Positions 1 to 64,000 of a DNA stretch of 64,000 bases are shown one piece after another. The stretch spans positions 248,001 to 312,000 of the forward strand of contig CANLOY010000006.1 in NCBI GenBank assembly GCA_947493005.1. The letters run 5' to 3'. Each line of letters begins with the position of its first letter. Position 1 is the first letter of the stretch. The stretch is from an uncultured Roseivirga sp. (lineage in GTDB: Bacteria; Bacteroidota; Bacteroidia; Cytophagales; Cyclobacteriaceae). The position numbers were made by a program, and so were the translations under genes. The notes beneath the pieces are model-generated. The model did not search any database and had not been told where the DNA came from. It was given only the letters and a program-made list of their open reading frames with translations.

Positions 1-1
1 A

Positions 2-403
2 GGAATAGGAATGTGCGTTGCTATCTTCTATATCCTGCTTAACAACATGAGAAACCCTTATGTAATGCAAGAAACGCATGATGCTTCAAAGACGCATTAC
101 AGAATTGTATTGGCCGAGATGGTTACGTTTTTAAATAAAGCCCAGATATTAAAAGAGCTAAACAAAGTACCCGATAACGTGGAGCTTTTGATAGACGCCT
201 CCAAAACAACTTACATTCAACACGATGTACTGGAGATCATCAATGATTTTAAGGAAAGTGCTAAGTACAAAAACATACAATTAAAAATGTGTTGCACGAA
301 TGGGCTTAACCTTAATGGATTTGATGAATCATTTAAAGATATTTTGATCTCACCAGATTCAGTCGAAATGGTAAATCAGAAAGAAACTCTTACAGAGGTC
401 TAA
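2..403 (+). CDS. SulP-family anion permease, C-terminal part (STAS domain), truncated by the window edge
   Basis: The reading frame is open from the window edge, so the true start lies upstream. The visible part begins with the end of a hydrophobic segment (IFYILLNN) and continues into a soluble domain of about 110 residues. Its alternating pattern and the VELLIDASKTTYIQHDVLEII stretch fit the STAS domain that closes SulP-type sulfate/bicarbonate transporters. In this family the membrane part carries anions and the STAS domain faces the cytoplasm. The substrate cannot be told from this fragment. A strong terminator follows, so it ends its own transcript. Confidence 0.75.
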   Translation, partial: GIGMCVAIFYILLNNMRNPYVMQETHDASKTHYRIVLAEMVTFLNKAQILKELNKVPDNVELLIDASKTTYIQHDVLEIINDFKESAKYKNIQLKMCCTNGLNLNGFDESFKDILISPDSVEMVNQKETLTEV

Positions 404-423
404 GCCTTAGAAAACACGTTGTG

Positions 424-464
424 AAAAAAGCATCTAGGGGAGAGTTACTTAGATGCTTTTTTTT
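424..464 (+). terminator. Rho-independent terminator after the SulP gene
   Basis: The 13-nt arm AAAAAAGCATCTA (424-436) pairs with TAGATGCTTTTTT (450-462) around a 13-nt loop and runs into a T tract. It lies 20 nt after the SulP stop and separates that gene from the yceD-rpmF transcript. Confidence 0.85.
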
Positions 465-480
465 ATAGCAAACATATTTC

Positions 481-508
481 TTGATTAATCAATAATTCCC
501 TACCTTTG
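481..508 (+). promoter_or_regulatory. Bacteroidota-type promoter of the yceD-rpmF operon
   Basis: TTG at 481-483 and TACCTTTG at 501-508 match the Bacteroidota primary sigma factor boxes (TTG and TAnnTTTG) with a 17-nt spacer. Transcription would begin around 513-516, leaving a leader of about 20 nt before the TTG start codon at 534. The downstream box is a perfect match. Confidence 0.75.
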
Positions 509-533
509 CAAACCTGAATTTCAAGCTGGGAAA

Positions 534-1067
534 TTGAAAGCACGTAGAGAATTTGATATTCACATATACAAGCTTTCCAACGGAGAGCACAATTATCAGT
601 TTGATATTTCAGATTCGTTCTTTGAACTGTTTGAAAACGAGATACTTAGCAAAGGAAAACTAAATGCTAATATTTCGCTTCAAAAGTCGGACAGCATGAT
701 TCAAATGGGCTTTCAGGTAGAAGGCGCTGTTGAATTAACATGCGATAGAAGTTTGGATTTATTTGATCACCCAATTTCATTTGAAAGCAGGATGATCTTT
801 AAATATGGCGATGAAGAGCAGGAATTGTCTGAAGATGTAATGGTTATTCTTAAGGATACACAAACTATTAATATTGCAGATTTACTGTTTGAATTCATTG
901 GTTTAGAAATACCAATGAAAAAATTACATCCCAGGTTTGACCAGGAAGAAGAAAGTGAAGATGACTTCTTGATGATTTACTCATCATCTGAAGAAGAGTC
1001 TGACGAACAGGAAGAAGAACAAGATGTTGACCCGCGTTGGGCAGCACTAAAGAAATTGAAAGAATAA
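534..1067 (+). CDS. yceD: YceD family protein (DUF177), large-subunit biogenesis
   Basis: This 177-residue protein uses a TTG start, chosen because no ATG lies between the promoter and the conserved N-terminus (KARREFDIHIYKL). The body has the DUF177 layout: a beta-rich N-terminal half with one cysteine in VELTCDRSLD, then an acidic tail from about residue 140 (many E/D) before PRWAALKKLKE. In bacteria and plants YceD-type proteins are encoded next to rpmF and are linked to 23S rRNA and large-subunit biogenesis. Here rpmF follows 33 nt later, as expected. Confidence 0.85.
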   Translation: MKARREFDIHIYKLSNGEHNYQFDISDSFFELFENEILSKGKLNANISLQKSDSMIQMGFQVEGAVELTCDRSLDLFDHPISFESRMIFKYGDEEQELSEDVMVILKDTQTINIADLLFEFIGLEIPMKKLHPRFDQEEESEDDFLMIYSSSEEESDEQEEEQDVDPRWAALKKLKE

Positions 1068-1100
1068 TTAAGTAGCGAAAGCGAATAAATAAGATTTAAA

Positions 1101-1292
1101 ATGGCGCATCCTAAAAGAAAGATTTCAAGAACGAGAAGAGACAAACGTAGAACTCACAAGAAATTGAATGCGAAAAATCTGGTAGTATGCCCTACTACTG
1201 GAGAGTTACATATGCCTCACAGAGCTTTCTGGCACGAAGGTAAACTTTACTATAAAGGTAAAGTTGTAATGGAAAAAGAAGTATTGGTATAA
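1101..1292 (+). CDS. rpmF: 50S ribosomal protein L32
   Basis: The 63-residue basic protein has the L32 signature: [20 protein letters not shown] at the N-terminus and [12 protein letters not shown] in the middle. It is a structural protein of the large ribosomal subunit. Only one cysteine is present (C30), so the four-cysteine zinc ribbon of some L32 proteins is absent and this is the zinc-independent form. It is cotranscribed with yceD, and a hairpin follows its stop. Confidence 0.97.
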
Positions 1293-1310
1293 TTACCAAA
1301 AGAATTATTT

Positions 1311-1350
1311 TACTGCTCCTGGATGCTACATTCAGGAGCAGTACTTATTT
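1311..1350 (+). terminator. Terminator-like hairpin after rpmF
   Basis: The arms TACTGCTCCTG (1311-1321) and CAGGAGCAGTA (1333-1343) form a perfect 11-bp stem with an 11-nt loop, followed by CTTATTT. It separates rpmF from fabH, which are usually linked through plsX. Confidence 0.7.
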
Positions 1351-1468
1351 AAAGGCTTTTCATAGCCCCTTCTTCATTATGTATTTCTGATTATGATTCT
1401 GATAGGTTTAACCTTATATTGGCATCCAAATTTTGATCAGGTCAGAAAATCGACCCTAACAGTACTTA

Positions 1469-2467
1469 ATGACTAACATTCGAGCTCAAATCACTGGTGT
1501 ACATGGTTATGTCCCTGACTATGTATTAACAAATCAGGAATTAGAAACTATTGTTGACACCACTGATGAATGGATTACCTCAAGGACAGGTATTAAACAA
1601 AGACATATCCTTAAGGGAGAAAATCAAGGAACTTCAGTTATTGGAATTGAAGCGGTAAAAGGGCTTCTTGAAAAAACCAACACCTCACCTGAAGAAATAG
1701 ACTTAATCATTTGTGCTACTACAACTCCAGACATGGCTTTTCCTGCAACCGCCAACCTAATAGGCGATGCAATTGGAGCCAAGAATGCCTTTAATTACGA
1801 CTTACAGGCAGCATGCTCTGGTTTTATTTACGCTTTGACAACCGGTTCACAGTTTATTGAAACTGGTAAGTACAAAAAAGTGATTGTTGTTGGTGCAGAC
1901 AAAATGTCTTCTATTATAGACTACACCGACAGAACTACCTGTATTATATTTGGTGATGGCGGGGGTGCCGTAATGCTAGAACCTTGCGAAGAAGAGTTCG
2001 GTATTATGGACTCTATACTTAAATCTGATGGTTCTGGCGCACAACACTTACACATGAAGGCAGGTGGAAGTCGCAAACCAGCCAGCGTAGAAACTGTCCA
2101 GAATAGAGAGCACTTTGTTTACCAGGAAGGTTCTGCTGTATTCAAGTTTGCTGTTACTAATATGGCAGACGTTGCAGAGCAAATTATGCAAAAGAATAAT
2201 CTTACGAGCGATGACGTTGCATACCTTGTGCCTCATCAAGCCAATAAACGTATAATAGATGCAACTGCCAGAAGAATGGGAGTTAGTGAAGATAAGGTAA
2301 TGTTAAATATCCACAGGTACGGTAATACCACCAGTGGCACAATCCCACTTTGCTTATCGGACTACGAATCACAACTTCGTAAAGGAGATAACATTATATT
2401 AGCAGCCTTTGGTGGGGGGTTTACCTGGGGTTCTATTTGGATAAAATGGGCCTACGACCCAAAGTAA
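1469..2467 (+). CDS. fabH: Beta-ketoacyl-ACP synthase III (FabH)
   Basis: FabH condenses an acyl-CoA starter with malonyl-ACP to begin fatty acid synthesis in the cytoplasm. The 332-residue length is normal for the family. The catalytic triad is visible: C116 in [10 protein letters not shown]256 in [10 protein letters not shown] and N286 in [10 protein letters not shown]. The GGGFTWGS motif closes the protein. It heads a run with efp, accB and accC (gaps of 29, 15 and 47 nt), so initiation enzyme and acetyl-CoA carboxylase subunits are probably coexpressed. plsX, which often precedes fabH, is not here. Confidence 0.96.
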
Positions 2468-2496
2468 TTTTTAACTAAACACAATAGATTTGTCAT

Positions 2497-3063
2497 ATGG
2501 CAACTACTGCAGATATTAAAAACGGCCTTTGTATCATATTGAATGGTGATTTATGGATGGTCACTGAATTTCAACATGTAAAGCCAGGCAAAGGACCTGC
2601 TTTTGTCAGAACTAAGCTTAAAAATGTTAAAACAGGAAAAGTAGTGGACAATACTTTTTCTGCCGGACATAAAATTGAAACCGCCAGAGTTGAAAAAAGA
2701 ACTCACCAGTTCCTATACAAAGACGATTTTGGCTTTCATTTCATGAATAGCGACACATTTGAGCAAGTCATGATTGAAGAGCAGATGATTGGTAAAAGTG
2801 CCGGATTAATCAAAGATGGTCAAGAAGTAGATATCCTTTTCCATGCTGAAACAGAAGCCGCACTAACCTGTGAATTACCAGCTTATGTTATCTTGGAAAT
2901 AACTTATACAGAACCTGGTATTAAGGGAGATACTGCAACTAATGCAACTAAACCAGCAACTCTGGAAACAGGTGCTGAAATTCAAGTACCTTTATTTATT
3001 AATTTAGGAGATAAAATAAAAGTAGACACTAGAACTCACTCTTACGGTGAACGAGTCAAATAA
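2497..3063 (+). CDS. efp: Translation elongation factor P
   Basis: EF-P binds ribosomes stalled on proline runs and promotes peptide bond formation. The 188 residues cover the usual three beta-barrel domains. The domain I loop reads HVKPGKGPAF, with K32 at the position that is modified in many bacteria. The C-terminal signature VDTRTHSYGERVK is intact. It lies between fabH and accB, an arrangement seen in other Bacteroidota. No modification enzyme (EpmA or EarP type) is encoded in the window, so the modification state is unknown. Confidence 0.97.
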   Translation: MATTADIKNGLCIILNGDLWMVTEFQHVKPGKGPAFVRTKLKNVKTGKVVDNTFSAGHKIETARVEKRTHQFLYKDDFGFHFMNSDTFEQVMIEEQMIGKSAGLIKDGQEVDILFHAETEAALTCELPAYVILEITYTEPGIKGDTATNATKPATLETGAEIQVPLFINLGDKIKVDTRTHSYGERVK

Positions 3064-3078
3064 TCAACTTACTTAAGA

Positions 3079-3549
3079 ATGAATCCGAAAGAAATAAAAA
3101 ACATGATCGACTTCATTGCTAAATCAGGTTTAGCAGAGGTCAATATAGAAACTGAAGAGTTCAAAATCGAAGTAAGGCGAGATGCCGAAGCAACGGTAGT
3201 TGCTGCTGCCCCTTCAGTACCCGCACCTGTAGCCGCTGCTCCAGCTCCAGCTGCCCCTGTAGCCGAAGTGCCTGCTGCTAAACCAGCGGCCGCTGAGGAC
3301 ACAAGCAAATATGTAGAAGTTAAATCTCCAATGATTGGTACTTTCTACAGAGCACCTAAGCCAGAAGATCCTTCATTCGTGAATGTTGGAGACAAAATTT
3401 CTGCTGGAGACAAGGTTTGTATTATTGAAGCAATGAAGCTTTTCAATGAAATAGAGTCTGAGGTTTCAGGAACTATTGTAAAAGTATTGGTAGAAAATGC
3501 TTCTCCGGTAGAATACGACCAACCACTCTTTTTGGTTGACCCATCATAA
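3079..3549 (+). CDS. accB: Biotin carboxyl carrier protein of acetyl-CoA carboxylase
   Basis: The carrier subunit holds the biotin that shuttles carboxylate between AccC and the carboxyltransferase. The 156 residues show the standard plan: an N-terminal helical segment, an Ala/Pro-rich linker at about residues 40-72, and a biotinyl domain. The biotin site is K120 in IIEAMKLFNEI. The gene is 47 nt before accC. The ligase expected to load the biotin, BirA, is encoded at 15.4-16.2 kb. Confidence 0.97.
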   Translation: MNPKEIKNMIDFIAKSGLAEVNIETEEFKIEVRRDAEATVVAAAPSVPAPVAAAPAPAAPVAEVPAAKPAAAEDTSKYVEVKSPMIGTFYRAPKPEDPSFVNVGDKISAGDKVCIIEAMKLFNEIESEVSGTIVKVLVENASPVEYDQPLFLVDPS

Positions 3550-3596
3550 GGGCAAAAGGGAACCTCCCTTTATGTTTCATCTTTAATTGAATCACT

Positions 3597-4940
3597 GTGT
3601 TCAAGAAAATATTAATTGCCAATAGAGGAGAAATTGCCCTACGAGTAATCAGAACTTGTAAAGAAATGGGCATTAAGACTGTAGCTGTATATTCAGCTGC
3701 GGACAAAGACAGTTTGCATGTAAGGTTTGCAGATGAAGCTGTGAACATTGGCCCTGCTCCTTCCAATGAGTCTTACTTAAAAATACCTCATATCATTTCG
3801 GCCGCAGAAATTACTAATGCTGATGCGATACACCCAGGTTATGGGTTCTTATCTGAAAATGCAGAGTTTTCTCGCGTTTGTGATGAGTATGGTATCAAAT
3901 TCATTGGTGCAAGTGCTGGAATGATCGATAAAATGGGAGACAAAGCAACTGCCAAAGCTACTATGAAAGAGGCAGGTGTTCCTACCATTCCGGGATCTGA
4001 TGGTTTGTTAGATACTGTAGAAGAAGGTATAAAGATTGCCAATGACATGAAGTATCCTGTCATCCTGAAGGCAACAGCCGGAGGTGGCGGACGTGGAATG
4101 CGTATTGTTCATGATGATGATGGTTTTCAGAAGGCTTGGGACGATGCCAAAATGGAATCGGCTGCAGCTTTTGGAAATGATGGGCTTTATCTTGAAAAAT
4201 TCATTGAAGAACCTCGTCACGTAGAGATTCAAATTGTTGGAGACAGTAATGGTAAGGCATGCCACCTTTCTGAAAGGGATTGTTCTATCCAAAGAAGACA
4301 CCAGAAATTGGTTGAGGAAACTCCTTCTCCTGCTGTTGATCAGGAGCTTAGAGAGAAAATGGGACAAGCCGCAGTAAAAGCAGCCGAAGCTATTGCTTAC
4401 GAAGGTGCTGGTACTGTAGAGTTCTTACTTGACAAACATGGTGATTTCTACTTTATGGAAATGAACACCAGAATTCAGGTAGAACACCCAATTACTGAAG
4501 AAGTAACAGACTTCGACTTGATCAAAGAGCAAATTAAAGTAGCTGCCGGAGAGCCTATTTCAGGGTTGAACTACTACCCTAAGCTTTATGCTATGGAATG
4601 TAGAATCAATGCTGAAGATCCTTCACATGGATTCAGACCTTCCCCAGGAAAGATCACCAATCTTCACCTTCCTGGTGGTCATGGTGTTAGAGTAGATAGC
4701 CATGTTTACGCAGGTTACTCTATTCCACCAAACTATGACTCTATGATTGCCAAATTGATTGTGAGTGCACAATCAAGAGAAGAGGTACTGGTAAGAATGA
4801 AGCGTGCCCTTGAAGAATTTGTTATTGAGGGCATAAAAACGACTATTCCTTTCCACATCAAACTAATGGATGATGAAGGGTTTAAGTCCGGGCAGTTTAC
4901 AACTGCTTTTCTAGAAAGCTTCGACTTTACAGATTTATAA
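3597..4940 (+). CDS. accC: Biotin carboxylase subunit of acetyl-CoA carboxylase
   Basis: AccC carboxylates biotin on AccB using ATP and bicarbonate. The 447 residues match the bacterial length. Visible motifs are [15 protein letters not shown] at the N-terminus, the ATP-grasp glycine-rich loop [30 protein letters not shown], and [17 protein letters not shown] with catalytic and metal-binding residues. The start is GTG: the conserved N-terminus begins right there and no ATG is available. The gene ends the fabH-efp-accB-accC run, and the 3' region holds an unusual interrupted hairpin. Confidence 0.97.
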
Positions 4941-4953
4941 AACCTAAAGAAAG

Positions 4954-5098
4954 AGGCTGTATTAAAGGTTAAAAGCATCGTCATTCCCGAGAAATCGGGA
5001 ATCTCATTCGTATTAGGCGGTCGCTAGGAAGATTCCCATCCGAAGTTTCGGATCAAGTTGGGAATAGCAAAAAACTTTTAATACGGCCTTTTATCTTT
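4954..5098 (+). terminator. Possible accC terminator with its loop expanded by a repeat element
   Basis: AGGCTGTATTAAA (4954-4966) pairs with TTTAATACGGCCT (5077-5089), allowing one G-T pair, and the right arm runs into TTTATCTTTTT. The arms are 110 nt apart, and the space is filled by two nested inverted repeats of the ATTCCCG family. Reading this as a terminator whose loop received an insertion is inference. Its end overlaps the last codons of the convergent LytTR regulator gene. Confidence 0.45.
4983..5065. repeat. REP-like palindromic repeat, ATTCCCG...CGGGAAT family
   Basis: The first palindrome is ATTCCCGA, GAAA loop, TCGGGAAT (4983-5002). The second, at 5032-5065, is nested: ATTCCCA and TGGGAAT enclose TCCGAA and TTCGGA. 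A related palindrome lies at 33698-33717. Short intergenic palindromes of this type are often dispersed through Bacteroidota genomes. Confidence 0.6.
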
Positions 5099-5795
5099 TT
5101 AAGAACTTTCCTCCCATTACTTTCTCAAGAACATCATTTCTCAGCTGAGGTGCCATGGGAATTTCATTGCCTGATATTTTCAATGTATTTCCGTCAATTT
5201 CTTCTACTTTGTCGGTAGCGACAATGTAAGATCTATGTACTCTGAGAAATCGATTAGGTAGTTGCTGCTCCATTTGCTTCAAAGACACCAAAGTAATTAG
5301 CATGGGCTTACCTTTCTGAAAGATTTTCACATAGTCTTTCATACTCTCAATATAGAGTAACTCATCGATCAGTACCTTCTTAATTACACCATCCACTTTA
5401 ACAAAGAAATGGTCTTCAGTTGCCTGTTCTTCACTTCTATCGATTATTTCATACACTTTGTTTGTTGCTTTAAAGAAGCGTTCGAAAGCAATTGGTTTTA
5501 CCAGATAATCAACACCGTTTAAATCATAGCTATCCAAGGCAAACTCTCTGTAAGCAGTGGTAAAGATCACTTTTGGAGGCTCTGCTAGTGATTTTAGAAA
5601 TTCCAAGCCATTCACCTTTGGCATATTAATATCTAAAAACATCAAGTCCACAGGATGGTCATTTAAAAAAGTTCTGGCTTCAATTGCATTCTTAAACTCA
5701 CCAACCAAATTCAGGAAGCTGATTTTCTCTATGTAGTCCCTTACCCCTTCACGAGCCAGTGGTTCATCATCAATGATTATACAGTTAATCTTCAT
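5091..5795 (-). CDS. LytTR-family response regulator
   Basis: This is a two-component regulator of the LytR/AlgR type. The receiver domain has the acidic pair in IIIDDEPLAREG and the phospho-acceptor aspartate in DLMFLDINMP. The C-terminal LytTR DNA-binding domain begins near residue 130 (HFFVKVDGVIKKV) and includes LLYIESMKDYVKI and RVHRSYIVA. I place the start at ATG 5795; a TTG one codon upstream (5798) is also possible. It overlaps the end of the kinase gene, so the two are translationally coupled. Its targets are not known; the cotranscribed permease is the obvious partner. Confidence 0.93.
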   Translation of the reverse strand: MKINCIIIDDEPLAREGVRDYIEKISFLNLVGEFKNAIEARTFLNDHPVDLMFLDINMPKVNGLEFLKSLAEPPKVIFTTAYREFALDSYDLNGVDYLVKPIAFERFFKATNKVYEIIDRSEEQATEDHFFVKVDGVIKKVLIDELLYIESMKDYVKIFQKGKPMLITLVSLKQMEQQLPNRFLRVHRSYIVATDKVEEIDGNTLKISGNEIPMAPQLRNDVLEKVMGGKFLKR

Positions 5796-6810
5796 CAAGT
5801 TGTAAAACTAGGTTAACACTAAACATTCCATCCTTCTTTTCTATAACCAGCTCATGTTTATTAGGGTAAATAAGGTCAAGTCTTCTTCTCACATTAGCTA
5901 TTCCAAGTCCAATATTCTTATCGTTACTTTCATTATTTCCAACGGTATTAACACATGAAAACTCCAAACTAGACTTATTGATATTGATCAAAATTTCAAT
6001 CTTAACATGCTCATCATCTTTCGAATCGCTATGCTTAAAAGCATTTTCTACAAAATTTAAAAAGAGCATGGGAGATATAAATTTCCCTTCTAAATCTCCT
6101 AAATATTTCCAATCAACTTCCACATGATCTTCATGTCTTATTTTTTGCAATAGAATGAAATTATTGAGGTTTTGAATTTCCTGATCAAGCGAGATTTTAC
6201 TTTTGTTTGTATCGTACAACTGGTGACTCAACAGGTTTGAAAACCGTTCCAGCGTTTCCTGTGCCTTAACCGTATCTTTCCTGATCAGTACGTGGATACT
6301 ATTTAATGCGTTAAACAAAAAATGTGGGTTCATCTGCCCTTTTAACAGGTCCAGTTCGGCCTTCAAGGTTTGGGTTTCAAGTTCTTTTATCTTTCTTTCC
6401 TTATGATACCATTCGTTGATAAAATAAAGACATGTCGACAAGCCATAAACCACCAGAAAGTCTGAAGCAGTAGTAACCACTCCTTTAATTGAAGCAAAAA
6501 ACTCACTGGTTGGTAAATGAACATCCTTATAATACTCTGTAAACACCAAGGATGATATTACTCCCATAAGAATAACCACAGAAGCGAGGCTTACTACATA
6601 AAGCCATCTCTTACGTTTCAGTAAAAGCCCAGGAATTAAAGCATAAAGATTCAGGTAAACACCAACGGCATAAACAGCACTACCAATAAGATTACCATCT
6701 ATGGTATCGAGAAATGAGGGCGCATAAACCATATCTCTCACTCCCCACAAAATGATATATAGCACCCAGAATACCAGGTGCATCAGTATATACTTCCAAT
6801 TAAATGTCAT
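5785..6810 (-). CDS. LytS-like sensor histidine kinase
   Basis: The N-terminal 135 residues contain about four membrane segments. A short helix leads to the His_kinase motif QMNPHFLFNALNSIHVLI, with H163 the likely phosphorylated residue. The ATP-binding part includes LFLNFVENAFKHS and GLGIANVRRRLDLIYP. This architecture is typical of kinases paired with LytTR regulators in Bacteroidota. It overlaps the permease gene by 4 nt (ATGA) and the regulator gene by about 11 nt, so the three form one operon. No separate sensing domain is visible, so the signal may be perceived within the membrane or through the permease. Confidence 0.92.
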   Translation of the reverse strand: MTFNWKYILMHLVFWVLYIILWGVRDMVYAPSFLDTIDGNLIGSAVYAVGVYLNLYALIPGLLLKRKRWLYVVSLASVVILMGVISSLVFTEYYKDVHLPTSEFFASIKGVVTTASDFLVVYGLSTCLYFINEWYHKERKIKELETQTLKAELDLLKGQMNPHFLFNALNSIHVLIRKDTVKAQETLERFSNLLSHQLYDTNKSKISLDQEIQNLNNFILLQKIRHEDHVEVDWKYLGDLEGKFISPMLFLNFVENAFKHSDSKDDEHVKIEILININKSSLEFSCVNTVGNNESNDKNIGLGIANVRRRLDLIYPNKHELVIEKKDGMFSVNLVLQLDED

Positions 6811-9233
6811 TCGTATCTCAAAGCTTCAACCGGATTACCATGAGCTGCTTTAAGTGATTTAAAACTCATGGTTAAGAAGGATATCAAACCAAGTAGCACA
6901 CCAGCAGCAAGAAAATACCAAACCTGCATTTCTATATGGTATGCAAAGTTCTCAAGCCATTTCTCCATAACAATGTACGTGATAATGCATGCGATAACAA
7001 AAGAGGTGGCAATGAGCTTCAGATAACCTTTGGACATTAATAGCACAATGTTACCAATAGTAGCACCCAGTACTTTTCTTATTCCTATCTCCTTCTTTAA
7101 TTGGGCAGCCAACAACGTTGTCATTGCAAAAAGCCCAAGACAGGCCAGTACAATACTGATGGTAGAAAAAGTAACAAATACTTCACCCAGCTGCTTTTCA
7201 GCTTTGTACATTCTGTCAACAGCATCATCTAAAAAGAAATATTCGAAAGCGACTGAAGGTGCGAAAGTATTCCATTCTTTTTCAAGCGCGCTCATAGTCT
7301 CTGTTAGGTTTCCTGCCGCCATCTTAATTGATAACTTAGATTGCATATAAGGTTGAGACTTAGGAATAATGCTGATTACTACAGGGTCTACATCGTTGTG
7401 AAGAGATTTGAAATTAAAATCCTTTACCACCCCAATCACACTGCCTTGATGCAGTGCTCTGAATGCACCATCGGAGGTAAGGCTACCAATGTTTAGTTTT
7501 TTGTTGATAGCATTCCCTTTCCATCCCAGCTTTTCAGCAGCAGTTTCGTTCAATAAATAAGTCAGAGAATCGGTAGATAACTGGCTATTGAAATTGCGAC
7601 CATCTACCAACTCTAGCCCGTACACCTCGGCAAAATCCAGGTCGGTTTCCAGCCTCATGAAAATCATATTGTTTTCAACAGATTCACCATCGGGCAATAC
7701 ATTGTAGTCATAGAAATCATCATACCCAGGAATTCGTGCAGACACCGCACTTCCTTTAACCTGAGGCAATTGATTTAATCTATCTTTTAGTGTTTTGATT
7801 CGTGTTTGATCTCTGATATCTCTCACCTCTAAAACCACCGTTTGTTCTTTATCAAAGCCTAATGCCTTGTTTCTCATGTATTCAAGTTGGAAGTAGATAA
7901 TAAAAGTGGAAATAATAAGTGCAGCAGAAATTACAAACTGAAAAGTGATCAAAGCTTTTTTAAAGAAACCGGCAAAGACACTTTGTTTAGCAACCTTACC
8001 TTTTAGTATAGAAGAAGGTGAAAACCCTGATAAAAACAGTGCTGGATAAATTCCTGCAACAAAACCTGCCGCCAAAGCAATCACCAACAGAATCAACACG
8101 ACTAAAGGTATGTCTGCTGAACTCAACTCGAGAGATTTTTCTGTTAAGTTATTGAAAGCTGGAATGGTTAGTAAAAACAACCCGAAAGCAATTACTCCTG
8201 AAATTAAGGTAACCAATATAGACTCACTGAGATATTGAACTATAATCTGTTCCCTTACGGCACCGAAAACTTTTCTAACCCCTACTTCTCCCGACCTACT
8301 GATTGAACGTGCTAAAGACAGGTTCATAAAGTTGACGCAGGCAATAGCAAGAATTAAAAAAGCAGTGGTTATCAAAATGTATAAGTATGCTTTGTTCGTT
8401 GTTTTGCCTAACTCATTAGAGTAATTGGTAGTAGTATGAATGTCAGCCAAGGACTGCATTTCATATCCCCTTTGTTCGGCTACTAGTTTCCCAAGGTACT
8501 TTTCTACCATCCCAGAAAACTTACTTTCGACATTATCGACATTAATTCCCTTAGGCGTTTTCACATACGTGTACATTGGAGGCCAAAACCAATTGTTAAA
8601 CATCCATCCGCCCTGCACTTGTCTCAAACTGATAAATGAAGCCAGAAAATCCAGTTGCAGGTGTGAGTTTTTTGGGGTATCGGCCATGATACCTGTTACC
8701 TGATAATTATATTGGTTATCTACCTTAAGGGTTTTCCCTATTGGGTTTTCACTGCCAAAGTACTTCTCAGCCATGGATTGTGTAACCACCACTGAAAACG
8801 GGCCAGAAAGTGCCTTTTTAGCATCTCCTTCTATAAGCTTAAAATCCAACACATCCCAAAAGGTGGAATCGACAAAAGCGAACTTGTCTTCCTGAAATTT
8901 CAGGTCCGGACCATTTTCAACCGGAATCTCTTCTGAAACATGGATTCGCACAAATGCTTCAAATTCCGGGAAATCACTTTTCAGGGCTGGTCCAATAGCA
9001 CTATAGGCATTGGCAAAGTAGTTATTCCCCCCTTCTGAATAGTTGACCTCTGTAACCCGATAGATGTCCTGATAATCCTTATGAAACTTATCATAAGAAG
9101 ATTCATCCCTGACATAAAAGAGAATAAGCAGGAAACAAGACATTCCTACTGCCAAACCCAGTATATTAATTGCTGTATGCCCCTTGTGTTTGAGCAAGTT
9201 TCTCCATGCAATCTTAATGTAGTTTTTAACCAT
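6807..9233 (-). CDS. ABC transporter permease, FtsX/MacB type, no ATPase attached
   Basis: The 808-residue membrane protein has the duplicated MacB-like plan: a TM helix and periplasmic core domain, FtsX helices near residues 285-390, a second TM (about 430) with a second periplasmic domain, then a last FtsX block. Signature stretches are the N-terminal NILGLAVGMSCFLLILFYVRD and KKEIGIRKVLGA near the end. Family members act on lipoproteins, peptides or signalling in the envelope. No ATPase gene is adjacent; instead a kinase and regulator follow in overlapping frames. This suggests a role in sensing or in an envelope stress response, which is inference. Confidence 0.9.
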   Translation of the reverse strand: MVKNYIKIAWRNLLKHKGHTAINILGLAVGMSCFLLILFYVRDESSYDKFHKDYQDIYRVTEVNYSEGGNNYFANAYSAIGPALKSDFPEFEAFVRIHVSEEIPVENGPDLKFQEDKFAFVDSTFWDVLDFKLIEGDAKKALSGPFSVVVTQSMAEKYFGSENPIGKTLKVDNQYNYQVTGIMADTPKNSHLQLDFLASFISLRQVQGGWMFNNWFWPPMYTYVKTPKGINVDNVESKFSGMVEKYLGKLVAEQRGYEMQSLADIHTTTNYSNELGKTTNKAYLYILITTAFLILAIACVNFMNLSLARSISRSGEVGVRKVFGAVREQIIVQYLSESILVTLISGVIAFGLFLLTIPAFNNLTEKSLELSSADIPLVVLILLVIALAAGFVAGIYPALFLSGFSPSSILKGKVAKQSVFAGFFKKALITFQFVISAALIISTFIIYFQLEYMRNKALGFDKEQTVVLEVRDIRDQTRIKTLKDRLNQLPQVKGSAVSARIPGYDDFYDYNVLPDGESVENNMIFMRLETDLDFAEVYGLELVDGRNFNSQLSTDSLTYLLNETAAEKLGWKGNAINKKLNIGSLTSDGAFRALHQGSVIGVVKDFNFKSLHNDVDPVVISIIPKSQPYMQSKLSIKMAAGNLTETMSALEKEWNTFAPSVAFEYFFLDDAVDRMYKAEKQLGEVFVTFSTISIVLACLGLFAMTTLLAAQLKKEIGIRKVLGATIGNIVLLMSKGYLKLIATSFVIACIITYIVMEKWLENFAYHIEMQVWYFLAAGVLLGLISFLTMSFKSLKAAHGNPVEALRYE

Positions 9234-9350
9234 TGTTCTGTTGTTTGATTTTGAACCTTCTATATAGCAGAAGTCAATCGTTTAAGAAAAACATATAGAA
9301 GAACTACCTGATGCTATAGACCACAAGCTCCAAATTGTAGACTACCCTAA

Positions 9351-9917
9351 TTAGCCTACTCCCTCAATATCGTCACAAAGCTCCTGATACCAGGCTTCTC
9401 CATACTTTCTGATTAATGCATCTTTCAGGAATTTATAGACTGGCACTCCCAATTTCTCTCCCAAAGAACAAGCTGCTGAACAAATAGACCAGCGATCGTA
9501 ATTGAGCGCTTCGTAATGATCGTATTTTGTAATTCTAATGGGGTACAAATGACAAGATACTGGCTTCTTAAAGTCAGTTTTACCATCAATGTAAGCCTGC
9601 TCAATACCACATTTTAAAACATTCTTTTCATCATAAATAGCAAAGGCACATTCCTTACCATTTATCGTGGTGGTCGAAAAATCGCCCTCGAAATCCTTGA
9701 TATAGAGCCCCTCTTTTTCAATTGCCTCGACACCTTCTTTAGAAAGATATGGTTTAACTACATCATAGGCATCTTCCAACTCCTTTAGTTCAGACTCTTC
9801 TAATGGAGCTCCCAGATCACCTTCTACACAGCAGGCTCCTTTGCAAGCTTCCAAATCGCAAACAAAGAACTGCTCTTTGATATCATCACTAATTACCGCG
9901 TTCTCAACAAGAATCAT
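9351..9917 (-). CDS. DUF3109 family cysteine-rich protein
   Basis: The 188 residues contain many cysteines in family-typical positions: [11 protein letters not shown] near the N-terminus, GKECAF, LKCGIEQ, VSCHLYP, and [10 protein letters not shown]. Such spacing suggests binding of a metal or Fe-S cluster, but no activity is established. The N-terminus [20 protein letters not shown] is conserved in Bacteroidota homologs. It stands alone, divergent from the glycan operon, with a promoter-like sequence just upstream. Confidence 0.85.
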
Positions 9918-9936
9918 AGAAATCTTTTTCGTTATC

Positions 9937-9971
9937 CAAATATAGGCATCACAGGGTGTAATCGAATCAAA
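9937..9971 (-). promoter_or_regulatory. Candidate promoter of the DUF3109 gene
   Basis: On the minus strand a perfect TAnnTTTG box (TATATTTG, 9944-9937) lies 20 nt before the start codon. A TTTG box ends at 9968, giving a 23-nt spacer, at the long end of the accepted range. Confidence 0.5.
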
Positions 9972-9998
9972 ATGCTAAATTGCAGCCGAATTTAATTC

Positions 9999-10772
9999 AT
10001 GAGTAATTCCATTAAAATTTCCGGGGTAGTCATTACCTATAATGAGGAGAAGAACATTGAAAGATGCCTTGCTTCTATGAAAGGTATCTGTGACGAAATT
10101 TTAGTGGTTGATTCATTTTCTACCGATCGTACCAAAGAGATTTGCGAAGGTCTGGGCGTAAGGTTTGTAGAAAACGCATGGAAGGGTTTCTTGGATCAGA
10201 AGAACTTTGCTCAGGATATTACAGAGTTTGACTATGTGCTTCAACTAGATGCAGACGAAGAGGTATCAGATCAGCTGAAAGCATCAATTCTAAGTGTAAA
10301 AAAGAACTGGCAATCTGATGGTTATTTTTTCAATCGCTTTACCAATTACTGTGGTAAATGGATTAAACATTCTGGTTGGTACCCCGATGCTAAACTAAGG
10401 CTCTATGACCGAAGGAAAGGAAACTGGCAAGGCCTTGACCCTCACCCAGAAGTAATCATGAAGCAGAATGTAAAAACAAGCAACTTAAAGGGTGACTTGT
10501 TTCACTACTCCTACACCTCTTACGAAGATCACATCAACAGGTCTGCCAAGTATGCAAAACAAGCTGCTTTAGCCATGAAGCAAATGGGTAAGAACCCAAG
10601 TAACCTAAAACTGATTTTCAGTCCTTTCTATAGATTTATCAATGACTATTTGTTAAGAGGAGGGTTTAGAGATGGTTTTGAGGGTTTGATAATTTGCAAA
10701 ACAGCGAGTTACTACACTTTTCTAAAATACATGTATCTAAAACTCATTCATAAAGGTAAATCAATAGAATGA
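9999..10772 (+). CDS. Glycosyltransferase family 2, WaaE/KdtX-like
   Basis: This 257-residue GT-A fold enzyme begins with SGVVITYNEEKNIERCLASM, the nucleotide-sugar binding start of GT2 proteins. The metal-binding motif is LQLDADEEVS near residue 88. The sequence around WIKHSGWYPDAKLRLYDRRKGNW resembles enzymes that add glucose to lipopolysaccharide core sugars, so surface-glycan assembly at the inner membrane is likely. The exact sugar is not known. It overlaps the next gene by 4 nt and opens a four-gene operon. Confidence 0.88.
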   Translation: MSNSIKISGVVITYNEEKNIERCLASMKGICDEILVVDSFSTDRTKEICEGLGVRFVENAWKGFLDQKNFAQDITEFDYVLQLDADEEVSDQLKASILSVKKNWQSDGYFFNRFTNYCGKWIKHSGWYPDAKLRLYDRRKGNWQGLDPHPEVIMKQNVKTSNLKGDLFHYSYTSYEDHINRSAKYAKQAALAMKQMGKNPSNLKLIFSPFYRFINDYLLRGGFRDGFEGLIICKTASYYTFLKYMYLKLIHKGKSIE

Positions 10773-12433
10773 GCCAATTGATAAAGTTCATAACACTCGA
10801 AGCTGATCATAAGCAACAGACTCGTTTTCTGATGTTGATCATCGCGTTATTATACCTTTTTAACTTTCATGTTAATGACATATGGACACCTAATGAAAGC
10901 TTCTATGCAGAAGCTGTCAGGGAGATGTTTGAATCGGGAAACTTTCTGGAAATTTTCTATAACTACGAACCCCGATATAATAAGCCTCCTCTCACCTATT
11001 GGCTTATTGCTGCTTCCTCCGGTGTTTTTGGTTTAAATGAGTTTGGCATAAGGCTCCCAATAGTACTAATGGGCATTGGCAGTATTTGGCTTACCTATTT
11101 AATTGGAAGGCAATTATACGGTAAGAAAGGTGGCTTGCATGCTATGATCATGATGGCCTTCAGTGTACAGCTTTTAGCTGTCAAGCAGTATGCTTCACCG
11201 GAAATACCCCTGACTTTTTTCTTTACCCTTACCATGTACTACTTCATTAAGGGTTATCAGGAAAGATCGTTCAGATACATATTGTTTTCCTATCTCGCTT
11301 TAGGACTGACAGTACTCACTAAAGGGTTTCCTTACATCATAGTTATTGGCGGAACTATAGGTTTGTTTGTTTTACTCAATAGCAGATTTAAGTGGAACAA
11401 AATATGGGAAGACATTAAGTTCCTAAAGCTTCAAATCGGTGTACCTGTAGTACTCCTTATAGGCCTAAGCTGGGTAATATTTATGTACCTGAAGGATGGT
11501 GATGAGTTTTGGGAAGTTTACTACAGAGAAACTTTCGGCAGGGCGCTCAGTAAAAAATCAAACGGCATGAAGCCTTTTTTCTACCTGGAAGTGATTTCAT
11601 GGAGTATTCTGCCTTATTCGCTGGCGTTTTTCTATGCACTCATTCGCTGGGTTAAAAACTGGAAAAATGCTTCAGAGAAAGTACTATTCCCCTTTTGCTG
11701 GTTTGTAGTAATGCTAATTATTTTCACCATTGCCAAAGGGAAAATACCCACCTATATGATTCAGGCTCATCCAGCAATGCTATTGATGATTGTGCCTCTT
11801 TTACTTTCTTACGACCCGCAAAACAAGGTTTGGAAGGTCTTGTGGTCCATGAGTTTTTTATTCCCTGCAGCACTTATTGGAGCAGCTACAGTCATCATGA
11901 TTCAACAGCTTAATCTTCATTGGTTAACCTATTTAGCTCCAGCGTTGTCGCTTAGTTTATTGGTCTATTTCCATTTTAGGAAAGACAGCCAGAAAAACCA
12001 CCTACTAGTTGCAGCCCCTTTCTGGATTATATTACTATTCCTGATTTGTTTTGCCACTGTACTACCCAGACTTGAAAAGTTCAGGCCGTATGATGAGATT
12101 GGTCAGGTACTTGAAAACTCAGATAGAGTAAGTCCTGAAACTCCTGTTTTAATTGAGGCTACTCTGATTCACAACATTCCTTTTTATACTAAAAGATTTG
12201 CGCAAAGAGATGCCACACTTGATTCTATAAATAATGTTGAAGGTGAAACATTAGCTTTAGTAAAAGCAGAAGGATTGGATCAGTTAACCGGATTTGAAAC
12301 TTTATGGACAGGCTTGATTTATGACTTTCCAAGTGAGTCTCAATTTGCTAAATTCATCATGGCTTGTGTAAATGCCGAAAAAGGTGACCTATCAAAATTC
12401 GCACAATACCATCTGGTTCACCGAAAAAAGTAA
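10769..12433 (+). CDS. Glycosyltransferase family 39 (ArnT-like) integral membrane protein
   Basis: The 554-residue protein has about a dozen hydrophobic segments. The first loop carries TPNESFYAEAVREM, matching the acidic motif of ArnT/PMT-type enzymes (usually DEARYAE), then YNKPPLTYWL. These enzymes transfer sugars from undecaprenyl or dolichyl phosphate carriers to lipid A, glycans or proteins on the periplasmic side. The motif has N-E where D-E is common, so the metal-binding details may differ. Coupling to the GT2 gene points to cell-surface glycan modification. Confidence 0.85.
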   Translation: MSQLIKFITLEADHKQQTRFLMLIIALLYLFNFHVNDIWTPNESFYAEAVREMFESGNFLEIFYNYEPRYNKPPLTYWLIAASSGVFGLNEFGIRLPIVLMGIGSIWLTYLIGRQLYGKKGGLHAMIMMAFSVQLLAVKQYASPEIPLTFFFTLTMYYFIKGYQERSFRYILFSYLALGLTVLTKGFPYIIVIGGTIGLFVLLNSRFKWNKIWEDIKFLKLQIGVPVVLLIGLSWVIFMYLKDGDEFWEVYYRETFGRALSKKSNGMKPFFYLEVISWSILPYSLAFFYALIRWVKNWKNASEKVLFPFCWFVVMLIIFTIAKGKIPTYMIQAHPAMLLMIVPLLLSYDPQNKVWKVLWSMSFLFPAALIGAATVIMIQQLNLHWLTYLAPALSLSLLVYFHFRKDSQKNHLLVAAPFWIILLFLICFATVLPRLEKFRPYDEIGQVLENSDRVSPETPVLIEATLIHNIPFYTKRFAQRDATLDSINNVEGETLALVKAEGLDQLTGFETLWTGLIYDFPSESQFAKFIMACVNAEKGDLSKFAQYHLVHRKK

Positions 12434-12438
12434 CTTCC

Positions 12439-13197
12439 ATGTCAAAGACCGATTTCTCTAGAATAAAATTCATTTACAGAGCCCTGAAGTATCGCTATAA
12501 AGATGATGCTCCAGAGCTTAAGTATATCATTGATAATATTCAGCCTGGAGATTCGGCTTTAGACATTGGTGCACATAAAGGCGGTTACCTTCATTGGGTT
12601 AGAAAACGTGTGGGAAGCCGTGGATCTGTTACTGCGTTTGAGCCTCAACCAACATTGTACAGCTATTTAAGCAACGCTATTGAAGCTTACGGGTATAAAA
12701 ATGTAAGACTCCATCACGCAGGTGTTTCTTCAGAAGAAGGGAGCATGCAATTGTTCATCCCTAAAGCAGAGGGATTAACATCTCCCGGAGCTACTTTTGA
12801 GCAAAGAGATGATACTACGAATGGTCATTTTATTACGGTTCCTGTATTGCAGTTAGACAAACTTCTTGCTAATAGAGAAAGGCCTATCAACTTTATTAAA
12901 ATGGATGTTGAAGGACATGAACTAGAGGTGTTTAGGGGAGCAAGTGAAATACTCAACAATGATAGACCTAAGCTAATTTTTGAGTGCGAAAACAGGCACT
13001 TGAACTCCATTAAGGTCGAAGATGTATTTGAGTACTTGACAGGCCTTAATTATAAAGGGTACTTTTTCCTGAATGGAAAACTAACCCCTATAGAGCAATT
13101 CAATGCCAACCAGCATCAGGCCATTGATGACAAGCTGGAAATAGTAGACAAGAAGAACTACGCAAACAATTTTGTATTTGAACCTAACATGAACTAA
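12439..13197 (+). CDS. FkbM family methyltransferase (first of two)
   Basis: The S-adenosylmethionine-binding motif ALDIGAHKGGYLHWVRK lies near residues 39-55, followed by VTAFEPQP (acidic ribose-binding residue). The FkbM signature FIKMDVEGHELEVFRGA lies near residue 155. FkbM enzymes O-methylate sugars or polyketides. Placed 5 nt after the GT39 gene, it probably methylates a sugar of the same surface glycan; that substrate is inferred from context. A minimal 2-nt gap leads to a second FkbM gene. Confidence 0.88.
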   Translation: MSKTDFSRIKFIYRALKYRYKDDAPELKYIIDNIQPGDSALDIGAHKGGYLHWVRKRVGSRGSVTAFEPQPTLYSYLSNAIEAYGYKNVRLHHAGVSSEEGSMQLFIPKAEGLTSPGATFEQRDDTTNGHFITVPVLQLDKLLANRERPINFIKMDVEGHELEVFRGASEILNNDRPKLIFECENRHLNSIKVEDVFEYLTGLNYKGYFFLNGKLTPIEQFNANQHQAIDDKLEIVDKKNYANNFVFEPNMN

Positions 13198-13199
13198 GA

Positions 13200-14018
13200 A
13201 TGGGCTTGGTCAGAACCATAAAAGACATAGCGAACGGTATCTATGCTCCGATTCAATCCAAATTAAAACTGTATTACAGGCCCAAACAATACATTAAGAA
13301 ATTTGGTAAGGAAAAGGGACTGGCACTATACCATAACTTCTACACCGATACTACTCCTGAAAAAGAAGTCTCTTTTCAAGTTGATGGTTATAAATCCACT
13401 TTTTACCTGAGACAAGACACTTCTGATGTACCCACCTTTCAGCAGATTTTTCTGAATACACGTTACGAGATGGATCTGCCCTATACACCTAAAACGATAA
13501 TAGACGGAGGTGCTAATATTGGCTTTGCTTCTGCATTCTTCGCGAACAAATATCCTGATGCTGAAATACTAGCCATTGAGCCTGACAGCTCAAACTTTGG
13601 TTTGGTGAACAAAAACACACAAGGCTTTCCCAACATCAAGACACTACAATCTGCTATTTGGGGTAAAACCACTTCCCTTAGAATCAAGAACCCTGATTTT
13701 GAAAAGTGGGCTTTCGAAGTGGAAGAAACCGATGATTCGGCCGAAGGTGCTTTTCAGGCATTCTCTATAGCCGATCTTATCGACAAAATGGGATGGAAAT
13801 CGGTAGACTTCTTAAAGCTGGACATTGAAGGTTCCGAAGTGAATGTGTTTGCTTCTGGTTATGAATCGTGGCTTCCTCATGTAAAGCTTTTGATCGTAGA
13901 GCTGCATGAAAAGATGCAGCCCGGCTGTACCGAAGTCTTCGAAAAAGCGGTTTCCAGATACCCTTTCCGAAAAACGATTAGTGGTGAGAACCTGATTTAT
14001 GTTAATGAGAATCCATAA
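13200..14018 (+). CDS. FkbM family methyltransferase (second of two)
   Basis: This 272-residue protein has an N-terminal extension of about 75 residues before the SAM site TIIDGGANIGFASAFFANKY. LAIEPDSSNF and FLKLDIEGSEVNVFASG complete the FkbM pattern. Similarity to the preceding FkbM protein is limited to these motifs, so the two probably act on different positions or sugars rather than being a recent duplication. It ends the glycan operon and is followed by a bidirectional hairpin terminator. Confidence 0.88.
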   Translation: MGLVRTIKDIANGIYAPIQSKLKLYYRPKQYIKKFGKEKGLALYHNFYTDTTPEKEVSFQVDGYKSTFYLRQDTSDVPTFQQIFLNTRYEMDLPYTPKTIIDGGANIGFASAFFANKYPDAEILAIEPDSSNFGLVNKNTQGFPNIKTLQSAIWGKTTSLRIKNPDFEKWAFEVEETDDSAEGAFQAFSIADLIDKMGWKSVDFLKLDIEGSEVNVFASGYESWLPHVKLLIVELHEKMQPGCTEVFEKAVSRYPFRKTISGENLIYVNENP

Positions 14019-14023
14019 ACTAA

Positions 14024-14047
14024 AAAAGGCTCCACTTGGAGCCTTTT
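14024..14047. terminator. Bidirectional terminator between the FkbM gene and ahcY
   Basis: AAAAGGCTCC, ACTT loop, GGAGCCTTTT is a perfect 10-bp stem with A and T tracts on opposite sides. It can serve both the glycan operon (plus) and ahcY (minus). Confidence 0.85.
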
Positions 14048-14072
14048 GATATTATTGTAAGCATAAAAGCTT

Positions 14073-15377
14073 TTAGTATCTGTAGTGTTCTGGTTTGTAA
14101 GGCCCTTCAACTGTAACACCAATATACTCCGCTTGTTCTGGAGTTAATTCATCTAGTTCTACTCCAATTTTTGCAAGGTGTAACTTCGCTACTTTTTCAT
14201 CAAGGTGCTTAGGCAATGTATACACTGCATTCTCATAAGCTTCACGGTTTGTCCAAAGCTCAATCTGCGCCAAAGTCTGGTTTGTGAATGAATTAGACAT
14301 TACAAAAGAAGGGTGCCCTGTTGCACAACCAAGGTTTACCAATCTACCTTCAGCAAGTACTATAATGTCATTGCCATTTACGTTGTAAAGGTCAACCTGA
14401 GGTTTGACTTCTATTTTGCTGTCGCCATGGGTTCCGTTTAACCAAGCCATGTCAATTTCATTGTCAAAATGGCCAATGTTACAAACGATAGTTTTGTCCT
14501 TCATGGCTTCAAAATGCCTCTGCTGAATGATATTGTAGTTTCCTGTTGCTGTAACAATGATGTTAGCTCTAGGAATAGCGTTATCCATTTTCTGTACTTC
14601 ATAACCGTCCATTGCCGCTTGAAGTGCGCAAATAGGATCAATTTCAGTAACAATTACTCTCACTCCTGCTCCACTTAACGAAGCAGCAGAACCTTTTCCA
14701 ACATCGCCATATCCAGCTACTACTGCTACTTTACCCGCAAGCATTACATCAGTAGCTCTTCTGACTGCATCTACCAAAGATTCTTTACATCCGTACTTAT
14801 TATCGAACTTCGACTTGGTAACAGAATCGTTTACGTTAATGGCAGGCATTGGAAGTGTACCATTCTTCATTCTTTCATAAAGCCTGTGTACACCAGTAGT
14901 AGTCTCTTCAGAAAGCCCTTTAATGTTTGGTACTAACTCAGGGTATTTATCCAATACCATATTAGTTAAGTCACCACCATCGTCAAGAATCATGTTCAAA
15001 GGCTTACCACCTTCAAATGCAAAAAGTGTTTGCTCGATACACCAGTCAAACTCCTCTTCGTTCATGCCTTTCCATGCATAAACGGGCACACCAGAATCAG
15101 CAATCGCTGCTGCAGCGTGATCTTGTGTTGAAAAAATATTACATGAAGACCATGAAACTTCTGCCCCCAAAGCAGTAAGGGTTTCAATCAAAACCGCTGT
15201 TTGAATGGTCATGTGAAGGCAGCCCGCAATTCTAGCGCCCTTTAATATTTGAGAAGGTCCATACTCTTCTCTTAAAGACATTAAGCCTGGCATCTCTGCC
15301 TCAGCCAATTCAATTTCTTTTCTCCCCCAGTCGGACAGATTGATATCTTTTACTTTGTATCCAAGCGTTTCTTGCAT
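14073..15377 (-). CDS. ahcY: Adenosylhomocysteinase
   Basis: AhcY splits S-adenosylhomocysteine into adenosine and homocysteine, removing the product that inhibits methyltransferases. The 434 residues include [16 protein letters not shown], the NAD-binding loop [17 protein letters not shown], and the C-terminal KPEHYRY that contributes to the neighbouring NAD site in the tetramer. The gene is monocistronic with its own promoter. The two FkbM enzymes next door produce its substrate, but the adjacency need not be functional. Confidence 0.97.
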
Positions 15378-15399
15378 GATTCACGTTTTTATTCGGCCA

Positions 15400-15431
15400 C
15401 AAAGGTAATGGAAGCGGCATCCAAAATCAAA
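15400..15431 (-). promoter_or_regulatory. Bacteroidota-type promoter of ahcY
   Basis: On the minus strand TTTG (15431-15428) and TACCTTTG (15407-15400) are separated by 20 nt, a perfect match to the TTTG/TAnnTTTG pattern, 22 nt before the start codon. Confidence 0.75.
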
Positions 15432-15443
15432 GATTAACAAATA

Positions 15444-16226
15444 TTAGAGCAGGAATTCGACTTCTTTAAAGTCAAACCGATGTACTTTCCTTTTAGCAGA
15501 TACGATCAGATGACCCGAACTCTCAACATCCACTATTTCTCCCATAAACTCATATTCTTCCCTTAACCTGATTGGCACCTTGTAACCATATAAACTTTGA
15601 AGGTACTCCTGCTTAATCTCATCAAGCCGACCAGACTTCAACTTCAGGTAATAAGATTCAATATTGAGAATCAGTTTTTCGAATACCGCTTCAAGGTTAA
15701 ATTCTTTTCCAGAAGAAGAAGCAAGTGAAGTAGCATTTAATATTCCAAAGTTCAATTGATTAACATTCAGTCCGATTCCCACAACCGAAGATTCCAACGT
15801 ACTTCCCTTCACGTTATTTTCAATAAGGATTCCAGCTACTTTTTTATTGGCAATCAGTATATCATTTGGCCATTTGATCAGGCAGTCACAGTCAGGAACA
15901 AGATCATGTACGGAACTAAAAACAGCCAGAGAAATAATTTTATTTAGATAAAATTGCTCTGGCACTTTCAGAAACCGAGGGTTCAATATCAACGATAAGG
16001 TCAGATTTTCTCCAGCGCTGGAAGACCATTGATTACCGCGTTGCCCTCTCCCCTTTGTTTGTTCATTTGTTATAATGACAGTGCCTTCTACCGTGTCATG
16101 TTTTCTAACCATTTCCAAAGCCATATCATTAGTAGAATGACAAGTTGGCATGTAAATAACTTTTTTACCCAGAAATAAGGTGTTAGCAAGGATTTTGTAC
16201 AATGTATTTTTCGTAGTTTTGATCAC
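15444..16226 (-). CDS. birA: Biotin-[acetyl-CoA-carboxylase] ligase
   Basis: BirA activates biotin as biotinyl-AMP and attaches it to carrier lysines, here presumably AccB K120 and pyruvate carboxylase K1114. Motifs seen are CHSTNDMAL, the adenylate loop TKGRGQRGNQWSS, CLIKWPNDILI and KVAGILIEN. There is no N-terminal DNA-binding domain, so it is the monofunctional class. The start is uncertain: GTG at 16226 gives 260 residues, but TTG at 16202 gives MYKILANTLFLGKKVIY, which looks more like family N-termini. Confidence 0.93.
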   Translation of the reverse strand: MIKTTKNTLYKILANTLFLGKKVIYMPTCHSTNDMALEMVRKHDTVEGTVIITNEQTKGRGQRGNQWSSSAGENLTLSLILNPRFLKVPEQFYLNKIISLAVFSSVHDLVPDCDCLIKWPNDILIANKKVAGILIENNVKGSTLESSVVGIGLNVNQLNFGILNATSLASSSGKEFNLEAVFEKLILNIESYYLKLKSGRLDEIKQEYLQSLYGYKVPIRLREEYEFMGEIVDVESSGHLIVSAKRKVHRFDFKEVEFLL

Positions 16227-16258
16227 AAAATAAGTTAAAATTCACTTATTACATTTTA

Positions 16259-16615
16259 ATGAGTTCAGAAGAGTTAGGCAACGTGGTTGTCAAAGGAATG
16301 GAAGAGAAAAAAGCTGAGGACATTGCAATTATGGACCTTAGAAAAGTTAAAGGTGCTGTGAGTGATTTTTTCATCATTTGCTCTGGTAACTCAAATACTC
16401 AGATAGAATCTATTGCCGAGTCGATAGAAAAAGAAGTCCATGAAGCTTCGAAAGAGTCTCCCTGGCGAAAAGAAGGTTTTACCAACAGAGAGTGGGTTTT
16501 AATTGACTATGTTAATGTTGTGGCGCATGTTTTCAATAAAGAAAAGAGAAGTCACTACGCGCTGGAAGATCTCTGGGGAGATGCAGTCATCACACAAGTC
16601 ACACAAAATGCATAA
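16259..16615 (+). CDS. rsfS: Ribosomal silencing factor RsfS
   Basis: The 118-residue protein has the RsfS/Iojap pattern: DFFIICSGNSNTQIESIAESIEKEV and GFTNREWVLIDYVNVVAHVF, then HYALEDLWGDA. RsfS binds L14 on the large subunit and blocks subunit joining when nutrients are scarce. It lies 61 nt before ftsH, an association common in Bacteroidota. A promoter-like TAGTTTTG box lies at 16214-16221 in the divergent gap, with a short 16-nt spacer to TTTG. Confidence 0.94.
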   Translation: MSSEELGNVVVKGMEEKKAEDIAIMDLRKVKGAVSDFFIICSGNSNTQIESIAESIEKEVHEASKESPWRKEGFTNREWVLIDYVNVVAHVFNKEKRSHYALEDLWGDAVITQVTQNA

Positions 16616-16624
16616 TTAACTTTA

Positions 16625-16654
16625 TTGTTTCACCAGCGTTATTAAGTAGGTTTA
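16625..16654 (+). promoter_or_regulatory. Candidate promoter of ftsH
   Basis: TTG at 16625-16627 and TAGGTTTA at 16647-16654 (one mismatch to TAnnTTTG) are spaced by 19 nt, 22 nt before the ftsH start. It would allow ftsH expression independent of rsfS. Confidence 0.45.
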
Positions 16655-16676
16655 CAAAATTTATAAAAGATAAAGA

Positions 16677-18800
16677 ATGCCAGATAGTCCAAGAAAGAAG
16701 AATATACTAGGCAAACCTGGACCAGGAGGTAAAAGGCCAAATAATCAGGTTTGGATATTTATATCACTCATCATCGTATTTATAACGATCTCATATTTTA
16801 CCAGTCAAAGTTCGGGTATTGTCATTACCCCATCTCGCTTTGAAGACATGGTGAAAAGCAATGATGTGTCAAGAATAGTATTTATCAATGGTCAGAACAC
16901 CGTTGAAATCACACTAAAACAAGAGGCTCTTCAAAATGCCAAGTATAAAACTGAACTAGATGGTAATAGCTTTTTAGGTTTCAATAATGGACCTCACTAT
17001 GTGATGAAAAAATACTTTTCATCTGCCGATAAGTTTCAGGAGTACTACAACGAATTTAAAGCTCAAAGTAAAATCCCTAAAGCACAGGACATACCTGTAG
17101 AATATGAGGACAGAACTACCATAATGGACTTTTTAAGTACCTGGGGATTCCTGATCTTAATAGTACTTTTCTTCTGGCTGATGATGCGCAGAATGACAGG
17201 AAATGCTGGGCCTGGTGGCCAGATTTTCAATATTGGGAAATCGAGAGCAGCCTTGTTTGACGCAGAGAACAAAGTCAAAATCACTTTCGATAATGTTGCT
17301 GGTTTAGACGAAGCAAAAGAAGAAGTAAAAGAAATAGTTGAGTTCTTAAAGAACCCTTCAAAGTTCACCAAGCTTGGTGGTAAAATACCTAAAGGTGCAT
17401 TGCTAGTAGGTCCTCCGGGAACTGGTAAAACTTTATTAGCCAAAGCTGTGGCTGGTGAAGCCGCTGTACCATTCTTCTCTCTTTCAGGTTCAGACTTTGT
17501 TGAGATGTTTGTGGGAGTTGGAGCAGCTAGAGTTAGAGACCTGTTTAAGCAAGCCAAGGAAAAAGCACCATGTATTGTTTTCATCGATGAGATTGATGCG
17601 ATAGGTCGCTCCAGAGGAAAAGGGCAAATGCCTGGGTCTAATGACGAGCGCGAAAACACGTTGAACTCTCTATTGGTAGAGATGGATGGTTTTGCAACCG
17701 ATTCTGGTGTAATTATTCTGGCAGCAACCAACAGGCCTGATGTACTGGACAATGCCCTGTTGAGACCAGGTCGTTTCGACCGTCAGATCGGGATCGATAA
17801 GCCAGACATTGTTGGAAGAGAAGCAATTTTCAAAGTACACCTCGGCCCTATAAAGTTGGCAAAGGATATTGATGCAAAGAAATTATCTGCTCAAACGCCA
17901 GGATTTGCCGGTGCTGAGATTGCCAATGTTTGTAATGAGGCGGCTCTTATAGCGGCTAGAAAAGACAAAAAGGCAGTAGATATGGAAGATTTTCAGGATG
18001 CTATTGACAGAGTTATCGGAGGTCTTGAAAAGAAAAGTAAAATCATTTCTCCTGAAGAGAAAAAGATTGTTGCCTATCATGAAGCAGGTCATGCTGTAGC
18101 GGGTTGGTACCTAGAACACGCTGATCCGTTGGTGAAGGTTTCTATTGTACCTAGAGGGGTAGCTGCACTTGGATATGCTCAGTACTTACCAAAAGAACAG
18201 TTCTTGTATCAGACAGAACAGTTGATTGATGAGATGTGTATGACGTTAGGTGGTAGAGCTGCTGAGGAGATCATCTTCGGAAAGATATCCACAGGAGCAC
18301 TTAGTGATCTTGAGCGTGTAACCAAGGTAGCGTACAGCATTGTTACCGTATATGGTATGAATGAGAAGATCGGTAACATCTCATTCTACGACTCTAAGCA
18401 AAATGAATATGGCTTCTCTAAACCGTATTCAGAAGATACTGCAAAGACCATTGACGAAGAGGTTAAGAAAATTATTGAAGATGCTTACAACAGAACTAAA
18501 CAGCTTTTAACAGATAAGAAGACCGAACTAGAAGTACTAGCCAAAGAACTTTTGGAAAAAGAAATTCTTTTCCAGTCTGATTTGGAAGGTTTGATTGGTA
18601 AGCGTCCATTTGAAAAGCAAACTACTTATGAGGCTTTCACTAACAATAATGGGCAGGACAAAAAGGAAGAGAAAGAAGAGGAACCTACAGTGAATTCAGA
18701 AACTGAAAACACCTCTGATGAAACTCCTGAAGCTACCAACGAAAGTGCCGTAGAAACTTCAGATTCAAATACTACTTCTGAAGACAAGAAGGAAGAATAA
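16677..18800 (+). CDS. ftsH: ATP-dependent zinc metalloprotease FtsH
   Basis: FtsH is the essential membrane protease that degrades unneeded or misfolded membrane and regulatory proteins. The 707 residues show TM helices at about 26-41 and 151-170 with a periplasmic loop between, then the AAA+ domain with Walker A GPPGTGKT (245-252), Walker [12 protein letters not shown], the second region of homology with RPGRFDRQ, and the zinc site HEAGH (468-472). The last 70 residues are very acidic (Glu/Asp/Thr/Ser-rich), a long tail compared with Escherichia coli. A strong terminator follows. Confidence 0.98.
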
Positions 18801-18819
18801 CAAAACAGAATAACTAAAT

Positions 18820-18853
18820 AAAAAAATCAGGTTTAACGACCTGATTTTTTTAT
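18820..18853 (+). terminator. Rho-independent terminator of ftsH
   Basis: AAAAAATCAGGT (18821-18832) pairs with ACCTGATTTTTT (18839-18850) around a 6-nt loop, 20 nt after the ftsH stop; the T tract continues. Confidence 0.88.
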
Positions 18854-18890
18854 TTAGAGAGGTTTTGCAATTTTTGTTTTACTCAGTACC

Positions 18891-19652
18891 ATGAAGTTAA
18901 CTCCCGATCAAAATCAAAAAATCTACTTTGCTTCTGACTTCCACTTAGGAGTACCAGATAAAGCCTCTAGTCGGACCAGAGAAGAGAAAATAGTGCGTTG
19001 GCTTGACAAGTGTAAAAAGGACGCATATGCTATTTTCCTCGTTGGAGATCTTTTTGATTTTTGGTTTGAATACAAATCTACTGTTCCAAAAGGCTTTACT
19101 CGTTTTCTTGGCAAGCTCTCAGAAATTACTGATTCTGGAATTAAACTTGTTGTATTCACGGGTAATCACGACTTATGGATGTTTGGCTATTTAGAAGAAG
19201 AAGTTGGTGCTAAAGTCATTTATGACCCTATCCAACTACAATTAAACAATACCAAAGTCTTCATTGGTCATGGTGATGGCCTTGGACCAGGGGACAAGGG
19301 CTATAAAGTGCTGAAGAAGGTATTTCGTAATGGATTCTTTCAGTGGGTGTTTAGGTGGGTTCACCCCAACATTGGTATTTCTGTAGCCAACTTCTGGTCA
19401 GGAGCCAGCAGGGCTCAGGCCAATGACAATGAAAAGCAATTTCTTGGTGATGATGAGTGGTTATGGGCATTCTCAAAGGAAATGGAAGAGCAAGAACACC
19501 ATGACTATTATATTTTCGGACACAGGCACCTTCCGCTGGATTTAAGCGTTGGTTCCAACAGTAAGTATATAAATCTGGGGGAATGGCTAAATTATTGCAC
19601 TTACGCTGTCTACAATGAAGGTAAAATAGAATTAAAAACATTTGAGGCTTAG
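18891..19652 (+). CDS. lpxH: UDP-2,3-diacylglucosamine hydrolase, LpxH-like
   Basis: LpxH cleaves UDP-2,3-diacylglucosamine to lipid X in lipid A synthesis on the inner face of the inner membrane. The 253 residues carry the metallophosphoesterase motifs in order: FASDFHLG, GDLFDFWFE, FTGNHDLWM, FIGHGDGLGPGD, and FGHRHLP. The DFWFEY stretch and the GDGLGPGD loop are typical of LpxH of Bacteroidota. A second LpxH-like phosphoesterase is at 27.6 kb. The next gene starts inside the last codons of this one. Confidence 0.85.
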   Translation: MKLTPDQNQKIYFASDFHLGVPDKASSRTREEKIVRWLDKCKKDAYAIFLVGDLFDFWFEYKSTVPKGFTRFLGKLSEITDSGIKLVVFTGNHDLWMFGYLEEEVGAKVIYDPIQLQLNNTKVFIGHGDGLGPGDKGYKVLKKVFRNGFFQWVFRWVHPNIGISVANFWSGASRAQANDNEKQFLGDDEWLWAFSKEMEEQEHHDYYIFGHRHLPLDLSVGSNSKYINLGEWLNYCTYAVYNEGKIELKTFEA

Positions 19653-20451
19653 TACATTCATAATAGTATTGTTTCTCTCCATTCCTCCCGCGTTAGGACA
19701 GGAACTTCAACTATTAAAGTCTTTCGACATAGGCTATAGTCCCTCTATGGCTTCCATTGATCGTCAAGGGTATCTTTACTTCTCCAGCCAGACCGGTGGA
19801 ATTGACAAGTACAATCAAGATGGAGAATTGATTTATCACTTCTCTCCTCAAAAACAAGGCTCTCCTACTGTCATTGATGCATGGCAAAGCCTGAAAACAT
19901 TTGTCTATTACAGAGATTTTCAGGAATACCTCTTTCTGGATAGGTTTCTGAATAGTTCTGAGCGATACCCAATCAATCTCAAAGAATTCAACAATTTTTC
20001 TGGTTTAGCAACGATAGCAGGAGACAACAATCTCTGGTTGATCAATGATCAGGAACAAAGCCTTATAAAAGTCGACATCAATAATGGAGAGATTATTTTA
20101 GAGAACCGCCTGAATCTTTTACTGGATATTGAAGATCTAGAAGTAGCATTTATCAGGTCATATCAAAACCATTTGTTCATAAGCGATTTGAAAAACGGAA
20201 TATTCATCTTCGATAATCTAGGCAACCTATTAGACAAGTTAGTTGCGGAAAACATCAATTTTTTCAGCTTTATAAAAAATGATCTTCTTTTTGTAAAAGA
20301 CAATAAGTTGACCTTCCTAAACTTTTATACACAAACTAAAAAAGAGGTCAGTTTACCTGACCTCTCTTATCAATATGTATTTATGGAAAACAATAAAATT
20401 CTAGTGGTACGTGATAGCACCATAGATATATTCAAACTCAATTCGAACTAG
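19642..20451 (+). CDS. Secreted protein of unknown function, beta-propeller-like repeats
   Basis: I do not recognise a named family. The TTG start at 19642 overlaps the lpxH end by 11 nt and gives a clear signal peptide (MRLSTFIIVLFLSIPPALGQ). The rest shows repeated short beta-strand units with motifs such as YLYFSSQTGGIDKYNQDGE and HLFISDLKNGIFIFDNLGN, spaced as in beta-propeller blades. It is probably periplasmic or outer-membrane associated. Its 3' end overlaps the convergent tolC-like gene by 14 nt and contains that gene's terminator on the other strand. Confidence 0.75.
   Translation: MRLSTFIIVLFLSIPPALGQELQLLKSFDIGYSPSMASIDRQGYLYFSSQTGGIDKYNQDGELIYHFSPQKQGSPTVIDAWQSLKTFVYYRDFQEYLFLDRFLNSSERYPINLKEFNNFSGLATIAGDNNLWLINDQEQSLIKVDINNGEIILENRLNLLLDIEDLEVAFIRSYQNHLFISDLKNGIFIFDNLGNLLDKLVAENINFFSFIKNDLLFVKDNKLTFLNFYTQTKKEVSLPDLSYQYVFMENNKILVVRDSTIDIFKLNSN
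20338..20366 (-). terminator. Terminator of the efflux operon, inside the convergent gene
   Basis: Read on the minus strand, AGAGGTCAG (20365-20357), a 5-nt loop and CTGACCTCT (20351-20343) lead into TTTTTT. It lies about 70-100 nt after the tolC-like stop, within the coding sequence of the convergent secreted-protein gene. Confidence 0.75.
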
Positions 20452-21802
20452 GGAGATTTAATTCTCCAGTAAAAATATCCAAAATCAACTTTCTAAACAT
20501 AATACCGTACTTAGCCCTTACAAGCTCTAATTCTCCACTATTCTTACCATTAAGACTTTGCAAATAGGTAACAAAATCAATCGTACCATTTTCATATCTG
20601 GTCTTAGCAAACTCGTATGACTTATTCAGATTTTCCAAGCTTGCTTTAGCTGCTGCATAAGTTGTTTTAGCATTAGTAAGATTTAAGTAGGCCTGCTGTA
20701 CCTGATTAGTCAATGTATTCTTAGCTTGCTCCAGTCCTAGCTCGGAATTCAACATTTGAATCTTTGATTGCTGTACCTGAGTTCTGTTTTGAAACCTGGT
20801 AAACAGTGGAATATTCAGGGAAAGTCGAGCACCTTTACTCACATTATTCTCAAATTGAGTGCTTAAATCTTCTACTCGTAAGGGCCTGATTATATCCCCA
20901 TTGGCATCTCTCGCTTTAACGTTTGACGACCAGTTAGTTCCTATGCTCCCTCCCAATGTCAAAGAAGGTAACCATGCGAACTCACTGATCTTAAGACCAT
21001 GTTTGGCAGCTTCTAAATTATACTCTGCAGATTTAATTGATGGTGCGTAAGCCATAGATTTATTAAAAATGGAGCTATAATCTTCAATAGTAGCTTCTAA
21101 CTCAGCATCATTTGCCGTAATACCTTCAAACTCATAATCATCAGCAGGGTTTAAAAGAAGCAACTGAATTAATGTCAACCTATTGCTTTCAAGTGTGTTC
21201 TTAAGGTTAACAATTGCCAAATCCTGTTGAGCCACTTGAGATCTAAAATTGTAGACTTGCTCCATGTTACCCACACCGGCACGCTCTCTTTTCTCTTCTC
21301 TTTCTAACTGTTCCAAGAGCAATTCTCTCCTTTGCTCAGCCACTTTCAAGCTTTCTTTTGTAGAAATTACATTTAAGAACCCTCCAACGACACTGGCCTC
21401 TGTATTCTGGATACTGCCTTTTACAGTTTCCTCGGCAGCCTGATAGAATGCTTTACTTCTCTTCTTACCTAGTGCATTCGAGAACCCATTAAAAATGGTC
21501 ATGTTGGCAGATAAGTTACCACTCCCTGATAAGGTTGTTGTATTAACCAACCCACCTGAAGTCTGATCAAAGTTCAGTCCTTCTGCCCAGTTATGTCCAG
21601 CACTTGCACTCAAACTAGGTAAAAAGTTCAGTCTGCTCTGTAGCAATGTAGCCTTAGCTCCAATCGCATTATTCTTAGCTCGCTTGATATCAATATTATT
21701 GTCAAGAGCAATTTGAATTGCTTCTTCAAGCGTTAATGTCTGCTGAGCAAAAACTCCCGTAGAAAGAAGCAGTAACGCTAAGCAAGTATATATTTTTTTC
21801 AT
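20438..21802 (-). CDS. TolC-family outer-membrane efflux channel
   Basis: The signal peptide MKKIYTCLALLLLSTGVFAQ is followed by LTLEEAIQIALDNNIDIKRAK, the usual start of the outer membrane efflux (OEP) domain. Two OEP repeats follow, each with long heptad-rich helices (residues about 30-230 and 240-450), as in proteins that trimerise into an outer-membrane beta-barrel with a periplasmic tunnel. It is the last gene of the HlyD-ATPase-TolC operon on the minus strand, with a 28-bp palindrome between it and the ATPase gene. Confidence 0.92.
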   Translation of the reverse strand: MKKIYTCLALLLLSTGVFAQQTLTLEEAIQIALDNNIDIKRAKNNAIGAKATLLQSRLNFLPSLSASAGHNWAEGLNFDQTSGGLVNTTTLSGSGNLSANMTIFNGFSNALGKKRSKAFYQAAEETVKGSIQNTEASVVGGFLNVISTKESLKVAEQRRELLLEQLEREEKRERAGVGNMEQVYNFRSQVAQQDLAIVNLKNTLESNRLTLIQLLLLNPADDYEFEGITANDAELEATIEDYSSIFNKSMAYAPSIKSAEYNLEAAKHGLKISEFAWLPSLTLGGSIGTNWSSNVKARDANGDIIRPLRVEDLSTQFENNVSKGARLSLNIPLFTRFQNRTQVQQSKIQMLNSELGLEQAKNTLTNQVQQAYLNLTNAKTTYAAAKASLENLNKSYEFAKTRYENGTIDFVTYLQSLNGKNSGELELVRAKYGIMFRKLILDIFTGELNLPSSN

Positions 21803-21864
21803 AATTGTGTTTTCTATCCCTATGGCAATACTATCCCATTAAGCCATATAAAGCCTTTATAAAC

Positions 21865-21892
21865 CGTTCATTTGCCAATTGGCAAATGAACG
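21865..21892. repeat. 28-bp perfect palindrome between the ATPase and tolC-like genes
   Basis: The half-site CGTTCATTTGCCAA is followed directly by its exact reverse complement. As RNA it makes a 12-bp stem with an AATT loop and no T tract. It may be an operator for a dimeric regulator, a transcript-stabilising hairpin or an attenuator. Confidence 0.7.
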
Positions 21893-21913
21893 TAATCCCT
21901 AAAAAGGAAAATC

Positions 21914-22627
21914 TTAAACTAGCGTATTCTCTTTCGAGTTGATATTCTCAGAAACTACCTGACCGTCAAATAGGTTAATTACTCTATGTGCGTATTCAGC
22001 ATCAGTTGCAGAGTGAGTCACCATAATTACTGTAGTTCCCTTTGAGTTTAGATCACTCAATAAAGTCATTACTTCCTGACCATTAGTTGAATCCAAGTTA
22101 CCAGTAGGCTCATCCGCAAGGATCAAGTTTGGTTTAGCCACAACAGCTCTTGCTACAGCTACCCTTTGCTGCTGACCTCCGGAAAGTTGCTGAGGAAAGT
22201 GATCTTTTCTGTGCATAATCTGCATAGTTTCCAAAACCTCTTCAACTCTTTTCTTTCTATCTGCTGCAGGATACTTTAAGTAGATCAAAGGCAGCTCTAC
22301 GTTTTCATAAACAGTTAGCTCATCAATCAGGTTAAAGCTCTGGAATACAAATCCAATGTTCTTTTTCCTAAGCTCTGCTCTTTGTCTTTCAGAATATTTT
22401 GAAACCTCTTCGTCATAAAAGAAGAACTCTCCTTCAGAAGGATTATCCAATAATCCTATGATATTCAATAAAGTAGATTTACCACAACCTGAAGGTCCCA
22501 TGATTGCTACAAACTCACCTTCTGCAATAGAAAGATTAACATTGTTTAATGCAGTCGTTTCGATCTCATCAGTGTAGTAGAACTTCTTCAGACCTTTAGT
22601 TGTAATAATTTTTTTACCATTTTCCAT
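21914..22627 (-). CDS. ABC transporter ATPase, MacB/LolD type
   Basis: The 237-residue nucleotide-binding protein has Walker A MGPSGCGKST, Q-loop VFQSFNL, signature LSGGQQQRVAVARA, Walker B LILADEPTGNLD and the H-loop VTHSATDAEYAHR. The ETTALNNVNLSIAEGEFVAI start is typical of ATPases that work with FtsX-type permeases. It sits between the HlyD-like and TolC-like genes, but no permease gene is in the operon. Either it serves a permease encoded elsewhere or one of the orphan permeases in this window. Confidence 0.95.
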   Translation of the reverse strand: MENGKKIITTKGLKKFYYTDEIETTALNNVNLSIAEGEFVAIMGPSGCGKSTLLNIIGLLDNPSEGEFFFYDEEVSKYSERQRAELRKKNIGFVFQSFNLIDELTVYENVELPLIYLKYPAADRKKRVEEVLETMQIMHRKDHFPQQLSGGQQQRVAVARAVVAKPNLILADEPTGNLDSTNGQEVMTLLSDLNSKGTTVIMVTHSATDAEYAHRVINLFDGQVVSENINSKENTLV

Positions 22628-22658
22628 AATGTAAAAGTTAGTGGTTGTTTGAATTAAT

Positions 22659-23906
22659 TTATTGTTTGATTATTAATTTGTCTTTGTCCTCGTATCCTTC
22701 GTAGGATGAAAATATTACTTTTTCTCCAGGTTTTAAGCCTTCGAGTACTTCATAGTGACGTGGAGTTTGATTTCCAATCCTGATTTGTCTTCTGGTAGCA
22801 AAGTCACCTGACTCATCTACTACAAAAATCCAGTTACCGCCAGTAGTTTGGAAAAAGCTTCCTCTTGGTATCTGAATTGCATTTTTCTCTTCACTCAATT
22901 GAAGTCTGATAGAAATGGTTTGTCCCCTTCTTACTCCATCAGGAACTTCACCTATCATTTCAACTACAAAAGTTCCATTGTTAATCTCAGGGAATTTCTT
23001 TCTGATTTCCAGATTATAAGTCTGACCAGCGAAGTCATAAGTTCCTTTCAGTCCTTCATAAACCCTAGGCAAGTAATGCTGATCAACGTTAGCCTCTATT
23101 TTAAAACCATCAAGGTCATCAATCTGGGCGATAGTAGTTCCTTGACCAATTTGCTGGCCAATTTCAACATTTACTGTTGATAGTAGACCATCTATAGGTG
23201 CTTTAACCCATAAGTCCTCTAATTGACCCTCAACAATTTTCAAACTTTCCTGAGAGGTAACCAATCTTCCTCTGTTCTGATTAACCTGAGAAACGGCATT
23301 GATAGAGTCAAACTCCATTTGCTTTAATGTATTCTTTCTAGATGCAATCAATCTATCGTAATCTCTTTTAGAATTCAGGTACTCTTGTTCAGAAATCACA
23401 TCATCCTTATAAAGCTGAGTATTTCTGTCAAATAAATCCTTTGCCTGGTCAATACTAAAATCTAAAGTGATTACCTGAGCTCTTGAATTAAATAAGGATT
23501 GTTGAAGCTGATTGTTAGTGTTCTCAATCTCGTTCCTCAACCTATTAGTTGCGGTCTGTTGGCTGATATACTGCATCTCTAGGTTACTATTCTCTAATTT
23601 AAGAATAGTATCTCCCTCTTGCACTTCAACTCCCCCTTCGAGAAATCTTCTTTTTACATTGCCGCCTACAACCGCATCTAATCTTATGGTTGTTTTAGGC
23701 TGAACATTTCCTTCAATAGGAATGTACTCCTGAAACGGCCCCTCAACCACTGAGGCTATACTTATCTTTTCTTCATCTACCTTGAGTTTTGACGAGTTAT
23801 CGGCAAAAACAAAAACATAGAGTATTAAGAACAATACTCCTCCACTACCAAGTATTGTGAAGATACGCTTGGCAGTCCATGTTTTCTTTTTGATCTTTTT
23901 ATCCAT
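22659..23906 (-). CDS. HlyD/MacA-like periplasmic adaptor protein
   Basis: I place the start at ATG 23906 (MDKKIKKKTWTAKRIF), giving 415 residues: the sigma-54-like promoter at 23946-23960 would start transcription near 23935, inside the longer frame that begins at 23942. A TM anchor (IFTILGSGGVLFLILYVFVF) is followed by a lipoyl half (GNVQPKTTIRLDAVVGG), a long coiled-coil hairpin (about 110-210), the second half-lipoyl (VKAPIDGLLSTVNVEIGQQIG) and beta-barrel domains. It bridges inner-membrane transporter and TolC-type channel. First gene of the efflux operon. Confidence 0.92.
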   Translation of the reverse strand: MDKKIKKKTWTAKRIFTILGSGGVLFLILYVFVFADNSSKLKVDEEKISIASVVEGPFQEYIPIEGNVQPKTTIRLDAVVGGNVKRRFLEGGVEVQEGDTILKLENSNLEMQYISQQTATNRLRNEIENTNNQLQQSLFNSRAQVITLDFSIDQAKDLFDRNTQLYKDDVISEQEYLNSKRDYDRLIASRKNTLKQMEFDSINAVSQVNQNRGRLVTSQESLKIVEGQLEDLWVKAPIDGLLSTVNVEIGQQIGQGTTIAQIDDLDGFKIEANVDQHYLPRVYEGLKGTYDFAGQTYNLEIRKKFPEINNGTFVVEMIGEVPDGVRRGQTISIRLQLSEEKNAIQIPRGSFFQTTGGNWIFVVDESGDFATRRQIRIGNQTPRHYEVLEGLKPGEKVIFSSYEGYEDKDKLIIKQ

Positions 23907-23945
23907 TGCTGTTGTTAAAGTGTTTTCTAATCCGCGCTGCAATAG

Positions 23946-23960
23946 ACAACAAGAGTGCCA
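23946..23960 (-). promoter_or_regulatory. Candidate sigma-54 promoter of the efflux operon
   Basis: On the minus strand TGGCAC (23960-23955), five nt, then TTGT (23949-23946) matches the -24/-12 pattern TGGCAC-N5-TTGC with one mismatch (T for C). The predicted start of transcription is near 23935. The divergent gene encodes a sigma-54 activator. Confidence 0.5.
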
Positions 23961-24453
23961 CTTTTGTAATTAATTGAAAAGCAATGCTTTACGGGTATTT
24001 TCATTAAAAGAGGAAGCATAAAAGTGTACAATTATAACACATCAGTTGATCGTAATCGAACACTTTTTATTCAAGAATATTAAAAAGAAGGCATAAAAAA
24101 AGGCTCAGTATGGTCAGTACCGAGCCCAAAGGTCAAAAACTCAAAATATCTGAATTAATATCAAAATTAATTCAAAACAACAGTTGCAATATATGTACTT
24201 TAATCACTTCTGCAAAATGTTAGTTCTCTAAATGTGAGGTTTTTTTTGTCTTGATGTCGACAACTCACTCATATACCTCTTTTTAGTAAACTCTTCCTTA
24301 AATAATTCCTACTTCGATACTTTTCTTTGAAAAACAGTTTACACCAGTATTATATAGGCTCTGACAAACATATTTGTTCACTATCGATCATTTTTTGTTA
24401 CATAATCGGACACGAACCTATTGAAAAATCATATATTTCGATGATTTGAGGTG
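23961..24453. other. AT-rich intergenic region between the divergent efflux and regulator genes
   Basis: No credible coding sequence is present. It holds a minus-strand terminator (24094-24127) and an AT-rich inverted repeat, TGAATTAAT and ATTAATTCA (24151-24174, 6-nt loop). A perfect TATGTTTG box lies on the minus strand near 24369-24376, but without a clear upstream box. Long spacing upstream of sigma-54 promoters usually holds activator sites; I could not identify a clear repeated pair. Confidence 0.5.
24094..24127 (-). terminator. Orphan terminator on the minus strand
   Basis: On the minus strand GGCTC (24... arm 122-126 of this block, i.e. 24126-24122) pairs with GAGCC (24106-24102), with three more inner pairs, then runs into seven T residues. 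No gene lies upstream of it on this strand before the divergent regulator. Confidence 0.65.
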
Positions 24454-24469
24454 TTGGCACTATTTAAGC
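24454..24469 (+). promoter_or_regulatory. Candidate sigma-54 promoter of the activator/kinase operon
   Basis: TTGGCACTATTTAAGC has a full -24 box (TTGGCAC) and the -12 GC at the required 10-nt distance from GG. Transcription would start near 24481, 22 nt before the GTG start at 24503. This suggests autoregulation by the encoded activator. Confidence 0.6.
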
Positions 24470-24502
24470 TCTGAATGGGCAATCTTATAAACTGAAAATA
24501 CT

Positions 24503-25879
24503 GTGGATAAAGAATTAGGTAAGATTTTAATCATAGATGACGATGAGGATGTATTAATAGCAGCTAAGCTGCTGTTAAAAAAACATGCTAAAGAGGTAAT
24601 CATAGAAAAAAACCCAAAGAAGATTCCATTCTTAATGAACAATGGAACTTATGATGTCATACTGTTAGACATGAATTTCAGTAAAGACATCACCAGTGGC
24701 AAAGAAGGGTTCTATTGGTTGGAGCAAATACTTGATGCAGATCCACAAGCCGTAGTTATTTTGATTACCGCATTTGGAGATGTAGAAATGGCCGTGAAGG
24801 CGGTAAAAGAAGGAGCCACTGATTTTGTTTTAAAACCTTGGCAAAATGAGAAGCTTATTGCTACTCTTTCTGCGGCTATTAAACTCAAACAATCTTACAA
24901 AGAAGTCAATAGACTGAAAAGCGCCAAAAAGCAGCTAGAGGACGACATCAGTAAGCCTTTCAAGGATATCATTGGAGATAGTCCTGCAATGAAAAATGTA
25001 TTTAGCATTATAGATAAGGTAGCGGGCACTGATGCGAATGTTTTGATTCTCGGGGAAAATGGAACTGGTAAAGAACTGGTAGCTCGGGCAATTCATCAAA
25101 GGTCTCTTAGAAAAGATAATGTATTTGTAGGTGTAGATATGGGTGCCATTACCGAAACTCTTTTCGAGAGTGAACTCTTTGGTCATAAAAAGGGTGCTTT
25201 TACAGACGCCAAAGAAGACAGGGCTGGCCGTTTCGAAGTAGCTACTGGTGGATCTCTGTTTTTGGATGAGATTGGTAACCTAAGCATGCCATTGCAATCA
25301 AAACTACTTTCAGTACTTCAGGGAAGACAAGTGACCCGCATTGGGTCAAATAAAGCTATGGATATCGATATCCGTCTGATATGTGCCACCAATATGCCTG
25401 TATATGATATGGTAGCCGAAAACACTTTCAGGCAAGATTTATTATACAGAATCAATACGGTTGAGCTGCACCTACCTCCTTTAAGGGAAAGACAGGATGA
25501 TGTTCAACTCCTTGCCGAACACTTTGTCAAAACCTATTGTGAAAAGTACCGAAAACCACCAAAGAGGATAGCCTCATCAACGCTGAAAAAATTATCGAAG
25601 TACCCTTGGCCTGGAAATATCCGAGAGCTCCAGCATGCCATAGAACGTGCAATTATCATGAGTGAAGGAAATATTCTTATGCCCGATGACTTTTTCTTTC
25701 TGGTACAAAAAACTGACAGTTCATCTGAAGCTTCAGACAATCTGAACCTTGATGATGTTGAAAAGAATGTGATTCTTAAAGCCGTTAATAAACACTCTGG
25801 AAACATTTCGAAAGCCGCAAAAGAGCTTGGACTAACCAGAGCTTCTTTATATAGAAGATTGGAGAAGCATGGGCTTTAA
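24503..25879 (+). CDS. Sigma-54-dependent response regulator, NtrC family
   Basis: The 458 residues comprise a receiver (phospho-acceptor D56 in DVILLDMNF), an AAA+ domain from about residue 155 (Walker A GENGTGKE 184-191, Walker B SLFLDE 251-256, arginine-containing FRQDLLYRINTVELHLPPLRER), and a Fis-type HTH at the end (NISKAAKELGLTRASLYRRL). The sigma-54 contact loop reads GAFTDA (231-236) instead of GAFTGA, a variant seen in Bacteroidota. The GTG start follows from the receiver alignment. It is cotranscribed with its kinase and divergent from the efflux operon it probably controls. Confidence 0.95.
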   Translation: MDKELGKILIIDDDEDVLIAAKLLLKKHAKEVIIEKNPKKIPFLMNNGTYDVILLDMNFSKDITSGKEGFYWLEQILDADPQAVVILITAFGDVEMAVKAVKEGATDFVLKPWQNEKLIATLSAAIKLKQSYKEVNRLKSAKKQLEDDISKPFKDIIGDSPAMKNVFSIIDKVAGTDANVLILGENGTGKELVARAIHQRSLRKDNVFVGVDMGAITETLFESELFGHKKGAFTDAKEDRAGRFEVATGGSLFLDEIGNLSMPLQSKLLSVLQGRQVTRIGSNKAMDIDIRLICATNMPVYDMVAENTFRQDLLYRINTVELHLPPLRERQDDVQLLAEHFVKTYCEKYRKPPKRIASSTLKKLSKYPWPGNIRELQHAIERAIIMSEGNILMPDDFFFLVQKTDSSSEASDNLNLDDVEKNVILKAVNKHSGNISKAAKELGLTRASLYRRLEKHGL

Positions 25880-27218
25880 AAATCTACGCATTCTCCTGAT
25901 TGGTCGAATACTATTATTGATCGGCTCGATTATACTATTGGCATACGTGGTGTATGAGGCACCTAATAATGTCAATATCACTTTTCTCAGTCTGTTGATT
26001 GGATTTCAGGTTTACCTTCTTATTCGTACAATAGATAAGACCAACCGTGAGATTTCAGGGTTCCTGAGTTCGATAAAGTATGATGATTTTACCACAACCT
26101 ACCCAACCAAAGGACGTGGCAAATCCATGAATGAGCTATACGCTGAGTTCAACAATGTTATCAAAAAATTCAGAGAGATTCGTGCCGATAAGGAAGCTAA
26201 CTATCACTACTTCCGTACCATTGTTCAGCACGTTGGTATTGGACTTATAACCTTCAATAAATTGGGTGATGTACAGATTATTAACAGTGCGGCCAAAAAA
26301 TTGATTGGTGTTGATTCGCTTAACAACATCTTTGAGCTTAGTAGAGTTAGTGCCAAGCTGGTAGAATCACTCGTTAAACTGAAAACTGGTGGGAGTGCCT
26401 TGATTGAATTAACGAATGAAGGGACAAGGACACAGCTTTCTGTCTATGTAATTGAACTTGTATTAAGAGGTGAAGAATTCAAGTTGGTTTCAGTTCAAAA
26501 TATTCAGAGCGAATTGGAAGAAAAGGAAATGGATGCCTGGCAAAACCTCATTAGAGTGTTGACTCATGAAATAATGAACTCTGTTACTCCCCTTTCTTCA
26601 TTAGCTGCTACTGTAGAAGAGAATCTTGTAGATAATATTGAGGATGATGTTCCAATAGAAAAAGAAGAGTTAGAAGATATCTATCTTGCCGTACAAACAA
26701 TCAAAAGAAGAAGTGAAGGATTGATCAGGTTCGTATCAGACTTCAGAAATCTTACTAAAATTCCAGAACCAAAACTTCAGGAAATGGAGGTTAAAAAAGT
26801 ACTGGATCATGTGGCACTTCTTCTATCTCATGAAATAGCATCTAAAAACATAGGTTTCACCGTAAACATTTCTCCGGAAGGATTGATGTTCAATGTAGAC
26901 AAAGAACTTATAGATCAGGTATTGATTAACCTGCTTCAGAATGCCATTCATGCCCTTGACGAAAATGAAGATGAAAAAGTGCTCATACTAAACGCATTTA
27001 TCAATGAATATGGTAGGCCTACACTAACTATCAGAGACAATGGAGTGGGTATTGATGAAGAAGCTCTTGGGAAAATCTTTATCCCTTTCTTTACCACTAA
27101 AAAACAAGGGTCTGGAATCGGACTTAGTCTTTCTAAACAAATCATGAGGAAACACGGTGGTGCAATTCTTGTTAAGTCGGTGATGAACGAAGGAACGGAA
27201 TTCACACTGAGGTTTTAA
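25869..27218 (+). CDS. NtrY-like sensor histidine kinase
   Basis: Two TM segments lie at about residues 8-26 and 33-52 with almost no periplasmic loop. A PAS-like region (115-215, YFRTIVQHVGIGLITFNKLGDVQIIN) and a DHp region follow, with H233 in VLTHEIMNSVTPL. The catalytic domain shows LLQNAIHAL (N box), DNGVGI and GSGIGLSLSKQI. The gene overlaps the regulator gene by 11 nt. The lack of a periplasmic sensor suggests it detects a membrane or cytoplasmic signal. Confidence 0.93.
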   Translation: MGFKNLRILLIGRILLLIGSIILLAYVVYEAPNNVNITFLSLLIGFQVYLLIRTIDKTNREISGFLSSIKYDDFTTTYPTKGRGKSMNELYAEFNNVIKKFREIRADKEANYHYFRTIVQHVGIGLITFNKLGDVQIINSAAKKLIGVDSLNNIFELSRVSAKLVESLVKLKTGGSALIELTNEGTRTQLSVYVIELVLRGEEFKLVSVQNIQSELEEKEMDAWQNLIRVLTHEIMNSVTPLSSLAATVEENLVDNIEDDVPIEKEELEDIYLAVQTIKRRSEGLIRFVSDFRNLTKIPEPKLQEMEVKKVLDHVALLLSHEIASKNIGFTVNISPEGLMFNVDKELIDQVLINLLQNAIHALDENEDEKVLILNAFINEYGRPTLTIRDNGVGIDEEALGKIFIPFFTTKKQGSGIGLSLSKQIMRKHGGAILVKSVMNEGTEFTLRF

Positions 27219-27271
27219 TTTTCTTAAGGAATCGTTTATATTCCAATATCAATTCATATCAACAAAACCTA

Positions 27272-27511
27272 ATGAGCAAAACGTTAGAGAAGGTTACCCG
27301 AATACTAGTTGAAAAAATAGGAATAGCACCTACAGAAGCTACTACTGATGCAAACTTCATTAAAGACCTTGGCATAGATTCTTTGGACTATGCAGAAATT
27401 GTAATGGAGTTTGAACAAAGTTTCAACATAAGAATTCCTGACAGCGATGCTGAAAGACTTCAAACTGTAGGGCAAGCTGTAGAATACATAGATGAGCAGC
27501 TTAATGCTTAG
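27272..27511 (+). CDS. Acyl carrier protein
   Basis: The 79 residues have the ACP four-helix pattern with the phosphopantetheine site S37 in LGIDSLDYAEIVMEFE. It stands alone, away from fabH and other fatty-acid genes, and its sequence (KILVEKIGIAPTEATTDANF) differs from housekeeping ACP, which usually carries DLGADSLD. It may serve a specialised lipid or acyl-transfer pathway; which one is not shown. An LpxH-like phosphoesterase gene follows 88 nt later. Confidence 0.88.
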   Translation: MSKTLEKVTRILVEKIGIAPTEATTDANFIKDLGIDSLDYAEIVMEFEQSFNIRIPDSDAERLQTVGQAVEYIDEQLNA

Positions 27512-27599
27512 ATTAAGTAAGTTTTAAGTAAAGTTCTTTTCCTCAACAGAATTATAGCATAAGCGTAAATCACCGTTTACAGCTGGGTCATATCAAAAG

Positions 27600-28478
27600 G
27601 TGATATTGAAAAAACACCTAATCACAAAGGCCCAGATCGTGAAAATAGAATGCAAAACCATTGTCCTTTCTGATGTACACCTAGGTACAAAAGGATCTAA
27701 AGCAAAAGAGTTAGTCAGGTTTCTCAGGCAATACAAATGCGAGAACCTAATCCTCAATGGCGATATCATTGATGGTTGGCAACTCAAGAAGTCAGGTGAA
27801 TGGAAACGAAAACATACCCGTTTCTTCAGCAGAATTTTGAAGATGATTGAGGAAGATGCCACCAAGATTACCTATATCAGGGGTAATCATGACGATTTTC
27901 TTGACCAGGTACTTCCCTTTCAAATTGGCAACTTGAGAATTGTGAAGGATATGATTTACGAATCCAATGGTAAACGCCACTACATTGTCCATGGCGACAT
28001 TTTCGATTCTATCACTTCTAATTTTAAATGGATAGCCAAACTAGGAGATATAGGTTACACATTTCTTCTCTGGTTAAACAGGCAATACAACAACAGAAGG
28101 CGGAGAAAAGGACTCCCCTATTTTTCCCTTTCTCAAGCCATTAAAAACAAAGTAAAACAAGCTATCAAATACATCGATGATTTTGAGAGCCAATTAGTAA
28201 CAATGGCCAAATACAAAAACTGTGATGCCATAATATGCGGTCACATACATCAACCAGCTATAAAAACCATTGATGGAGTTACTTACCTCAATTCGGGAGA
28301 CTGGGTCGAATCGATGACCGCCCTAGTAGAAGATTTTTCGGGAGAATGGAGCCTTGCCTATTACTCCGAAACAGGTCGGTATAAAGATGAACGAGACACT
28401 GAAGATCTTAATGAAACAATTCAGCTCAATGAATACTTTAATTCAACCGAAGTTAAACCCAATGCTCTTCTTGGCTGA
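27600..28478 (+). CDS. LpxH-like metallophosphoesterase (UDP-2,3-diacylglucosamine pyrophosphatase family)
   Basis: The motifs of the calcineurin-like fold are present in order: VLSDVHLGTKGS, LNGDIIDGWQLK, YIRGNHDDFLD, YIVHGDIFDS and CGHIHQPAI. The GDIIDGWQ and RGNHDDF variants are those of a broadly distributed family annotated as UDP-2,3-diacylglucosamine pyrophosphatase, distinct from LpxH at 18.9 kb. Biochemical function of this branch is less certain. The GTG at 27600 gives 292 residues; a TTG two codons later or ATG at 27650 are alternative starts. Confidence 0.82.
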   Translation: MILKKHLITKAQIVKIECKTIVLSDVHLGTKGSKAKELVRFLRQYKCENLILNGDIIDGWQLKKSGEWKRKHTRFFSRILKMIEEDATKITYIRGNHDDFLDQVLPFQIGNLRIVKDMIYESNGKRHYIVHGDIFDSITSNFKWIAKLGDIGYTFLLWLNRQYNNRRRRKGLPYFSLSQAIKNKVKQAIKYIDDFESQLVTMAKYKNCDAIICGHIHQPAIKTIDGVTYLNSGDWVESMTALVEDFSGEWSLAYYSETGRYKDERDTEDLNETIQLNEYFNSTEVKPNALLG

Positions 28479-28547
28479 ATCAGATGTTAAGGAGTTGGTT
28501 AAGGCATTAAAATGTTGGTGTTTATTAGTATGATATAAACTAAAACC

Positions 28548-28572
28548 TTAGTAGTTTCCAGAAAACTACTAA
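28548..28572 (+). promoter_or_regulatory. Inverted repeat abutting the start codon of the TlpA-like gene
   Basis: TTAGTAGTTT, CCAGA loop, AAACTACTAA is a perfect 10-bp stem whose right arm ends exactly before the ATG. As RNA it would bury the ribosome-entry region; as DNA it could be an operator. Confidence 0.55.
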
Positions 28573-30153
28573 ATGAAACACTTTCAATATCTGCTCCTCC
28601 TTTTTCTGATTGCCAGTGGTTGTAAAAACAAACCAGCAGTACAGCTTAAAGGAGAGATCAAGCCTAATCAGGTTGTTTTGATCTTTAACAACCCTGTAAA
28701 GAATGGTTTTTATAAACTCTCTGATGGCACATCAACCGGAAGAACCAACGCAGGTGACGAAATACAATACATTGATGACCAGTTTATCCAGAGAAGACTA
28801 ACGATTGATTTTGAAAGGGAATGGGACACTGTCGTTCTACATTCCAAAAGAGAATGGGTCGAAGTGATGCTGATGTATAAAGGTACAGATGACCTATCCT
28901 ATATCTTCAAAAATGGAGACACGGCAGTCTTCAATTATGATGGCATTAAACCAATTGGCAGAATTGCAAACAGGGAAGAATATCAGAAAACAACCAACTT
29001 TTCTCTCTATTTGAGAGATTCTGTTGCTTCTGAAGAATACATGGCCATGGACTACATGTCCTTCCCATTAAGGCTGGCCCATAAATACAAGAAAGGGAAA
29101 AACGAAGACTATGGAGCTCTATGGGGAAGAATCAAGGACTTAGGTGCAAAAAACATAAGTAATGAAGTTGAAAAAGAATTACTAACCTTGAACAAACTCA
29201 TTGAGGAAAAACTCATCAACCAGGTTCAGTACAATATTAGGCTGCACTCTCTGCACTCCAAGTTGTACATGCAAAAAGCCAGCCTCAACCTTCAGAAGGA
29301 AAATGGTTCTCTTAATTTAGTCAATCAGCTATTATCAAAAGTTGAATCCATCTCCCCCAACATTAAGGTTCAAAACGACTCTTTACTGTACATCATAGAC
29401 CGTGCAAGAAGTCTGGCAGTAAACGTATCATCAGTATACAGTAAAGGAATTAGAATGATAAAACAGCAAACCAAAGGTGGAGGAGGCAGCAGTAGAGACT
29501 ACAGGCAATTATACGATTCAATCCGAGTCTCTAGTCAACTAACGCAAAATGAGAAGAAAGTGCTTCAGTATGGTAATATCAATGCACTGCTAAGTCAACA
29601 CACATTCTTTAATATAGAATCAAGGTTAAAATATCTTACTCGCTTCAGAAACGACTTTAATGACACTGTGCTTGTCAATGAATTAATGACCAAATACAAC
29701 ATGAAATTTCAGATTGACAACGAGATCAGTTTGGAATCTATTGATGGAAAAACCAGCACGCTAGAAACTCTATTAAGTGAACACCATGGAAAAGTTGTTT
29801 ATGTAGATTACTGGGCTAGTTGGTGCGCCCCGTGTATTGCCGAAATGCCATCATCCAAAGCTCTTCAAACCAATTTTGATCCGAGCGAAGTGGTTTTTGT
29901 TTACCTCTCAACTGATCGTAGAAAAGAAAATTGGTTAAGAGCAATAGAAAAACACAAACTCGATGTAGGCCACCATTTTAGAATCACTAATGTTAATACT
30001 TCCAAAGGGTTGGAAAACCTGAATATTCCCTTTATTCCACGGTATATGATCTACGATACCAAAGGAGAGCTGACTAACAATGATGCACCAAGGCCTTCTG
30101 AAAGCGCCCTCCTGACCAAAGAGTTCAATAAATATCTTAAGCTTAAAAATTAA
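28573..30153 (+). CDS. TlpA-like thioredoxin-fold lipoprotein
   Basis: The signal peptide ends in a lipobox (LIASGC), so the protein is probably lipid-anchored. The first 370 residues are a helical and beta-rich N-terminal region without a recognised active site, common in Bacteroidota TlpA-like proteins. The C-terminal thioredoxin domain has YVDYWASWCAPCIAEMPS near residue 418, with the CAPC redox pair. It is likely an extracytoplasmic disulfide reductase or oxidant-response protein. The next gene encodes a methionine sulfoxide reductase, which fits a redox-repair neighbourhood. Confidence 0.88.
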   Translation: MKHFQYLLLLFLIASGCKNKPAVQLKGEIKPNQVVLIFNNPVKNGFYKLSDGTSTGRTNAGDEIQYIDDQFIQRRLTIDFEREWDTVVLHSKREWVEVMLMYKGTDDLSYIFKNGDTAVFNYDGIKPIGRIANREEYQKTTNFSLYLRDSVASEEYMAMDYMSFPLRLAHKYKKGKNEDYGALWGRIKDLGAKNISNEVEKELLTLNKLIEEKLINQVQYNIRLHSLHSKLYMQKASLNLQKENGSLNLVNQLLSKVESISPNIKVQNDSLLYIIDRARSLAVNVSSVYSKGIRMIKQQTKGGGGSSRDYRQLYDSIRVSSQLTQNEKKVLQYGNINALLSQHTFFNIESRLKYLTRFRNDFNDTVLVNELMTKYNMKFQIDNEISLESIDGKTSTLETLLSEHHGKVVYVDYWASWCAPCIAEMPSSKALQTNFDPSEVVFVYLSTDRRKENWLRAIEKHKLDVGHHFRITNVNTSKGLENLNIPFIPRYMIYDTKGELTNNDAPRPSESALLTKEFNKYLKLKN

Positions 30154-30200
30154 ACTTTTGATGCCTGTATATTGTTAGCAGATTTAAAGAAAGGAAAAAT

Positions 30201-31181
30201 ATGCTCACGTGGATTGATGTGATCAAATTCGCCAACAATGGCAACCCCTCTCCCGACAGAAGAGTTGAAAAAACAGAAGATGAATGGAGAGAAATTCTAA
30301 CCCCCGAACAATTTCAAATTGCCAGATTAAAAGGCACTGAAAGAGCGGGAACAGGTGCTTTTTGCGAAAGGCATGAACCTGGATTATATGGCTGTGTTTG
30401 TTGTGGCACTCCCCTGTTTGATTCTCGAGTAAAGTTCGAGTCAGGTACAGGATGGCCAAGCTTTGCTCAACCTGTCAAGGAAAATGCCATTGGTTATATA
30501 AAAGATACCAGCTATGGAATGACAAGAGTTGAAGTGGTGTGTAATACCTGTGATGCTCACCAAGGCCATGTTTTCCCTGATGGCCCAGAACCCAGTGGAC
30601 TAAGGTACTGCATTAATTCTGCTTCAATGCAGTTGCTTGATGATTCTAATAATGAAGCAACCGCTGTAATTGGAGGAGGTTGCTTCTGGTGTACGGAAGC
30701 CGTTTTCCAAAGAGTGAAAGGTGTGTCAGGTGTGGAATCCGGCTACTCTGGAGGGGCGATTAAAAACCCTACCTACAGAGAGATATGCACAGGACGAACA
30801 GGGCATGCAGAAGTAATTAAAGTTACTTACGATCCAGAAGTACTGGCTTATGCTGATTTATTGAGAATCTTCTTTTCAACACATGATCCAACCACCTTGA
30901 ATCGTCAGGGTTATGATCAGGGTACTCAATACAGGTCTGTAATTTTCTATCAGGATGAAACTGAAAAAGAAACTGCTCAGGAAGTGATTAAGGAAATGGC
31001 AGATTACTTTGATAACCCCATAGTTACTGAGGTTAGCAAATTAGGAGCCTATTATTCAGCAGAGATTGATCATCAGAACTACTATAATGAAAATGGTAAT
31101 CAACCTTATTGCACTGCTGTTATTGCACCCAAAGTGCAAAAACTGAGAGCAATGTTTGCTGATAGGCTTAAACCTGAATAG
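30201..31181 (+). CDS. msrBA: Bifunctional methionine sulfoxide reductase MsrB-MsrA
   Basis: The N-terminal half is MsrB: zinc cysteines in CVCCGTP and CNTCDAHQGHVF, and the catalytic cysteine in RYCINSASMQL (about residue 146). The C-terminal half is MsrA, with the catalytic GGGCFWCTEAVF near residue 160 and the family motif GHAEVIKVTYDP. Together they reduce both R and S isomers of methionine sulfoxide. The order B then A is the less common fusion order. There is no signal peptide, so the enzyme is probably cytoplasmic. Confidence 0.95.
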   Translation: MLTWIDVIKFANNGNPSPDRRVEKTEDEWREILTPEQFQIARLKGTERAGTGAFCERHEPGLYGCVCCGTPLFDSRVKFESGTGWPSFAQPVKENAIGYIKDTSYGMTRVEVVCNTCDAHQGHVFPDGPEPSGLRYCINSASMQLLDDSNNEATAVIGGGCFWCTEAVFQRVKGVSGVESGYSGGAIKNPTYREICTGRTGHAEVIKVTYDPEVLAYADLLRIFFSTHDPTTLNRQGYDQGTQYRSVIFYQDETEKETAQEVIKEMADYFDNPIVTEVSKLGAYYSAEIDHQNYYNENGNQPYCTAVIAPKVQKLRAMFADRLKPE

Positions 31182-31242
31182 TAGTATAGGTTAAAGGTTG
31201 AAGACCAATATTATCGTAATAAAATTGCTATATATTACTTCT

Positions 31243-33675
31243 TCAATCAGAATCTCTGGTTAGTACCTCAAAGGTTCTTTTCAGTTCATTACCATATGAA
31301 TCTACAATAGTTATCTGGTGTTTACCTGTTGCTGGACTCAAACTTATTAAGTGTTCTGTAACGGTAGACCCCAGATATTTATCATCCAGATGCCAATGCA
31401 ATGTAATGCCCTCTTTCCTATGTGTAGCTTCAAATATCAATTGCCCCTTTCCTCCATCCTGTTCTATTGGAATATACAAACTGGCATTAGGTTCTGGGTA
31501 AATCATATCCATTACTACAAATGAGCTCCCCTCACCATCGCAAGAAGCTGAAAATGGTGGTAATTCCTGATAGGTTGGATTCTTCTTCTTAAAATAAAAA
31601 GCTTGTTTTGGTGGCAATACAAACCAGTTAACAGTAGTCAAATCTCCTAATGGGTAACATTCAGCATTTACTCTAAACTTACCTTCCTTATCTAAATGAA
31701 TAAGTTGGTTATAAGGACTTGAAGCGGTTCTGAGACCAACTTTAGGAATGAACACCGTATCTATTTGTGTAGAATATGGAGAAACCAGATGACCACTTTG
31801 TCTATCAACTGCTGCAAGAGTCAACTCTTCTCTGGGTGGCAAAAACCAGGATGTCTCTGGCAACAAATCAAACACATCAAACATGATTGGAGCGGCAGTT
31901 TTTATACCAGTTAAACCCGGGCGCCCCTCTCCATCAGCATTCCCAACCCATACCCCAACTACATATTCAGGAGTAACACCTATTGCCCAACCATCTCTAT
32001 AACCAAAGCTGGTTCCTGTCTTCCAGGCTATTTTTCTCGCACTTGAATACAATTTCCATGAAGCATCCTCATCGGGCCGATACACCTCTTGCATTGCCTG
32101 AAATGTAAACCATATTGATGCCGCATTCAATGCTGGTTTGTCGATAAAGTCAGCCTGTGATACGTCCTCATTTTTACTAAAAGCTGCAAACTCAAAATCG
32201 GTCTGATCATATCTTTTATTTTTAAATCGCTGGTTAAAACCTGACAGTGCTCTTGCCATACCAGCATACATATTTGACATATCCCAAAGGGTACCTTCAG
32301 AACCTCCAAGGATAAGCGAAAGCCCATAATAGTCTGCAGACTGAGTCAATGAGCTCATACCCATGCTTTTCAACTTTTCATGAAAACGGGGATAGCCATA
32401 AGTTTTGAGCATATTAACAGCAGGGATATTCAATGAGCGCGCCAATGCCATATCGGCATGTACAGCACCGTCATATTTTCTGGTAAAGTTCTTAGGTGCA
32501 AATCCTTCAAAATAGGTGGGCACATCAGGAATCAAAGTTTTGGGAAGAATAGTACCCTCGTCCAAAAGGCTCGCATAAAGAAATGGTTTCAACAAACTAC
32601 CGGTACTTCTGGGTGCCTGAATAACATCAACTGATGGAGCATATTCTTTCCCAATTCCCTTCACATTTCCTACATAAGACAATACTTCATTAGATTTCAC
32701 ATCCAATACCAAAACTGCTGCGTTGTGGATTCCATCAGTTTTCAGCAGACTATTATGCGCCTTTAAAACATTACTTACTCTTCGCTGTAGATGACCATCT
32801 ACTGTTGATAAAGTAATATTTCCACTTTGTCCTCGATTAGATAAAAAGCTCAAAAAATGATCAGCTTGCTGTGGTAACACTTCTGGACCATTTGGCAACG
32901 GCTCCGCAATTGCTAAATCCAGAGACACATTATCCATGTGTCCTTTTTCGAAAAGTCGTGTCAATAAACGATCCCTTTTGGCTTTCAAGCTTTCGTTGTG
33001 CTTCCCGGGAAATAATAATGAAGGTTGATTAGGAAGAATAGCCAACAGAGCAGCTTCTGCCCAGGATAATTGTTCAGGAGGCCTTTGAAAATACCGCCAG
33101 GCAGCCGCATTTAATCCAACTGTATTTCCACCAAATGGTGCATGAGAAGCATATAATTTTAATACACTCGACTTGGAATACCGAAGTTCAAGTCGGGTTG
33201 CCAATACCATTTCCATTAGCTTTTCAGCAAACGTCCTGCGCTTTCCTTTTCTATAAAGCCTGACAACCTGCATAGAAATCGTACTGCCTCCACTCACAAC
33301 TTTTCCTTCAGAAACATTTTGCCAAAGTGCTCTTCCCAATGCCACCGGATTAACCCCTGGGTGATTATAAAAATGACGATCCTCAAATGTGATCAGTGCT
33401 TGAATGTACTTATCAGGAAGGTTGGTTACTTCAGGAAAACGCCATTGGCCATCATTAGCTATTCGGGCCGACAAAAGTTCTCCTCGGAAATCGTTGACTA
33501 CTGTAGCATAGGGATCATTGAATAGTACTTTTGGAAGGCAATAGTAATATACGATACATAGCATCAGTGCAATGCCTAAAAACCACTTTCGATATTTCTT
33601 TACAGTTCTAATCAATTTTCTAATCACATCCGTTTCAATTCTCAGTTTCACTGATACCAACCCAACTTTACTCAT
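31243..33675 (-). CDS. pbpC: Penicillin-binding protein 1C
   Basis: I choose ATG 33675 (MSKVGLVSVKL), giving 810 residues; a TTG five codons upstream is possible. After a TM anchor the GT51 transglycosylase domain shows ITFEDRHFYNHPGVNP and GGSTISMQVVRL. The transpeptidase domain has the active serine in STGSLLKPFLYA and KTGT in WKTGTSFGYRDGWA. The C-terminal BiPBP_C domain (about 730-810) is diagnostic for PBP1C. The upstream gene encodes an alpha-2-macroglobulin, the classic partner that is thought to protect the cell from proteases when the wall is breached. Confidence 0.95.
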   Translation of the reverse strand: MSKVGLVSVKLRIETDVIRKLIRTVKKYRKWFLGIALMLCIVYYYCLPKVLFNDPYATVVNDFRGELLSARIANDGQWRFPEVTNLPDKYIQALITFEDRHFYNHPGVNPVALGRALWQNVSEGKVVSGGSTISMQVVRLYRKGKRRTFAEKLMEMVLATRLELRYSKSSVLKLYASHAPFGGNTVGLNAAAWRYFQRPPEQLSWAEAALLAILPNQPSLLFPGKHNESLKAKRDRLLTRLFEKGHMDNVSLDLAIAEPLPNGPEVLPQQADHFLSFLSNRGQSGNITLSTVDGHLQRRVSNVLKAHNSLLKTDGIHNAAVLVLDVKSNEVLSYVGNVKGIGKEYAPSVDVIQAPRSTGSLLKPFLYASLLDEGTILPKTLIPDVPTYFEGFAPKNFTRKYDGAVHADMALARSLNIPAVNMLKTYGYPRFHEKLKSMGMSSLTQSADYYGLSLILGGSEGTLWDMSNMYAGMARALSGFNQRFKNKRYDQTDFEFAAFSKNEDVSQADFIDKPALNAASIWFTFQAMQEVYRPDEDASWKLYSSARKIAWKTGTSFGYRDGWAIGVTPEYVVGVWVGNADGEGRPGLTGIKTAAPIMFDVFDLLPETSWFLPPREELTLAAVDRQSGHLVSPYSTQIDTVFIPKVGLRTASSPYNQLIHLDKEGKFRVNAECYPLGDLTTVNWFVLPPKQAFYFKKKNPTYQELPPFSASCDGEGSSFVVMDMIYPEPNASLYIPIEQDGGKGQLIFEATHRKEGITLHWHLDDKYLGSTVTEHLISLSPATGKHQITIVDSYGNELKRTFEVLTRDSD

Positions 33676-33697
33676 ATTCCCTTCTAACAAAACAGAA

Positions 33698-33720
33698 ATT
33701 CCCGCCTGCGCGGGAATGAC
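33698..33720. repeat. REP-like palindrome, ATTCCCG family, between the alpha-2-macroglobulin and pbpC genes
   Basis: ATTCCCGC, 4-nt loop, GCGGGAAT (33698-33717) followed by GAC. The flank TGAC matches, in inverted orientation, the GTCATTCCCG start of the copy near accC. It fills most of the short gap before pbpC and may be a transcript hairpin as well. Confidence 0.6.
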
Positions 33721-33731
33721 GGAAGATAAAT

Positions 33732-36700
33732 TTAATTCCCTCTTTTCACCTTAACCCATTGTCCCGATGTACGCGCATTAATTGTCTCATCATACATGGC
33801 TTCTACATTGACAGTTGGCAGGTAATATTGCCCAGCATAAGTCGCATTAAGTGCTACTTTAAACTTCTTTCTTTCATTAGGCCTTAAATCGAAATATGTA
33901 TATACCCTATCATCTCGTATATCCCTATAATCATAGTTGATTTTCTGAACATTGCCTGGCACCTCATTCAATCTATCGTTTAAAATCTCCCATCCGGAAG
34001 GGAAAACCTGACTCAACGCTAAGTCTTTATATACACCCTTTGTCCCTGGGTTATAAACTGAAACCTCGGCAAAGAAATCCACTCCCTGTTCAAGCTCATT
34101 TGGGTCAATTGTATTCCCACTTCTATCAGTATAACTCACAGAAAGCTTCAACCCTTTTTCACTAGGCTTTTCCTGACCAGCTATGGGTTGCCCTTTCCTG
34201 ATTACTCTGACAAAAAGGACTCCTTCACCTTCATTTTTCACCTCTAGATTGGTTGTTTCTGATGCTCTAACCACTGCTTCTGCTAAAACAATAGGTCGGG
34301 CGGTTTTTACTTTCTGATCAGCAGCACCGTTTATTTTATAAGTAGCCTCTACACCTTTATTGGTTTTATCAGAGCCTGCAAACTTTATTACTGACAGCAG
34401 CGAGTATGCAGTTGTCTGGGTGCTCATCCATCCATCTTCACTCAATCTGCCAGCCACAGACCTCAGCAAAGTCAATCCCTCATTTTGCATCCCTAATAAC
34501 CCCAAGGTCTCTAAAATCATGGCATCGTCTCTTAGCCTTGATCCATAGTAGTGGTACCTTGTTTTACTTGAAGATTCCAGAGGTAACTCATCAATCATAC
34601 CCTTGGCAACTTGGGTTCTACCTACCAATGCATAAGCAGCAGCAAGCCTCCACTTTGCTTCAAGGCTTAAGGTTTTATCTTCCCTCAATCTATTCATTGC
34701 TCCCAGTTCAGGGGCTTGTGCTTTTGCCAAGGTGTACAGTCTGTAGGCCTGAACTAAGTCGTCATTATAATTTGCATACCTACTCCAGCTTCTTGCTCTT
34801 TTGCGCTGGTACTTTTTCCAGTTTTTCAACAGGTTTGATGGAATAAAATATCCCTTATCCTTTGCTTCCAGCAGGAAATGACCAGCATAGTTAGTCCCCC
34901 AATCATTATCATCACTCTGACCTGGCCAATAAGAAAAGCCTCCAAGTGCAGTCTGGAACTTAACTATTCTGTCTATACCTGATTTCACATTGGCTTGTAC
35001 TCGCGTCAATTGTTTATCTGAAAGCTCGGTGATATCGGCTAGAAAAAGCTGAGGAAATACGGATGAAGTTGTTTGTTCTATACAACCATGAGGATACCTC
35101 ATTAAATATGAAAGTCTATTACTCAGGTTTATCGGTGGAATAACACTCAACTCCAACGCTAACTCATTGGTACCTGACATTCCAATTTGCTCAAAACTAT
35201 TCTTCCATTCTTCTCCTGCCTTAAGCACTAAGGCTGATACATCTGTTACTACCGGATTAGGGTTTCTTACTTGAACCTCAACCTTGTAACTTGCACTTTC
35301 TCTTCCTGATTTTGCAATGATCTCAACTTCTCCTACTCCTAAAGATTCAGCTACTTCGAATTCAAAATCCACAATCTGATCTCCTATCTCATTAAACTTC
35401 AGTTTCTGATTTCCTGACCCTAAGATTTTAAGCAAACCGTTCCCTTTTACACTTAATTCAACATCCTTCACGCTCGATTCCAAAGCAAATACATTCACTG
35501 GCAGCTTGATTTTCTCTCCAGGCCCTACAACTCTCGGCAAAGTCCCAAGCACCATTAGCGGTTTTCTTACAGGTGTTGCTTTCTCTGTCTTTCCATAGGC
35601 CCCTTCGTTACCAGCAATTATCATTGTTCTTACAGAGCCTACATAATTAGGCATTGTGAAATCGTGACTCACTTTCTGACCTCTTTTAAGCGTGAATGGC
35701 CCTAGATGCACCACTACAGGTTTAAAGCGGTTAGCTTTCACCTTAGCAGGTTTGCTTCCTGATCCATCTCCACCTAGCGCCAACAGTCTGGAAAGGTCTC
35801 CATGATAAGCACCAATTACATCTTCATAAATATCCCATGTCTTTACACCCAGAGCCTGCCTTGCAAAAAATGTACTCCAAGGGTTAGGCGTTTTAAACCT
35901 TGTGATATCCAGGAGTCCTTCGTCTACAACCGCTATTGTATAGGTCATAGGCTTGCCATTCTGCTCTGAAACCTGAACCGTGACCTTAGACTCCGGCTCA
36001 ATCACATCGGCCATTTGAATCTCTGGGTTCAGCTTTGTTGATTCATCACTTACGTTAATGGGTACCACACCGTATAACCTCATAGGCAAATCATTCCTGG
36101 TTTGAGCGTGTGGTTGTAAAAGTGTAGTATTGACATAAGCATTAGGCACCATTTCACGAGTAGTTTCAAACTCGAATTCATTTGCCCCATTTTTTGTTTC
36201 TACCCAATAGGCGGCTACCACTTTGCTACCGTTTTCAATACTTACCAGCGCACGACCTTCTGTACTTGCAGGAATATTCACCTTTACTTTCTCTCCTATA
36301 TTGTAATCTTGTGCATTGGTAGAAAAATTTAAAAGTGAAGCACCTCCTGGTCTGCCTTCCTCAGCCCAACCGGGCCAATCGAAGTAAGTAATGGCCCCGG
36401 CAGAGTGTCCGGAATCTTTATCCCTCACTCTAACATAATACCTCCCCCAATCTCTGTTCGGAATATTTAGTTTAACAGTTGCCTTACCATTTACGGTCTT
36501 AATGGTTTCTCTTTGATAAGCACTGTTATAACTTTTGCTTACATAGTACGCCAGGTTATCTCCCGACTTATCCCACCACCATCTCCAATTGAGTTTAAAA
36601 ACCTCCAACACAAGGTTGTTCCTATCTACAGGTTCGCCTTCAGCATTAACAGAAACCACTTCCAGCTGATGATCTTTTTCTGTTAGTAACTGTCCTCTTC

Positions 36701-39278
36701 TATCTCCTTCTGGTCTTTTTATTCCTACAAAACTGGAGTACGGATAGAATGGAATGCTAAACTGGTCAATACTAAAATCACCTCCTGGTTCAAATACTTT
36801 TCCACTAAAAGTTGCCATTAGCATACCTGGTGCCTGAGATTTCTGGTTCAAGGCTACATTGACTTGAGCATGCCCTTTATTATCAATCGTCCCACTAAAT
36901 ATGCGTTCGGTTTCCGACCTGAACTCCTTAGCCCTATCATCAAAAGTATAATTCGGGTAGTCTTTGAATTTTGTAGTAGTTGGGTTAAGGTATAAATCAA
37001 ACTCAGCTTTCAGGTTTTTTGCTGGTGCTCCACTTAACCATTGCACATTCAAATCTCCTTTTAAGGTATTATCTGAAATATTGATTTTATCCCTATCAAA
37101 CTTAAGGTCGATCTTAAGTCTATTTGGTTTTACAGTTTCAATTTTGATCCGCTTTGTGAACTCTGTACCTCCAACTTTTACTCTGGCTAGCCAATTACCA
37201 GTTGGTGAATCATCTTCTGTCTTTAATGGAAAGTGATAAAACCCTCCTGTTGATGTTGTTGCTACTTTTCTGGTTTTAATGTTCCCTGACGGATCAACCA
37301 ACTCCATTACAACGGGGTGATTTTCAGGTAAATTCTTATCTGGGTCTTCAAGTATGAAATTCAGATAAATATCATCCCCTGGTCTCCAAACACCTCTTTC
37401 TCCATAAATAAACCCTTTGATTCCTCGCTGAACTCTTGCTCCACTTACATTGAAATTACTCAAGGAAAGAGACCTTCCGTCCCAAAGCTTCAGGTAACCT
37501 TTTTCTGTTCCGCGACTCGCTACCATCAGGAAAGGTTTTCTCGCCAAATCCAAAGCCACTCTTCCATCGGCATCAGTGTTAGTACTTTCAATCAGGCTTT
37601 GTTGAAAATCATAAACTTCAATGTTTGCCCCAGCTATTGGCTTAGTGGTTTTCAGGTCAGTTACAAATGCATCAAGCCTTCTATTGTTTCCAATCTTTGC
37701 AATTAAGCCCAGATCAGACGCCAAAATATTGGTCCTAACCATTCTGTTTCTACCTACATAATAACTATCACTGCATGGATTGTCTCGCTCTCTCCAGTCA
37801 TAATTGTATCCATAACTATAATTGTAATAGCTATCATATCCACCATCTCTTTCGCCACCATAGGCATCCCAATCATCTTTTTCAATACTTCCCTCTAGTG
37901 GTAATTCATCCAACTCACCTTCACCACAATTGTATAGAGAATAAGCTTTAATAAAGTTTAACCTAACCTGATAAATGGCTCCTGGTTCCGTTTCGATCAA
38001 GTCAGAAATGTCGAGATTGAATTTATTCCAGTTACTCAAATCCATTACCCCGGATTCATCCAACACTACCATGCTTTCATGAATTGGCTTACCAACCCTT
38101 CTTAGTTGTTGATCTCCATTGAGATTATTGGTTTGCAGAAACTGGATAATATTGTTTTCAAAAATTTTAATCACGGTTACATCCACAGCTCTCAGATTTA
38201 CTGCTTCAAAAGGAAGAATCAAGCCGTCAGTACTTGGTAGAATAGTTCCATTATTAGTAAGTCTGACAGCTGGTTTTGTCTGTGCGAAAGACACATTGGT
38301 TTCATATCGGTTTTCCATTCCATAATCCAGCTTGTTCTTTATTCCCGGATATACGGATAGTCTTTTTATGCCCGAAAGGTTTGTAGAGGTATAGACCTTT
38401 ACTTCATTTTGATCAATTGAAAACCTTAGATTTCTATCGCCCTCTATGGTAATCAGGCCTTGCAAATCCTGGCTTTCATTAAGTGGGTCTGAAAAACTGA
38501 GCAGTACATAAGGATTACCTATTTTATGTACTTTGCTCGTAACTACTTTAAAATCATTCAGTGCAGGTATTTCTACTTCTCCCGTACTCGTTCTATCAAC
38601 CCCAATTACTTTGCCGTTCAGCCTATACACTACTCTTGAGCTTCTTTCTTTACGCTCAGCATTATTAATAGTAAATGAATGACTGGTTCCTGAACTCTTG
38701 TCAAACTCCCAAAAAACTGGTAAATCTCTTCCTGATTGTCTGGCAGTGAATGATTTCCTTAAAGCAACCGTATCAGCAAAGTCAGCAGTCAGCACCTCTC
38801 CATCTATGTTTTGTTTTCTCATTGGATCATCTCTGTCACTACTCACCCCTCCTATTCTTACATCAAAATCCTGCCTGATTGCCTCTACCATAAACTGAAA
38901 CTCTTTCTGTTCTTCAGAAACCTTTAACCCTAGCTGGTCCAAATCAAGTTTTACCAGGTAGGACTCTCCTCCTTTTAAAGGTTGTGCCGGACTGAACTCC
39001 AGCACCCGAGAAGTAACCCACTTCAACTCTCCATTCAATGCTGGGAAAAAACTCAGCACATCTTTCTTCTGAAACTCTTTGGAAACCTCTTGAGCCAGTT
39101 GAATAGTAATGGGTGACCTGGAAGAAATAGCTCCGGAAGTATAGGCTGATATGTAAGGTTTAAAGCTTTGATCAGCATTTCTATTGAGTGCTTCAGGAGA
39201 ACTCTTGGGCTTATTGCAAGAGCTGATCAGGACTAAAAAGATAAGATTAACAAGGAATAGGCTGAGGTTTCTGGACAT
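33732..39278 (-). CDS. Alpha-2-macroglobulin family lipoprotein (YfhM-like)
   Basis: This 1848-residue protein is a bacterial protease trap. Its signal peptide ends in LISSC (C21), so it is lipid-anchored. MG-type beta domains fill the first 1100 residues, including MG2 with GFIYGERGVWRPGDDIYLNF. The thioester motif HGCIEQ is intact, with C1399 and Q1402, in the helical TED domain. The bait region is probably between about 1000 and 1150 but cannot be fixed by eye. It is 57 nt from pbpC on the same strand. Confidence 0.95.
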   Translation of the reverse strand: MSRNLSLFLVNLIFLVLISSCNKPKSSPEALNRNADQSFKPYISAYTSGAISSRSPITIQLAQEVSKEFQKKDVLSFFPALNGELKWVTSRVLEFSPAQPLKGGESYLVKLDLDQLGLKVSEEQKEFQFMVEAIRQDFDVRIGGVSSDRDDPMRKQNIDGEVLTADFADTVALRKSFTARQSGRDLPVFWEFDKSSGTSHSFTINNAERKERSSRVVYRLNGKVIGVDRTSTGEVEIPALNDFKVVTSKVHKIGNPYVLLSFSDPLNESQDLQGLITIEGDRNLRFSIDQNEVKVYTSTNLSGIKRLSVYPGIKNKLDYGMENRYETNVSFAQTKPAVRLTNNGTILPSTDGLILPFEAVNLRAVDVTVIKIFENNIIQFLQTNNLNGDQQLRRVGKPIHESMVVLDESGVMDLSNWNKFNLDISDLIETEPGAIYQVRLNFIKAYSLYNCGEGELDELPLEGSIEKDDWDAYGGERDGGYDSYYNYSYGYNYDWRERDNPCSDSYYVGRNRMVRTNILASDLGLIAKIGNNRRLDAFVTDLKTTKPIAGANIEVYDFQQSLIESTNTDADGRVALDLARKPFLMVASRGTEKGYLKLWDGRSLSLSNFNVSGARVQRGIKGFIYGERGVWRPGDDIYLNFILEDPDKNLPENHPVVMELVDPSGNIKTRKVATTSTGGFYHFPLKTEDDSPTGNWLARVKVGGTEFTKRIKIETVKPNRLKIDLKFDRDKINISDNTLKGDLNVQWLSGAPAKNLKAEFDLYLNPTTTKFKDYPNYTFDDRAKEFRSETERIFSGTIDNKGHAQVNVALNQKSQAPGMLMATFSGKVFEPGGDFSIDQFSIPFYPYSSFVGIKRPEGDRRGQLLTEKDHQLEVVSVNAEGEPVDRNNLVLEVFKLNWRWWWDKSGDNLAYYVSKSYNSAYQRETIKTVNGKATVKLNIPNRDWGRYYVRVRDKDSGHSAGAITYFDWPGWAEEGRPGGASLLNFSTNAQDYNIGEKVKVNIPASTEGRALVSIENGSKVVAAYWVETKNGANEFEFETTREMVPNAYVNTTLLQPHAQTRNDLPMRLYGVVPINVSDESTKLNPEIQMADVIEPESKVTVQVSEQNGKPMTYTIAVVDEGLLDITRFKTPNPWSTFFARQALGVKTWDIYEDVIGAYHGDLSRLLALGGDGSGSKPAKVKANRFKPVVVHLGPFTLKRGQKVSHDFTMPNYVGSVRTMIIAGNEGAYGKTEKATPVRKPLMVLGTLPRVVGPGEKIKLPVNVFALESSVKDVELSVKGNGLLKILGSGNQKLKFNEIGDQIVDFEFEVAESLGVGEVEIIAKSGRESASYKVEVQVRNPNPVVTDVSALVLKAGEEWKNSFEQIGMSGTNELALELSVIPPINLSNRLSYLMRYPHGCIEQTTSSVFPQLFLADITELSDKQLTRVQANVKSGIDRIVKFQTALGGFSYWPGQSDDNDWGTNYAGHFLLEAKDKGYFIPSNLLKNWKKYQRKRARSWSRYANYNDDLVQAYRLYTLAKAQAPELGAMNRLREDKTLSLEAKWRLAAAYALVGRTQVAKGMIDELPLESSSKTRYHYYGSRLRDDAMILETLGLLGMQNEGLTLLRSVAGRLSEDGWMSTQTTAYSLLSVIKFAGSDKTNKGVEATYKINGAADQKVKTARPIVLAEAVVRASETTNLEVKNEGEGVLFVRVIRKGQPIAGQEKPSEKGLKLSVSYTDRSGNTIDPNELEQGVDFFAEVSVYNPGTKGVYKDLALSQVFPSGWEILNDRLNEVPGNVQKINYDYRDIRDDRVYTYFDLRPNERKKFKVALNATYAGQYYLPTVNVEAMYDETINARTSGQWVKVKRGN

Positions 39279-39651
39279 ACTAAAAACATTAAAAATAAAG
39301 GAGCCTGAGGGCTCTAATAAAGATACAAAATCGTCATGCCACTATAGCATGCCATTAGAATAACTAACTTCTTAGTTTTTATTGTGTGACTTTACTCTCT
39401 TTTATTAATATTTCTTCTTCGCTACACTCGAAAGCTATAAACCGCTATCTACTCCTACCACCTGTTTCTTAAGTTCTAATACTCATTTAAGGGATAATTA
39501 ATCACCGAAATGCATTTCTTCATACACCTGTGAAATACCGGAAATTTCTTCAATGTCACGATACTTTCTTCCCTCTCGAATAGAGGTTAGTTGATAGCTA
39601 ACCTGTAACCTTTTCTTCGATGCGACTCTCTAAGTGAGTAAACTCAAAACC
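39279..39651. other. Divergent intergenic region, no gene seen
   Basis: The 373 nt between the alpha-2-macroglobulin gene and the next secreted-protein gene contain no convincing ORF. A short hairpin, GAGCC and GGCTC around CTCA (near 39303-39316), lies in the alpha-2-macroglobulin leader. A near-match promoter box, TATCTTTA, lies on the minus strand upstream of it. No palindrome of the other repeat families is present. Confidence 0.4.
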
Positions 39652-40047
39652 ATGAAAAGTAATTTATTGAACATTAGAGGGATAGTAGTAATGCTCCTGT
39701 TATCAGTATTGAGTCTTAGCGCTTATGCTCAAGGCACTAACAATACCAAGAAGGAAGAGTTATCTAAAAAGGAACTTAAAGAGTATACTGGAGAATATCT
39801 GTTTGACAATAAAAGCGAAAGAGGCTTTGATGTAGTTGTATCATTGGAGAATGGAAAAGATTTAATGGCTCAACCTACTGACAAATCACAGCCATTGACA
39901 TCGTTAATAGCCATTGGAAAAGATCATTTTGAGTTGGCGAGAACTAATGGACTTGAAATGGTTTTCGTCAGGGATAAGAAAGGAAAAATCATCTCACTTG
40001 AGCTATTCAGAGGAGACCAGGGTTTTACGGCTATAAAAAATAAATAG
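39652..40047 (+). CDS. Small secreted protein of unknown function
   Basis: ATG 39652 gives 131 residues with a clean signal peptide (IVVMLLLSVLSLSAYAQG); the GTG at 39634 would add six residues. The mature part begins with a charged stretch (NTKKEELSKKELKEYTGEY). The KEYTGEYLF...FDVVVSLENGKDLMAQPT...FRGDQGFTAIKN pattern resembles the small beta-domain (DUF3471-like) often found at the end of serine hydrolases in Bacteroidota. Here it is stand-alone. The next gene, an FtsX-type permease, is 66 nt away. Confidence 0.7.
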   Translation: MKSNLLNIRGIVVMLLLSVLSLSAYAQGTNNTKKEELSKKELKEYTGEYLFDNKSERGFDVVVSLENGKDLMAQPTDKSQPLTSLIAIGKDHFELARTNGLEMVFVRDKKGKIISLELFRGDQGFTAIKNK

Positions 40048-40113
40048 TGTCTGCTGCAACCCATGAGATCTAAATAGCATCTAACAGCATAATAGATCAA
40101 AACTCAAAGCAGT

Positions 40114-42474
40114 ATGTTTAAGTCATACCTTAAAACAACATTGCGGACTATCAGACGTAGTCCGCTTTCTTCATTTATCAATATCTTCGGATTGGCCATG
40201 GCATTAGGCGTAGCCATTATGGTTTATGCATTTGTTGATATGGAAATGACAACTGATCAATTTCATAAAAACAAAGAGGAGATATACATGACTACTTCTA
40301 CTCTTAATAGAAGCGGTCAGGAAGCAGAGTATGGTATCACCCCTGTTCCATATGCTGAAATATTAATGAATGACTTCCCTCAAATTAAACGCGTGGTCAG
40401 AGTAGAACGCAAGGGAGGTGTGCTCAAGAGCGGTCAAAGTGTATTTAATGAGAGCTTCAGTTTTGTTGACCCTGGTTATCTCGATATGTTTACTTTTCCT
40501 TTAAAGTGGGGAGATAAATCAGCGCTTGAACAACCAAATAAAATCATATTAAGTGAGCAAACTTCTATCAAGTACTTTGGAGACAGGAACCCGTTAGGTG
40601 AGTCTATGACCTTTGAGTTTGGTTCAAAAAAGTACACATTCGAAGTTGGGGGTGTTGCTAAAAAATTTCCCTACAAGCGAAGTATGAGTTTCCGGGTATT
40701 GGTCAACTTTGATCAGATCAGGCAAGTCGATCCCAACTTTGATATTAGTGATTGGTCAAAGTTTTTAGATGCTACTTTCGTTCAAGTTGATAATGCATCT
40801 GTTATTAACAATATCACTCAAAACCTACAGCAATACGTCAAGCTTCAGAATGAAGTGAGAAAGGATTATCCAGCCACATCTTTTCAGTTCTTCCCATGGA
40901 CAGACCTCTACCTAAAAGGTGACGACATGCGCAATACAATTACTGGTAGCACTGATGGAGTAGGCAGCCTGGTACTTACCATCATAGCAGCCTTCATCTT
41001 GATTCTTGCCATTTTTAACTATATCAATATAGCCATTGTTTCGGCTACCAAACGCTTGAAAGAAATTGGTGTTCGAAAGGTAATGGGTAGCACAAGGAAA
41101 TCTTTAGTTTTTCAATTTTTAGCTGAGAACGTCTTCCTTACTCTAATTGCTTTGGTATTTGGATTCATTCTTGGTGTTACAGTTCTAATACCTGGGTTTG
41201 ACAACATGTTTGACATTGGTATGGATTTCGACATTGCTCAGCCCACCCTCTGGATATTTCTACTTATTCTGGTGGTCTTTACCGGTCTGGCATCTGGGGC
41301 TTATCCAGCATTATACATCTCCAATTTTAACGCAGTTCATATCTTCAGAGGGCGATTAAAGTTTGGAGGTAAGAATAATATGACAAAGGTCTTTCTAACC
41401 TTTCAATACATACTGGCATGTATCGCAGTAGTTGGCGGTATTATGTTTACTCAAAACACTGCTTTTCAAAGAAGTCAAGACTGGGGTTATAATCAAGAAA
41501 CAACAATTAGTGCAAATATCTTCCCTGCCACTGAGGCAAAGCAGTTACTCACTGCTATGAAATCAAATTCAAATGTCGAATCTATAGCACTTTCAAAACA
41601 TCACCTGAGTAGACGGTCGAGTCGAATGGAAATTCAAATCCTGGAAGAGGATTTAGATATAGTAACTCTTGAAGTAGGTCCCGAATATATAGAAACCATG
41701 GGGCTGGAAATTATAGAGGGCAGATCATTTGAAAAGGGCCGTGAGGCAGATTTTCAAAACGTCTTGATCAATGAGCAAATGGCCAAAGTACTAAATCCAG
41801 AAGGAGCACTGGGGGAACGCTTTAAATCCGATACTTTGAGCTTTTCTGTTATTGGTATTATAAAGGATTTTCATCAGGATGATTTCTCAGAACAAATTGA
41901 GCCAATGATTTTGAAACTGAGCCCTGAAGATCAATACGCATTTGTTTCTTTAAGAGCAAAGCAAGGTACATTGATTTCGACATATGAGGCCCTTGAAGAA
42001 AAATGGGCAGAATTATTCCCTGAAAAGCCTTTTGGAGGTTTCTACCAAGAAGCCACATTGGATAACTATTTCAGGGAAATTGATGGTCATGGCAAACTCA
42101 TGCGAATAGTTGCTGGTATGTGCATCATTCTCTCATGCCTGGGTCTCTATGGACTAGTTTCACTCAACGTGGCCAGTAGAACGAAAGAGTTTAGTATCAG
42201 AAAAGCGCTTGGCGCAGGACTAAAGAATCTTGCTTATGTAATTAACAGGCAGTTTGTTGTATTCTTAGCAGTAGCTTTACTCTTAGGGCTCCCCATAAGT
42301 TACTTATTGATGGACACCCTGTTTGAGACGGTTTATGAGGTTTATAAACCTATTACTATAATTCCCTTTGCCATTGCATTTATAATTGTGGTTGCTATGG
42401 TATTCACAACAGTTTCTTCACAGGTTAAGAAAGTCATGACAACAAGTCCTACTGAAGGATTGAGAAGTGAGTGA
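40114..42474 (+). CDS. ABC transporter permease, FtsX/MacB type (second orphan)
   Basis: The 786 residues follow the same duplicated plan as the permease at 6.8-9.2 kb: N-terminal TM with FINIFGLAMALGVAIMVYAFVD, a MacB periplasmic core, FtsX helices near 290-400 with KEIGVRKVMGSTRKSLVFQF, a second TM near 425, a second core, and a final FtsX block with KEFSIRKALGAG. The two are distant paralogs. There is no adjacent ATPase, kinase or regulator. It could supply the permease missing from the efflux operon at 20-24 kb, but nothing in the sequence proves this. Confidence 0.88.
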   Translation: MFKSYLKTTLRTIRRSPLSSFINIFGLAMALGVAIMVYAFVDMEMTTDQFHKNKEEIYMTTSTLNRSGQEAEYGITPVPYAEILMNDFPQIKRVVRVERKGGVLKSGQSVFNESFSFVDPGYLDMFTFPLKWGDKSALEQPNKIILSEQTSIKYFGDRNPLGESMTFEFGSKKYTFEVGGVAKKFPYKRSMSFRVLVNFDQIRQVDPNFDISDWSKFLDATFVQVDNASVINNITQNLQQYVKLQNEVRKDYPATSFQFFPWTDLYLKGDDMRNTITGSTDGVGSLVLTIIAAFILILAIFNYINIAIVSATKRLKEIGVRKVMGSTRKSLVFQFLAENVFLTLIALVFGFILGVTVLIPGFDNMFDIGMDFDIAQPTLWIFLLILVVFTGLASGAYPALYISNFNAVHIFRGRLKFGGKNNMTKVFLTFQYILACIAVVGGIMFTQNTAFQRSQDWGYNQETTISANIFPATEAKQLLTAMKSNSNVESIALSKHHLSRRSSRMEIQILEEDLDIVTLEVGPEYIETMGLEIIEGRSFEKGREADFQNVLINEQMAKVLNPEGALGERFKSDTLSFSVIGIIKDFHQDDFSEQIEPMILKLSPEDQYAFVSLRAKQGTLISTYEALEEKWAELFPEKPFGGFYQEATLDNYFREIDGHGKLMRIVAGMCIILSCLGLYGLVSLNVASRTKEFSIRKALGAGLKNLAYVINRQFVVFLAVALLLGLPISYLLMDTLFETVYEVYKPITIIPFAIAFIIVVAMVFTTVSSQVKKVMTTSPTEGLRSE

Positions 42475-42502
42475 GCGTATAGCGTATAGCGTATAGCGTA
42501 TA
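42475..42502. repeat. Four tandem 7-bp repeats (GCGTATA) directly after a stop codon
   Basis: Four exact copies of GCGTATA begin at the first base after the TGA of the permease gene. Such a short tract is prone to slippage and copy number may vary between strains. Confidence 0.85.
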
Positions 42503-42676
42503 GATGTACTTTCTGTGGATGAAGAAGTTATAACTATTAGCTGATTTTAAGAGTGTAGGCAGTTACTTTAAATAAATCGCTTACTCCATGAAGAAGCATT
42601 TAGTTATACCAACCCTTTTAATCGTATTCGTATAAACCACTTATGAAAACTAAGAAAGAAGAAGTTAAAGAGAAGG

Positions 42677-43057
42677 TTAAAAGTCTTTTACAATGAATTC
42701 AATCTTTTGTTGATTGAGGGGCTTTGTTATGTAGTGTTTGACCGCATTATAAGCCAAAGATCTTTCCATATCCTTACTATTACTGGAGAGTGATAACATC
42801 ACTATTTCCATTTTATCTACATATGGGCTTTTCTGGTGCCAATTGAGAAATTCAAAGCCATCGACTTTGGGCATATCGATATCCAATAACACAAGTTCCG
42901 GCAAATGATCTCCACATGCCTCCAGATACTTAATTGCCTCTTCACCGTCATATTCTATATGAATATCAGCATTAGGAAGCTGTTTCCTTAACAATGCTTC
43001 GGTTAGGAGGATACTTACTTTATCATCATCTACAATGAGTACTTTCTTAATCTTCAT
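42677..43057 (-). CDS. Stand-alone response regulator receiver protein
   Basis: The 126-residue protein (ATG 43057; a TTG at 43072 would add five) is a single CheY-like receiver with IKKVLIVDDDKVS, phospho-acceptor D in LVLLDIDMPKVDG, and the conserved lysine in YITKPLNQQ. No output domain or kinase is attached or adjacent. Proteins of this shape, common in Bacteroidota, pass phosphate in relays or act by protein contact. Its 3' end faces the permease gene. Confidence 0.88.
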   Translation of the reverse strand: MKIKKVLIVDDDKVSILLTEALLRKQLPNADIHIEYDGEEAIKYLEACGDHLPELVLLDIDMPKVDGFEFLNWHQKSPYVDKMEIVMLSLSSNSKDMERSLAYNAVKHYITKPLNQQKIEFIVKDF

Positions 43058-43261
43058 CCTAAAAATGCTCAAATAATAGTACTATACAGTAGTGTCTTTG
43101 GTTGAGAGCCAGTCCAATTTCAATATTCCAATTGGAATCGTAAACCATTTCGACATTTTTTTCAAAATTCTTTCATATTTCATCTAATCAAATTTCCTCA
43201 GTTAGGTATCATTTGAATAAAATCAACAACTTTAACAGTCTGATTCTTAACCAACCAGCAT

Positions 43262-43834
43262 ATGCTAAAGTATTTTCTACTCTCAACTCTTCTCGCTTCT
43301 ACTATAAACATGAAAGCTCAGGAACAAGAAAGACCTGAGTTACTAACTACACCAAACGGATGGAGAGCTGAGTATTTTACCTTCCCGATAAGCTTTGCAC
43401 CATCACTAACCTATGTAGGAGCTGAAGATGTAAGGTTTTCAAAAGGATGGAATGATCAAGATGCCGAAGATTTTTTCACCTATGCTTTCCTATGGTACCT
43501 CGATGAAGACCCTAAACTATCAGTGCCTAAGCTTAACACTGATATGAAGGCGTATTTTGATGGTCTTATGAGTGCAGTAGCGGGCACTAAAGATTTGCCT
43601 AAAACCACTGCTGATTTTCAGGGAGGGATTGATAACTATTCTGCCACGATAGAGGTATATGATGCTTTTTTCTCAAGAGATAAACTTATACTAAACGTAA
43701 CTGCAACTGCAAGCTATTGCAGCAAACAGAAGAAGTATTTGGTACTCTTTAAACTTTCACCTAAGGAAATTGATAGCGAAGTATGGAAAAAGTTTGACGA
43801 GCTCGAAATCAATGTGAACTGCAATCGGGAATGA
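43262..43834 (+). CDS. Secreted protein of unknown function
   Basis: I do not recognise a family. The 190-residue product has a signal peptide (MLKYFLLSTLLASTINMKAQ) and a compact mature domain with TPNGWRAEYFTFPISFAPSL near the start and several aromatic residues (FFTYAFLWYLDEDP). It probably acts in the periplasm. It converges with the cupin gene, the last gene of the oxidase operon, with only 2 nt between stops, and no hairpin lies in that gap. Confidence 0.7.
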   Translation: MLKYFLLSTLLASTINMKAQEQERPELLTTPNGWRAEYFTFPISFAPSLTYVGAEDVRFSKGWNDQDAEDFFTYAFLWYLDEDPKLSVPKLNTDMKAYFDGLMSAVAGTKDLPKTTADFQGGIDNYSATIEVYDAFFSRDKLILNVTATASYCSKQKKYLVLFKLSPKEIDSEVWKKFDELEINVNCNRE

Positions 43835-43836
43835 TC

Positions 43837-44178
43837 TTACCCTGACACTACCTTCTTAACTCGGCTTGTCTCGTCAAACTTGGTCAGTGTTAAGCGAACT
43901 ATGCTGTCTTTTATAGCATTTAAACTATGTGGAACACTCCCCTCCAAAGCAATCAAATCTCCTCTGCTTAAGAGCAACTTATCTTCAGGGAGGCCAAAGT
44001 CGATTTGCCCCTCTACTATTTCAACAACTATAGGGTAAGCTGTTTTATGCTCTTTCATTTCCTGACCAGATTTCAAAGTTATTCTGATTTCCTTTGTGAA
44101 GTCCGTTTCGAAGAGCACTGTCACAGCAGGGCCCTTCTCTTTAAATTCTACTTGCTCAAGTATCGATGCTGTTTTCAT
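43837..44178 (-). CDS. Cupin-domain protein
   Basis: The 113 residues form one beta-barrel cupin: RITLKSGQEMKEHKTAYPIVVEIVEGQIDFGLPEDKLLLSRGDLIALEGSVPHSLNAI. Histidines in EHKT and VPHSL occupy two of the usual metal positions, though the first motif has fewer histidines than enzymes do. It is the promoter-distal gene of the cbb3/hemoglobin operon. Small cupins in such clusters accompany oxygen- or NO-response genes, but this one has no assigned activity. Confidence 0.8.
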   Translation of the reverse strand: MKTASILEQVEFKEKGPAVTVLFETDFTKEIRITLKSGQEMKEHKTAYPIVVEIVEGQIDFGLPEDKLLLSRGDLIALEGSVPHSLNAIKDSIVRLTLTKFDETSRVKKVVSG

Positions 44179-44264
44179 TGATTAGTCGTTTGATCTTATG
44201 GAACGCGTTCTGAAAGATCTGAACCAATTGTTCTTTCGACCCAGACCCTCCAGGAGGTTTTAAC

Positions 44265-44495
44265 TTATTTCTTCCAGTAGTTATTGGCTGCCGCAATAGT
44301 CTGGAAGTTAATGGCAATCACCTGAGAAGCAGCTGTAAGCCCATCTGCACTATTAGCATATTCGGGTCTAAGTTTTTTTAGCACTTCTACATCAGGCTGA
44401 GTTGATTTCACTCCTTTCCTGGATAATGTAATTGCCAATTCATATCCCTCTTGAGGAGTTTCAGTTTGTAGGGTCGGTAACCATGTTTCACTCAT
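44265..44495 (-). CDS. Hexameric tyrosine-coordinated heme protein (HTHP)
   Basis: The 76 residues closely follow the HTHP family as I recall it: ETWLPTLQTETPQEGYELAI, LSRKGVKSTQPD, LRPEYANSADGL and the end INFQTIAAANNYWKK. In the characterised family member six subunits each bind heme through a tyrosine, with an arginine helping, and the protein has peroxidase and catalase activity. Y46 (RPEY) and R26 (LSRKG) are the likely equivalents. Its place downstream of a cbb3 oxidase and truncated hemoglobin suggests peroxide or NO defence under low oxygen. Family call is from memory of the motif. Confidence 0.8.
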   Translation of the reverse strand: MSETWLPTLQTETPQEGYELAITLSRKGVKSTQPDVEVLKKLRPEYANSADGLTAASQVIAINFQTIAAANNYWKK

Positions 44496-44525
44496 GTTCT
44501 TATGTTTAATTTTGGTATAATAAAT

Positions 44526-44918
44526 TCAATTCCAGTTTGAAATCAGGTAGAATGCTCCCCATGAAACAAAACAGATAATAATAACCCATAGCCATGCGGG
44601 GACTGCCTTCGGTGTTTCGGAGCCTGAGACAATGAAGTTTTCCTTAGACTCACTACCATAAGCATTAATGCTCAAATCTACCTGCTCACTAATTACATCA
44701 TTGCTTTTTAGCCCTATCAATTCAATCTCTGGACCGTTTCTTACCACAAACTCTACTTTTTTAATTCCTTCCACCCCATCTGAAGAAGTAGCCACCATTG
44801 TTAAAGTATGAGCTCCATCGGGCAACTGGGTTGTATCCAGTTGAAAGTTTGCCGGGGGCCTTACCTCTTTTATAGGTTCCTTTCCTTTATCCAGGAATAT
44901 TTTAACTGTCTTTTTCAT
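44526..44918 (-). CDS. Ig-like domain protein with C-terminal membrane anchor
   Basis: The first 75 residues look like a beta-sandwich (DTTQLPDGAHTLTMVATSSDGVEGIKKVEFVVRNG), a pattern of Ig-like repeats in envelope proteins. A second short beta region follows and the protein ends in one TM helix (VPAWLWVIIICFVSWGAFYLI). No signal peptide is seen, so the tail would anchor it. It overlaps the preceding small membrane gene by 17 nt and is embedded in the oxidase operon, which suggests an accessory role in oxidase assembly. That role is inferred. Confidence 0.65.
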   Translation of the reverse strand: MKKTVKIFLDKGKEPIKEVRPPANFQLDTTQLPDGAHTLTMVATSSDGVEGIKKVEFVVRNGPEIELIGLKSNDVISEQVDLSINAYGSESKENFIVSGSETPKAVPAWLWVIIICFVSWGAFYLISNWN

Positions 44919-45216
44919 GTATCGGCTCTTCTAAAATTTGATGCTTTATATGGTCTGCTCCTTCATTTGGTTTCACCAGATACTTTATGCTATAAAAAAG
45001 AGTAGCGATTACAATAATCACTGACACCAATACAATGGCATAATCTATTTGGCTGCGTTGAATTCCCTTAAAACTGGACTGAATAAAAGTTCCACAGCTT
45101 GCAATAGCATCCAGAAGTCCATCGTATGAATTGGCCCTGTTATTATTGAAGTATGCAGAAGTAAAGTAGACTACAACAATCCCCAGACCTAAGCCTATAA
45201 TCTTTCCTTTTTTCAT
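44902..45216 (-). CDS. Small membrane protein of the oxidase operon
   Basis: The 104 residues have two hydrophobic segments: IIGLGLGIVVVYFTSAYF at the N-terminus and IDYAIVLVSVIIVIATLFYSIKYLV in the middle, then a polar tail with HIKHQILEEPIHEKDS. No family recognised. Size, topology and position right after the CcoO-like gene (6-nt gap) suggest a small oxidase subunit of the CcoQ/CcoH type, but sequence motifs for these are absent. Confidence 0.65.
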   Translation of the reverse strand: MKKGKIIGLGLGIVVVYFTSAYFNNNRANSYDGLLDAIASCGTFIQSSFKGIQRSQIDYAIVLVSVIIVIATLFYSIKYLVKPNEGADHIKHQILEEPIHEKDS

Positions 45217-45222
45217 TATTCT

Positions 45223-46278
45223 TTATTTCATCCAGTTTGCTGGAATTCCTCTTTCTCTGATTCTTCTGACAAAATCCGCAGTTACTTTCTCGGCTTTATT
45301 AGTCCAGCTACTCCTTTCGTAACTTACTATAGCAGCTATTTCCTGATCGGTCAGTTTGGTACCAAAAGGCAACATAGTTCCATATTGATTATCCCTATCA
45401 AAACCGAAGAGGACGATGGTGATCAATTCTGTGGGGTCTTCATTATTGACTATTGAACTACCTTTTAAAGAAGGAAACGCATTCGGTATTCCTTCTCCAT
45501 TTTGCTGGTGACACACTTGACAATTAGCGGTATACAACTTCTTACCATCAAGCTTCAATAATTCCTTAGAACTTGACTCGCCCGCTATCTGATCTTCACT
45601 TTGACCTTCTTCCCCTACCTGCCAATCATAGGCTTCAAATTCAACATTCATATAATCAGGCAGTTTATGTTGTTTTAAGGATTTCAAATAAGCCACCAGA
45701 TCTTTGGCCTTTTCTGAGGTAACCACATGTTTTCCGTTATCAGGAGCAAATCCATCGGGTAAAAACACTTCTTCCTGCCCAACCAATACCTTATCAACCT
45801 CATCGAACAACCAGGGATAGGCTGGCATTACAGAAGCTTCCACTACGCTCCGTGGGTTATACAGATGCAAATAGTGCCAGGTATCTCCAGGTTGCCTTAC
45901 TCCAATATTTGTCAAATCGGGCCCGGTTCTTTCAGAGCCAAGTACCGAACCTGTATTTACAAAAACACCGGGTCTTACATTGTTTGCATAATCAGCTGGT
46001 ACAGAAGGTCTATCTCCCCATTGCTTATCAATAATGTTACTCCTCACCTGTTGAGTATGGCATCCCTGGCACCCTTCTGATATATAAAGTGCCTTTCCCC
46101 TTAGTTCGGTATCTGTCAAAGAAGGTGCTCCGGGCAAAGGAGGATTGTTCTCCTGCAAACGATAAGCTGGAAGAACTGCAATCATTAAACTAAGCGTTAG
46201 AAACCCAATGGTAATAGCCGCTAATAGTACTTTGTGATTTGTATGAAAATTGAAATTCATAACTACAGATTTAAGCAT
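45223..46278 (-). CDS. cbb3-type oxidase CcoO-like subunit fused to a second cytochrome c domain
   Basis: The 351 residues begin with one TM helix (VLLAAITIGFLTLSLMIAVL). The CcoO-type domain has the heme site GCQGCH, then LGSERTGPDLTNIG and EASVMPAYPWLF, with the methionine ligand in the latter. From about residue 240 a second cytochrome c domain follows: GKKLYTANCQVCHQQNGEGIPNAFPSLKG, with a methionine in TMLPFGTKL. So the diheme subunit may replace both CcoO and CcoP. It overlaps the CcoN gene by 8 nt; ATG 46260 is an alternative start. Confidence 0.9.
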   Translation of the reverse strand: MLKSVVMNFNFHTNHKVLLAAITIGFLTLSLMIAVLPAYRLQENNPPLPGAPSLTDTELRGKALYISEGCQGCHTQQVRSNIIDKQWGDRPSVPADYANNVRPGVFVNTGSVLGSERTGPDLTNIGVRQPGDTWHYLHLYNPRSVVEASVMPAYPWLFDEVDKVLVGQEEVFLPDGFAPDNGKHVVTSEKAKDLVAYLKSLKQHKLPDYMNVEFEAYDWQVGEEGQSEDQIAGESSSKELLKLDGKKLYTANCQVCHQQNGEGIPNAFPSLKGSSIVNNEDPTELITIVLFGFDRDNQYGTMLPFGTKLTDQEIAAIVSYERSSWTNKAEKVTADFVRRIRERGIPANWMK

Positions 46279-48025
46279 GTTCGATAGATACTTTATTAGC
46301 CACTCGCCATAAGATGCCGACTTCCTTTTTCCCTCTCACCATCTTAATAAAATTGATTCCAAAAATCAGATGAGATAGAAACATCATAGTTCCACCAATT
46401 GCTCTCCATAACCAGTAAGATGCCATTAGCTTAACTGACTCGATAAAAGGTGCATTGGCTAACCAGCTCATGCCTTTGAGTGTTCCTCCTATCATCATGG
46501 ACCACATATAAAACATCAGCCCCACAAAAGCCATCCAAAAATGTGCACCTACCATTAATTCAGATGGACTGTTTCCCGTTAACCTTGGAAGCAAATAGTA
46601 AATCCCTCCCCATACAAAGAAGGTGATGATCCCATACATGGTCATGTGAGAGTGGGCAACATTGAAATCGTTAAAATGCCAGACCAGATTGCTGTAACGA
46701 AAGGCCTGCATGGTTCCTTGTCCGGATCCTACAAAGTAAAAGACAACACCAACCAGCAGAAAAGGTAAAACGTAGCTTGTTTTAAGAGCCGTCCATGCAC
46801 CTTTAAAGGTCATGATGAAGTTTGTAGTTCCGGCAATTACTGGAATCAACATTCCGGCACTAAAGACTATTGCAATGGTTTGTAAAGACCATGGTAACGG
46901 GCTAAACACAAAGTGGTGTGTACCTATTAAGGTATAGAACAGCATCTGTGTCCAGAAAGCCAACACTCCTAACGAATAAGAATAAATAGGTTTATTAAGT
47001 GACTGTGGTAAAAAGTAGTAGACAAGCCCCAAAGTGAAAGTCATAAACCACATTCCTACTCCCTGATGCATATAATACCCCTGAATAACCGTCTCGCCCA
47101 GACCGTTTTGATAAAATGGAAGATATCCGATTACAACTAGTATCAATGTCCAAGTGCAGGCCCCCAATATATACCAGTTGCTCACATAAATCTCTTTGGT
47201 ACTTCTGCTTGCTACAGTTTTAACCAGATTGTACAAAGCCAAAATCAACCCTAAGGCAAACAACCCTGCTACCGGCCAGGTATACTCTCTATATTCGCCT
47301 CCACCATTGTTAATACCATTCATCAAGCTTAAACTCCCTATCACCACAGACAGGTTAATTAAACCCAATGTAATCCAAGCCAGTTTTTGACTGAAGAGCT
47401 TAGTATTGCAGGTTCTGACCACCACAAAGAGCCCTAAACCTAGCATCGCTAAAGAGGCCCAGCCCCAAAACACAGCATTAGTGTGGACTGGCCTTAAACG
47501 ACCGAAAGACAACCAGGAAACATGATCTATATCTGGCCAGACAAATTTCAAACCTAGGTATTGCCCTATCAGCGTACCGAAAATGAGCCACAAAACAGAA
47601 GAACCCAGGTAAGCAACCAGAATTTTTTTCAGCCCAGGTTCTAAGCTTATTTTCTGTATTGCTTTTTTCTTTTTGCTGAACATTGGAGAATGGTGAGTTT
47701 CATGTTCAACATCCGTAATAATCCTTCTTTCATCAGAGGAGTCAAATTTGTTTTTTTCTGCTATATAAACTGTTTTGCCTTCACCCAGTAAAGCTTTTAC
47801 CTCCTCAGAATTCAAGTCTCGGAGAACCGAAGTCAAATGCTTTCGGTTTTTCAGTTGAGTTTGTCTTTTCATCGCTCCTAAATACTGTTGAGCTTTGATT
47901 ACCAACAGTATGATGAATACCAGTAACACTAACACCATAAGCATAATTGTTCCCAGTATTCCCGGTTCGGCTATACTACCTGTGGTAAAAGAAAAATGCC
48001 CAAATACATTCATTCCATTAATCAT
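46271..48025 (-). CDS. cbb3-type cytochrome c oxidase subunit I (CcoN-like) with N-terminal extension
   Basis: This is the heme-copper subunit that reduces oxygen at a high-affinity site. Histidines are visible in RLRPVHTNAVFWGW, YMHQGVGMWF, GTHHFVFS and NVAHSHMTMYG. The Tyr-His spacing FYTLIGTHH matches the crosslinked tyrosine of cbb3 enzymes. The protein has 584 residues, about 100 more than typical CcoN. The extra N-terminal part has one TM helix (24-46) and a charged, cytoplasmic-looking linker (about 50-120) of unknown purpose. No CcoGHIS assembly genes are nearby. Confidence 0.93.
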   Translation of the reverse strand: MINGMNVFGHFSFTTGSIAEPGILGTIMLMVLVLLVFIILLVIKAQQYLGAMKRQTQLKNRKHLTSVLRDLNSEEVKALLGEGKTVYIAEKNKFDSSDERRIITDVEHETHHSPMFSKKKKAIQKISLEPGLKKILVAYLGSSVLWLIFGTLIGQYLGLKFVWPDIDHVSWLSFGRLRPVHTNAVFWGWASLAMLGLGLFVVVRTCNTKLFSQKLAWITLGLINLSVVIGSLSLMNGINNGGGEYREYTWPVAGLFALGLILALYNLVKTVASRSTKEIYVSNWYILGACTWTLILVVIGYLPFYQNGLGETVIQGYYMHQGVGMWFMTFTLGLVYYFLPQSLNKPIYSYSLGVLAFWTQMLFYTLIGTHHFVFSPLPWSLQTIAIVFSAGMLIPVIAGTTNFIMTFKGAWTALKTSYVLPFLLVGVVFYFVGSGQGTMQAFRYSNLVWHFNDFNVAHSHMTMYGIITFFVWGGIYYLLPRLTGNSPSELMVGAHFWMAFVGLMFYMWSMMIGGTLKGMSWLANAPFIESVKLMASYWLWRAIGGTMMFLSHLIFGINFIKMVRGKKEVGILWRVANKVSIEHA

Positions 48026-48509
48026 TATTCTGATTGCTTAATTCAACTACTGACTTATTGTTTTGTGTGATAAAGTATCTTATGGATACAGTGAGTAAAA
48101 TCGCTTTTACTACTTCAATACCTACATAAAAGAAGTGCACATTACTACCTTTCACAGTAGTTCCTGCAATGATTTGTTCGGCTCTGTTGTCCAAAATCGG
48201 AAGCAGATAAAATGTTTGTATTAAAAGAATTACCGTAAGGCAAATACAAAAACTCCAGCCCACTTTAGTACTTTTCCCTACCATTAAAAGGCTACTCAGC
48301 AGAGCAAGAAAGACCCATTCGATTTTATTAAGTGTACCAAAAACTAGTCTGCCAATATCCAGACCAATAGCTAATGATACAGAAGGTGCCTGAAATTTGA
48401 GCGGAGCTTCCATAAAACTGATAGCCAGTACAAACCCAAGCCATAATATCAGGGCTACAAATCGAAGAGCGTATATGTTACGACTTTTTGAGGCCATGTT
48501 CACGGGCAT
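48018..48509 (-). CDS. Four-helix integral membrane protein (DUF4149-like)
   Basis: The 163 residues contain four hydrophobic segments at about 14-32, 60-78, 84-103 and 124-146. The pattern FVLAISFMEAPLKFQAP in the first loop and the overall length recall DUF4149-type membrane proteins, but the match is only by appearance. It overlaps the hemoglobin gene upstream (32 nt) and the CcoN gene downstream (8 nt), so all three are coupled. A role in heme-copper oxidase function or assembly is plausible from position alone. Confidence 0.7.
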   Translation of the reverse strand: MPVNMASKSRNIYALRFVALILWLGFVLAISFMEAPLKFQAPSVSLAIGLDIGRLVFGTLNKIEWVFLALLSSLLMVGKSTKVGWSFCICLTVILLIQTFYLLPILDNRAEQIIAGTTVKGSNVHFFYVGIEVVKAILLTVSIRYFITQNNKSVVELSNQNND

Positions 48510-48882
48510 TAAAAATTCTCAGAAACATAACATGAGCCATTGCACGAGCGCGCTTCTTGGCTATTTCGCAGTTCTCACCAATGAATAGTTCATCAAGTGT
48601 TTCAAACCATAACTGAAGCCAATTCCCAAAGTGCGCCTGTTCAACGGTATAGTTCACATGGCGATCTACATCCAAGTGCGCCCTCAATGGATTTCCTTTA
48701 TAGGCTTTAACAAAAAAGAGATTGGTCTCCCAGAAATCGGTTAGTTTCTCAAGGTGTTCTGGCCAGTTATGAATGATCCCATTGAAGATTAGCCCTAGTA
48801 CTTCATGTTTCCTTACTTTACCATAGAAAGTATTGACTAAAAGCGACACATCTTCCCTCGATTCGATCTCTTTCCGTTTCAT
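48478..48882 (-). CDS. Group III truncated hemoglobin
   Basis: The 134 residues follow group III truncated hemoglobins: EDVSLLVNTFYGKVRKHEVLGLIFN at the start, HLEKLTDFWETNLFF, the proximal histidine region VEQAHFGNWLQLWFETLDELF, and AKKRARAMAHVMFLRI. These proteins bind oxygen or NO and are often tied to microaerobic respiration or nitrosative stress. It is the first gene of the operon that continues into the cbb3 oxidase, immediately behind a Crp/Fnr-like inverted repeat. Confidence 0.9.
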   Translation of the reverse strand: MKRKEIESREDVSLLVNTFYGKVRKHEVLGLIFNGIIHNWPEHLEKLTDFWETNLFFVKAYKGNPLRAHLDVDRHVNYTVEQAHFGNWLQLWFETLDELFIGENCEIAKKRARAMAHVMFLRIFNAREHGLKKS

Positions 48883-48916
48883 GATACAAGTCTAGTATCC
48901 GCACAATTGTAGTGTT

Positions 48917-48932
48917 TATGACATGGATCATA
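48917..48932 (-). promoter_or_regulatory. Crp/Fnr-type operator upstream of the hemoglobin-oxidase operon
   Basis: TATGA, six nt, TCATA is a perfect inverted repeat with the TGA-N6-TCA core of Crp/Fnr/NnrR-type sites. Its centre is about 42 nt before the hemoglobin start codon. A TAGACTTG box (48895-48888, one mismatch to TAnnTTTG) would put it near -41.5 if the transcript is almost leaderless. Confidence 0.5.
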
Positions 48933-49086
48933 TTGAAGAAATTTATTTGAAGAACTTATTAACGCTCAAGTTACCAAGCCATTCCGCCACTTCTCTGGAA
49001 GAGAGTTAGATAAGAAGAAACATATCCCCTTAAATACAGGTGCTAATTACGTATAATTTTCAAAACTGAACTGGCCACAATAAATG

Positions 49087-49238
49087 ATGGTATTTACCAA
49101 CATTATAAATACATAGCAATTTAGCATTGGTATTTACCAACACTCATTTCAAAGTAATCAAACACTTTACTTATATTTACGTTAGTTAATACTAACATTA
49201 TAAATTGTTTTAAGCATTAAAGATGGTAAATACTAACA
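49087..49238 (+). promoter_or_regulatory. Four operator-like repeats of the hipBA operon
   Basis: Sites share the pattern GTTrGTAtttACCAAC: GGTATTTACCAACA (49089-49102), TTGGTATTTACCAACA (49127-49142), GTTAGTTAATACTAAC (49181-49196), and GGTAAATACTAAC (49225-49237), the last starting at the third base of the hipB ATG. Centres are 40, 55 and 41 nt apart. This arrangement fits cooperative autorepression by HipB, as known for HipBA systems. Confidence 0.6.
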
Positions 49239-49567
49239 CAGAATGGTTCTCGTTAAGTGATAAAGCCGTAATTACTCTAATTGGTGAATACATAAAACAC
49301 CAACGCTTAAGTCAAAATAAAACGCAAACGAAAATTGCCGAAATGGCAGGAATCAATCGCTGGACTATGAGCAAGATTGAAAATGGTGAGCCTATATCCT
49401 TAATGTCACTTATACAAATTCTAAGAGCTCTTAACCTACTCGACATACTTGATATTTTCAAAGTTCAAACCACAGTGAGCCCTTTAGAACTTGCCAAGCT
49501 AGACAAACAAAAAAGATTGAGAGCCAGCAAGAATAACCATGAACAAGCAAATAAAAGCGAATGGTAG
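49223..49567 (+). CDS. HipB-like antitoxin, XRE-family HTH protein
   Basis: The 114 residues contain a lambda-repressor-type helix-turn-helix at about 18-75 (IGEYIKHQRLSQNKTQTKIAEMAGINRWTMSKIENGEPISLMSLIQILRAL... shown here in parts: LSQNKTQTKIAEMAG and INRWTMSKIENG). A basic C-terminal tail follows. Such proteins neutralise HipA and repress their own operon. The stop overlaps the hipA start by 7 nt (ATGGTAG), giving the tight coupling typical of toxin-antitoxin pairs. Confidence 0.88.
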   Translation: MVNTNTEWFSLSDKAVITLIGEYIKHQRLSQNKTQTKIAEMAGINRWTMSKIENGEPISLMSLIQILRALNLLDILDIFKVQTTVSPLELAKLDKQKRLRASKNNHEQANKSEW

Positions 49568-50871
49568 AGGTAAAAACTGCATTTGTCAAAATCTGGGGTG
49601 AAATTGTTGGAGCAGTGGCCTGGGATGAAAATCAAAGACTTGCCAGCTTCGAATATGAGCCTAATTTTCTCTCCAAAGGCATAGATTTAGCCCCAATCAA
49701 AATGCCTATCCAATCCAGGCAACACATATTTTCTTTTCCTGAATTGAGAGCTTCAAGAAACAGTGAATACGATACATTCAAAGGACTACCAGGCTTACTA
49801 GCCGATGTACTACCTGATAAATATGGAAACCAATTAATTAATATCTGGCTCGCACAAAATGGGCGTCCGGAAAACAGCATGAACCCAATAGAACAACTGT
49901 GTTTTATTGGCACCAGAGGAATGGGTGCATTAGAATTTGAGCCTACTCAACTCAAACCAGCAAGAAACACCTTTCAAGTCGAGGTCAGTAGTTTAGTTGA
50001 TATTGCCCAACGCATGCTAAACAGGAGAGAAAAGTTTGAAGCCAACATGAATAAGGATGAACAGCAGGCAATTATGGAAATTTTAAAAATCGGGACATCT
50101 GCTGGTGGCGCAAGGCCAAAGGCAATTATAGCCTACAACAAAAAGACAGGACAGGTTCGTTCGGGGCAAACTAATTCTCCCAAAGGTTTTGAACATTGGT
50201 TGATAAAACTGGATGGTGTAAGTGATACGCAATTTGGAGAGAGTAAAGGATACGGAAGAGTAGAAATGGCATACTACAACATGGCAAAAGATTGCGGTAT
50301 TCAAATGATGGAGTCTGAATTGTTGGAAGAGAATAACAGAGCACATTTTATGACAAAGCGGTTTGATAGAGAGGGAAGCTCTACTAAGCATCATATTCAA
50401 ACGTTCTGCGCCATGCAGCACTATGATTTCAATGAAGTCAGAAGCTACAGCTACGAACAGTTATTCCAGACCATGAGAGTGCTTCGACTACCCTATCCAG
50501 ATGCAGAACAAATGTATCGCAGAATGGTCTTTAATGTCATCGCAAGAAACTGCGATGATCACACAAAGAATTTCGCTTTCCGTCTAAAAAAAGGAGAGAA
50601 CTGGGAATTAGCACCTGCCTACGACATTTGTCATGCCTATAGACCTGAAAGTATTTGGGTGAGTCAGCATGCGTTAAGCATCAATGGAAAGAGAATTGGT
50701 ATAGAAAAGCAAGATTTAATGGGTTTTGCCAAATCCATGAACATAAAGAAGGCAAAACATATCATTTCAGAAATAAACGAAAGAGTACAATACTGGAATC
50801 ATTATGCCAATGAATTAGGGGTGAATACTAAGCTTAGAGATTCAATAAAAGAGACTTTGCTAAACCTTTAA
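49561..50871 (+). CDS. HipA-family serine/threonine kinase toxin
   Basis: HipA kinases inhibit growth by phosphorylating translation factors, classically glutamyl-tRNA synthetase. The 436 residues show the N-terminal domain (VKIWGEIVGAVAWDE, GLPGLLADVLPDKYGN), the glycine-rich loop TSAGGARPKAI, and the kinase core VIARNCDDHTKNFAF near residue 330 with APAYDIC following. All look intact, so the kinase is probably active. The target of this branch is unknown. The pair opens the accessory zone and is followed at once by a dispersed repeat and a pseudogene scrap. Confidence 0.9.
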   Translation: MVEVKTAFVKIWGEIVGAVAWDENQRLASFEYEPNFLSKGIDLAPIKMPIQSRQHIFSFPELRASRNSEYDTFKGLPGLLADVLPDKYGNQLINIWLAQNGRPENSMNPIEQLCFIGTRGMGALEFEPTQLKPARNTFQVEVSSLVDIAQRMLNRREKFEANMNKDEQQAIMEILKIGTSAGGARPKAIIAYNKKTGQVRSGQTNSPKGFEHWLIKLDGVSDTQFGESKGYGRVEMAYYNMAKDCGIQMMESELLEENNRAHFMTKRFDREGSSTKHHIQTFCAMQHYDFNEVRSYSYEQLFQTMRVLRLPYPDAEQMYRRMVFNVIARNCDDHTKNFAFRLKKGENWELAPAYDICHAYRPESIWVSQHALSINGKRIGIEKQDLMGFAKSMNIKKAKHIISEINERVQYWNHYANELGVNTKLRDSIKETLLNL

Positions 50872-50888
50872 GACTGGGCGTTGAGCCA

Positions 50889-50917
50889 GGAGACTGCTTC
50901 GCTACGCTCACAGTGAC
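50889..50917 (+). repeat. Dispersed REP-like repeat, GGAGACTGCTTCGCT family (copy 1)
   Basis: GGAGACTGCTTCGCT, then ACGCTCA, then CAGTGAC. The same element in the same orientation is at 56058-56087. It lies between hipA and the crp remnant. Confidence 0.75.
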
Positions 50918-50924
50918 AATGAGG

Positions 50925-51011
50925 TTATCTAAAAACCTTACGTCCTATGATTTTAACATCACCACCTTCTTCCATTTGTTTGATGGTTCTGATTACTGTC
51001 TCTACATAAAT
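50925..51011 (-). pseudogene. Remnant of a crp-like gene (3' end only)
   Basis: On the minus strand this encodes VETVIRTIKQMEEGGDVKI then IGRKVFR and a stop. It matches the last 26 residues of the intact Crp-family protein encoded at 51809-52399 with four differences. Immediately upstream the frame hits TAG and TAA stops, so no full gene remains. Both copies have the same orientation and bracket the secreted-protein gene at 51056-51805. Confidence 0.8.
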
Positions 51012-51055
51012 ACTTTACTAAGGGGGCCTCAATATTCAATTGTCTTTTAATTGGA

Positions 51056-51805
51056 ATGAAAATTATTTCAACATTGGCATTAATAAGTTGGTCTGTTTTG
51101 GCTTTTGCCCAAAAACCTCACTCTGGGACATATGTCACGCACAAAAAAGATATTGGTTTTACATCAGAGGTATTCCAATTCCATAAAGACAGCACTTTCA
51201 GTTATATCTTTTTTAATTGTACCGGAACTGAATTTGGAAAGGGCACCTATGATATTGTAAATGGAAATTCTTTACGCTTACAATTCACAAGCTGTTTAGA
51301 TTGTAATGACCGTCATCAGGTAGAACACATTGTAAATTCTAATGATAGTCTCGAAATTGATTTAATAGTTAAGGAATGGGTAGATAGTTTGGAATTCTCC
51401 AATGTCGTTACTTACATTACTAATACAAAGATTGGTACTGTTACAAAAGAAAATGGACAGGCAAAATTCACCACTGCCAAGTCTGACAAAAATCGAACAC
51501 TAAGAATTAAAACTCTTGGTTTTGACATGGTCGATTTAGAGATTCCTCCTAATACCACAAGTCTAAAAGGGACTGTATACTTAAGTAATCACAAGATTTA
51601 TAACAGTACGGATATTAAAACATATAAAATCCTAAAATGGACGAAGTCAAAGCTGAAATTAGAAAAACCTATTGACTGGAGAATAGTCTATAACAAAGCT
51701 AAATCCGATAATGTTGACAGGTTAATTGAAAGTAAAATGAACAGTACAATGTGGAAATTGTATGTTGAAAAAATCGGGCTTCGCATTAATGACAATAAGG
51801 AGTAA
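51056..51805 (+). CDS. Secreted protein of unknown function, two beta-domains
   Basis: The signal peptide is MKIISTLALISWSVLAFAQ. The first half (residues 20-110) has a lipocalin-like beta pattern with cysteines in FNCTGTEF and SCLDCNDR. The second half includes TNTKIGTVTKENGQAKFTTA and LGFDMVDLEI, resembling the carboxypeptidase-regulatory-like beta-sandwich common in Bacteroidota surface proteins. It is convergent with crp, whose stop is 3 nt away. It lies between crp and a decayed copy of the crp 3' end, so it may have arrived with that duplication. Confidence 0.7.
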   Translation: MKIISTLALISWSVLAFAQKPHSGTYVTHKKDIGFTSEVFQFHKDSTFSYIFFNCTGTEFGKGTYDIVNGNSLRLQFTSCLDCNDRHQVEHIVNSNDSLEIDLIVKEWVDSLEFSNVVTYITNTKIGTVTKENGQAKFTTAKSDKNRTLRIKTLGFDMVDLEIPPNTTSLKGTVYLSNHKIYNSTDIKTYKILKWTKSKLKLEKPIDWRIVYNKAKSDNVDRLIESKMNSTMWKLYVEKIGLRINDNKE

Positions 51806-51808
51806 AGT

Positions 51809-52399
51809 CTACCTAAAAACCTTGCGGTCAATAATCTTTACATCACCATCTTCCTCCAATTGCTTTACCGTTCTGATCACGGTTTCTACACGGATACCCA
51901 ATAATTCTGAAAGTTGTTGACGAGTCAGGTTTACTTCAAATTCTTCATCTGACTTACCATACTCTGATTTCATATAATCGATTAAGGCCAATATGCGATG
52001 CTTAGCATCATGATTGGAGATTTCCCTCAACATCATTGCCTTATACATCAAGCGCTTGGTGAGAATACTGGTGAATTTTAAATGTATATCGAAGTGATCT
52101 TTTAGTAGCTGAAAGAAAATATCTTTGGGTAAGGTATAAAGTACAGTATCTACCTCTGTAAATGCTGAAGCCGGATATGCTCTGCCTTGAAAAAGCGGGG
52201 GTTCTCCAAAACTCTGTCCGTCTTCGAAAGTACCTTGTACAAACTCCTTTCCTTCTTCATTGGTATTGACCATTTTCACCTTTCCTGAAACAATCTGGTA
52301 ATAGAAATGAGCCTGCTCTCCTTCCATAAAAAGGAAAGTACCTGCGCTTACTTCTTTCTTACTGTAATTATAATTTTCAAGAATTTCTACTGGAATCAC
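51809..52399 (-). CDS. Crp/Fnr-family transcriptional regulator
   Basis: The 196 residues have an N-terminal cyclic-nucleotide-binding-type jelly roll (VSAGTFLFMEGEQAHFYYQIVSG), a dimerisation helix (LKFTSILTKRLMYKAMMLREI) and a C-terminal winged helix (LTRQQLSELLGIRVETVIRTVKQLEED). No cysteine cluster is present, so it is not a canonical Fe-S Fnr. The start is GTG 52399; no in-frame ATG precedes it. Its recognition helix would suit TGA-N6-TCA sites such as that at 48917-48932, which makes the hemoglobin-oxidase operon a candidate target. Confidence 0.9.
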   Translation of the reverse strand: MIPVEILENYNYSKKEVSAGTFLFMEGEQAHFYYQIVSGKVKMVNTNEEGKEFVQGTFEDGQSFGEPPLFQGRAYPASAFTEVDTVLYTLPKDIFFQLLKDHFDIHLKFTSILTKRLMYKAMMLREISNHDAKHRILALIDYMKSEYGKSDEEFEVNLTRQQLSELLGIRVETVIRTVKQLEEDGDVKIIDRKVFR

Positions 52400-52469
52400 T
52401 GATATGCCATTGAGCCCTTAAGATAGAACGCTACGCAATAGCATCATAGTAATCAAAAGGTTAAGAGTG

Positions 52470-52493
52470 TTTGTTGGTGACAACACCAACAAA
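52470..52493 (+). repeat. RAYT-associated palindrome 1 (forward)
   Basis: TTTGTTGGTG, ACAA loop, CACCAACAAA: a 10-bp stem. The outer base pair is T-A where other copies have C-G. It lies 16 nt before a small ORF. Confidence 0.85.
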
Positions 52494-52509
52494 GGAAGGA
52501 AATACAAAA

Positions 52510-52599
52510 ATGACAGAGTCCTTTAAGCTCGAACTTGAAGAGTTAAGATTACTAATATCCGAGGATGTCTTTGAGTTAATGATTAAGGTTCATCAATAA
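52510..52599 (+). CDS. Possible small protein of 29 residues between two palindromes
   Basis: An ATG-started frame encodes MTESFKLELEELRLLISEDV and nine more residues, ending before a TAA. The composition is amphipathic and helical. It starts 16 nt after palindrome 1 and ends 29 nt before palindrome 2. No family known; it could be a chance frame. Confidence 0.35.
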   Translation: MTESFKLELEELRLLISEDVFELMIKVHQ

Positions 52600-52628
52600 C
52601 ATTAAATAGGTTGCTCACTAAAGCCTCC

Positions 52629-52652
52629 CTTGTTGGTGTTGTCACCAACAAG
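52629..52652 (-). repeat. RAYT-associated palindrome 2 (reverse)
   Basis: CTTGTTGGTG, TTGT loop, CACCAACAAG. The loop is the complement of ACAA, which defines the reverse orientation. It lies 60 nt before RAYT A, as palindrome 5 does before RAYT B. Confidence 0.9.
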
Positions 52653-52712
52653 CTATATCTGTAGTTAAGCAGTTATCCTAAAAATCTTACAACATCAGTT
52701 TTAAATTGAAAC

Positions 52713-53240
52713 ATGCCTTTTCACCATGTTCAATTCTTCACCGCAACTATTCTTAAATGGATTCCAGTATTAAAGCGTGATGACTATAAACAAGTCATTG
52801 TAGATTCCTTAAAATTTCTGGTTGCACAAGAAAGGTGTGAAGTCTATGCATTTGTGATTATGCCTAACCACATTCACTTGATCTGGCAAATCAACCAGCA
52901 TCATAAAAGATCAGATGTTCAGCGGGATTTTCTGAAGTTCACAGGTCAACAGATTCGTTTTCGACTCAAGGATTATAACCCAAAGTTACTTTCTAAGTTT
53001 GAGGTAAGTTTAAAAGACAGAAAGTATCAGTTTTGGCAAAGAAACGCTTTATCTGTTGACTTACTTAGCAGAGAGATGATTGAGCAGAAGCTCGATTATA
53101 TTCATGCTAATCCTGTAACGAGAAATTGGAATTTGGTAGATGACTTTATCAAATATCATTACTCTTCTGCATCATTTTATGAAGACAACACAACTGAATT
53201 CACATTTCTAAAACACTACATGGAGTACTTTGGAGCATAA
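52713..53240 (+). CDS. REP-associated tyrosine transposase (RAYT), Y1 family, copy A
   Basis: The 175-residue protein belongs to the Y1/HUH transposases related to IS200. The HUH motif is H53-I-H55 in MPNHIHLIWQ. The likely catalytic tyrosine is Y129 in QKLDYIHANPV, a motif characteristic of RAYTs, and YHYSSASFYED follows. Both catalytic elements are intact, so nicking activity is plausible. RAYTs cut single-stranded DNA at their cognate palindromes, which flank this gene here. It shares 146 of 175 residues with copy B at 53893. Confidence 0.92.
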   Translation: MPFHHVQFFTATILKWIPVLKRDDYKQVIVDSLKFLVAQERCEVYAFVIMPNHIHLIWQINQHHKRSDVQRDFLKFTGQQIRFRLKDYNPKLLSKFEVSLKDRKYQFWQRNALSVDLLSREMIEQKLDYIHANPVTRNWNLVDDFIKYHYSSASFYEDNTTEFTFLKHYMEYFGA

Positions 53241-53248
53241 TCGTTATT

Positions 53249-53272
53249 CTTGTTGGTGACAACACCAACAAG
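53249..53272 (+). repeat. RAYT-associated palindrome 3 (forward)
   Basis: CTTGTTGGTG, ACAA loop, CACCAACAAG, a perfect 10-bp stem 8 nt after the RAYT A stop and 30 nt before the next ORF. Confidence 0.9.
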
Positions 53273-53302
53273 GGGGAAATTTAAATTCAATAAGAATAAA
53301 GA

Positions 53303-53494
53303 ATGTCTAACAAAAGAAAAGGTCAACTAACAACTGATGATGAATGGCGTAAGCATCTTCGGAAAGTTGGTAAGCGAATTTTCTGGAAGGGAGAACGCTT
53401 GGCGGAGAAGAAAGTGATTAACAAAGAAGTCAGACGATCAGAGCAACAAGAACTGCTTGTTGGTGGCAACACCAACAAGGGAGTGAATACTTGA
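53303..53494 (+). CDS. Small basic protein of unknown function, C-terminus encoded by a palindrome
   Basis: The 63 residues are strongly basic, with RKHLRKVGKRIFWKGERLAEK in two overlapping parts of the middle (key words: KRIFWKGERLAE). I do not recognise a named family. The last codons (LVGGNTNKGVNT) are read through palindrome 4, which therefore supplies the C-terminus and stop. The gene is bounded by two forward palindromes and has no counterpart in module B. Confidence 0.5.
   Translation: MSNKRKGQLTTDDEWRKHLRKVGKRIFWKGERLAEKKVINKEVRRSEQQELLVGGNTNKGVNT
53456..53479 (+). repeat. RAYT-associated palindrome 4 (forward, loop variant)
   Basis: CTTGTTGGTG, GCAA loop, CACCAACAAG. The loop differs by one base from the other forward copies. 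It overlaps the end of the small basic ORF and lies 39 nt before the membrane-protein gene. Confidence 0.9.
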
Positions 53495-53518
53495 TCCAGA
53501 CTTTAAACAATATTTGAG

Positions 53519-53788
53519 ATGTCAAAATCAATGAAATATAGACCTACGGTTTTAAACATTTTTTCAGTCATATTGATCATTTGGATTAACTATGATTTTT
53601 GGACTGACAACCCTGCAGCAGATGTAGAAGGGTGGGGTAAATTGGCATTATTGACATTTACTGGAGCTGGAATTTTAGGGCTTCTGATTGATCTCGGTCT
53701 TCAGTCTTTTTTAAAAAACTATAAGTTGGTAAACGCCATTGAGTTTTTTATAGTAGGTTCTTTATTGATTTACACATGGCTTAATTGA
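53519..53788 (+). CDS. Small membrane protein, paralog A
   Basis: The 89 residues have three hydrophobic segments: VLNIFSVILIIWINYDFW, LALLTFTGAGILGLLIDL and AIEFFIVGSLLIYTWL. ATG 53531 (MKYRPTVLNI) is the start that matches paralog B; the ATG at 53519 adds four residues. The first ten residues are the same in both paralogs, but the rest is diverged. Function unknown. It directly follows RAYT module A and palindrome 4. Confidence 0.65.
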   Translation: MSKSMKYRPTVLNIFSVILIIWINYDFWTDNPAADVEGWGKLALLTFTGAGILGLLIDLGLQSFLKNYKLVNAIEFFIVGSLLIYTWLN

Positions 53789-53808
53789 TTACCATTGTTT
53801 CTTCTCCC

Positions 53809-53832
53809 CTTGTTGGTGTTGTCACCAACAAG
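53809..53832 (-). repeat. RAYT-associated palindrome 5 (reverse)
   Basis: CTTGTTGGTG, TTGT loop, CACCAACAAG. Identical to palindrome 2, 60 nt before RAYT B. Confidence 0.9.
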
Positions 53833-53892
53833 CTATATCTGTAGTTAAGCAGTTATCCCAAAATTCTTACAGCATCAATTTTAAATTGAAAC

Positions 53893-54420
53893 ATGCCTTT
53901 TCACCATGTTCAATTCTTTACCGCTACTATTTTCAAATGGATTCCGGTACTTAGCCATGACTGTTACAAACGAATCATTATAGACTCTTTAAAGTTTCTT
54001 GTTGAACATGAGAGGTGTGAGGTCTACGCATTTGTGATTATGCCTAACCACATTCATCTGATTTGGCAAATCAACCAGCATTATGAAAGAGCCAATGTTC
54101 AGCGAGATTTCCTGAAGTTCACAAGTCAACAGATTCGATTCATGCTCAAGGATCAAAATTCAGAATTGCTTTCACGATTTGAAGTAAATCTAAAAGACAG
54201 AAGGCATCAATTTTGGCAAAGGAATCCTTTATCAGTTGACTTACTTAGCAGAGAGATGATTGAGCAGAAGCTCGATTATATTCATGCTAATCCGGTAACA
54301 GGCAACTGGAATTTAGCAGATGACTTTGCTGAATATCATTACTCCTCTGCATCATTCTATGAAGACAATAAAACTGAATTCACATTTCTCAAACACTATA
54401 TGGAGTACTTTAGAGCATAA
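53893..54420 (+). CDS. REP-associated tyrosine transposase (RAYT), Y1 family, copy B
   Basis: Paralog of copy A with 29 differences in 175 residues and no indels. H53-I-H55 and Y129 (QKLDYIHANPV) are conserved, so it too could be active. Differences cluster at residues 21-30, 64-69 and 84-105, outside the catalytic motifs. Two intact RAYTs side by side in one locus are uncommon, since RAYTs are usually described as single-copy domesticated genes. Confidence 0.92.
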   Translation: MPFHHVQFFTATIFKWIPVLSHDCYKRIIIDSLKFLVEHERCEVYAFVIMPNHIHLIWQINQHYERANVQRDFLKFTSQQIRFMLKDQNSELLSRFEVNLKDRRHQFWQRNPLSVDLLSREMIEQKLDYIHANPVTGNWNLADDFAEYHYSSASFYEDNKTEFTFLKHYMEYFRA

Positions 54421-54428
54421 TCGTTATT

Positions 54429-54452
54429 CTTGTTGGTGACAACACCAACAAG
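54429..54452 (+). repeat. RAYT-associated palindrome 6 (forward)
   Basis: CTTGTTGGTG, ACAA loop, CACCAACAAG. Its left flank matches that of palindrome 3, its right flank (GGAGTGAATA) matches that of palindrome 4. Confidence 0.9.
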
Positions 54453-54478
54453 GGAGTGAATAATACCAACGAGGGGAA

Positions 54479-54742
54479 ATGAAATACAGACCTACCGTTC
54501 TCAACATAGCTTCGGCAATAGTCATCTTATACTTTGCGATAGGTGCTATTATAGAAGAAACCAAACCTGATGCCCAAGGCTGGGGCTTCCTATTGATAAT
54601 TATCTTTGTCGTTCCAGGAATTATAGGGCTGGTAATTGATGGAGTTCTCCAAAAGTACATTAAGAGCTATTGGGTGATCAATGGAATTGAACTTGCAATT
54701 GTTGTGGTCTGGATATTAATTATGTCGCAAAGAGTTTATTAA
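54479..54742 (+). CDS. Small membrane protein, paralog B
   Basis: The 87 residues have three hydrophobic segments (ASAIVILYFAIGAII, FLLIIIFVVPGIIGLVI, GIELAIVVVWILIM). It starts MKYRPTVLNI like paralog A, and shares QGWG/EGWG and the GxxGLxID pattern. No function is known. It follows RAYT module B by 26 nt, repeating the RAYT-then-membrane-protein order of module A. Confidence 0.65.
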   Translation: MKYRPTVLNIASAIVILYFAIGAIIEETKPDAQGWGFLLIIIFVVPGIIGLVIDGVLQKYIKSYWVINGIELAIVVVWILIMSQRVY

Positions 54743-54753
54743 AAAATCTATTT

Positions 54754-54777
54754 CATGTTGGTGACAACACCAACAAG
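54754..54777 (+). repeat. RAYT-associated palindrome 7 (forward, imperfect)
   Basis: CATGTTGGTG, ACAA loop, CACCAACAAG: one mismatch in the stem. It lies 45 nt before the WYL-family regulator gene. Confidence 0.8.
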
Positions 54778-54822
54778 GGACTTAATACCGACAAAAGAAG
54801 AAAAACCTCACGTACATCAATT

Positions 54823-55518
54823 ATGAATCACCTTTCCAGGCTACTATCAATTTTAACTATACTCAAGTCAAAAAGGCTGATTACCGGGGCTGAGCTGGCC
54901 AAAAAATTTGATGTAAGCCTTAGAACGATTTACAGGGACATTAAAAAACTGGAAGAGTCTGGTGTTCCTATTATCACAGTTGAAGGAAGAGGCTACACCA
55001 TTATGGATGACTATATGGTAGCCCCTATCATGTTTGATGAAATGGAAGTTAATGCGCTAATCACTGCAGAGCAATTAATCGCCAAAACCAATGACGACTC
55101 TTTGATTCAGCACTTTGAGAGAACTCTACAAAAAATCAAGTCTGTTTTTAAGAGCAGCCTCCAATCAAAAGGCGAAATGCTGGACAGTAAAATGCGCGTT
55201 TTCAAGAGCCATGCTGATCCAACCAGAACTTCTTCTCTTTCCCACATGCAAATGGCCATCATCAATTTTAAAGTAGTTGAAATGACCTATCAAGCTAAGG
55301 GTAAAGAAACAACCTGGAGAAAGATAGAGCCTTTAGCAATTTATAGCTTCAATGAAAAATGGATTGTCTTAGGCTGGTGTCATTTAAGAAAGGACTATAG
55401 AGCCTTTCGACTAGACAGAATAAAAAATTTTCAAATCTTAGACGAGCTATTTGAAGACAGGCATTTTGACTTAGCTCAATATTTTGTTCGCTGTTCAGAA
55501 ATTGATTACAACCCCTGA
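54823..55518 (+). CDS. WYL-domain transcriptional regulator (YafY family)
   Basis: The N-terminal helix-turn-helix (GAELAKKFDVSLRTIYRDIKK) is followed by the GVPIITVEGRGYTI wing and, from about residue 140, a WYL domain with EPLAIYSFNEKWIVLGWCHLRKDYRAFRLDRI. Such regulators often respond to ligands bound by the WYL domain or to DNA fragments. A SnoaL-like protein is encoded 59 nt downstream and is the likely partner or target. The forward palindrome 7 sits in the leader. Confidence 0.9.
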   Translation: MNHLSRLLSILTILKSKRLITGAELAKKFDVSLRTIYRDIKKLEESGVPIITVEGRGYTIMDDYMVAPIMFDEMEVNALITAEQLIAKTNDDSLIQHFERTLQKIKSVFKSSLQSKGEMLDSKMRVFKSHADPTRTSSLSHMQMAIINFKVVEMTYQAKGKETTWRKIEPLAIYSFNEKWIVLGWCHLRKDYRAFRLDRIKNFQILDELFEDRHFDLAQYFVRCSEIDYNP

Positions 55519-55577
55519 CATATAATGTCACAAGCTTCATCTATGTTTGTGTTATTACAAAACAAAAAACATCACTT

Positions 55578-55946
55578 ATGACAACACAAGAAATTGCAAA
55601 CAAATGGGCAGAGTACTGCCGCACAGGTCAAATGGATAGAGCACAGGAAGAGCTATACAGTGACGATTGCATCAGCCTTGAAATGGAAGGTGCACAGGGA
55701 TTTCCGCAAAGAGTAGAGGGCATAAAAGCCATCGTTGAAAAAGGCAAGCTATGGGAAGGAATGGTTGAAGAGTTTCATGGCTTAGAAATCGAAGGACCAA
55801 TAGTAGCAGGTAATCACTTCACAGCTACTATGAAAATGGATATCACCATGAAAGGTCAGCCTAGAAGAAATGATGAGGAGATTGCTCTGTTCAGAGTTGA
55901 AAATGGGAAGATTGTTTCCGAACAGTTCTTTTACTCAGTGGACTAA
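55578..55946 (+). CDS. SnoaL-like (NTF2-fold) protein
   Basis: The 122 residues fit the small NTF2-like fold: TQEIANKWAEYCRTGQMDRAQEELY, then FPQRVEGIKAIVEKGKLW, GNHFTATMKMDIT and a last strand IALFRVENGKIVSEQFFY. Members are ligand-binding or isomerase-like; no catalytic residues can be assigned. Pairing with a YafY/WYL regulator is common in Bacteroidota, so expression is probably controlled by it. Confidence 0.85.
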   Translation: MTTQEIANKWAEYCRTGQMDRAQEELYSDDCISLEMEGAQGFPQRVEGIKAIVEKGKLWEGMVEEFHGLEIEGPIVAGNHFTATMKMDITMKGQPRRNDEEIALFRVENGKIVSEQFFYSVD

Positions 55947-55960
55947 CCACTTTTTACTAC

Positions 55961-55996
55961 TTCCTTCTTGTTGGTGTTGTTCTCAACAAGAAGGAA
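55961..55996 (-). repeat. RAYT-associated palindrome 8 (reverse, degenerate, extended stem)
   Basis: The core reads CTTGTTGGTG, TTGT, TCTCAACAAG: the inner right arm is changed, but the outer stem is extended (TTCCTTCTTGTTG with CAACAAGAAGGAA, 13 bp). It lies 14 nt after the SnoaL-like stop and could now work as a transcript hairpin. Confidence 0.7.
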
Positions 55997-56057
55997 ACTT
56001 ATTAATCAACAGCTTCATCCATCCTTCAAACATCTGCTCAAGGAAGAAGTATCACTT

Positions 56058-56087
56058 GGAGACTGCTTCGCTTTCGCTGGCAGTGAC
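56058..56087 (+). repeat. Dispersed REP-like repeat, GGAGACTGCTTCGCT family (copy 2)
   Basis: GGAGACTGCTTCGCT, TTCGCTGG, CAGTGAC, same orientation as the copy at 50889-50917. It lies just after the pyruvate carboxylase gene and marks the far edge of the accessory zone. Confidence 0.75.
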
Positions 56088-56112
56088 GGCACAAAGCAAC
56101 CTCCGGTTAGAA

Positions 56113-59100
56113 TTACTCCATTTCTATCACTAAATCATCTTGCTCCACCATGTCACCGGCTTTAAGAATGATCGATTTGATCTTACCCGCCTCCGGTGCA
56201 GAAACGGTTGTTTCCATTTTCATAGCCTCAATTACGAACAGCGGTTGATTATCACTAACGGTATCCCCTACCGCTACTTTAACTTCTGCCAAACGTCCTT
56301 GTAATGGTGATCCAATTTCATTGTCTGCTTCTGCCTTTCTGTTAGCTACTTTGGTGACATTATAAGATTCATCTTTCACATCTATCACTCGCGTCTGACC
56401 ATTCAGGGTATAATGCACCTTTCTAATACCATCTTCATTAGGATCAGATATATAGAGCATCTTCACAATGATGTGCTTGCCTTTCCCTATCTCCACAAAC
56501 AACTCTTCATCTTGCTTCAGTGCATAGAAATAAGCTTTTGTAGGTAGTCGAGAAACCTCTCCATATTTCTGCCAGTGAGCATAAAAGTCTCTGAACACCT
56601 TTGGGTAGAGCTTGTAAGACAGAAAATCCAGCTCATCACAGTATTGATCAAATTCACTTTGGAAAGCTTTGAATTCCTTGTCGAAATCAACCGGTTCCAT
56701 ATGTGCATTCGGACGATCGGTAAATGGCTTCTCTCCTTTCAATACAATTTCTGAAAGCCTCTTAGGAAAACCTCCTGATGCTTGCCCAAGTTCTCCTCGA
56801 AAAAGACTAACTACTGATTCTGGAAATGATAATGCTTCTCCTTTTTCCAGTACATCTTCCGGAGTTAAATCGTTTGAAGTCATAAAAATCGCCATGTCTC
56901 CCACCACCTTACTAGATGGGGTCACTTTCACTATGTCTCCAAACATTTGGTTGACCAGGCCATAGTTTTTTTTCACTTCTTCAAACTTGTCTTCTAAGCC
57001 CAAAGCTGTAGCCTGAGGACGCAGGTTTGAATACTGACCTCCTGGTATTTCATGATCGTACACCTCAGCGGTACCAGCTTTCAAACCACTTTCAAATGGG
57101 TAGTAGTATTCACGTACATCTTCCCAATAATTAGAGTATTTATTGAGACTTCGTACATCAATTTGAGGATCACGTTCATGCCCTTGCAATGCTGCTGAAA
57201 GGGAATTAAAATTGGGTTGAGAAGTCAAACCGGACATTGATGCCATGGCTACATCCACTACATCTACTCCTGCTTCAATCGACTTGAAATAGGTAGTTGC
57301 CTGCATAGATGAGGTATCGTGCGTATGTAAGTGTATTGGCAGGTTTGTAGCCTCTTTCAAAGCTCCAATTAGTGCTACTGCAGCATCCGGTTTCAGTAAT
57401 CCCGCCATGTCTTTAATCGCTAACATGTGAGCCCCGGCATCTTCCAGTGCTTTAGCCATATCAGTGTAGTACTGCAAATTGTATTTAGTGCCTTTGTCCA
57501 ATACATTGCCAGTGTAGCAAATACAAGCTTCGGCAATTGAGTTGGTTCTTTCGCGTACCGTGCGGATACTTACCTTCATAGCTTCCACCCAGTTGAGCGA
57601 ATCGAAAATCCTGAAGATATCCATACCATTTTCAGCACTCTTCTCGATCATTTTTTCGATCAGGTTGTCAGGGTATGCCTTATAGCCCACTCCATTGGAA
57701 CCCCTGAAAAGCATTTGTAATAAAATATTTGGAACGGCTTCTCTAATTTTCTTAAGTCTTTCCCAAGGATTTTCATTCAGAAAGCGCATGCAAACATCGA
57801 AAGTAGCTCCTCCCCACATTTCCATAGAAAACACGTTGGGGTGGTTTTTGGCAAAGCCCTCAGCTACATTCAACATATCCAAAGATCTTACTCTGGTGGC
57901 CAAAAGTGATTGATGGGCATCTCTAAAAGTAGTATCAGTAAACAGAATCTGATCTTGCTCTTTTATCCATTTGACCAAACCCTCAGGTCCTTTTTCGGTA
58001 AGCACCTGCTTTGTTCCTAATGGATAATCTCCTAAGCGATCGTATTCTGGAATTTTCGGAGTTCGGAACTCAACAGTTGGATCGATTTTCTTTACGCTTG
58101 GGTTTCCGTTCACAGCTACTTCACCCAGGTACCTGAGCAACCTCGTGGCTCGGTTCATATAACGAGGCATATCGAATAGCTCAGGGTGGTTTTCGATAAA
58201 CTTAACGGTCGCTTCTCCATTATAGAAAGTAGGGTGAGTTAATACATTTTCCAGAAACCCCTTATTGGTAACAACTCCTCTGATTCTGAATTCAGACAGT
58301 GCTCTTTCCAGTCGTTGAGCAGCTCCTGTTAAAGTCCTGCCTTTTGCGGTGATCTTCACTAACATTGAATCAAAAAACGGAGAAATGGTAACACCAGCAT
58401 AGCAATTACCAGCATCCAACCTTACTCCAAAACCTCCCGGAGATCTGTAGGCAATGATGGTTCCATAGTCAGGTTTAAAGTTATTTTCTGGGTCTTCAGT
58501 AGTAATTCTACACTGAATGGCATAACCGTTAATTCTGATATCTTCCTGACTTTTAATAAAAATGCGTGGATCCTCCAGTGGATAACCTTGGGCAATCTCG
58601 ATTTGTGAGCGAACGATATCAATTCCTGTAATTTCTTCGGTAATGGTATGCTCGACTTGTACTCTGGGGTTTACTTCAATGAAATAGATATTTTCTTCGG
58701 CATCTACCAAAAACTCTACAGTACCTACATTGTTGTAGTTAACCTCTCTGGTAATTCTGAGGGCATACTCATACAGCTTACCTCTCGTTTCTTCCTTTAG
58801 GCCAATGGAAGGGGCAACTTCTACTACTTTTTGATATCTGCGCTGAACAGAGCAATCTCGTTCATAAAGATGTACGAGATTACCATAATTATCACCCATA
58901 ATCTGCACTTCAATGTGCTTTGGGCTATCGATAAATTTCTCAATGAAAATGGTATCATCTCCAAAAGCTTTTAGCGCCTCACTTCCTGCCTCGTTAAAAG
59001 CCTGCTCCAGTTGAGAGGCTTCTCTAACCACACGCATTCCACGGCCACCACCACCAGAAGCGGCCTTGACCATTACTGGAAATCCAATTCTTTTGGCTTC

Positions 59101-59559
59101 CTCCAAAGCAATTGAGCTACTTGTCAATTCCCTGTTACTATCTTCTATTAAAGGAACATTGGCTTTGCGCGCTACAATCTTAGCCTGCACTTTATCCCCC
59201 AGTTTCTCCATTACTTCGGGAGCAGGCCCGATAAACGTAATTCCCTCTTCCCTACATCTTCGGGCGAAGGTCACATTTTCTGAAAGGAAGCCATAGCCAG
59301 GATGAATTCCATCAACATTTTCCCGTTTGGCAACGGACAAAATTTCTTCGATATCGAGATATGGCTTAAGAGGGGCATCATCAGCACCAATCTGATAAGC
59401 CTCATCTGCTTTATAGCGGTGCAGAGAGTAGCGATCTTCATAGGTATACATTGCCACTGTACGAATTTTCATCTCTGACGCGGCTCGTAAAATGCGTATG
59501 GCTATTTCTCCTCTGTTGGCTACAAGTAGCTTCTTAATAGTTTTAATTTTCGGTTCCAT
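56113..59559 (-). CDS. pyc: Pyruvate carboxylase
   Basis: The enzyme makes oxaloacetate from pyruvate, bicarbonate and ATP to refill the TCA cycle. The 1148 residues hold all three parts: biotin carboxylase ([45 protein letters not shown]), carboxyltransferase from about 530 (ILFTDTTFRDAHQSLLATRVR, HLHTHDTSSMQ) and the biotinyl domain with K1114 in VIEAMKMETTV. Order and length are those of the single-chain alpha4-type enzyme. It depends on the BirA encoded at 15.4 kb. Confidence 0.97.
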   Translation of the reverse strand: MEPKIKTIKKLLVANRGEIAIRILRAASEMKIRTVAMYTYEDRYSLHRYKADEAYQIGADDAPLKPYLDIEEILSVAKRENVDGIHPGYGFLSENVTFARRCREEGITFIGPAPEVMEKLGDKVQAKIVARKANVPLIEDSNRELTSSSIALEEAKRIGFPVMVKAASGGGGRGMRVVREASQLEQAFNEAGSEALKAFGDDTIFIEKFIDSPKHIEVQIMGDNYGNLVHLYERDCSVQRRYQKVVEVAPSIGLKEETRGKLYEYALRITREVNYNNVGTVEFLVDAEENIYFIEVNPRVQVEHTITEEITGIDIVRSQIEIAQGYPLEDPRIFIKSQEDIRINGYAIQCRITTEDPENNFKPDYGTIIAYRSPGGFGVRLDAGNCYAGVTISPFFDSMLVKITAKGRTLTGAAQRLERALSEFRIRGVVTNKGFLENVLTHPTFYNGEATVKFIENHPELFDMPRYMNRATRLLRYLGEVAVNGNPSVKKIDPTVEFRTPKIPEYDRLGDYPLGTKQVLTEKGPEGLVKWIKEQDQILFTDTTFRDAHQSLLATRVRSLDMLNVAEGFAKNHPNVFSMEMWGGATFDVCMRFLNENPWERLKKIREAVPNILLQMLFRGSNGVGYKAYPDNLIEKMIEKSAENGMDIFRIFDSLNWVEAMKVSIRTVRERTNSIAEACICYTGNVLDKGTKYNLQYYTDMAKALEDAGAHMLAIKDMAGLLKPDAAVALIGALKEATNLPIHLHTHDTSSMQATTYFKSIEAGVDVVDVAMASMSGLTSQPNFNSLSAALQGHERDPQIDVRSLNKYSNYWEDVREYYYPFESGLKAGTAEVYDHEIPGGQYSNLRPQATALGLEDKFEEVKKNYGLVNQMFGDIVKVTPSSKVVGDMAIFMTSNDLTPEDVLEKGEALSFPESVVSLFRGELGQASGGFPKRLSEIVLKGEKPFTDRPNAHMEPVDFDKEFKAFQSEFDQYCDELDFLSYKLYPKVFRDFYAHWQKYGEVSRLPTKAYFYALKQDEELFVEIGKGKHIIVKMLYISDPNEDGIRKVHYTLNGQTRVIDVKDESYNVTKVANRKAEADNEIGSPLQGRLAEVKVAVGDTVSDNQPLFVIEAMKMETTVSAPEAGKIKSIILKAGDMVEQDDLVIEME

Positions 59560-59774
59560 ATGCTTCTTTCAGTCTGCTTTTAAGATATGCATTTCTGAAG
59601 AGAAAATCTTATTTCAAACCTGGGTGAAATATGATTTCCAAATTCATTTTTTGGTCAGATGAAACATGCTTGGGCTTGGTGCAATAATTCCTTTTGCGAA
59701 AGGATGGTTGGCTTTATGGTTTGTTCTTCTTTTTTTGCATTTGACCTAGCAAAAAAACATAACCAAAAACCGTA

Positions 59775-60275
59775 ATGTCGCAAGAGATTTTGATCAGACC
59801 TGTAGCTCCAAATGAAATTGACAGCCTATGTGAACTTGGAAAGCTCACTTTCAAGGAGACCTTTGAAGTACAAAACTCAGCAGAAAACCTTTCGGCATAC
59901 TTATCAAAAAGTTTTACTCCAGAGTACATCAGGGAGCAAATGAATACTCCTTCATCAGAGTTTTACTTCGCTCTGCAAAACGATATCGTTATAGGTTATT
60001 TAAAATTGAACCTGACCAAAGAACAAGTTGAGATAGAACGCATATATGTTAAATCCAGTACTCAGGGAAAGGGAATTGGAAAAGCGCTTTTCCGATTTGC
60101 ATTGGAGAGGGCAAAATCAAAAAATGCCAGCCACCTATGGTTGGGTGTCTGGCAAGAAAATAAAAAGGCCATTGAGTTTTATAAACGTCAAGGTCTGGAG
60201 ATTTTTGATATACGTCAATTTCAATTAGGTAGTGAACTTCAAGATGATTATATGATGCGAATCAAAATCAATTAA
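59775..60275 (+). CDS. GNAT family N-acetyltransferase
   Basis: The 166-residue protein has the GNAT fold, with motif A in IERIYVKSSTQGKGIGKALFRFAL (Q/RxxGxG/A acetyl-CoA loop) and LWLGVWQENKKAIEFYKRQGLEIFD after it. The closest look-alikes acetylate small amines or protein N-termini, but the substrate is unknown. It is divergent from pyc and has no operon partners. Confidence 0.9.
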   Translation: MSQEILIRPVAPNEIDSLCELGKLTFKETFEVQNSAENLSAYLSKSFTPEYIREQMNTPSSEFYFALQNDIVIGYLKLNLTKEQVEIERIYVKSSTQGKGIGKALFRFALERAKSKNASHLWLGVWQENKKAIEFYKRQGLEIFDIRQFQLGSELQDDYMMRIKIN

Positions 60276-60300
60276 AAGACTCAATTATCCTTTATTATTA

Positions 60301-60405
60301 AGCGATCTCCCCTCCTAATTGTCTAGCTGAATTTTATCGAAGTTTCGTACTTAATCTTAAAGAAAGCACTCCCTTCGTCCTTTGGACACCTCTCCTGAGG
60401 AGAAC
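60301..60405. repeat. Degenerate palindrome-rich intergenic repeat
   Basis: The segment includes GTCC-TTT-GGAC (60378-60387) and TCTCCT-G-AGGAGA (60391-60403) in a CTCC-rich context typical of dispersed intergenic repeats of Bacteroidota. It lies between the GNAT and alpha/beta hydrolase genes, where it may also end transcripts. Confidence 0.4.
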
Positions 60406-60444
60406 AATAAACCTAACTTCCAATTTGTAATGATTTATTTGCTC

Positions 60445-61836
60445 CTATTTCACTCGTTTCAAAATCCAATCTGAAATTATCTTCATAGCTTTTGGTGAAA
60501 AGGTCTGCTCAATTGTAGCATACTCCTTCATATCTCCTGTTTCAGCTTCTTGAAAAAAGTGGTTTAAACCTTCCAAAGCGATTACCTGAAAGTCTCTGTT
60601 TCCTCCCCTTTCAAGTGCTGCTTTGATTCCAGCCTGATTTACCTCTGCATTCACCTGAATGTCTTTTGTTCCATTTATTGAAAGCACAGGACACTCCACT
60701 ATTTCGATCATATCGGCAGGGTTATAATTGTAAAAATAGCGTACCCATTTACTGGTTCGAGCCTCCACAAGATCTTTCAATATCTGAGTTCTCTGTTCTG
60801 TTTCTCCGACCGCAGCATTAAAAAAAGCAGACTTATCGTAGTAAGAAGTCAGCTCTTTTCTAACAAGAGACAACTCTTTATCTGCTGAAGCAATTTTAAG
60901 TACGTTTGTCATAAATTCCTTAAAGGCTTCTTCATCAGCTACTGGAAAACCTCGCATATCAATGGATTGTCTTAACACTGTTTCGAAGCCAGAAACTCCC
61001 GTGCCAGCTAGTAAGACAATAAAACTTACATCTTTAGACTTTGCCGCCACCATAGGCGCAATAATTCCACCTTCACTATGCCCCACTAGCCCTATTCTCT
61101 CTTTATCGACTTCACTTCTTGTTTTCAAATACGAAATAGCACTTTCAACATCTGTAGCGAAATCAGCTGTTGTCGCCTCCGTGAAATTGCCTGTTGACTC
61201 GTTAACACCTCTATCGTCAAAGCGAAGTATTGCTATCCCCAACCTTGTGAGGTGATCGGCCAATACTAAAAATGGTTTGTGCCCAAATATCTCTTCATCT
61301 CTGTTTTGAGGGCCGCTCCCAGTAATCAATATTACCGTTGGAAATTGCTTTCCATTGTATTCTGGAAGCGTAAGGGTTCCTGCCAAAGTGATATTGTCTT
61401 TCCTATTTTTAAAGACAACCTCCTCCTCTCTATATGGGTAAGGTTTAACAGGCTCCTGAGGTCTGACTTTTCTAACAATATCAGGTTTTTCACGGCTCAG
61501 GTTTAACGCTACTTGATTGACTCCTTCTTTGAAAACCCCAAGAAATTGCTCAACACTCTTTTCCAGTTTTGCTGAATATTCAAACCCCAGATTCTTCCCA
61601 TCTATGTATAAAGAATCTCTTGTAAACTCAGTTTTCCTCGTCTTCAGACCTTTAAGATTCTGACTAGGTATATCTACAATGGCTGTCCACTCTCCATTGT
61701 CCTCGCTTAAGTGGAAAACAAACTGTATCTTATTCTTACTTCCTCCAACTTCACCATACCACTTGCCTTCTGCTGTTTGTGAATGCAGGCTTAATGCTAT
61801 GAAAAGTGCCAGTACTATTAATATTAATGCTCTCAT
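60445..61836 (-). CDS. Secreted alpha/beta hydrolase
   Basis: A signal peptide (MRALILIVLALFIALSLHSQ) precedes an N-terminal beta-rich domain of about 120 residues. The hydrolase domain has ITGSGPQNRDEEIFGHKPF (oxyanion region), the nucleophile elbow GLVGHSEGG, and LNHFFQEAETGD near the end with the likely catalytic histidine. It resembles dienelactone-hydrolase/S9-like esterases and peptidases of the periplasm. The substrate is unknown. It stands alone on the minus strand downstream of the sigma factor pair. Confidence 0.88.
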   Translation of the reverse strand: MRALILIVLALFIALSLHSQTAEGKWYGEVGGSKNKIQFVFHLSEDNGEWTAIVDIPSQNLKGLKTRKTEFTRDSLYIDGKNLGFEYSAKLEKSVEQFLGVFKEGVNQVALNLSREKPDIVRKVRPQEPVKPYPYREEEVVFKNRKDNITLAGTLTLPEYNGKQFPTVILITGSGPQNRDEEIFGHKPFLVLADHLTRLGIAILRFDDRGVNESTGNFTEATTADFATDVESAISYLKTRSEVDKERIGLVGHSEGGIIAPMVAAKSKDVSFIVLLAGTGVSGFETVLRQSIDMRGFPVADEEAFKEFMTNVLKIASADKELSLVRKELTSYYDKSAFFNAAVGETEQRTQILKDLVEARTSKWVRYFYNYNPADMIEIVECPVLSINGTKDIQVNAEVNQAGIKAALERGGNRDFQVIALEGLNHFFQEAETGDMKEYATIEQTFSPKAMKIISDWILKRVK

Positions 61837-61937
61837 TGTTTTATTCTTTTCATTTATCCGTTTCGGAAAAGGCCATAGTTTTCCCTTTAAGGAGCTTTCC
61901 CTTCTATTCTTTTAAATAAATCTTTGTTTATACTCGA

Positions 61938-62549
61938 TCAGATGGCTTGATCAAAACCAGCGTGAGGTTCGTCATTGTCCATGCTCACTAGTTTGTCTCG
62001 CATGGATCTGAGTTCTTTCTTTTGCGAAGCATAGAATGTTCTGTACTCCCATTTTGCACCTATATAGGTGAGTATGAAAAACAGGGCTGCTAAAACCACT
62101 ACCCACCAAGGCGAGTTCGCTTCTAAAAGTGATGTCAATGACAATCCGACAACTACCCCCAGGTAGTATCTGCTGGATCTGGAAAAATTAACCTGATAAT
62201 CAGCTGTGGCTATAGCATTATCAAGGTCTCCAAGCATAGTCCGCTCAAATTTATCCTGAGACTTCAATCTCTTGTTTCTTCTTACAACTATATATCCTGC
62301 AATGAAATACATGAATGCAGTCATAATCAAACCTGAGACACTCCATTTGTCTTTTATCACACTAGCGACAACTATTATGCTACCTGCGAAAATATTAGCT
62401 CCGATAAATATCTTTTCTGTCAAGCCTGCCAACTTTCTGGCTTTAGCCTTCTTAGCTATTACTCTATTACGTAATGCAGCCTCATCTATAGCATACATTG
62501 CCTGATTACTCTGCGCGTCCCATATTTTTTTCATCTCTTCAAACTCCAT
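61938..62549 (-). CDS. Membrane protein, likely partner of the ECF sigma factor
   Basis: The 203 residues start with a soluble region of about 45 residues (EFEEMKKIWDAQSNQAMYAID), then two closely spaced TM helices (about 47-92), a soluble loop, two more TMs (about 130-165) and a basic tail. It has no ZAS zinc motif. It begins 1 nt after the stop of the sigma factor gene, the usual place for an anti-sigma factor, so that role is likely but inferred. Confidence 0.7.
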   Translation of the reverse strand: MEFEEMKKIWDAQSNQAMYAIDEAALRNRVIAKKAKARKLAGLTEKIFIGANIFAGSIIVVASVIKDKWSVSGLIMTAFMYFIAGYIVVRRNKRLKSQDKFERTMLGDLDNAIATADYQVNFSRSSRYYLGVVVGLSLTSLLEANSPWWVVVLAALFFILTYIGAKWEYRTFYASQKKELRSMRDKLVSMDNDEPHAGFDQAI

Positions 62550-62550
62550 G

Positions 62551-63051
62551 TTATGATACTTTTTCTGATTGTTGAGTGAGGTGTTTCTTGATTCTGTTAA
62601 TCCTTACACCTACATAACTTTCTGAAATACCTACAATCTTTGACATCTCTTTGTAGCTAAACCCATCTAACATTAAGAGACATAAAGACCTATCTACCTT
62701 ATCCAATCGGGCGATTTGTTCATACAGCCACTCCAATCTCTCATCTTTAAAATCAGACTGTTCTGTCAAAATGTATGCTGTATGTTCCAATCCTTCTCGC
62801 CCGTTCTGGTGTTTGCGCTCCCTAACACTCCATTTCAGAGCAGTATTAAGTGCAATGCGGTACATCCAGGTGGTTACTGCGCAGTTATTCCTGAATTTTG
62901 GGACAGATCGCCATATCTGAACAGCCATCTCCTGAAAGATATCTTCCTGATCCTGATGGTTAAATGCATATGCCTTTACTATTTTAAACAGTATGGCTCT
63001 ATGCTGCTTTAACCAGCTATTGAAGATTTCGTTTTGCTGCTGTTCAGTCAT
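62551..63051 (-). CDS. ECF-type RNA polymerase sigma factor
   Basis: The 166 residues contain sigma region 2 (FKIVKAYAFNHQDQEDIFQEMAVQIWRSVPKFR) and region 4 with a helix-turn-helix (GFSYKEMSKIVGISESYVGVRINRIKKHL). There is no region 1 or 3, as expected for ECF factors. Its regulon is not evident. The membrane protein after it may hold it inactive. The gap to the divergent cyclase gene is 147 nt. Confidence 0.93.
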   Translation of the reverse strand: MTEQQQNEIFNSWLKQHRAILFKIVKAYAFNHQDQEDIFQEMAVQIWRSVPKFRNNCAVTTWMYRIALNTALKWSVRERKHQNGREGLEHTAYILTEQSDFKDERLEWLYEQIARLDKVDRSLCLLMLDGFSYKEMSKIVGISESYVGVRINRIKKHLTQQSEKVS

Positions 63052-63198
63052 TTAGCGAATTGTCAATAAGTTAGTACTTAGTGATATTCAATTTCTTACA
63101 ACGAATAGAAAAAAATATCTGGATTTATTTCAAACCATTGTAAAAGAGCTATTTACAAGCCCATTATTATTTATAATTTCGAGAAAATATATTTAAAC

Positions 63199-63960
63199 AT
63201 GCAGATTATAGACCTCTCCAAAACTATCGAATACAAGAAAGAAGATCCCTGGTTCATGCGAATTAAGGTTAAGAATAAAGCTCATAAAAAGGGAGGTTTT
63301 CTAATCAGGCATTTTCTTAAACTGCCCAAACGTTTATTCCCCAAAGACTTTAAAGGCTGGGCTGATGATAAAATCAAGGGAATGGGTGTGCATGCCACTA
63401 CCCATATTGATGCCCCATGGCATTATCACCCTACTGTTGAGGGCAAGCCAGCAAAAACCATTGACCAGATACCATTGGAGTGGCTTTATGGACCGGGAGT
63501 GGTATTAAACATGAGCCATAAAGCGGACTTCGATGAAATCACCGTTGATGATGTCAAGAGTGATCTTGAAAAATCTGGTGCTGTTATTTCCAAGGGCACA
63601 ATCGTTTTGATTCGGACTGATCGGGATCAGTTAAGAGGAAATGATTTTGTAGAAAAAGGTACTGGTATGAGCAAAGCGGCTACCGAATGGTTAATCGAGC
63701 AAGGTGTGAAAGTAATGGGCATAGATCAATGGGGTTTTGACTTGCCATTGAAATATCTGGTAAAAAAGGCCAAAGAGACTAACGACCCTAACTTATTCTG
63801 GCAGGCGCACCTTGTTGGTAGAGATAGGGAATATCTTCATATGGAACAACTGACAAATCTAAAAGCGCTTCCATCGCATGGATTTAAAGTAGCCGTTTTC
63901 CCTCTCAAGATTAAGGGTGCTTCTGCAGCTCCAGCCAGAGTAGTTGGAATCATTGATTAA
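63199..63960 (+). CDS. Cyclase family protein (kynurenine formamidase-like)
   Basis: The 253 residues carry the cyclase-family metal motif in the form VHATTHIDAPWHY (usually HxGTHxDxPxH), then DQIPLEWLYGPGVVLNM and VLIRTDRDQLRG. IDQWGFDLP completes the pattern. The family includes kynurenine formamidases and isatin hydrolases, amide-cleaving metalloenzymes. The G of GTH is replaced by T, so the substrate may differ. It is a single gene at the end of the window. Confidence 0.88.
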   Translation: MQIIDLSKTIEYKKEDPWFMRIKVKNKAHKKGGFLIRHFLKLPKRLFPKDFKGWADDKIKGMGVHATTHIDAPWHYHPTVEGKPAKTIDQIPLEWLYGPGVVLNMSHKADFDEITVDDVKSDLEKSGAVISKGTIVLIRTDRDQLRGNDFVEKGTGMSKAATEWLIEQGVKVMGIDQWGFDLPLKYLVKKAKETNDPNLFWQAHLVGRDREYLHMEQLTNLKALPSHGFKVAVFPLKIKGASAAPARVVGIID

Positions 63961-64000
63961 ACTTCGTATTGACTTTTTCTTTGTTCCGTTCCCGCAAATC

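Follow-up and report, generated by a model that had tools for sequence, protein, structure and literature searches.

A REP/RAYT locus with two RAYT genes, most like subclass 2.6, in an uncultured Roseivirga

Closest described systems

REPs usually occur in more than 100 copies per genome, and the RAYTs studied at the bench are, in the published accounts available, those of GTAG-tagged hairpins, with a guide scheme in which GTAG selects CT and GTGG selects CC. The closest described group is subclass 2.6, equivalent to RAYT group 5, in the classification of Quentin et al. 2018 (PMC6006769). That source places the group in Bacteroidetes, flanked by atypical hairpins that lack GT[AG]G and have copies elsewhere, and describes an insertion of about 21 residues separating helix C from strand 4 (PMC6006769).

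The locus described here, in a 64-kb stretch of DNA that we call the window, belongs to the REP/REPIN-RAYT systems and resembles subclass 2.6 most. The two share the NH[LIV]H and WQ motifs (NHIH and FWQ in both RAYTs here) and flanking hairpins without GT[AG]G that have copies elsewhere in the genome (PMC6006769). Some 20 positions that our RAYTs have ahead of the WQ motif, and E. coli TnpAREP lacks, may correspond to the insertion of the subclass; between the two aligned stretches we count 43 profile positions here versus 23 residues in 4er8, the mapping of helix C being approximate. On the other hand, our RAYTs read YIHANP where subclass 2.6 has YIH[QN]NP, a published consensus rather than a rule, and two module copies here go with one REP type; the available text on the subclass gives no tag consensus (PMC6006769). 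A first interpretation of the window from its letters (the sequence-only reading) had placed the palindrome outside the REP families known to it. This holds for the arm sequence, which a literature search by topic and by arm letters did not find in print, but not for the kind of hairpin, given that GT[AG]G-less hairpins of Bacteroidetes are published under subclass 2.6.

E. coli TnpAREP with its REP/BIME elements (4er8) is the best fold match and likewise has inverted REP pairs at the gene and a 5'-tagged hairpin. Unlike E. coli REPs, which number in the hundreds, those found here occupy at least 38 places, and they combine a short perfect stem with a tag ending in CC (GCC/CCC) instead of GTAG. 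REPs are also concentrated near the RAYT gene in the Marinomonas REPtrons Ma and Mb, which that study reads as recent arrival and local multiplication (PMC8266576); unlike those systems, which belong to groups 2 and 3 and carry GTAG, our RAYT copies are old by dS. The IS200/IS605 elements IS608 and ISDra2 share the Y1 HUH fold and the end hairpins with our locus, which differs from them in that its two ends carry one and the same hairpin in inverted orientation and in lacking near-identical copies, none being found among the four RAYT homologues compared in the genome (closest pair 83% identical in amino acids).

The palindrome cluster and its two modules

The 24-nt pattern CTTGTTGGTG-N4-CACCAACAAG, two 10-nt arms around a 4-nt loop, matched the window 8 times when 3 mismatches or fewer were tolerated, always within 52470-55990, and never in 100 shuffles. 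The sequence-only reading was thus right about eight palindromes in some 3.5 kb and, at 3 mismatches, about their absence from the rest of the window; the pattern overlooks hairpins with 5-nt loops, such as those flanking the related locus L038. Both arms are exact in five of the eight (starting at 52629, 53249, 53456, 53809 and 54429). In the palindrome at 52470 the stem starts with a T/A rather than a C/G pair, so that pairing is kept; the one at 54754 has 1 mismatch, and the one at 55967 is a degenerate derivative with 3, scoring 30.4 bits against a REP model that had P8 itself among its building sequences. The loop, reported as ACAA or its complement, is ACAA/TTGT in six of the eight, the exceptions being 53456 (GCAA) and the degenerate 55967. 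Measured from palindrome to palindrome, the modules have the 644 bp and the inverted pair at their ends (P2/P3 and P5/P6) that had been reported for them, and their homologous stretch of 648 bp extends 2 bases past the palindrome on each side. Coordinates are given in Table 1.

Table 1. Features of the palindrome cluster, in window coordinates.
Feature	Position	Strand	Remarks
P1, REP palindrome	52470..52493	-	tag CC on minus strand, to its right
Module A, RAYT gene within inverted palindrome pair	52627..53274	+	86.7% identity with module B over 648 bp
P2, REP palindrome, left end of module A	52629..52652	+	tag CC to its left
RAYT-A, Y1 HUH transposase-like, 175 aa	52713..53240	+	Pfam Y1_Tnp; predicted fold
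P3, REP palindrome, right end of module A	53249..53272	-	GG to its right
63-aa ORF between modules	53303..53494	+	first 41-51 residues match ORFs in 7/241 genomes including its own
P4, REP palindrome	53456..53479	-	GCAA loop; overlaps 3' end of 63-aa ORF
Small hydrophobic ORF, 89 aa	53519..53788	+	older paralogue of 54479-54742, 45% aa identity
Module B, second RAYT gene within inverted palindrome pair	53807..54454	+	648 bp, homologous to module A
P5, REP palindrome, left end of module B	53809..53832	+	
RAYT-B, 175 aa	53893..54420	+	83% identical to RAYT-A; Pfam Y1_Tnp
P6, REP palindrome, right end of module B	54429..54452	-	
Small hydrophobic ORF, 87 aa	54479..54742	+	paralogue of 53519..53788
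P7, REP palindrome	54754..54777	-	one arm mismatch
P8, degenerate palindrome	55967..55990	+	between convergent gene ends; terminator-like stem and tail

The two genes were taken for intact Y1 RAYT genes with HIH and a tyrosine at 129, as is borne out: both carry NHIH from residue 52, FWQ and Y129IHANP, so that the HUH and Y---NP motifs are present. NCBIfam REP_Tyr_transpos (NF047646) matches them over profile positions 11-146 of 146 with 76.9 and 75.8 bits, both under its equivalog cut-off of 80 bits, which is a naming threshold and no biological definition. An AlphaFold2 model of RAYT-A (pLDDT 95.3), compared with solved structures by Foldseek, gave its best match to 4er8, E. coli TnpAREP with a REP hairpin (E 2.4e-07), which was also the sole match at E <= 0.01 in a sequence search of the PDB (E 1.2e-04).

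Small ORFs between palindromes had suggested an integron-like array of passenger cassettes, an idea that we rejected. No palindromes of the cluster's type were found at six loci of relatives of the 63-aa ORF, about 2-3 kb each, or at those of the small hydrophobic ORFs (about 2-3 kb; relatives in 7 of 241 genomes including their own), and the small ORFs are therefore read as bystanders, the 63-aa ORF probably being a bystander gene.

Hairpins, tags and REP copies beyond the cluster

Related loci were the best 80 of 297 confirmed ones, a choice that leans towards close relatives. Flanks were scored at 77 of these 80 after 3 were dropped for too short a flank; an inverted hairpin pair flanks the RAYT in 52 of the 77 (controls 1/76, 1/76, 0/73 and 1/69) and is missing in 25. 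Of the 104 hairpins at these loci (from the best 80 of 297), 65 have GCC in the tag, 81 have either GCC or CCC, and a single one has GT[AG]G; 7 nt taken from the same flanks would contain GCC by chance in 4.8% of cases, the loci being related and not independent. The palindrome of our cluster is not a canonical GTAG REP, since the 5' GT[AG]G tag is missing.

Protein motifs were compared after excluding 9 of the best 80 of 297 loci, which have a stop in the matched stretch. The 71 relatives that stayed (from the best 80 of 297) have NHIH in 69 cases and FWE (30) more commonly than FWQ (17); YIHNNP occurs in 28, YIHANP in 9 and YIHQNP in 2, the others mostly varying at the same position. Across 73 sequences, H53, W108, K126, Y129 and N133 are invariant and H55 is conserved in at least 90%. 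Hairpins also follow their genes: those flanking the genome's other RAYTs on contigs C1 and C11 (34-36% identical) differ, and hairpin distance tracks RAYT distance over 45 loci (Mantel r 0.53, 0 of 5000 permutations, uncorrected for host kinship; 7 of 52 loci without an aligned row excluded).

Genome-wide, 41 places match at up to 3 mismatches versus 4 for a reversed control pattern, and the further copies that a whole-genome count was proposed to seek thus exist outside the window. Scoring with the REP model, applied to 150 of 2868 first-look candidates, puts the number at no fewer than 38 REP places, below the usual >100 copies of canonical REPs. The REPIN arrangement of two closely spaced inverted REPs with tags outward occurs outside the window, in 11 of the 12 REP neighbours within 150 nt (none of the 12 in the window; the twelfth same-direction), and 9 of these 11 pairs are spaced 35-42 nt. 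Among 34 own copies, nCC or something close to it stands just before the stem. Double changes in the stem fill 18 cells versus 5.9 in shuffles, in copies picked by resemblance to the palindrome. At one REP elsewhere (L023:3355), five T lie no more than 10 nt from the stem.

Many palindromes are intergenic and some lie between convergent gene ends, as would suit transcription terminators, or hairpins that serve host regulation in some other way and have nothing to do with the RAYTs. A terminator scan of 52400-56100 found 4 terminator-like sites versus 2.2 in shuffles and called two of the eight palindromes, P4 (minus strand) and P8, but not the other six. Terminators are not expected to show inverted tag-outward pairs, association with RAYTs or a conserved tag. 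Given how the pairs are oriented and their association with RAYTs, we consider terminators very improbable as a general explanation; P8 may well serve as one.

What we hold very probable is a REP/RAYT locus of Bacteroidota type, with hairpin-guided single-strand endonucleases, an old module duplication and both genes kept by selection. RAYTs with cognate palindromes, as the sequence-only reading had it, agree with the fold, the motifs, the inverted flanking pairs, the REPIN-like pairs elsewhere and the different hairpins at other RAYTs. By analogy with the biochemistry of TnpAREP and IS200/IS605, each RAYT would act as a single-strand endonuclease of the Y1 HUH type. It would bind one strand of the 24-nt hairpin, take the tag ending in CC at the hairpin's 5' foot as its guide, and cut and rejoin single-stranded DNA where hairpins flank the site; the short REP pairs would spread in trans. 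Under the published guide scheme, we would guess that the CC-ending tag selects a GG dinucleotide.

At the level of whole genomes the link between palindrome and RAYT type is weak: at least 5 palindromes (up to 2 mismatches) occur in 6 of 7 same-genus genomes with the RAYT type versus 4 of 11 without it (one-sided p 0.057). Palindromes where no such RAYT gene exists, which the sequence-only reading had named as evidence against itself, are therefore seen in these 4 genomes and count against its claim. An identical layout in all relatives, also named there, was not what we found; the layout is not conserved and further genomic copies are present, both of which count in favour of that reading.

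Age, duplication and mobility of the modules

With a dS of 0.72 and a dN/dS of 0.12 between RAYT-A and RAYT-B, the pair is old and constrained, with purifying selection on both copies, and these values do not support the suggestion that the element still moves or has recently expanded. RAYTs are usually single-copy per REP type (PMC6006769), so that the earlier remark to this effect was fair and the pair is somewhat unusual; a second RAYT stretch lies nearby in 6 of the best 80 of 297 related loci. The second copy very probably stems from an old duplication of the entire palindrome-to-palindrome module, with selection since then keeping both RAYT genes working.

It is possible, if somewhat unlikely, that the whole module of palindrome, RAYT and palindrome is a mobile IS-like unit, with REPINs as its short derivatives, and that a jump made the second copy. 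Consistent with this, homology between modules A and B extends past both palindromes by 2 nt and no further, the flanks being unrelated, and in other genomes four module pairs, 83-88% identical, share no flanks. Six genomes of the genus carry the RAYT subtype at unrelated sites: in all 15 pairwise comparisons the stretches had no further ORF in common (19-20-kb stretches, ORFs of at least 90 aa, at least 45% identity; on one side of the RAYT, the stretch of G014 extends for only about 2.6 kb). Such ends of homology looked persuasive as proof of transposition but failed a control: they do not prove a jump because the syntenic, vertically inherited pairs L066/L083 (-2/+7) and L046/L049 (-4/+7, +8) end alike. 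In 96 pairs from different sites, homology stops at the foot in 29 on the left and 32 on the right, short of it within the module in 64 and 61, and beyond it in 3 and 3, and related RAYTs are syntenic in two close species pairs, G004b/G014b and G008/G010. Relatives were compared for empty sites, as proposed earlier. In G013, where the locus has CRP-like, WYL and SnoaL genes as its neighbours just as here, the cluster is missing, as mobility would predict, but other genes occupy the interval, and no clean empty site was found in the relatives; G002 has the WYL-SnoaL pair without the cluster and no CRP match in the stretch compared.

A broader claim, that a RAYT clade found across Bacteroidota and Ignavibacteria has GCC/CCC, not GTAG, as the tag it reads and that its whole module still moves as a unit, we judge unlikely. 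If this is true, the module would be a still-living intermediate that connects insertion sequences with domesticated REP systems. A large Bacteroidota/Ignavibacteria set with this shared tag would make the guide rule testable where a different cut is predicted, and the turnover of loci between species bears on the self-mobility of RAYT modules.

We give even chances to a route without transposition, in which ordinary recombination at the 24-bp palindromes duplicated the module in tandem and gene conversion came afterwards. The copies are close together and in the same direction, and the adjoining small ORFs are also paralogues, so that the area may duplicate repeatedly. However, one event does not explain both, because these ORFs, at 45% amino acid identity, look far older than the modules at 86.7% DNA identity. 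A 59-nt tract around Y129 is identical between the RAYT copies despite their dS, which fits conversion or local constraint. The second RAYT stretches at related loci also fit tandem duplication, as do further stretches or remnants near the main gene in G002 and G014.

Two RAYT modules and their palindromes

The system in the window is of an ordinary kind and is well confirmed, with a less-studied tag at the 5' foot of its hairpin and two gene copies that parted some time ago. The eight copies of one palindrome described in the sequence-only reading were recovered as eight matches with at most three mismatches, all within 52470-55990, as opposed to none in 100 shuffles; the arms are exact in five of the eight and the copy at 55967 is degenerate. 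The two RAYT genes in palindrome-bounded modules were likewise borne out as two 175-aa ORFs inside two inter-palindrome intervals.

Palindrome-bounded modules and the RAYT genes within them
Feature	Position	Length
Module A	52627-53274	648 bp
RAYT-A (module A)	52713-53240	
Module B	53807-54454	648 bp
RAYT-B (module B)	53893-54420	

The modules are 86.7% identical across their whole length, homology ending 2 nt beyond the palindromes. The suggestion of an element still moving or recently expanding is not supported by the genes: at a dS of 0.72 between the copies (dN 0.089, ratio 0.12), the RAYT duplication is not recent. Judged by their sequences, both genes look constrained, and an identical run of 59 nt at 53055, spanning the catalytic tyrosine, would fit either gene conversion or local constraint. 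The stretch from palindrome to RAYT start (52653-52712), a non-coding leader, looks far more alike between modules than the silent sites of the genes, which suggests that it is under constraint.

Both proteins match Pfam Y1_Tnp and score 76.9 and 75.8 bits with the NCBIfam model for REP-associated tyrosine transposases (cut-off 80). The predicted structure of RAYT-A (pLDDT 95.3) has its best solved-structure match in 4er8, the E. coli RAYT with a REP hairpin, and invariant columns among 73 aligned sequences include W16, N52, H53, W108, K126, Y129, H131 and N133. Between two stretches aligned to 4er8, the window RAYT family profile has 43 positions vs 23 residues in 4er8, compatible with an insertion described in subclass 2.6, a Bacteroidetes group described as having no GT[AG]G and atypical hairpins with further copies elsewhere (PMC6006769). 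Among the matches listed, the best named relative is Roseivirga ehrenbergii (71%).

That the palindromes as a group act as terminators seems very improbable: a scan of 52400-56100 called four terminator-like sites vs 2.2 in shuffles, including palindromes P4 (53456, minus strand) and P8 (55967), but the remaining six drew no call. P8 may serve as a terminator for two convergent genes.

Hairpins and RAYT lineages

Two inverted REPs are described as flanking RAYT genes (PMC2817692), and RAYT-like genes with other inverted repeats at their flanks are also reported (PMC3733652). Among the best 80 of 297 related RAYT loci, 77 were scoreable, and an inverted hairpin pair (counted at ≥16/20 identity) flanks the RAYT in 52 of them, against 1/76, 1/76, 0/73 and 1/69 control stretches. 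With changed loop limits, 59 of 84 loci (the same 80, the window's two and two relatives) carry such a pair. Hairpins of these best 80 loci have GCC at the foot in 65/104 cases (background 4.8%), GCC or CCC in 81/104 and the canonical GT[AG]G in 1/104; in the published guide scheme for the cut site, GTAG selects CT and GTGG selects CC (PMC8266576). Their core differs with the RAYT (TGTTGGTG in 26/52, TGTTGGTC in 4, GGTTCGTG in 4, others in fewer). Searches by topic words and arm sequence, with supplements outside their scope, found no publication naming the window hairpin, and its tag may already have been published.

R. ehrenbergii and R. echinicomitans are a host-controlled example of the hairpin following RAYT lineage. 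Their b-lineage RAYTs, related to the window type, occupy a syntenic site, are 95% identical and have one common hairpin (L040, L043); the RAYT of the window type (a-lineage) in R. ehrenbergii (L033) has an upstream hairpin unlike its b-lineage hairpin. Likewise, the window genome's distant RAYTs at C1:352938 (L030) and C11:39278 (L031) each have their own, different flanking hairpin family, centred on AGTCCGCACT and AAGTGTAGTT, respectively.

REPs are reported to concentrate close to RAYTs in Marinomonas (PMC8266576). A local cluster larger than the window's was seen in G014, taken as R. echinicomitans (C7:52306-67617, L141), where 12 palindromes spread over 15 kb surround one RAYT and the C-terminal remnant of a RAYT.

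Turnover and mobility of RAYT loci

In the same-genus genome G013, the CRP-like, WYL and SnoaL neighbours are kept (84-88% identical), and the interval between them holds other genes, with no RAYT or palindromes. The surroundings of a-lineage RAYTs had no other common ORFs in 15/15 comparisons (window genome, G002, G004, G005, G012 and G014); flanks are common within each of the pairs G004b/G014b and G008/G010. These differing surroundings favour the a-lineage RAYT having arrived horizontally or changed its place, by whatever mechanism.

Movement of the palindrome-RAYT-palindrome module as a unit is a rather doubtful prospect. Among different-site pairs (best 80 of 297 loci plus 4), homology rarely runs past the palindromes (3/96 on each side), but it mostly ends inside the module (64/96 and 61/96), and at the foot in 29/96 and 32/96. 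Ends at the foot do not discriminate, since the syntenic pairs L066/L083 and L046/L049 show the same.

The interval from CRP-like gene to WYL regulator is a variable site, with different genes in the window (52421-54823) and in G013 (L162, 8380-11001). The motif CCCCTGACATAATATGTCATAT, absent at that place in the window, lies upstream of WYL in G013 and G002.

REPs across the source genome

A covariance model of the REP, built on 34 copies, found 38 distinct places at E ≤ 0.2 in the 4.88-Mb genome (24 contigs); the window cluster apart, there are 30. This count, with strands collapsed by hand and 34/38 places in the model by construction, is a lower bound, since scoring covered 150 of the 2868 first-look candidates; the usual REP number is given as >100 copies (PMC2817692). 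Stem pairing is kept despite changes (92.5% of cells paired vs 88.1 in shuffles), with 18 double changes vs 5.9.

Twelve pairs of neighbours lie ≤150 nt apart, none in the window, 11 being inverted with tags outward and one same-direction. These close pairs are REPIN-like, a 24-nt hairpin being followed across a short spacer by an inverted one, and are mostly intergenic in the ten stretches mapped. Four REPINs lie within 4 kb at C3:500815-504781 (L020) of the same genome; two of them, near-identical with a common spacer and nearly alike right flanks, are likely a local duplication.
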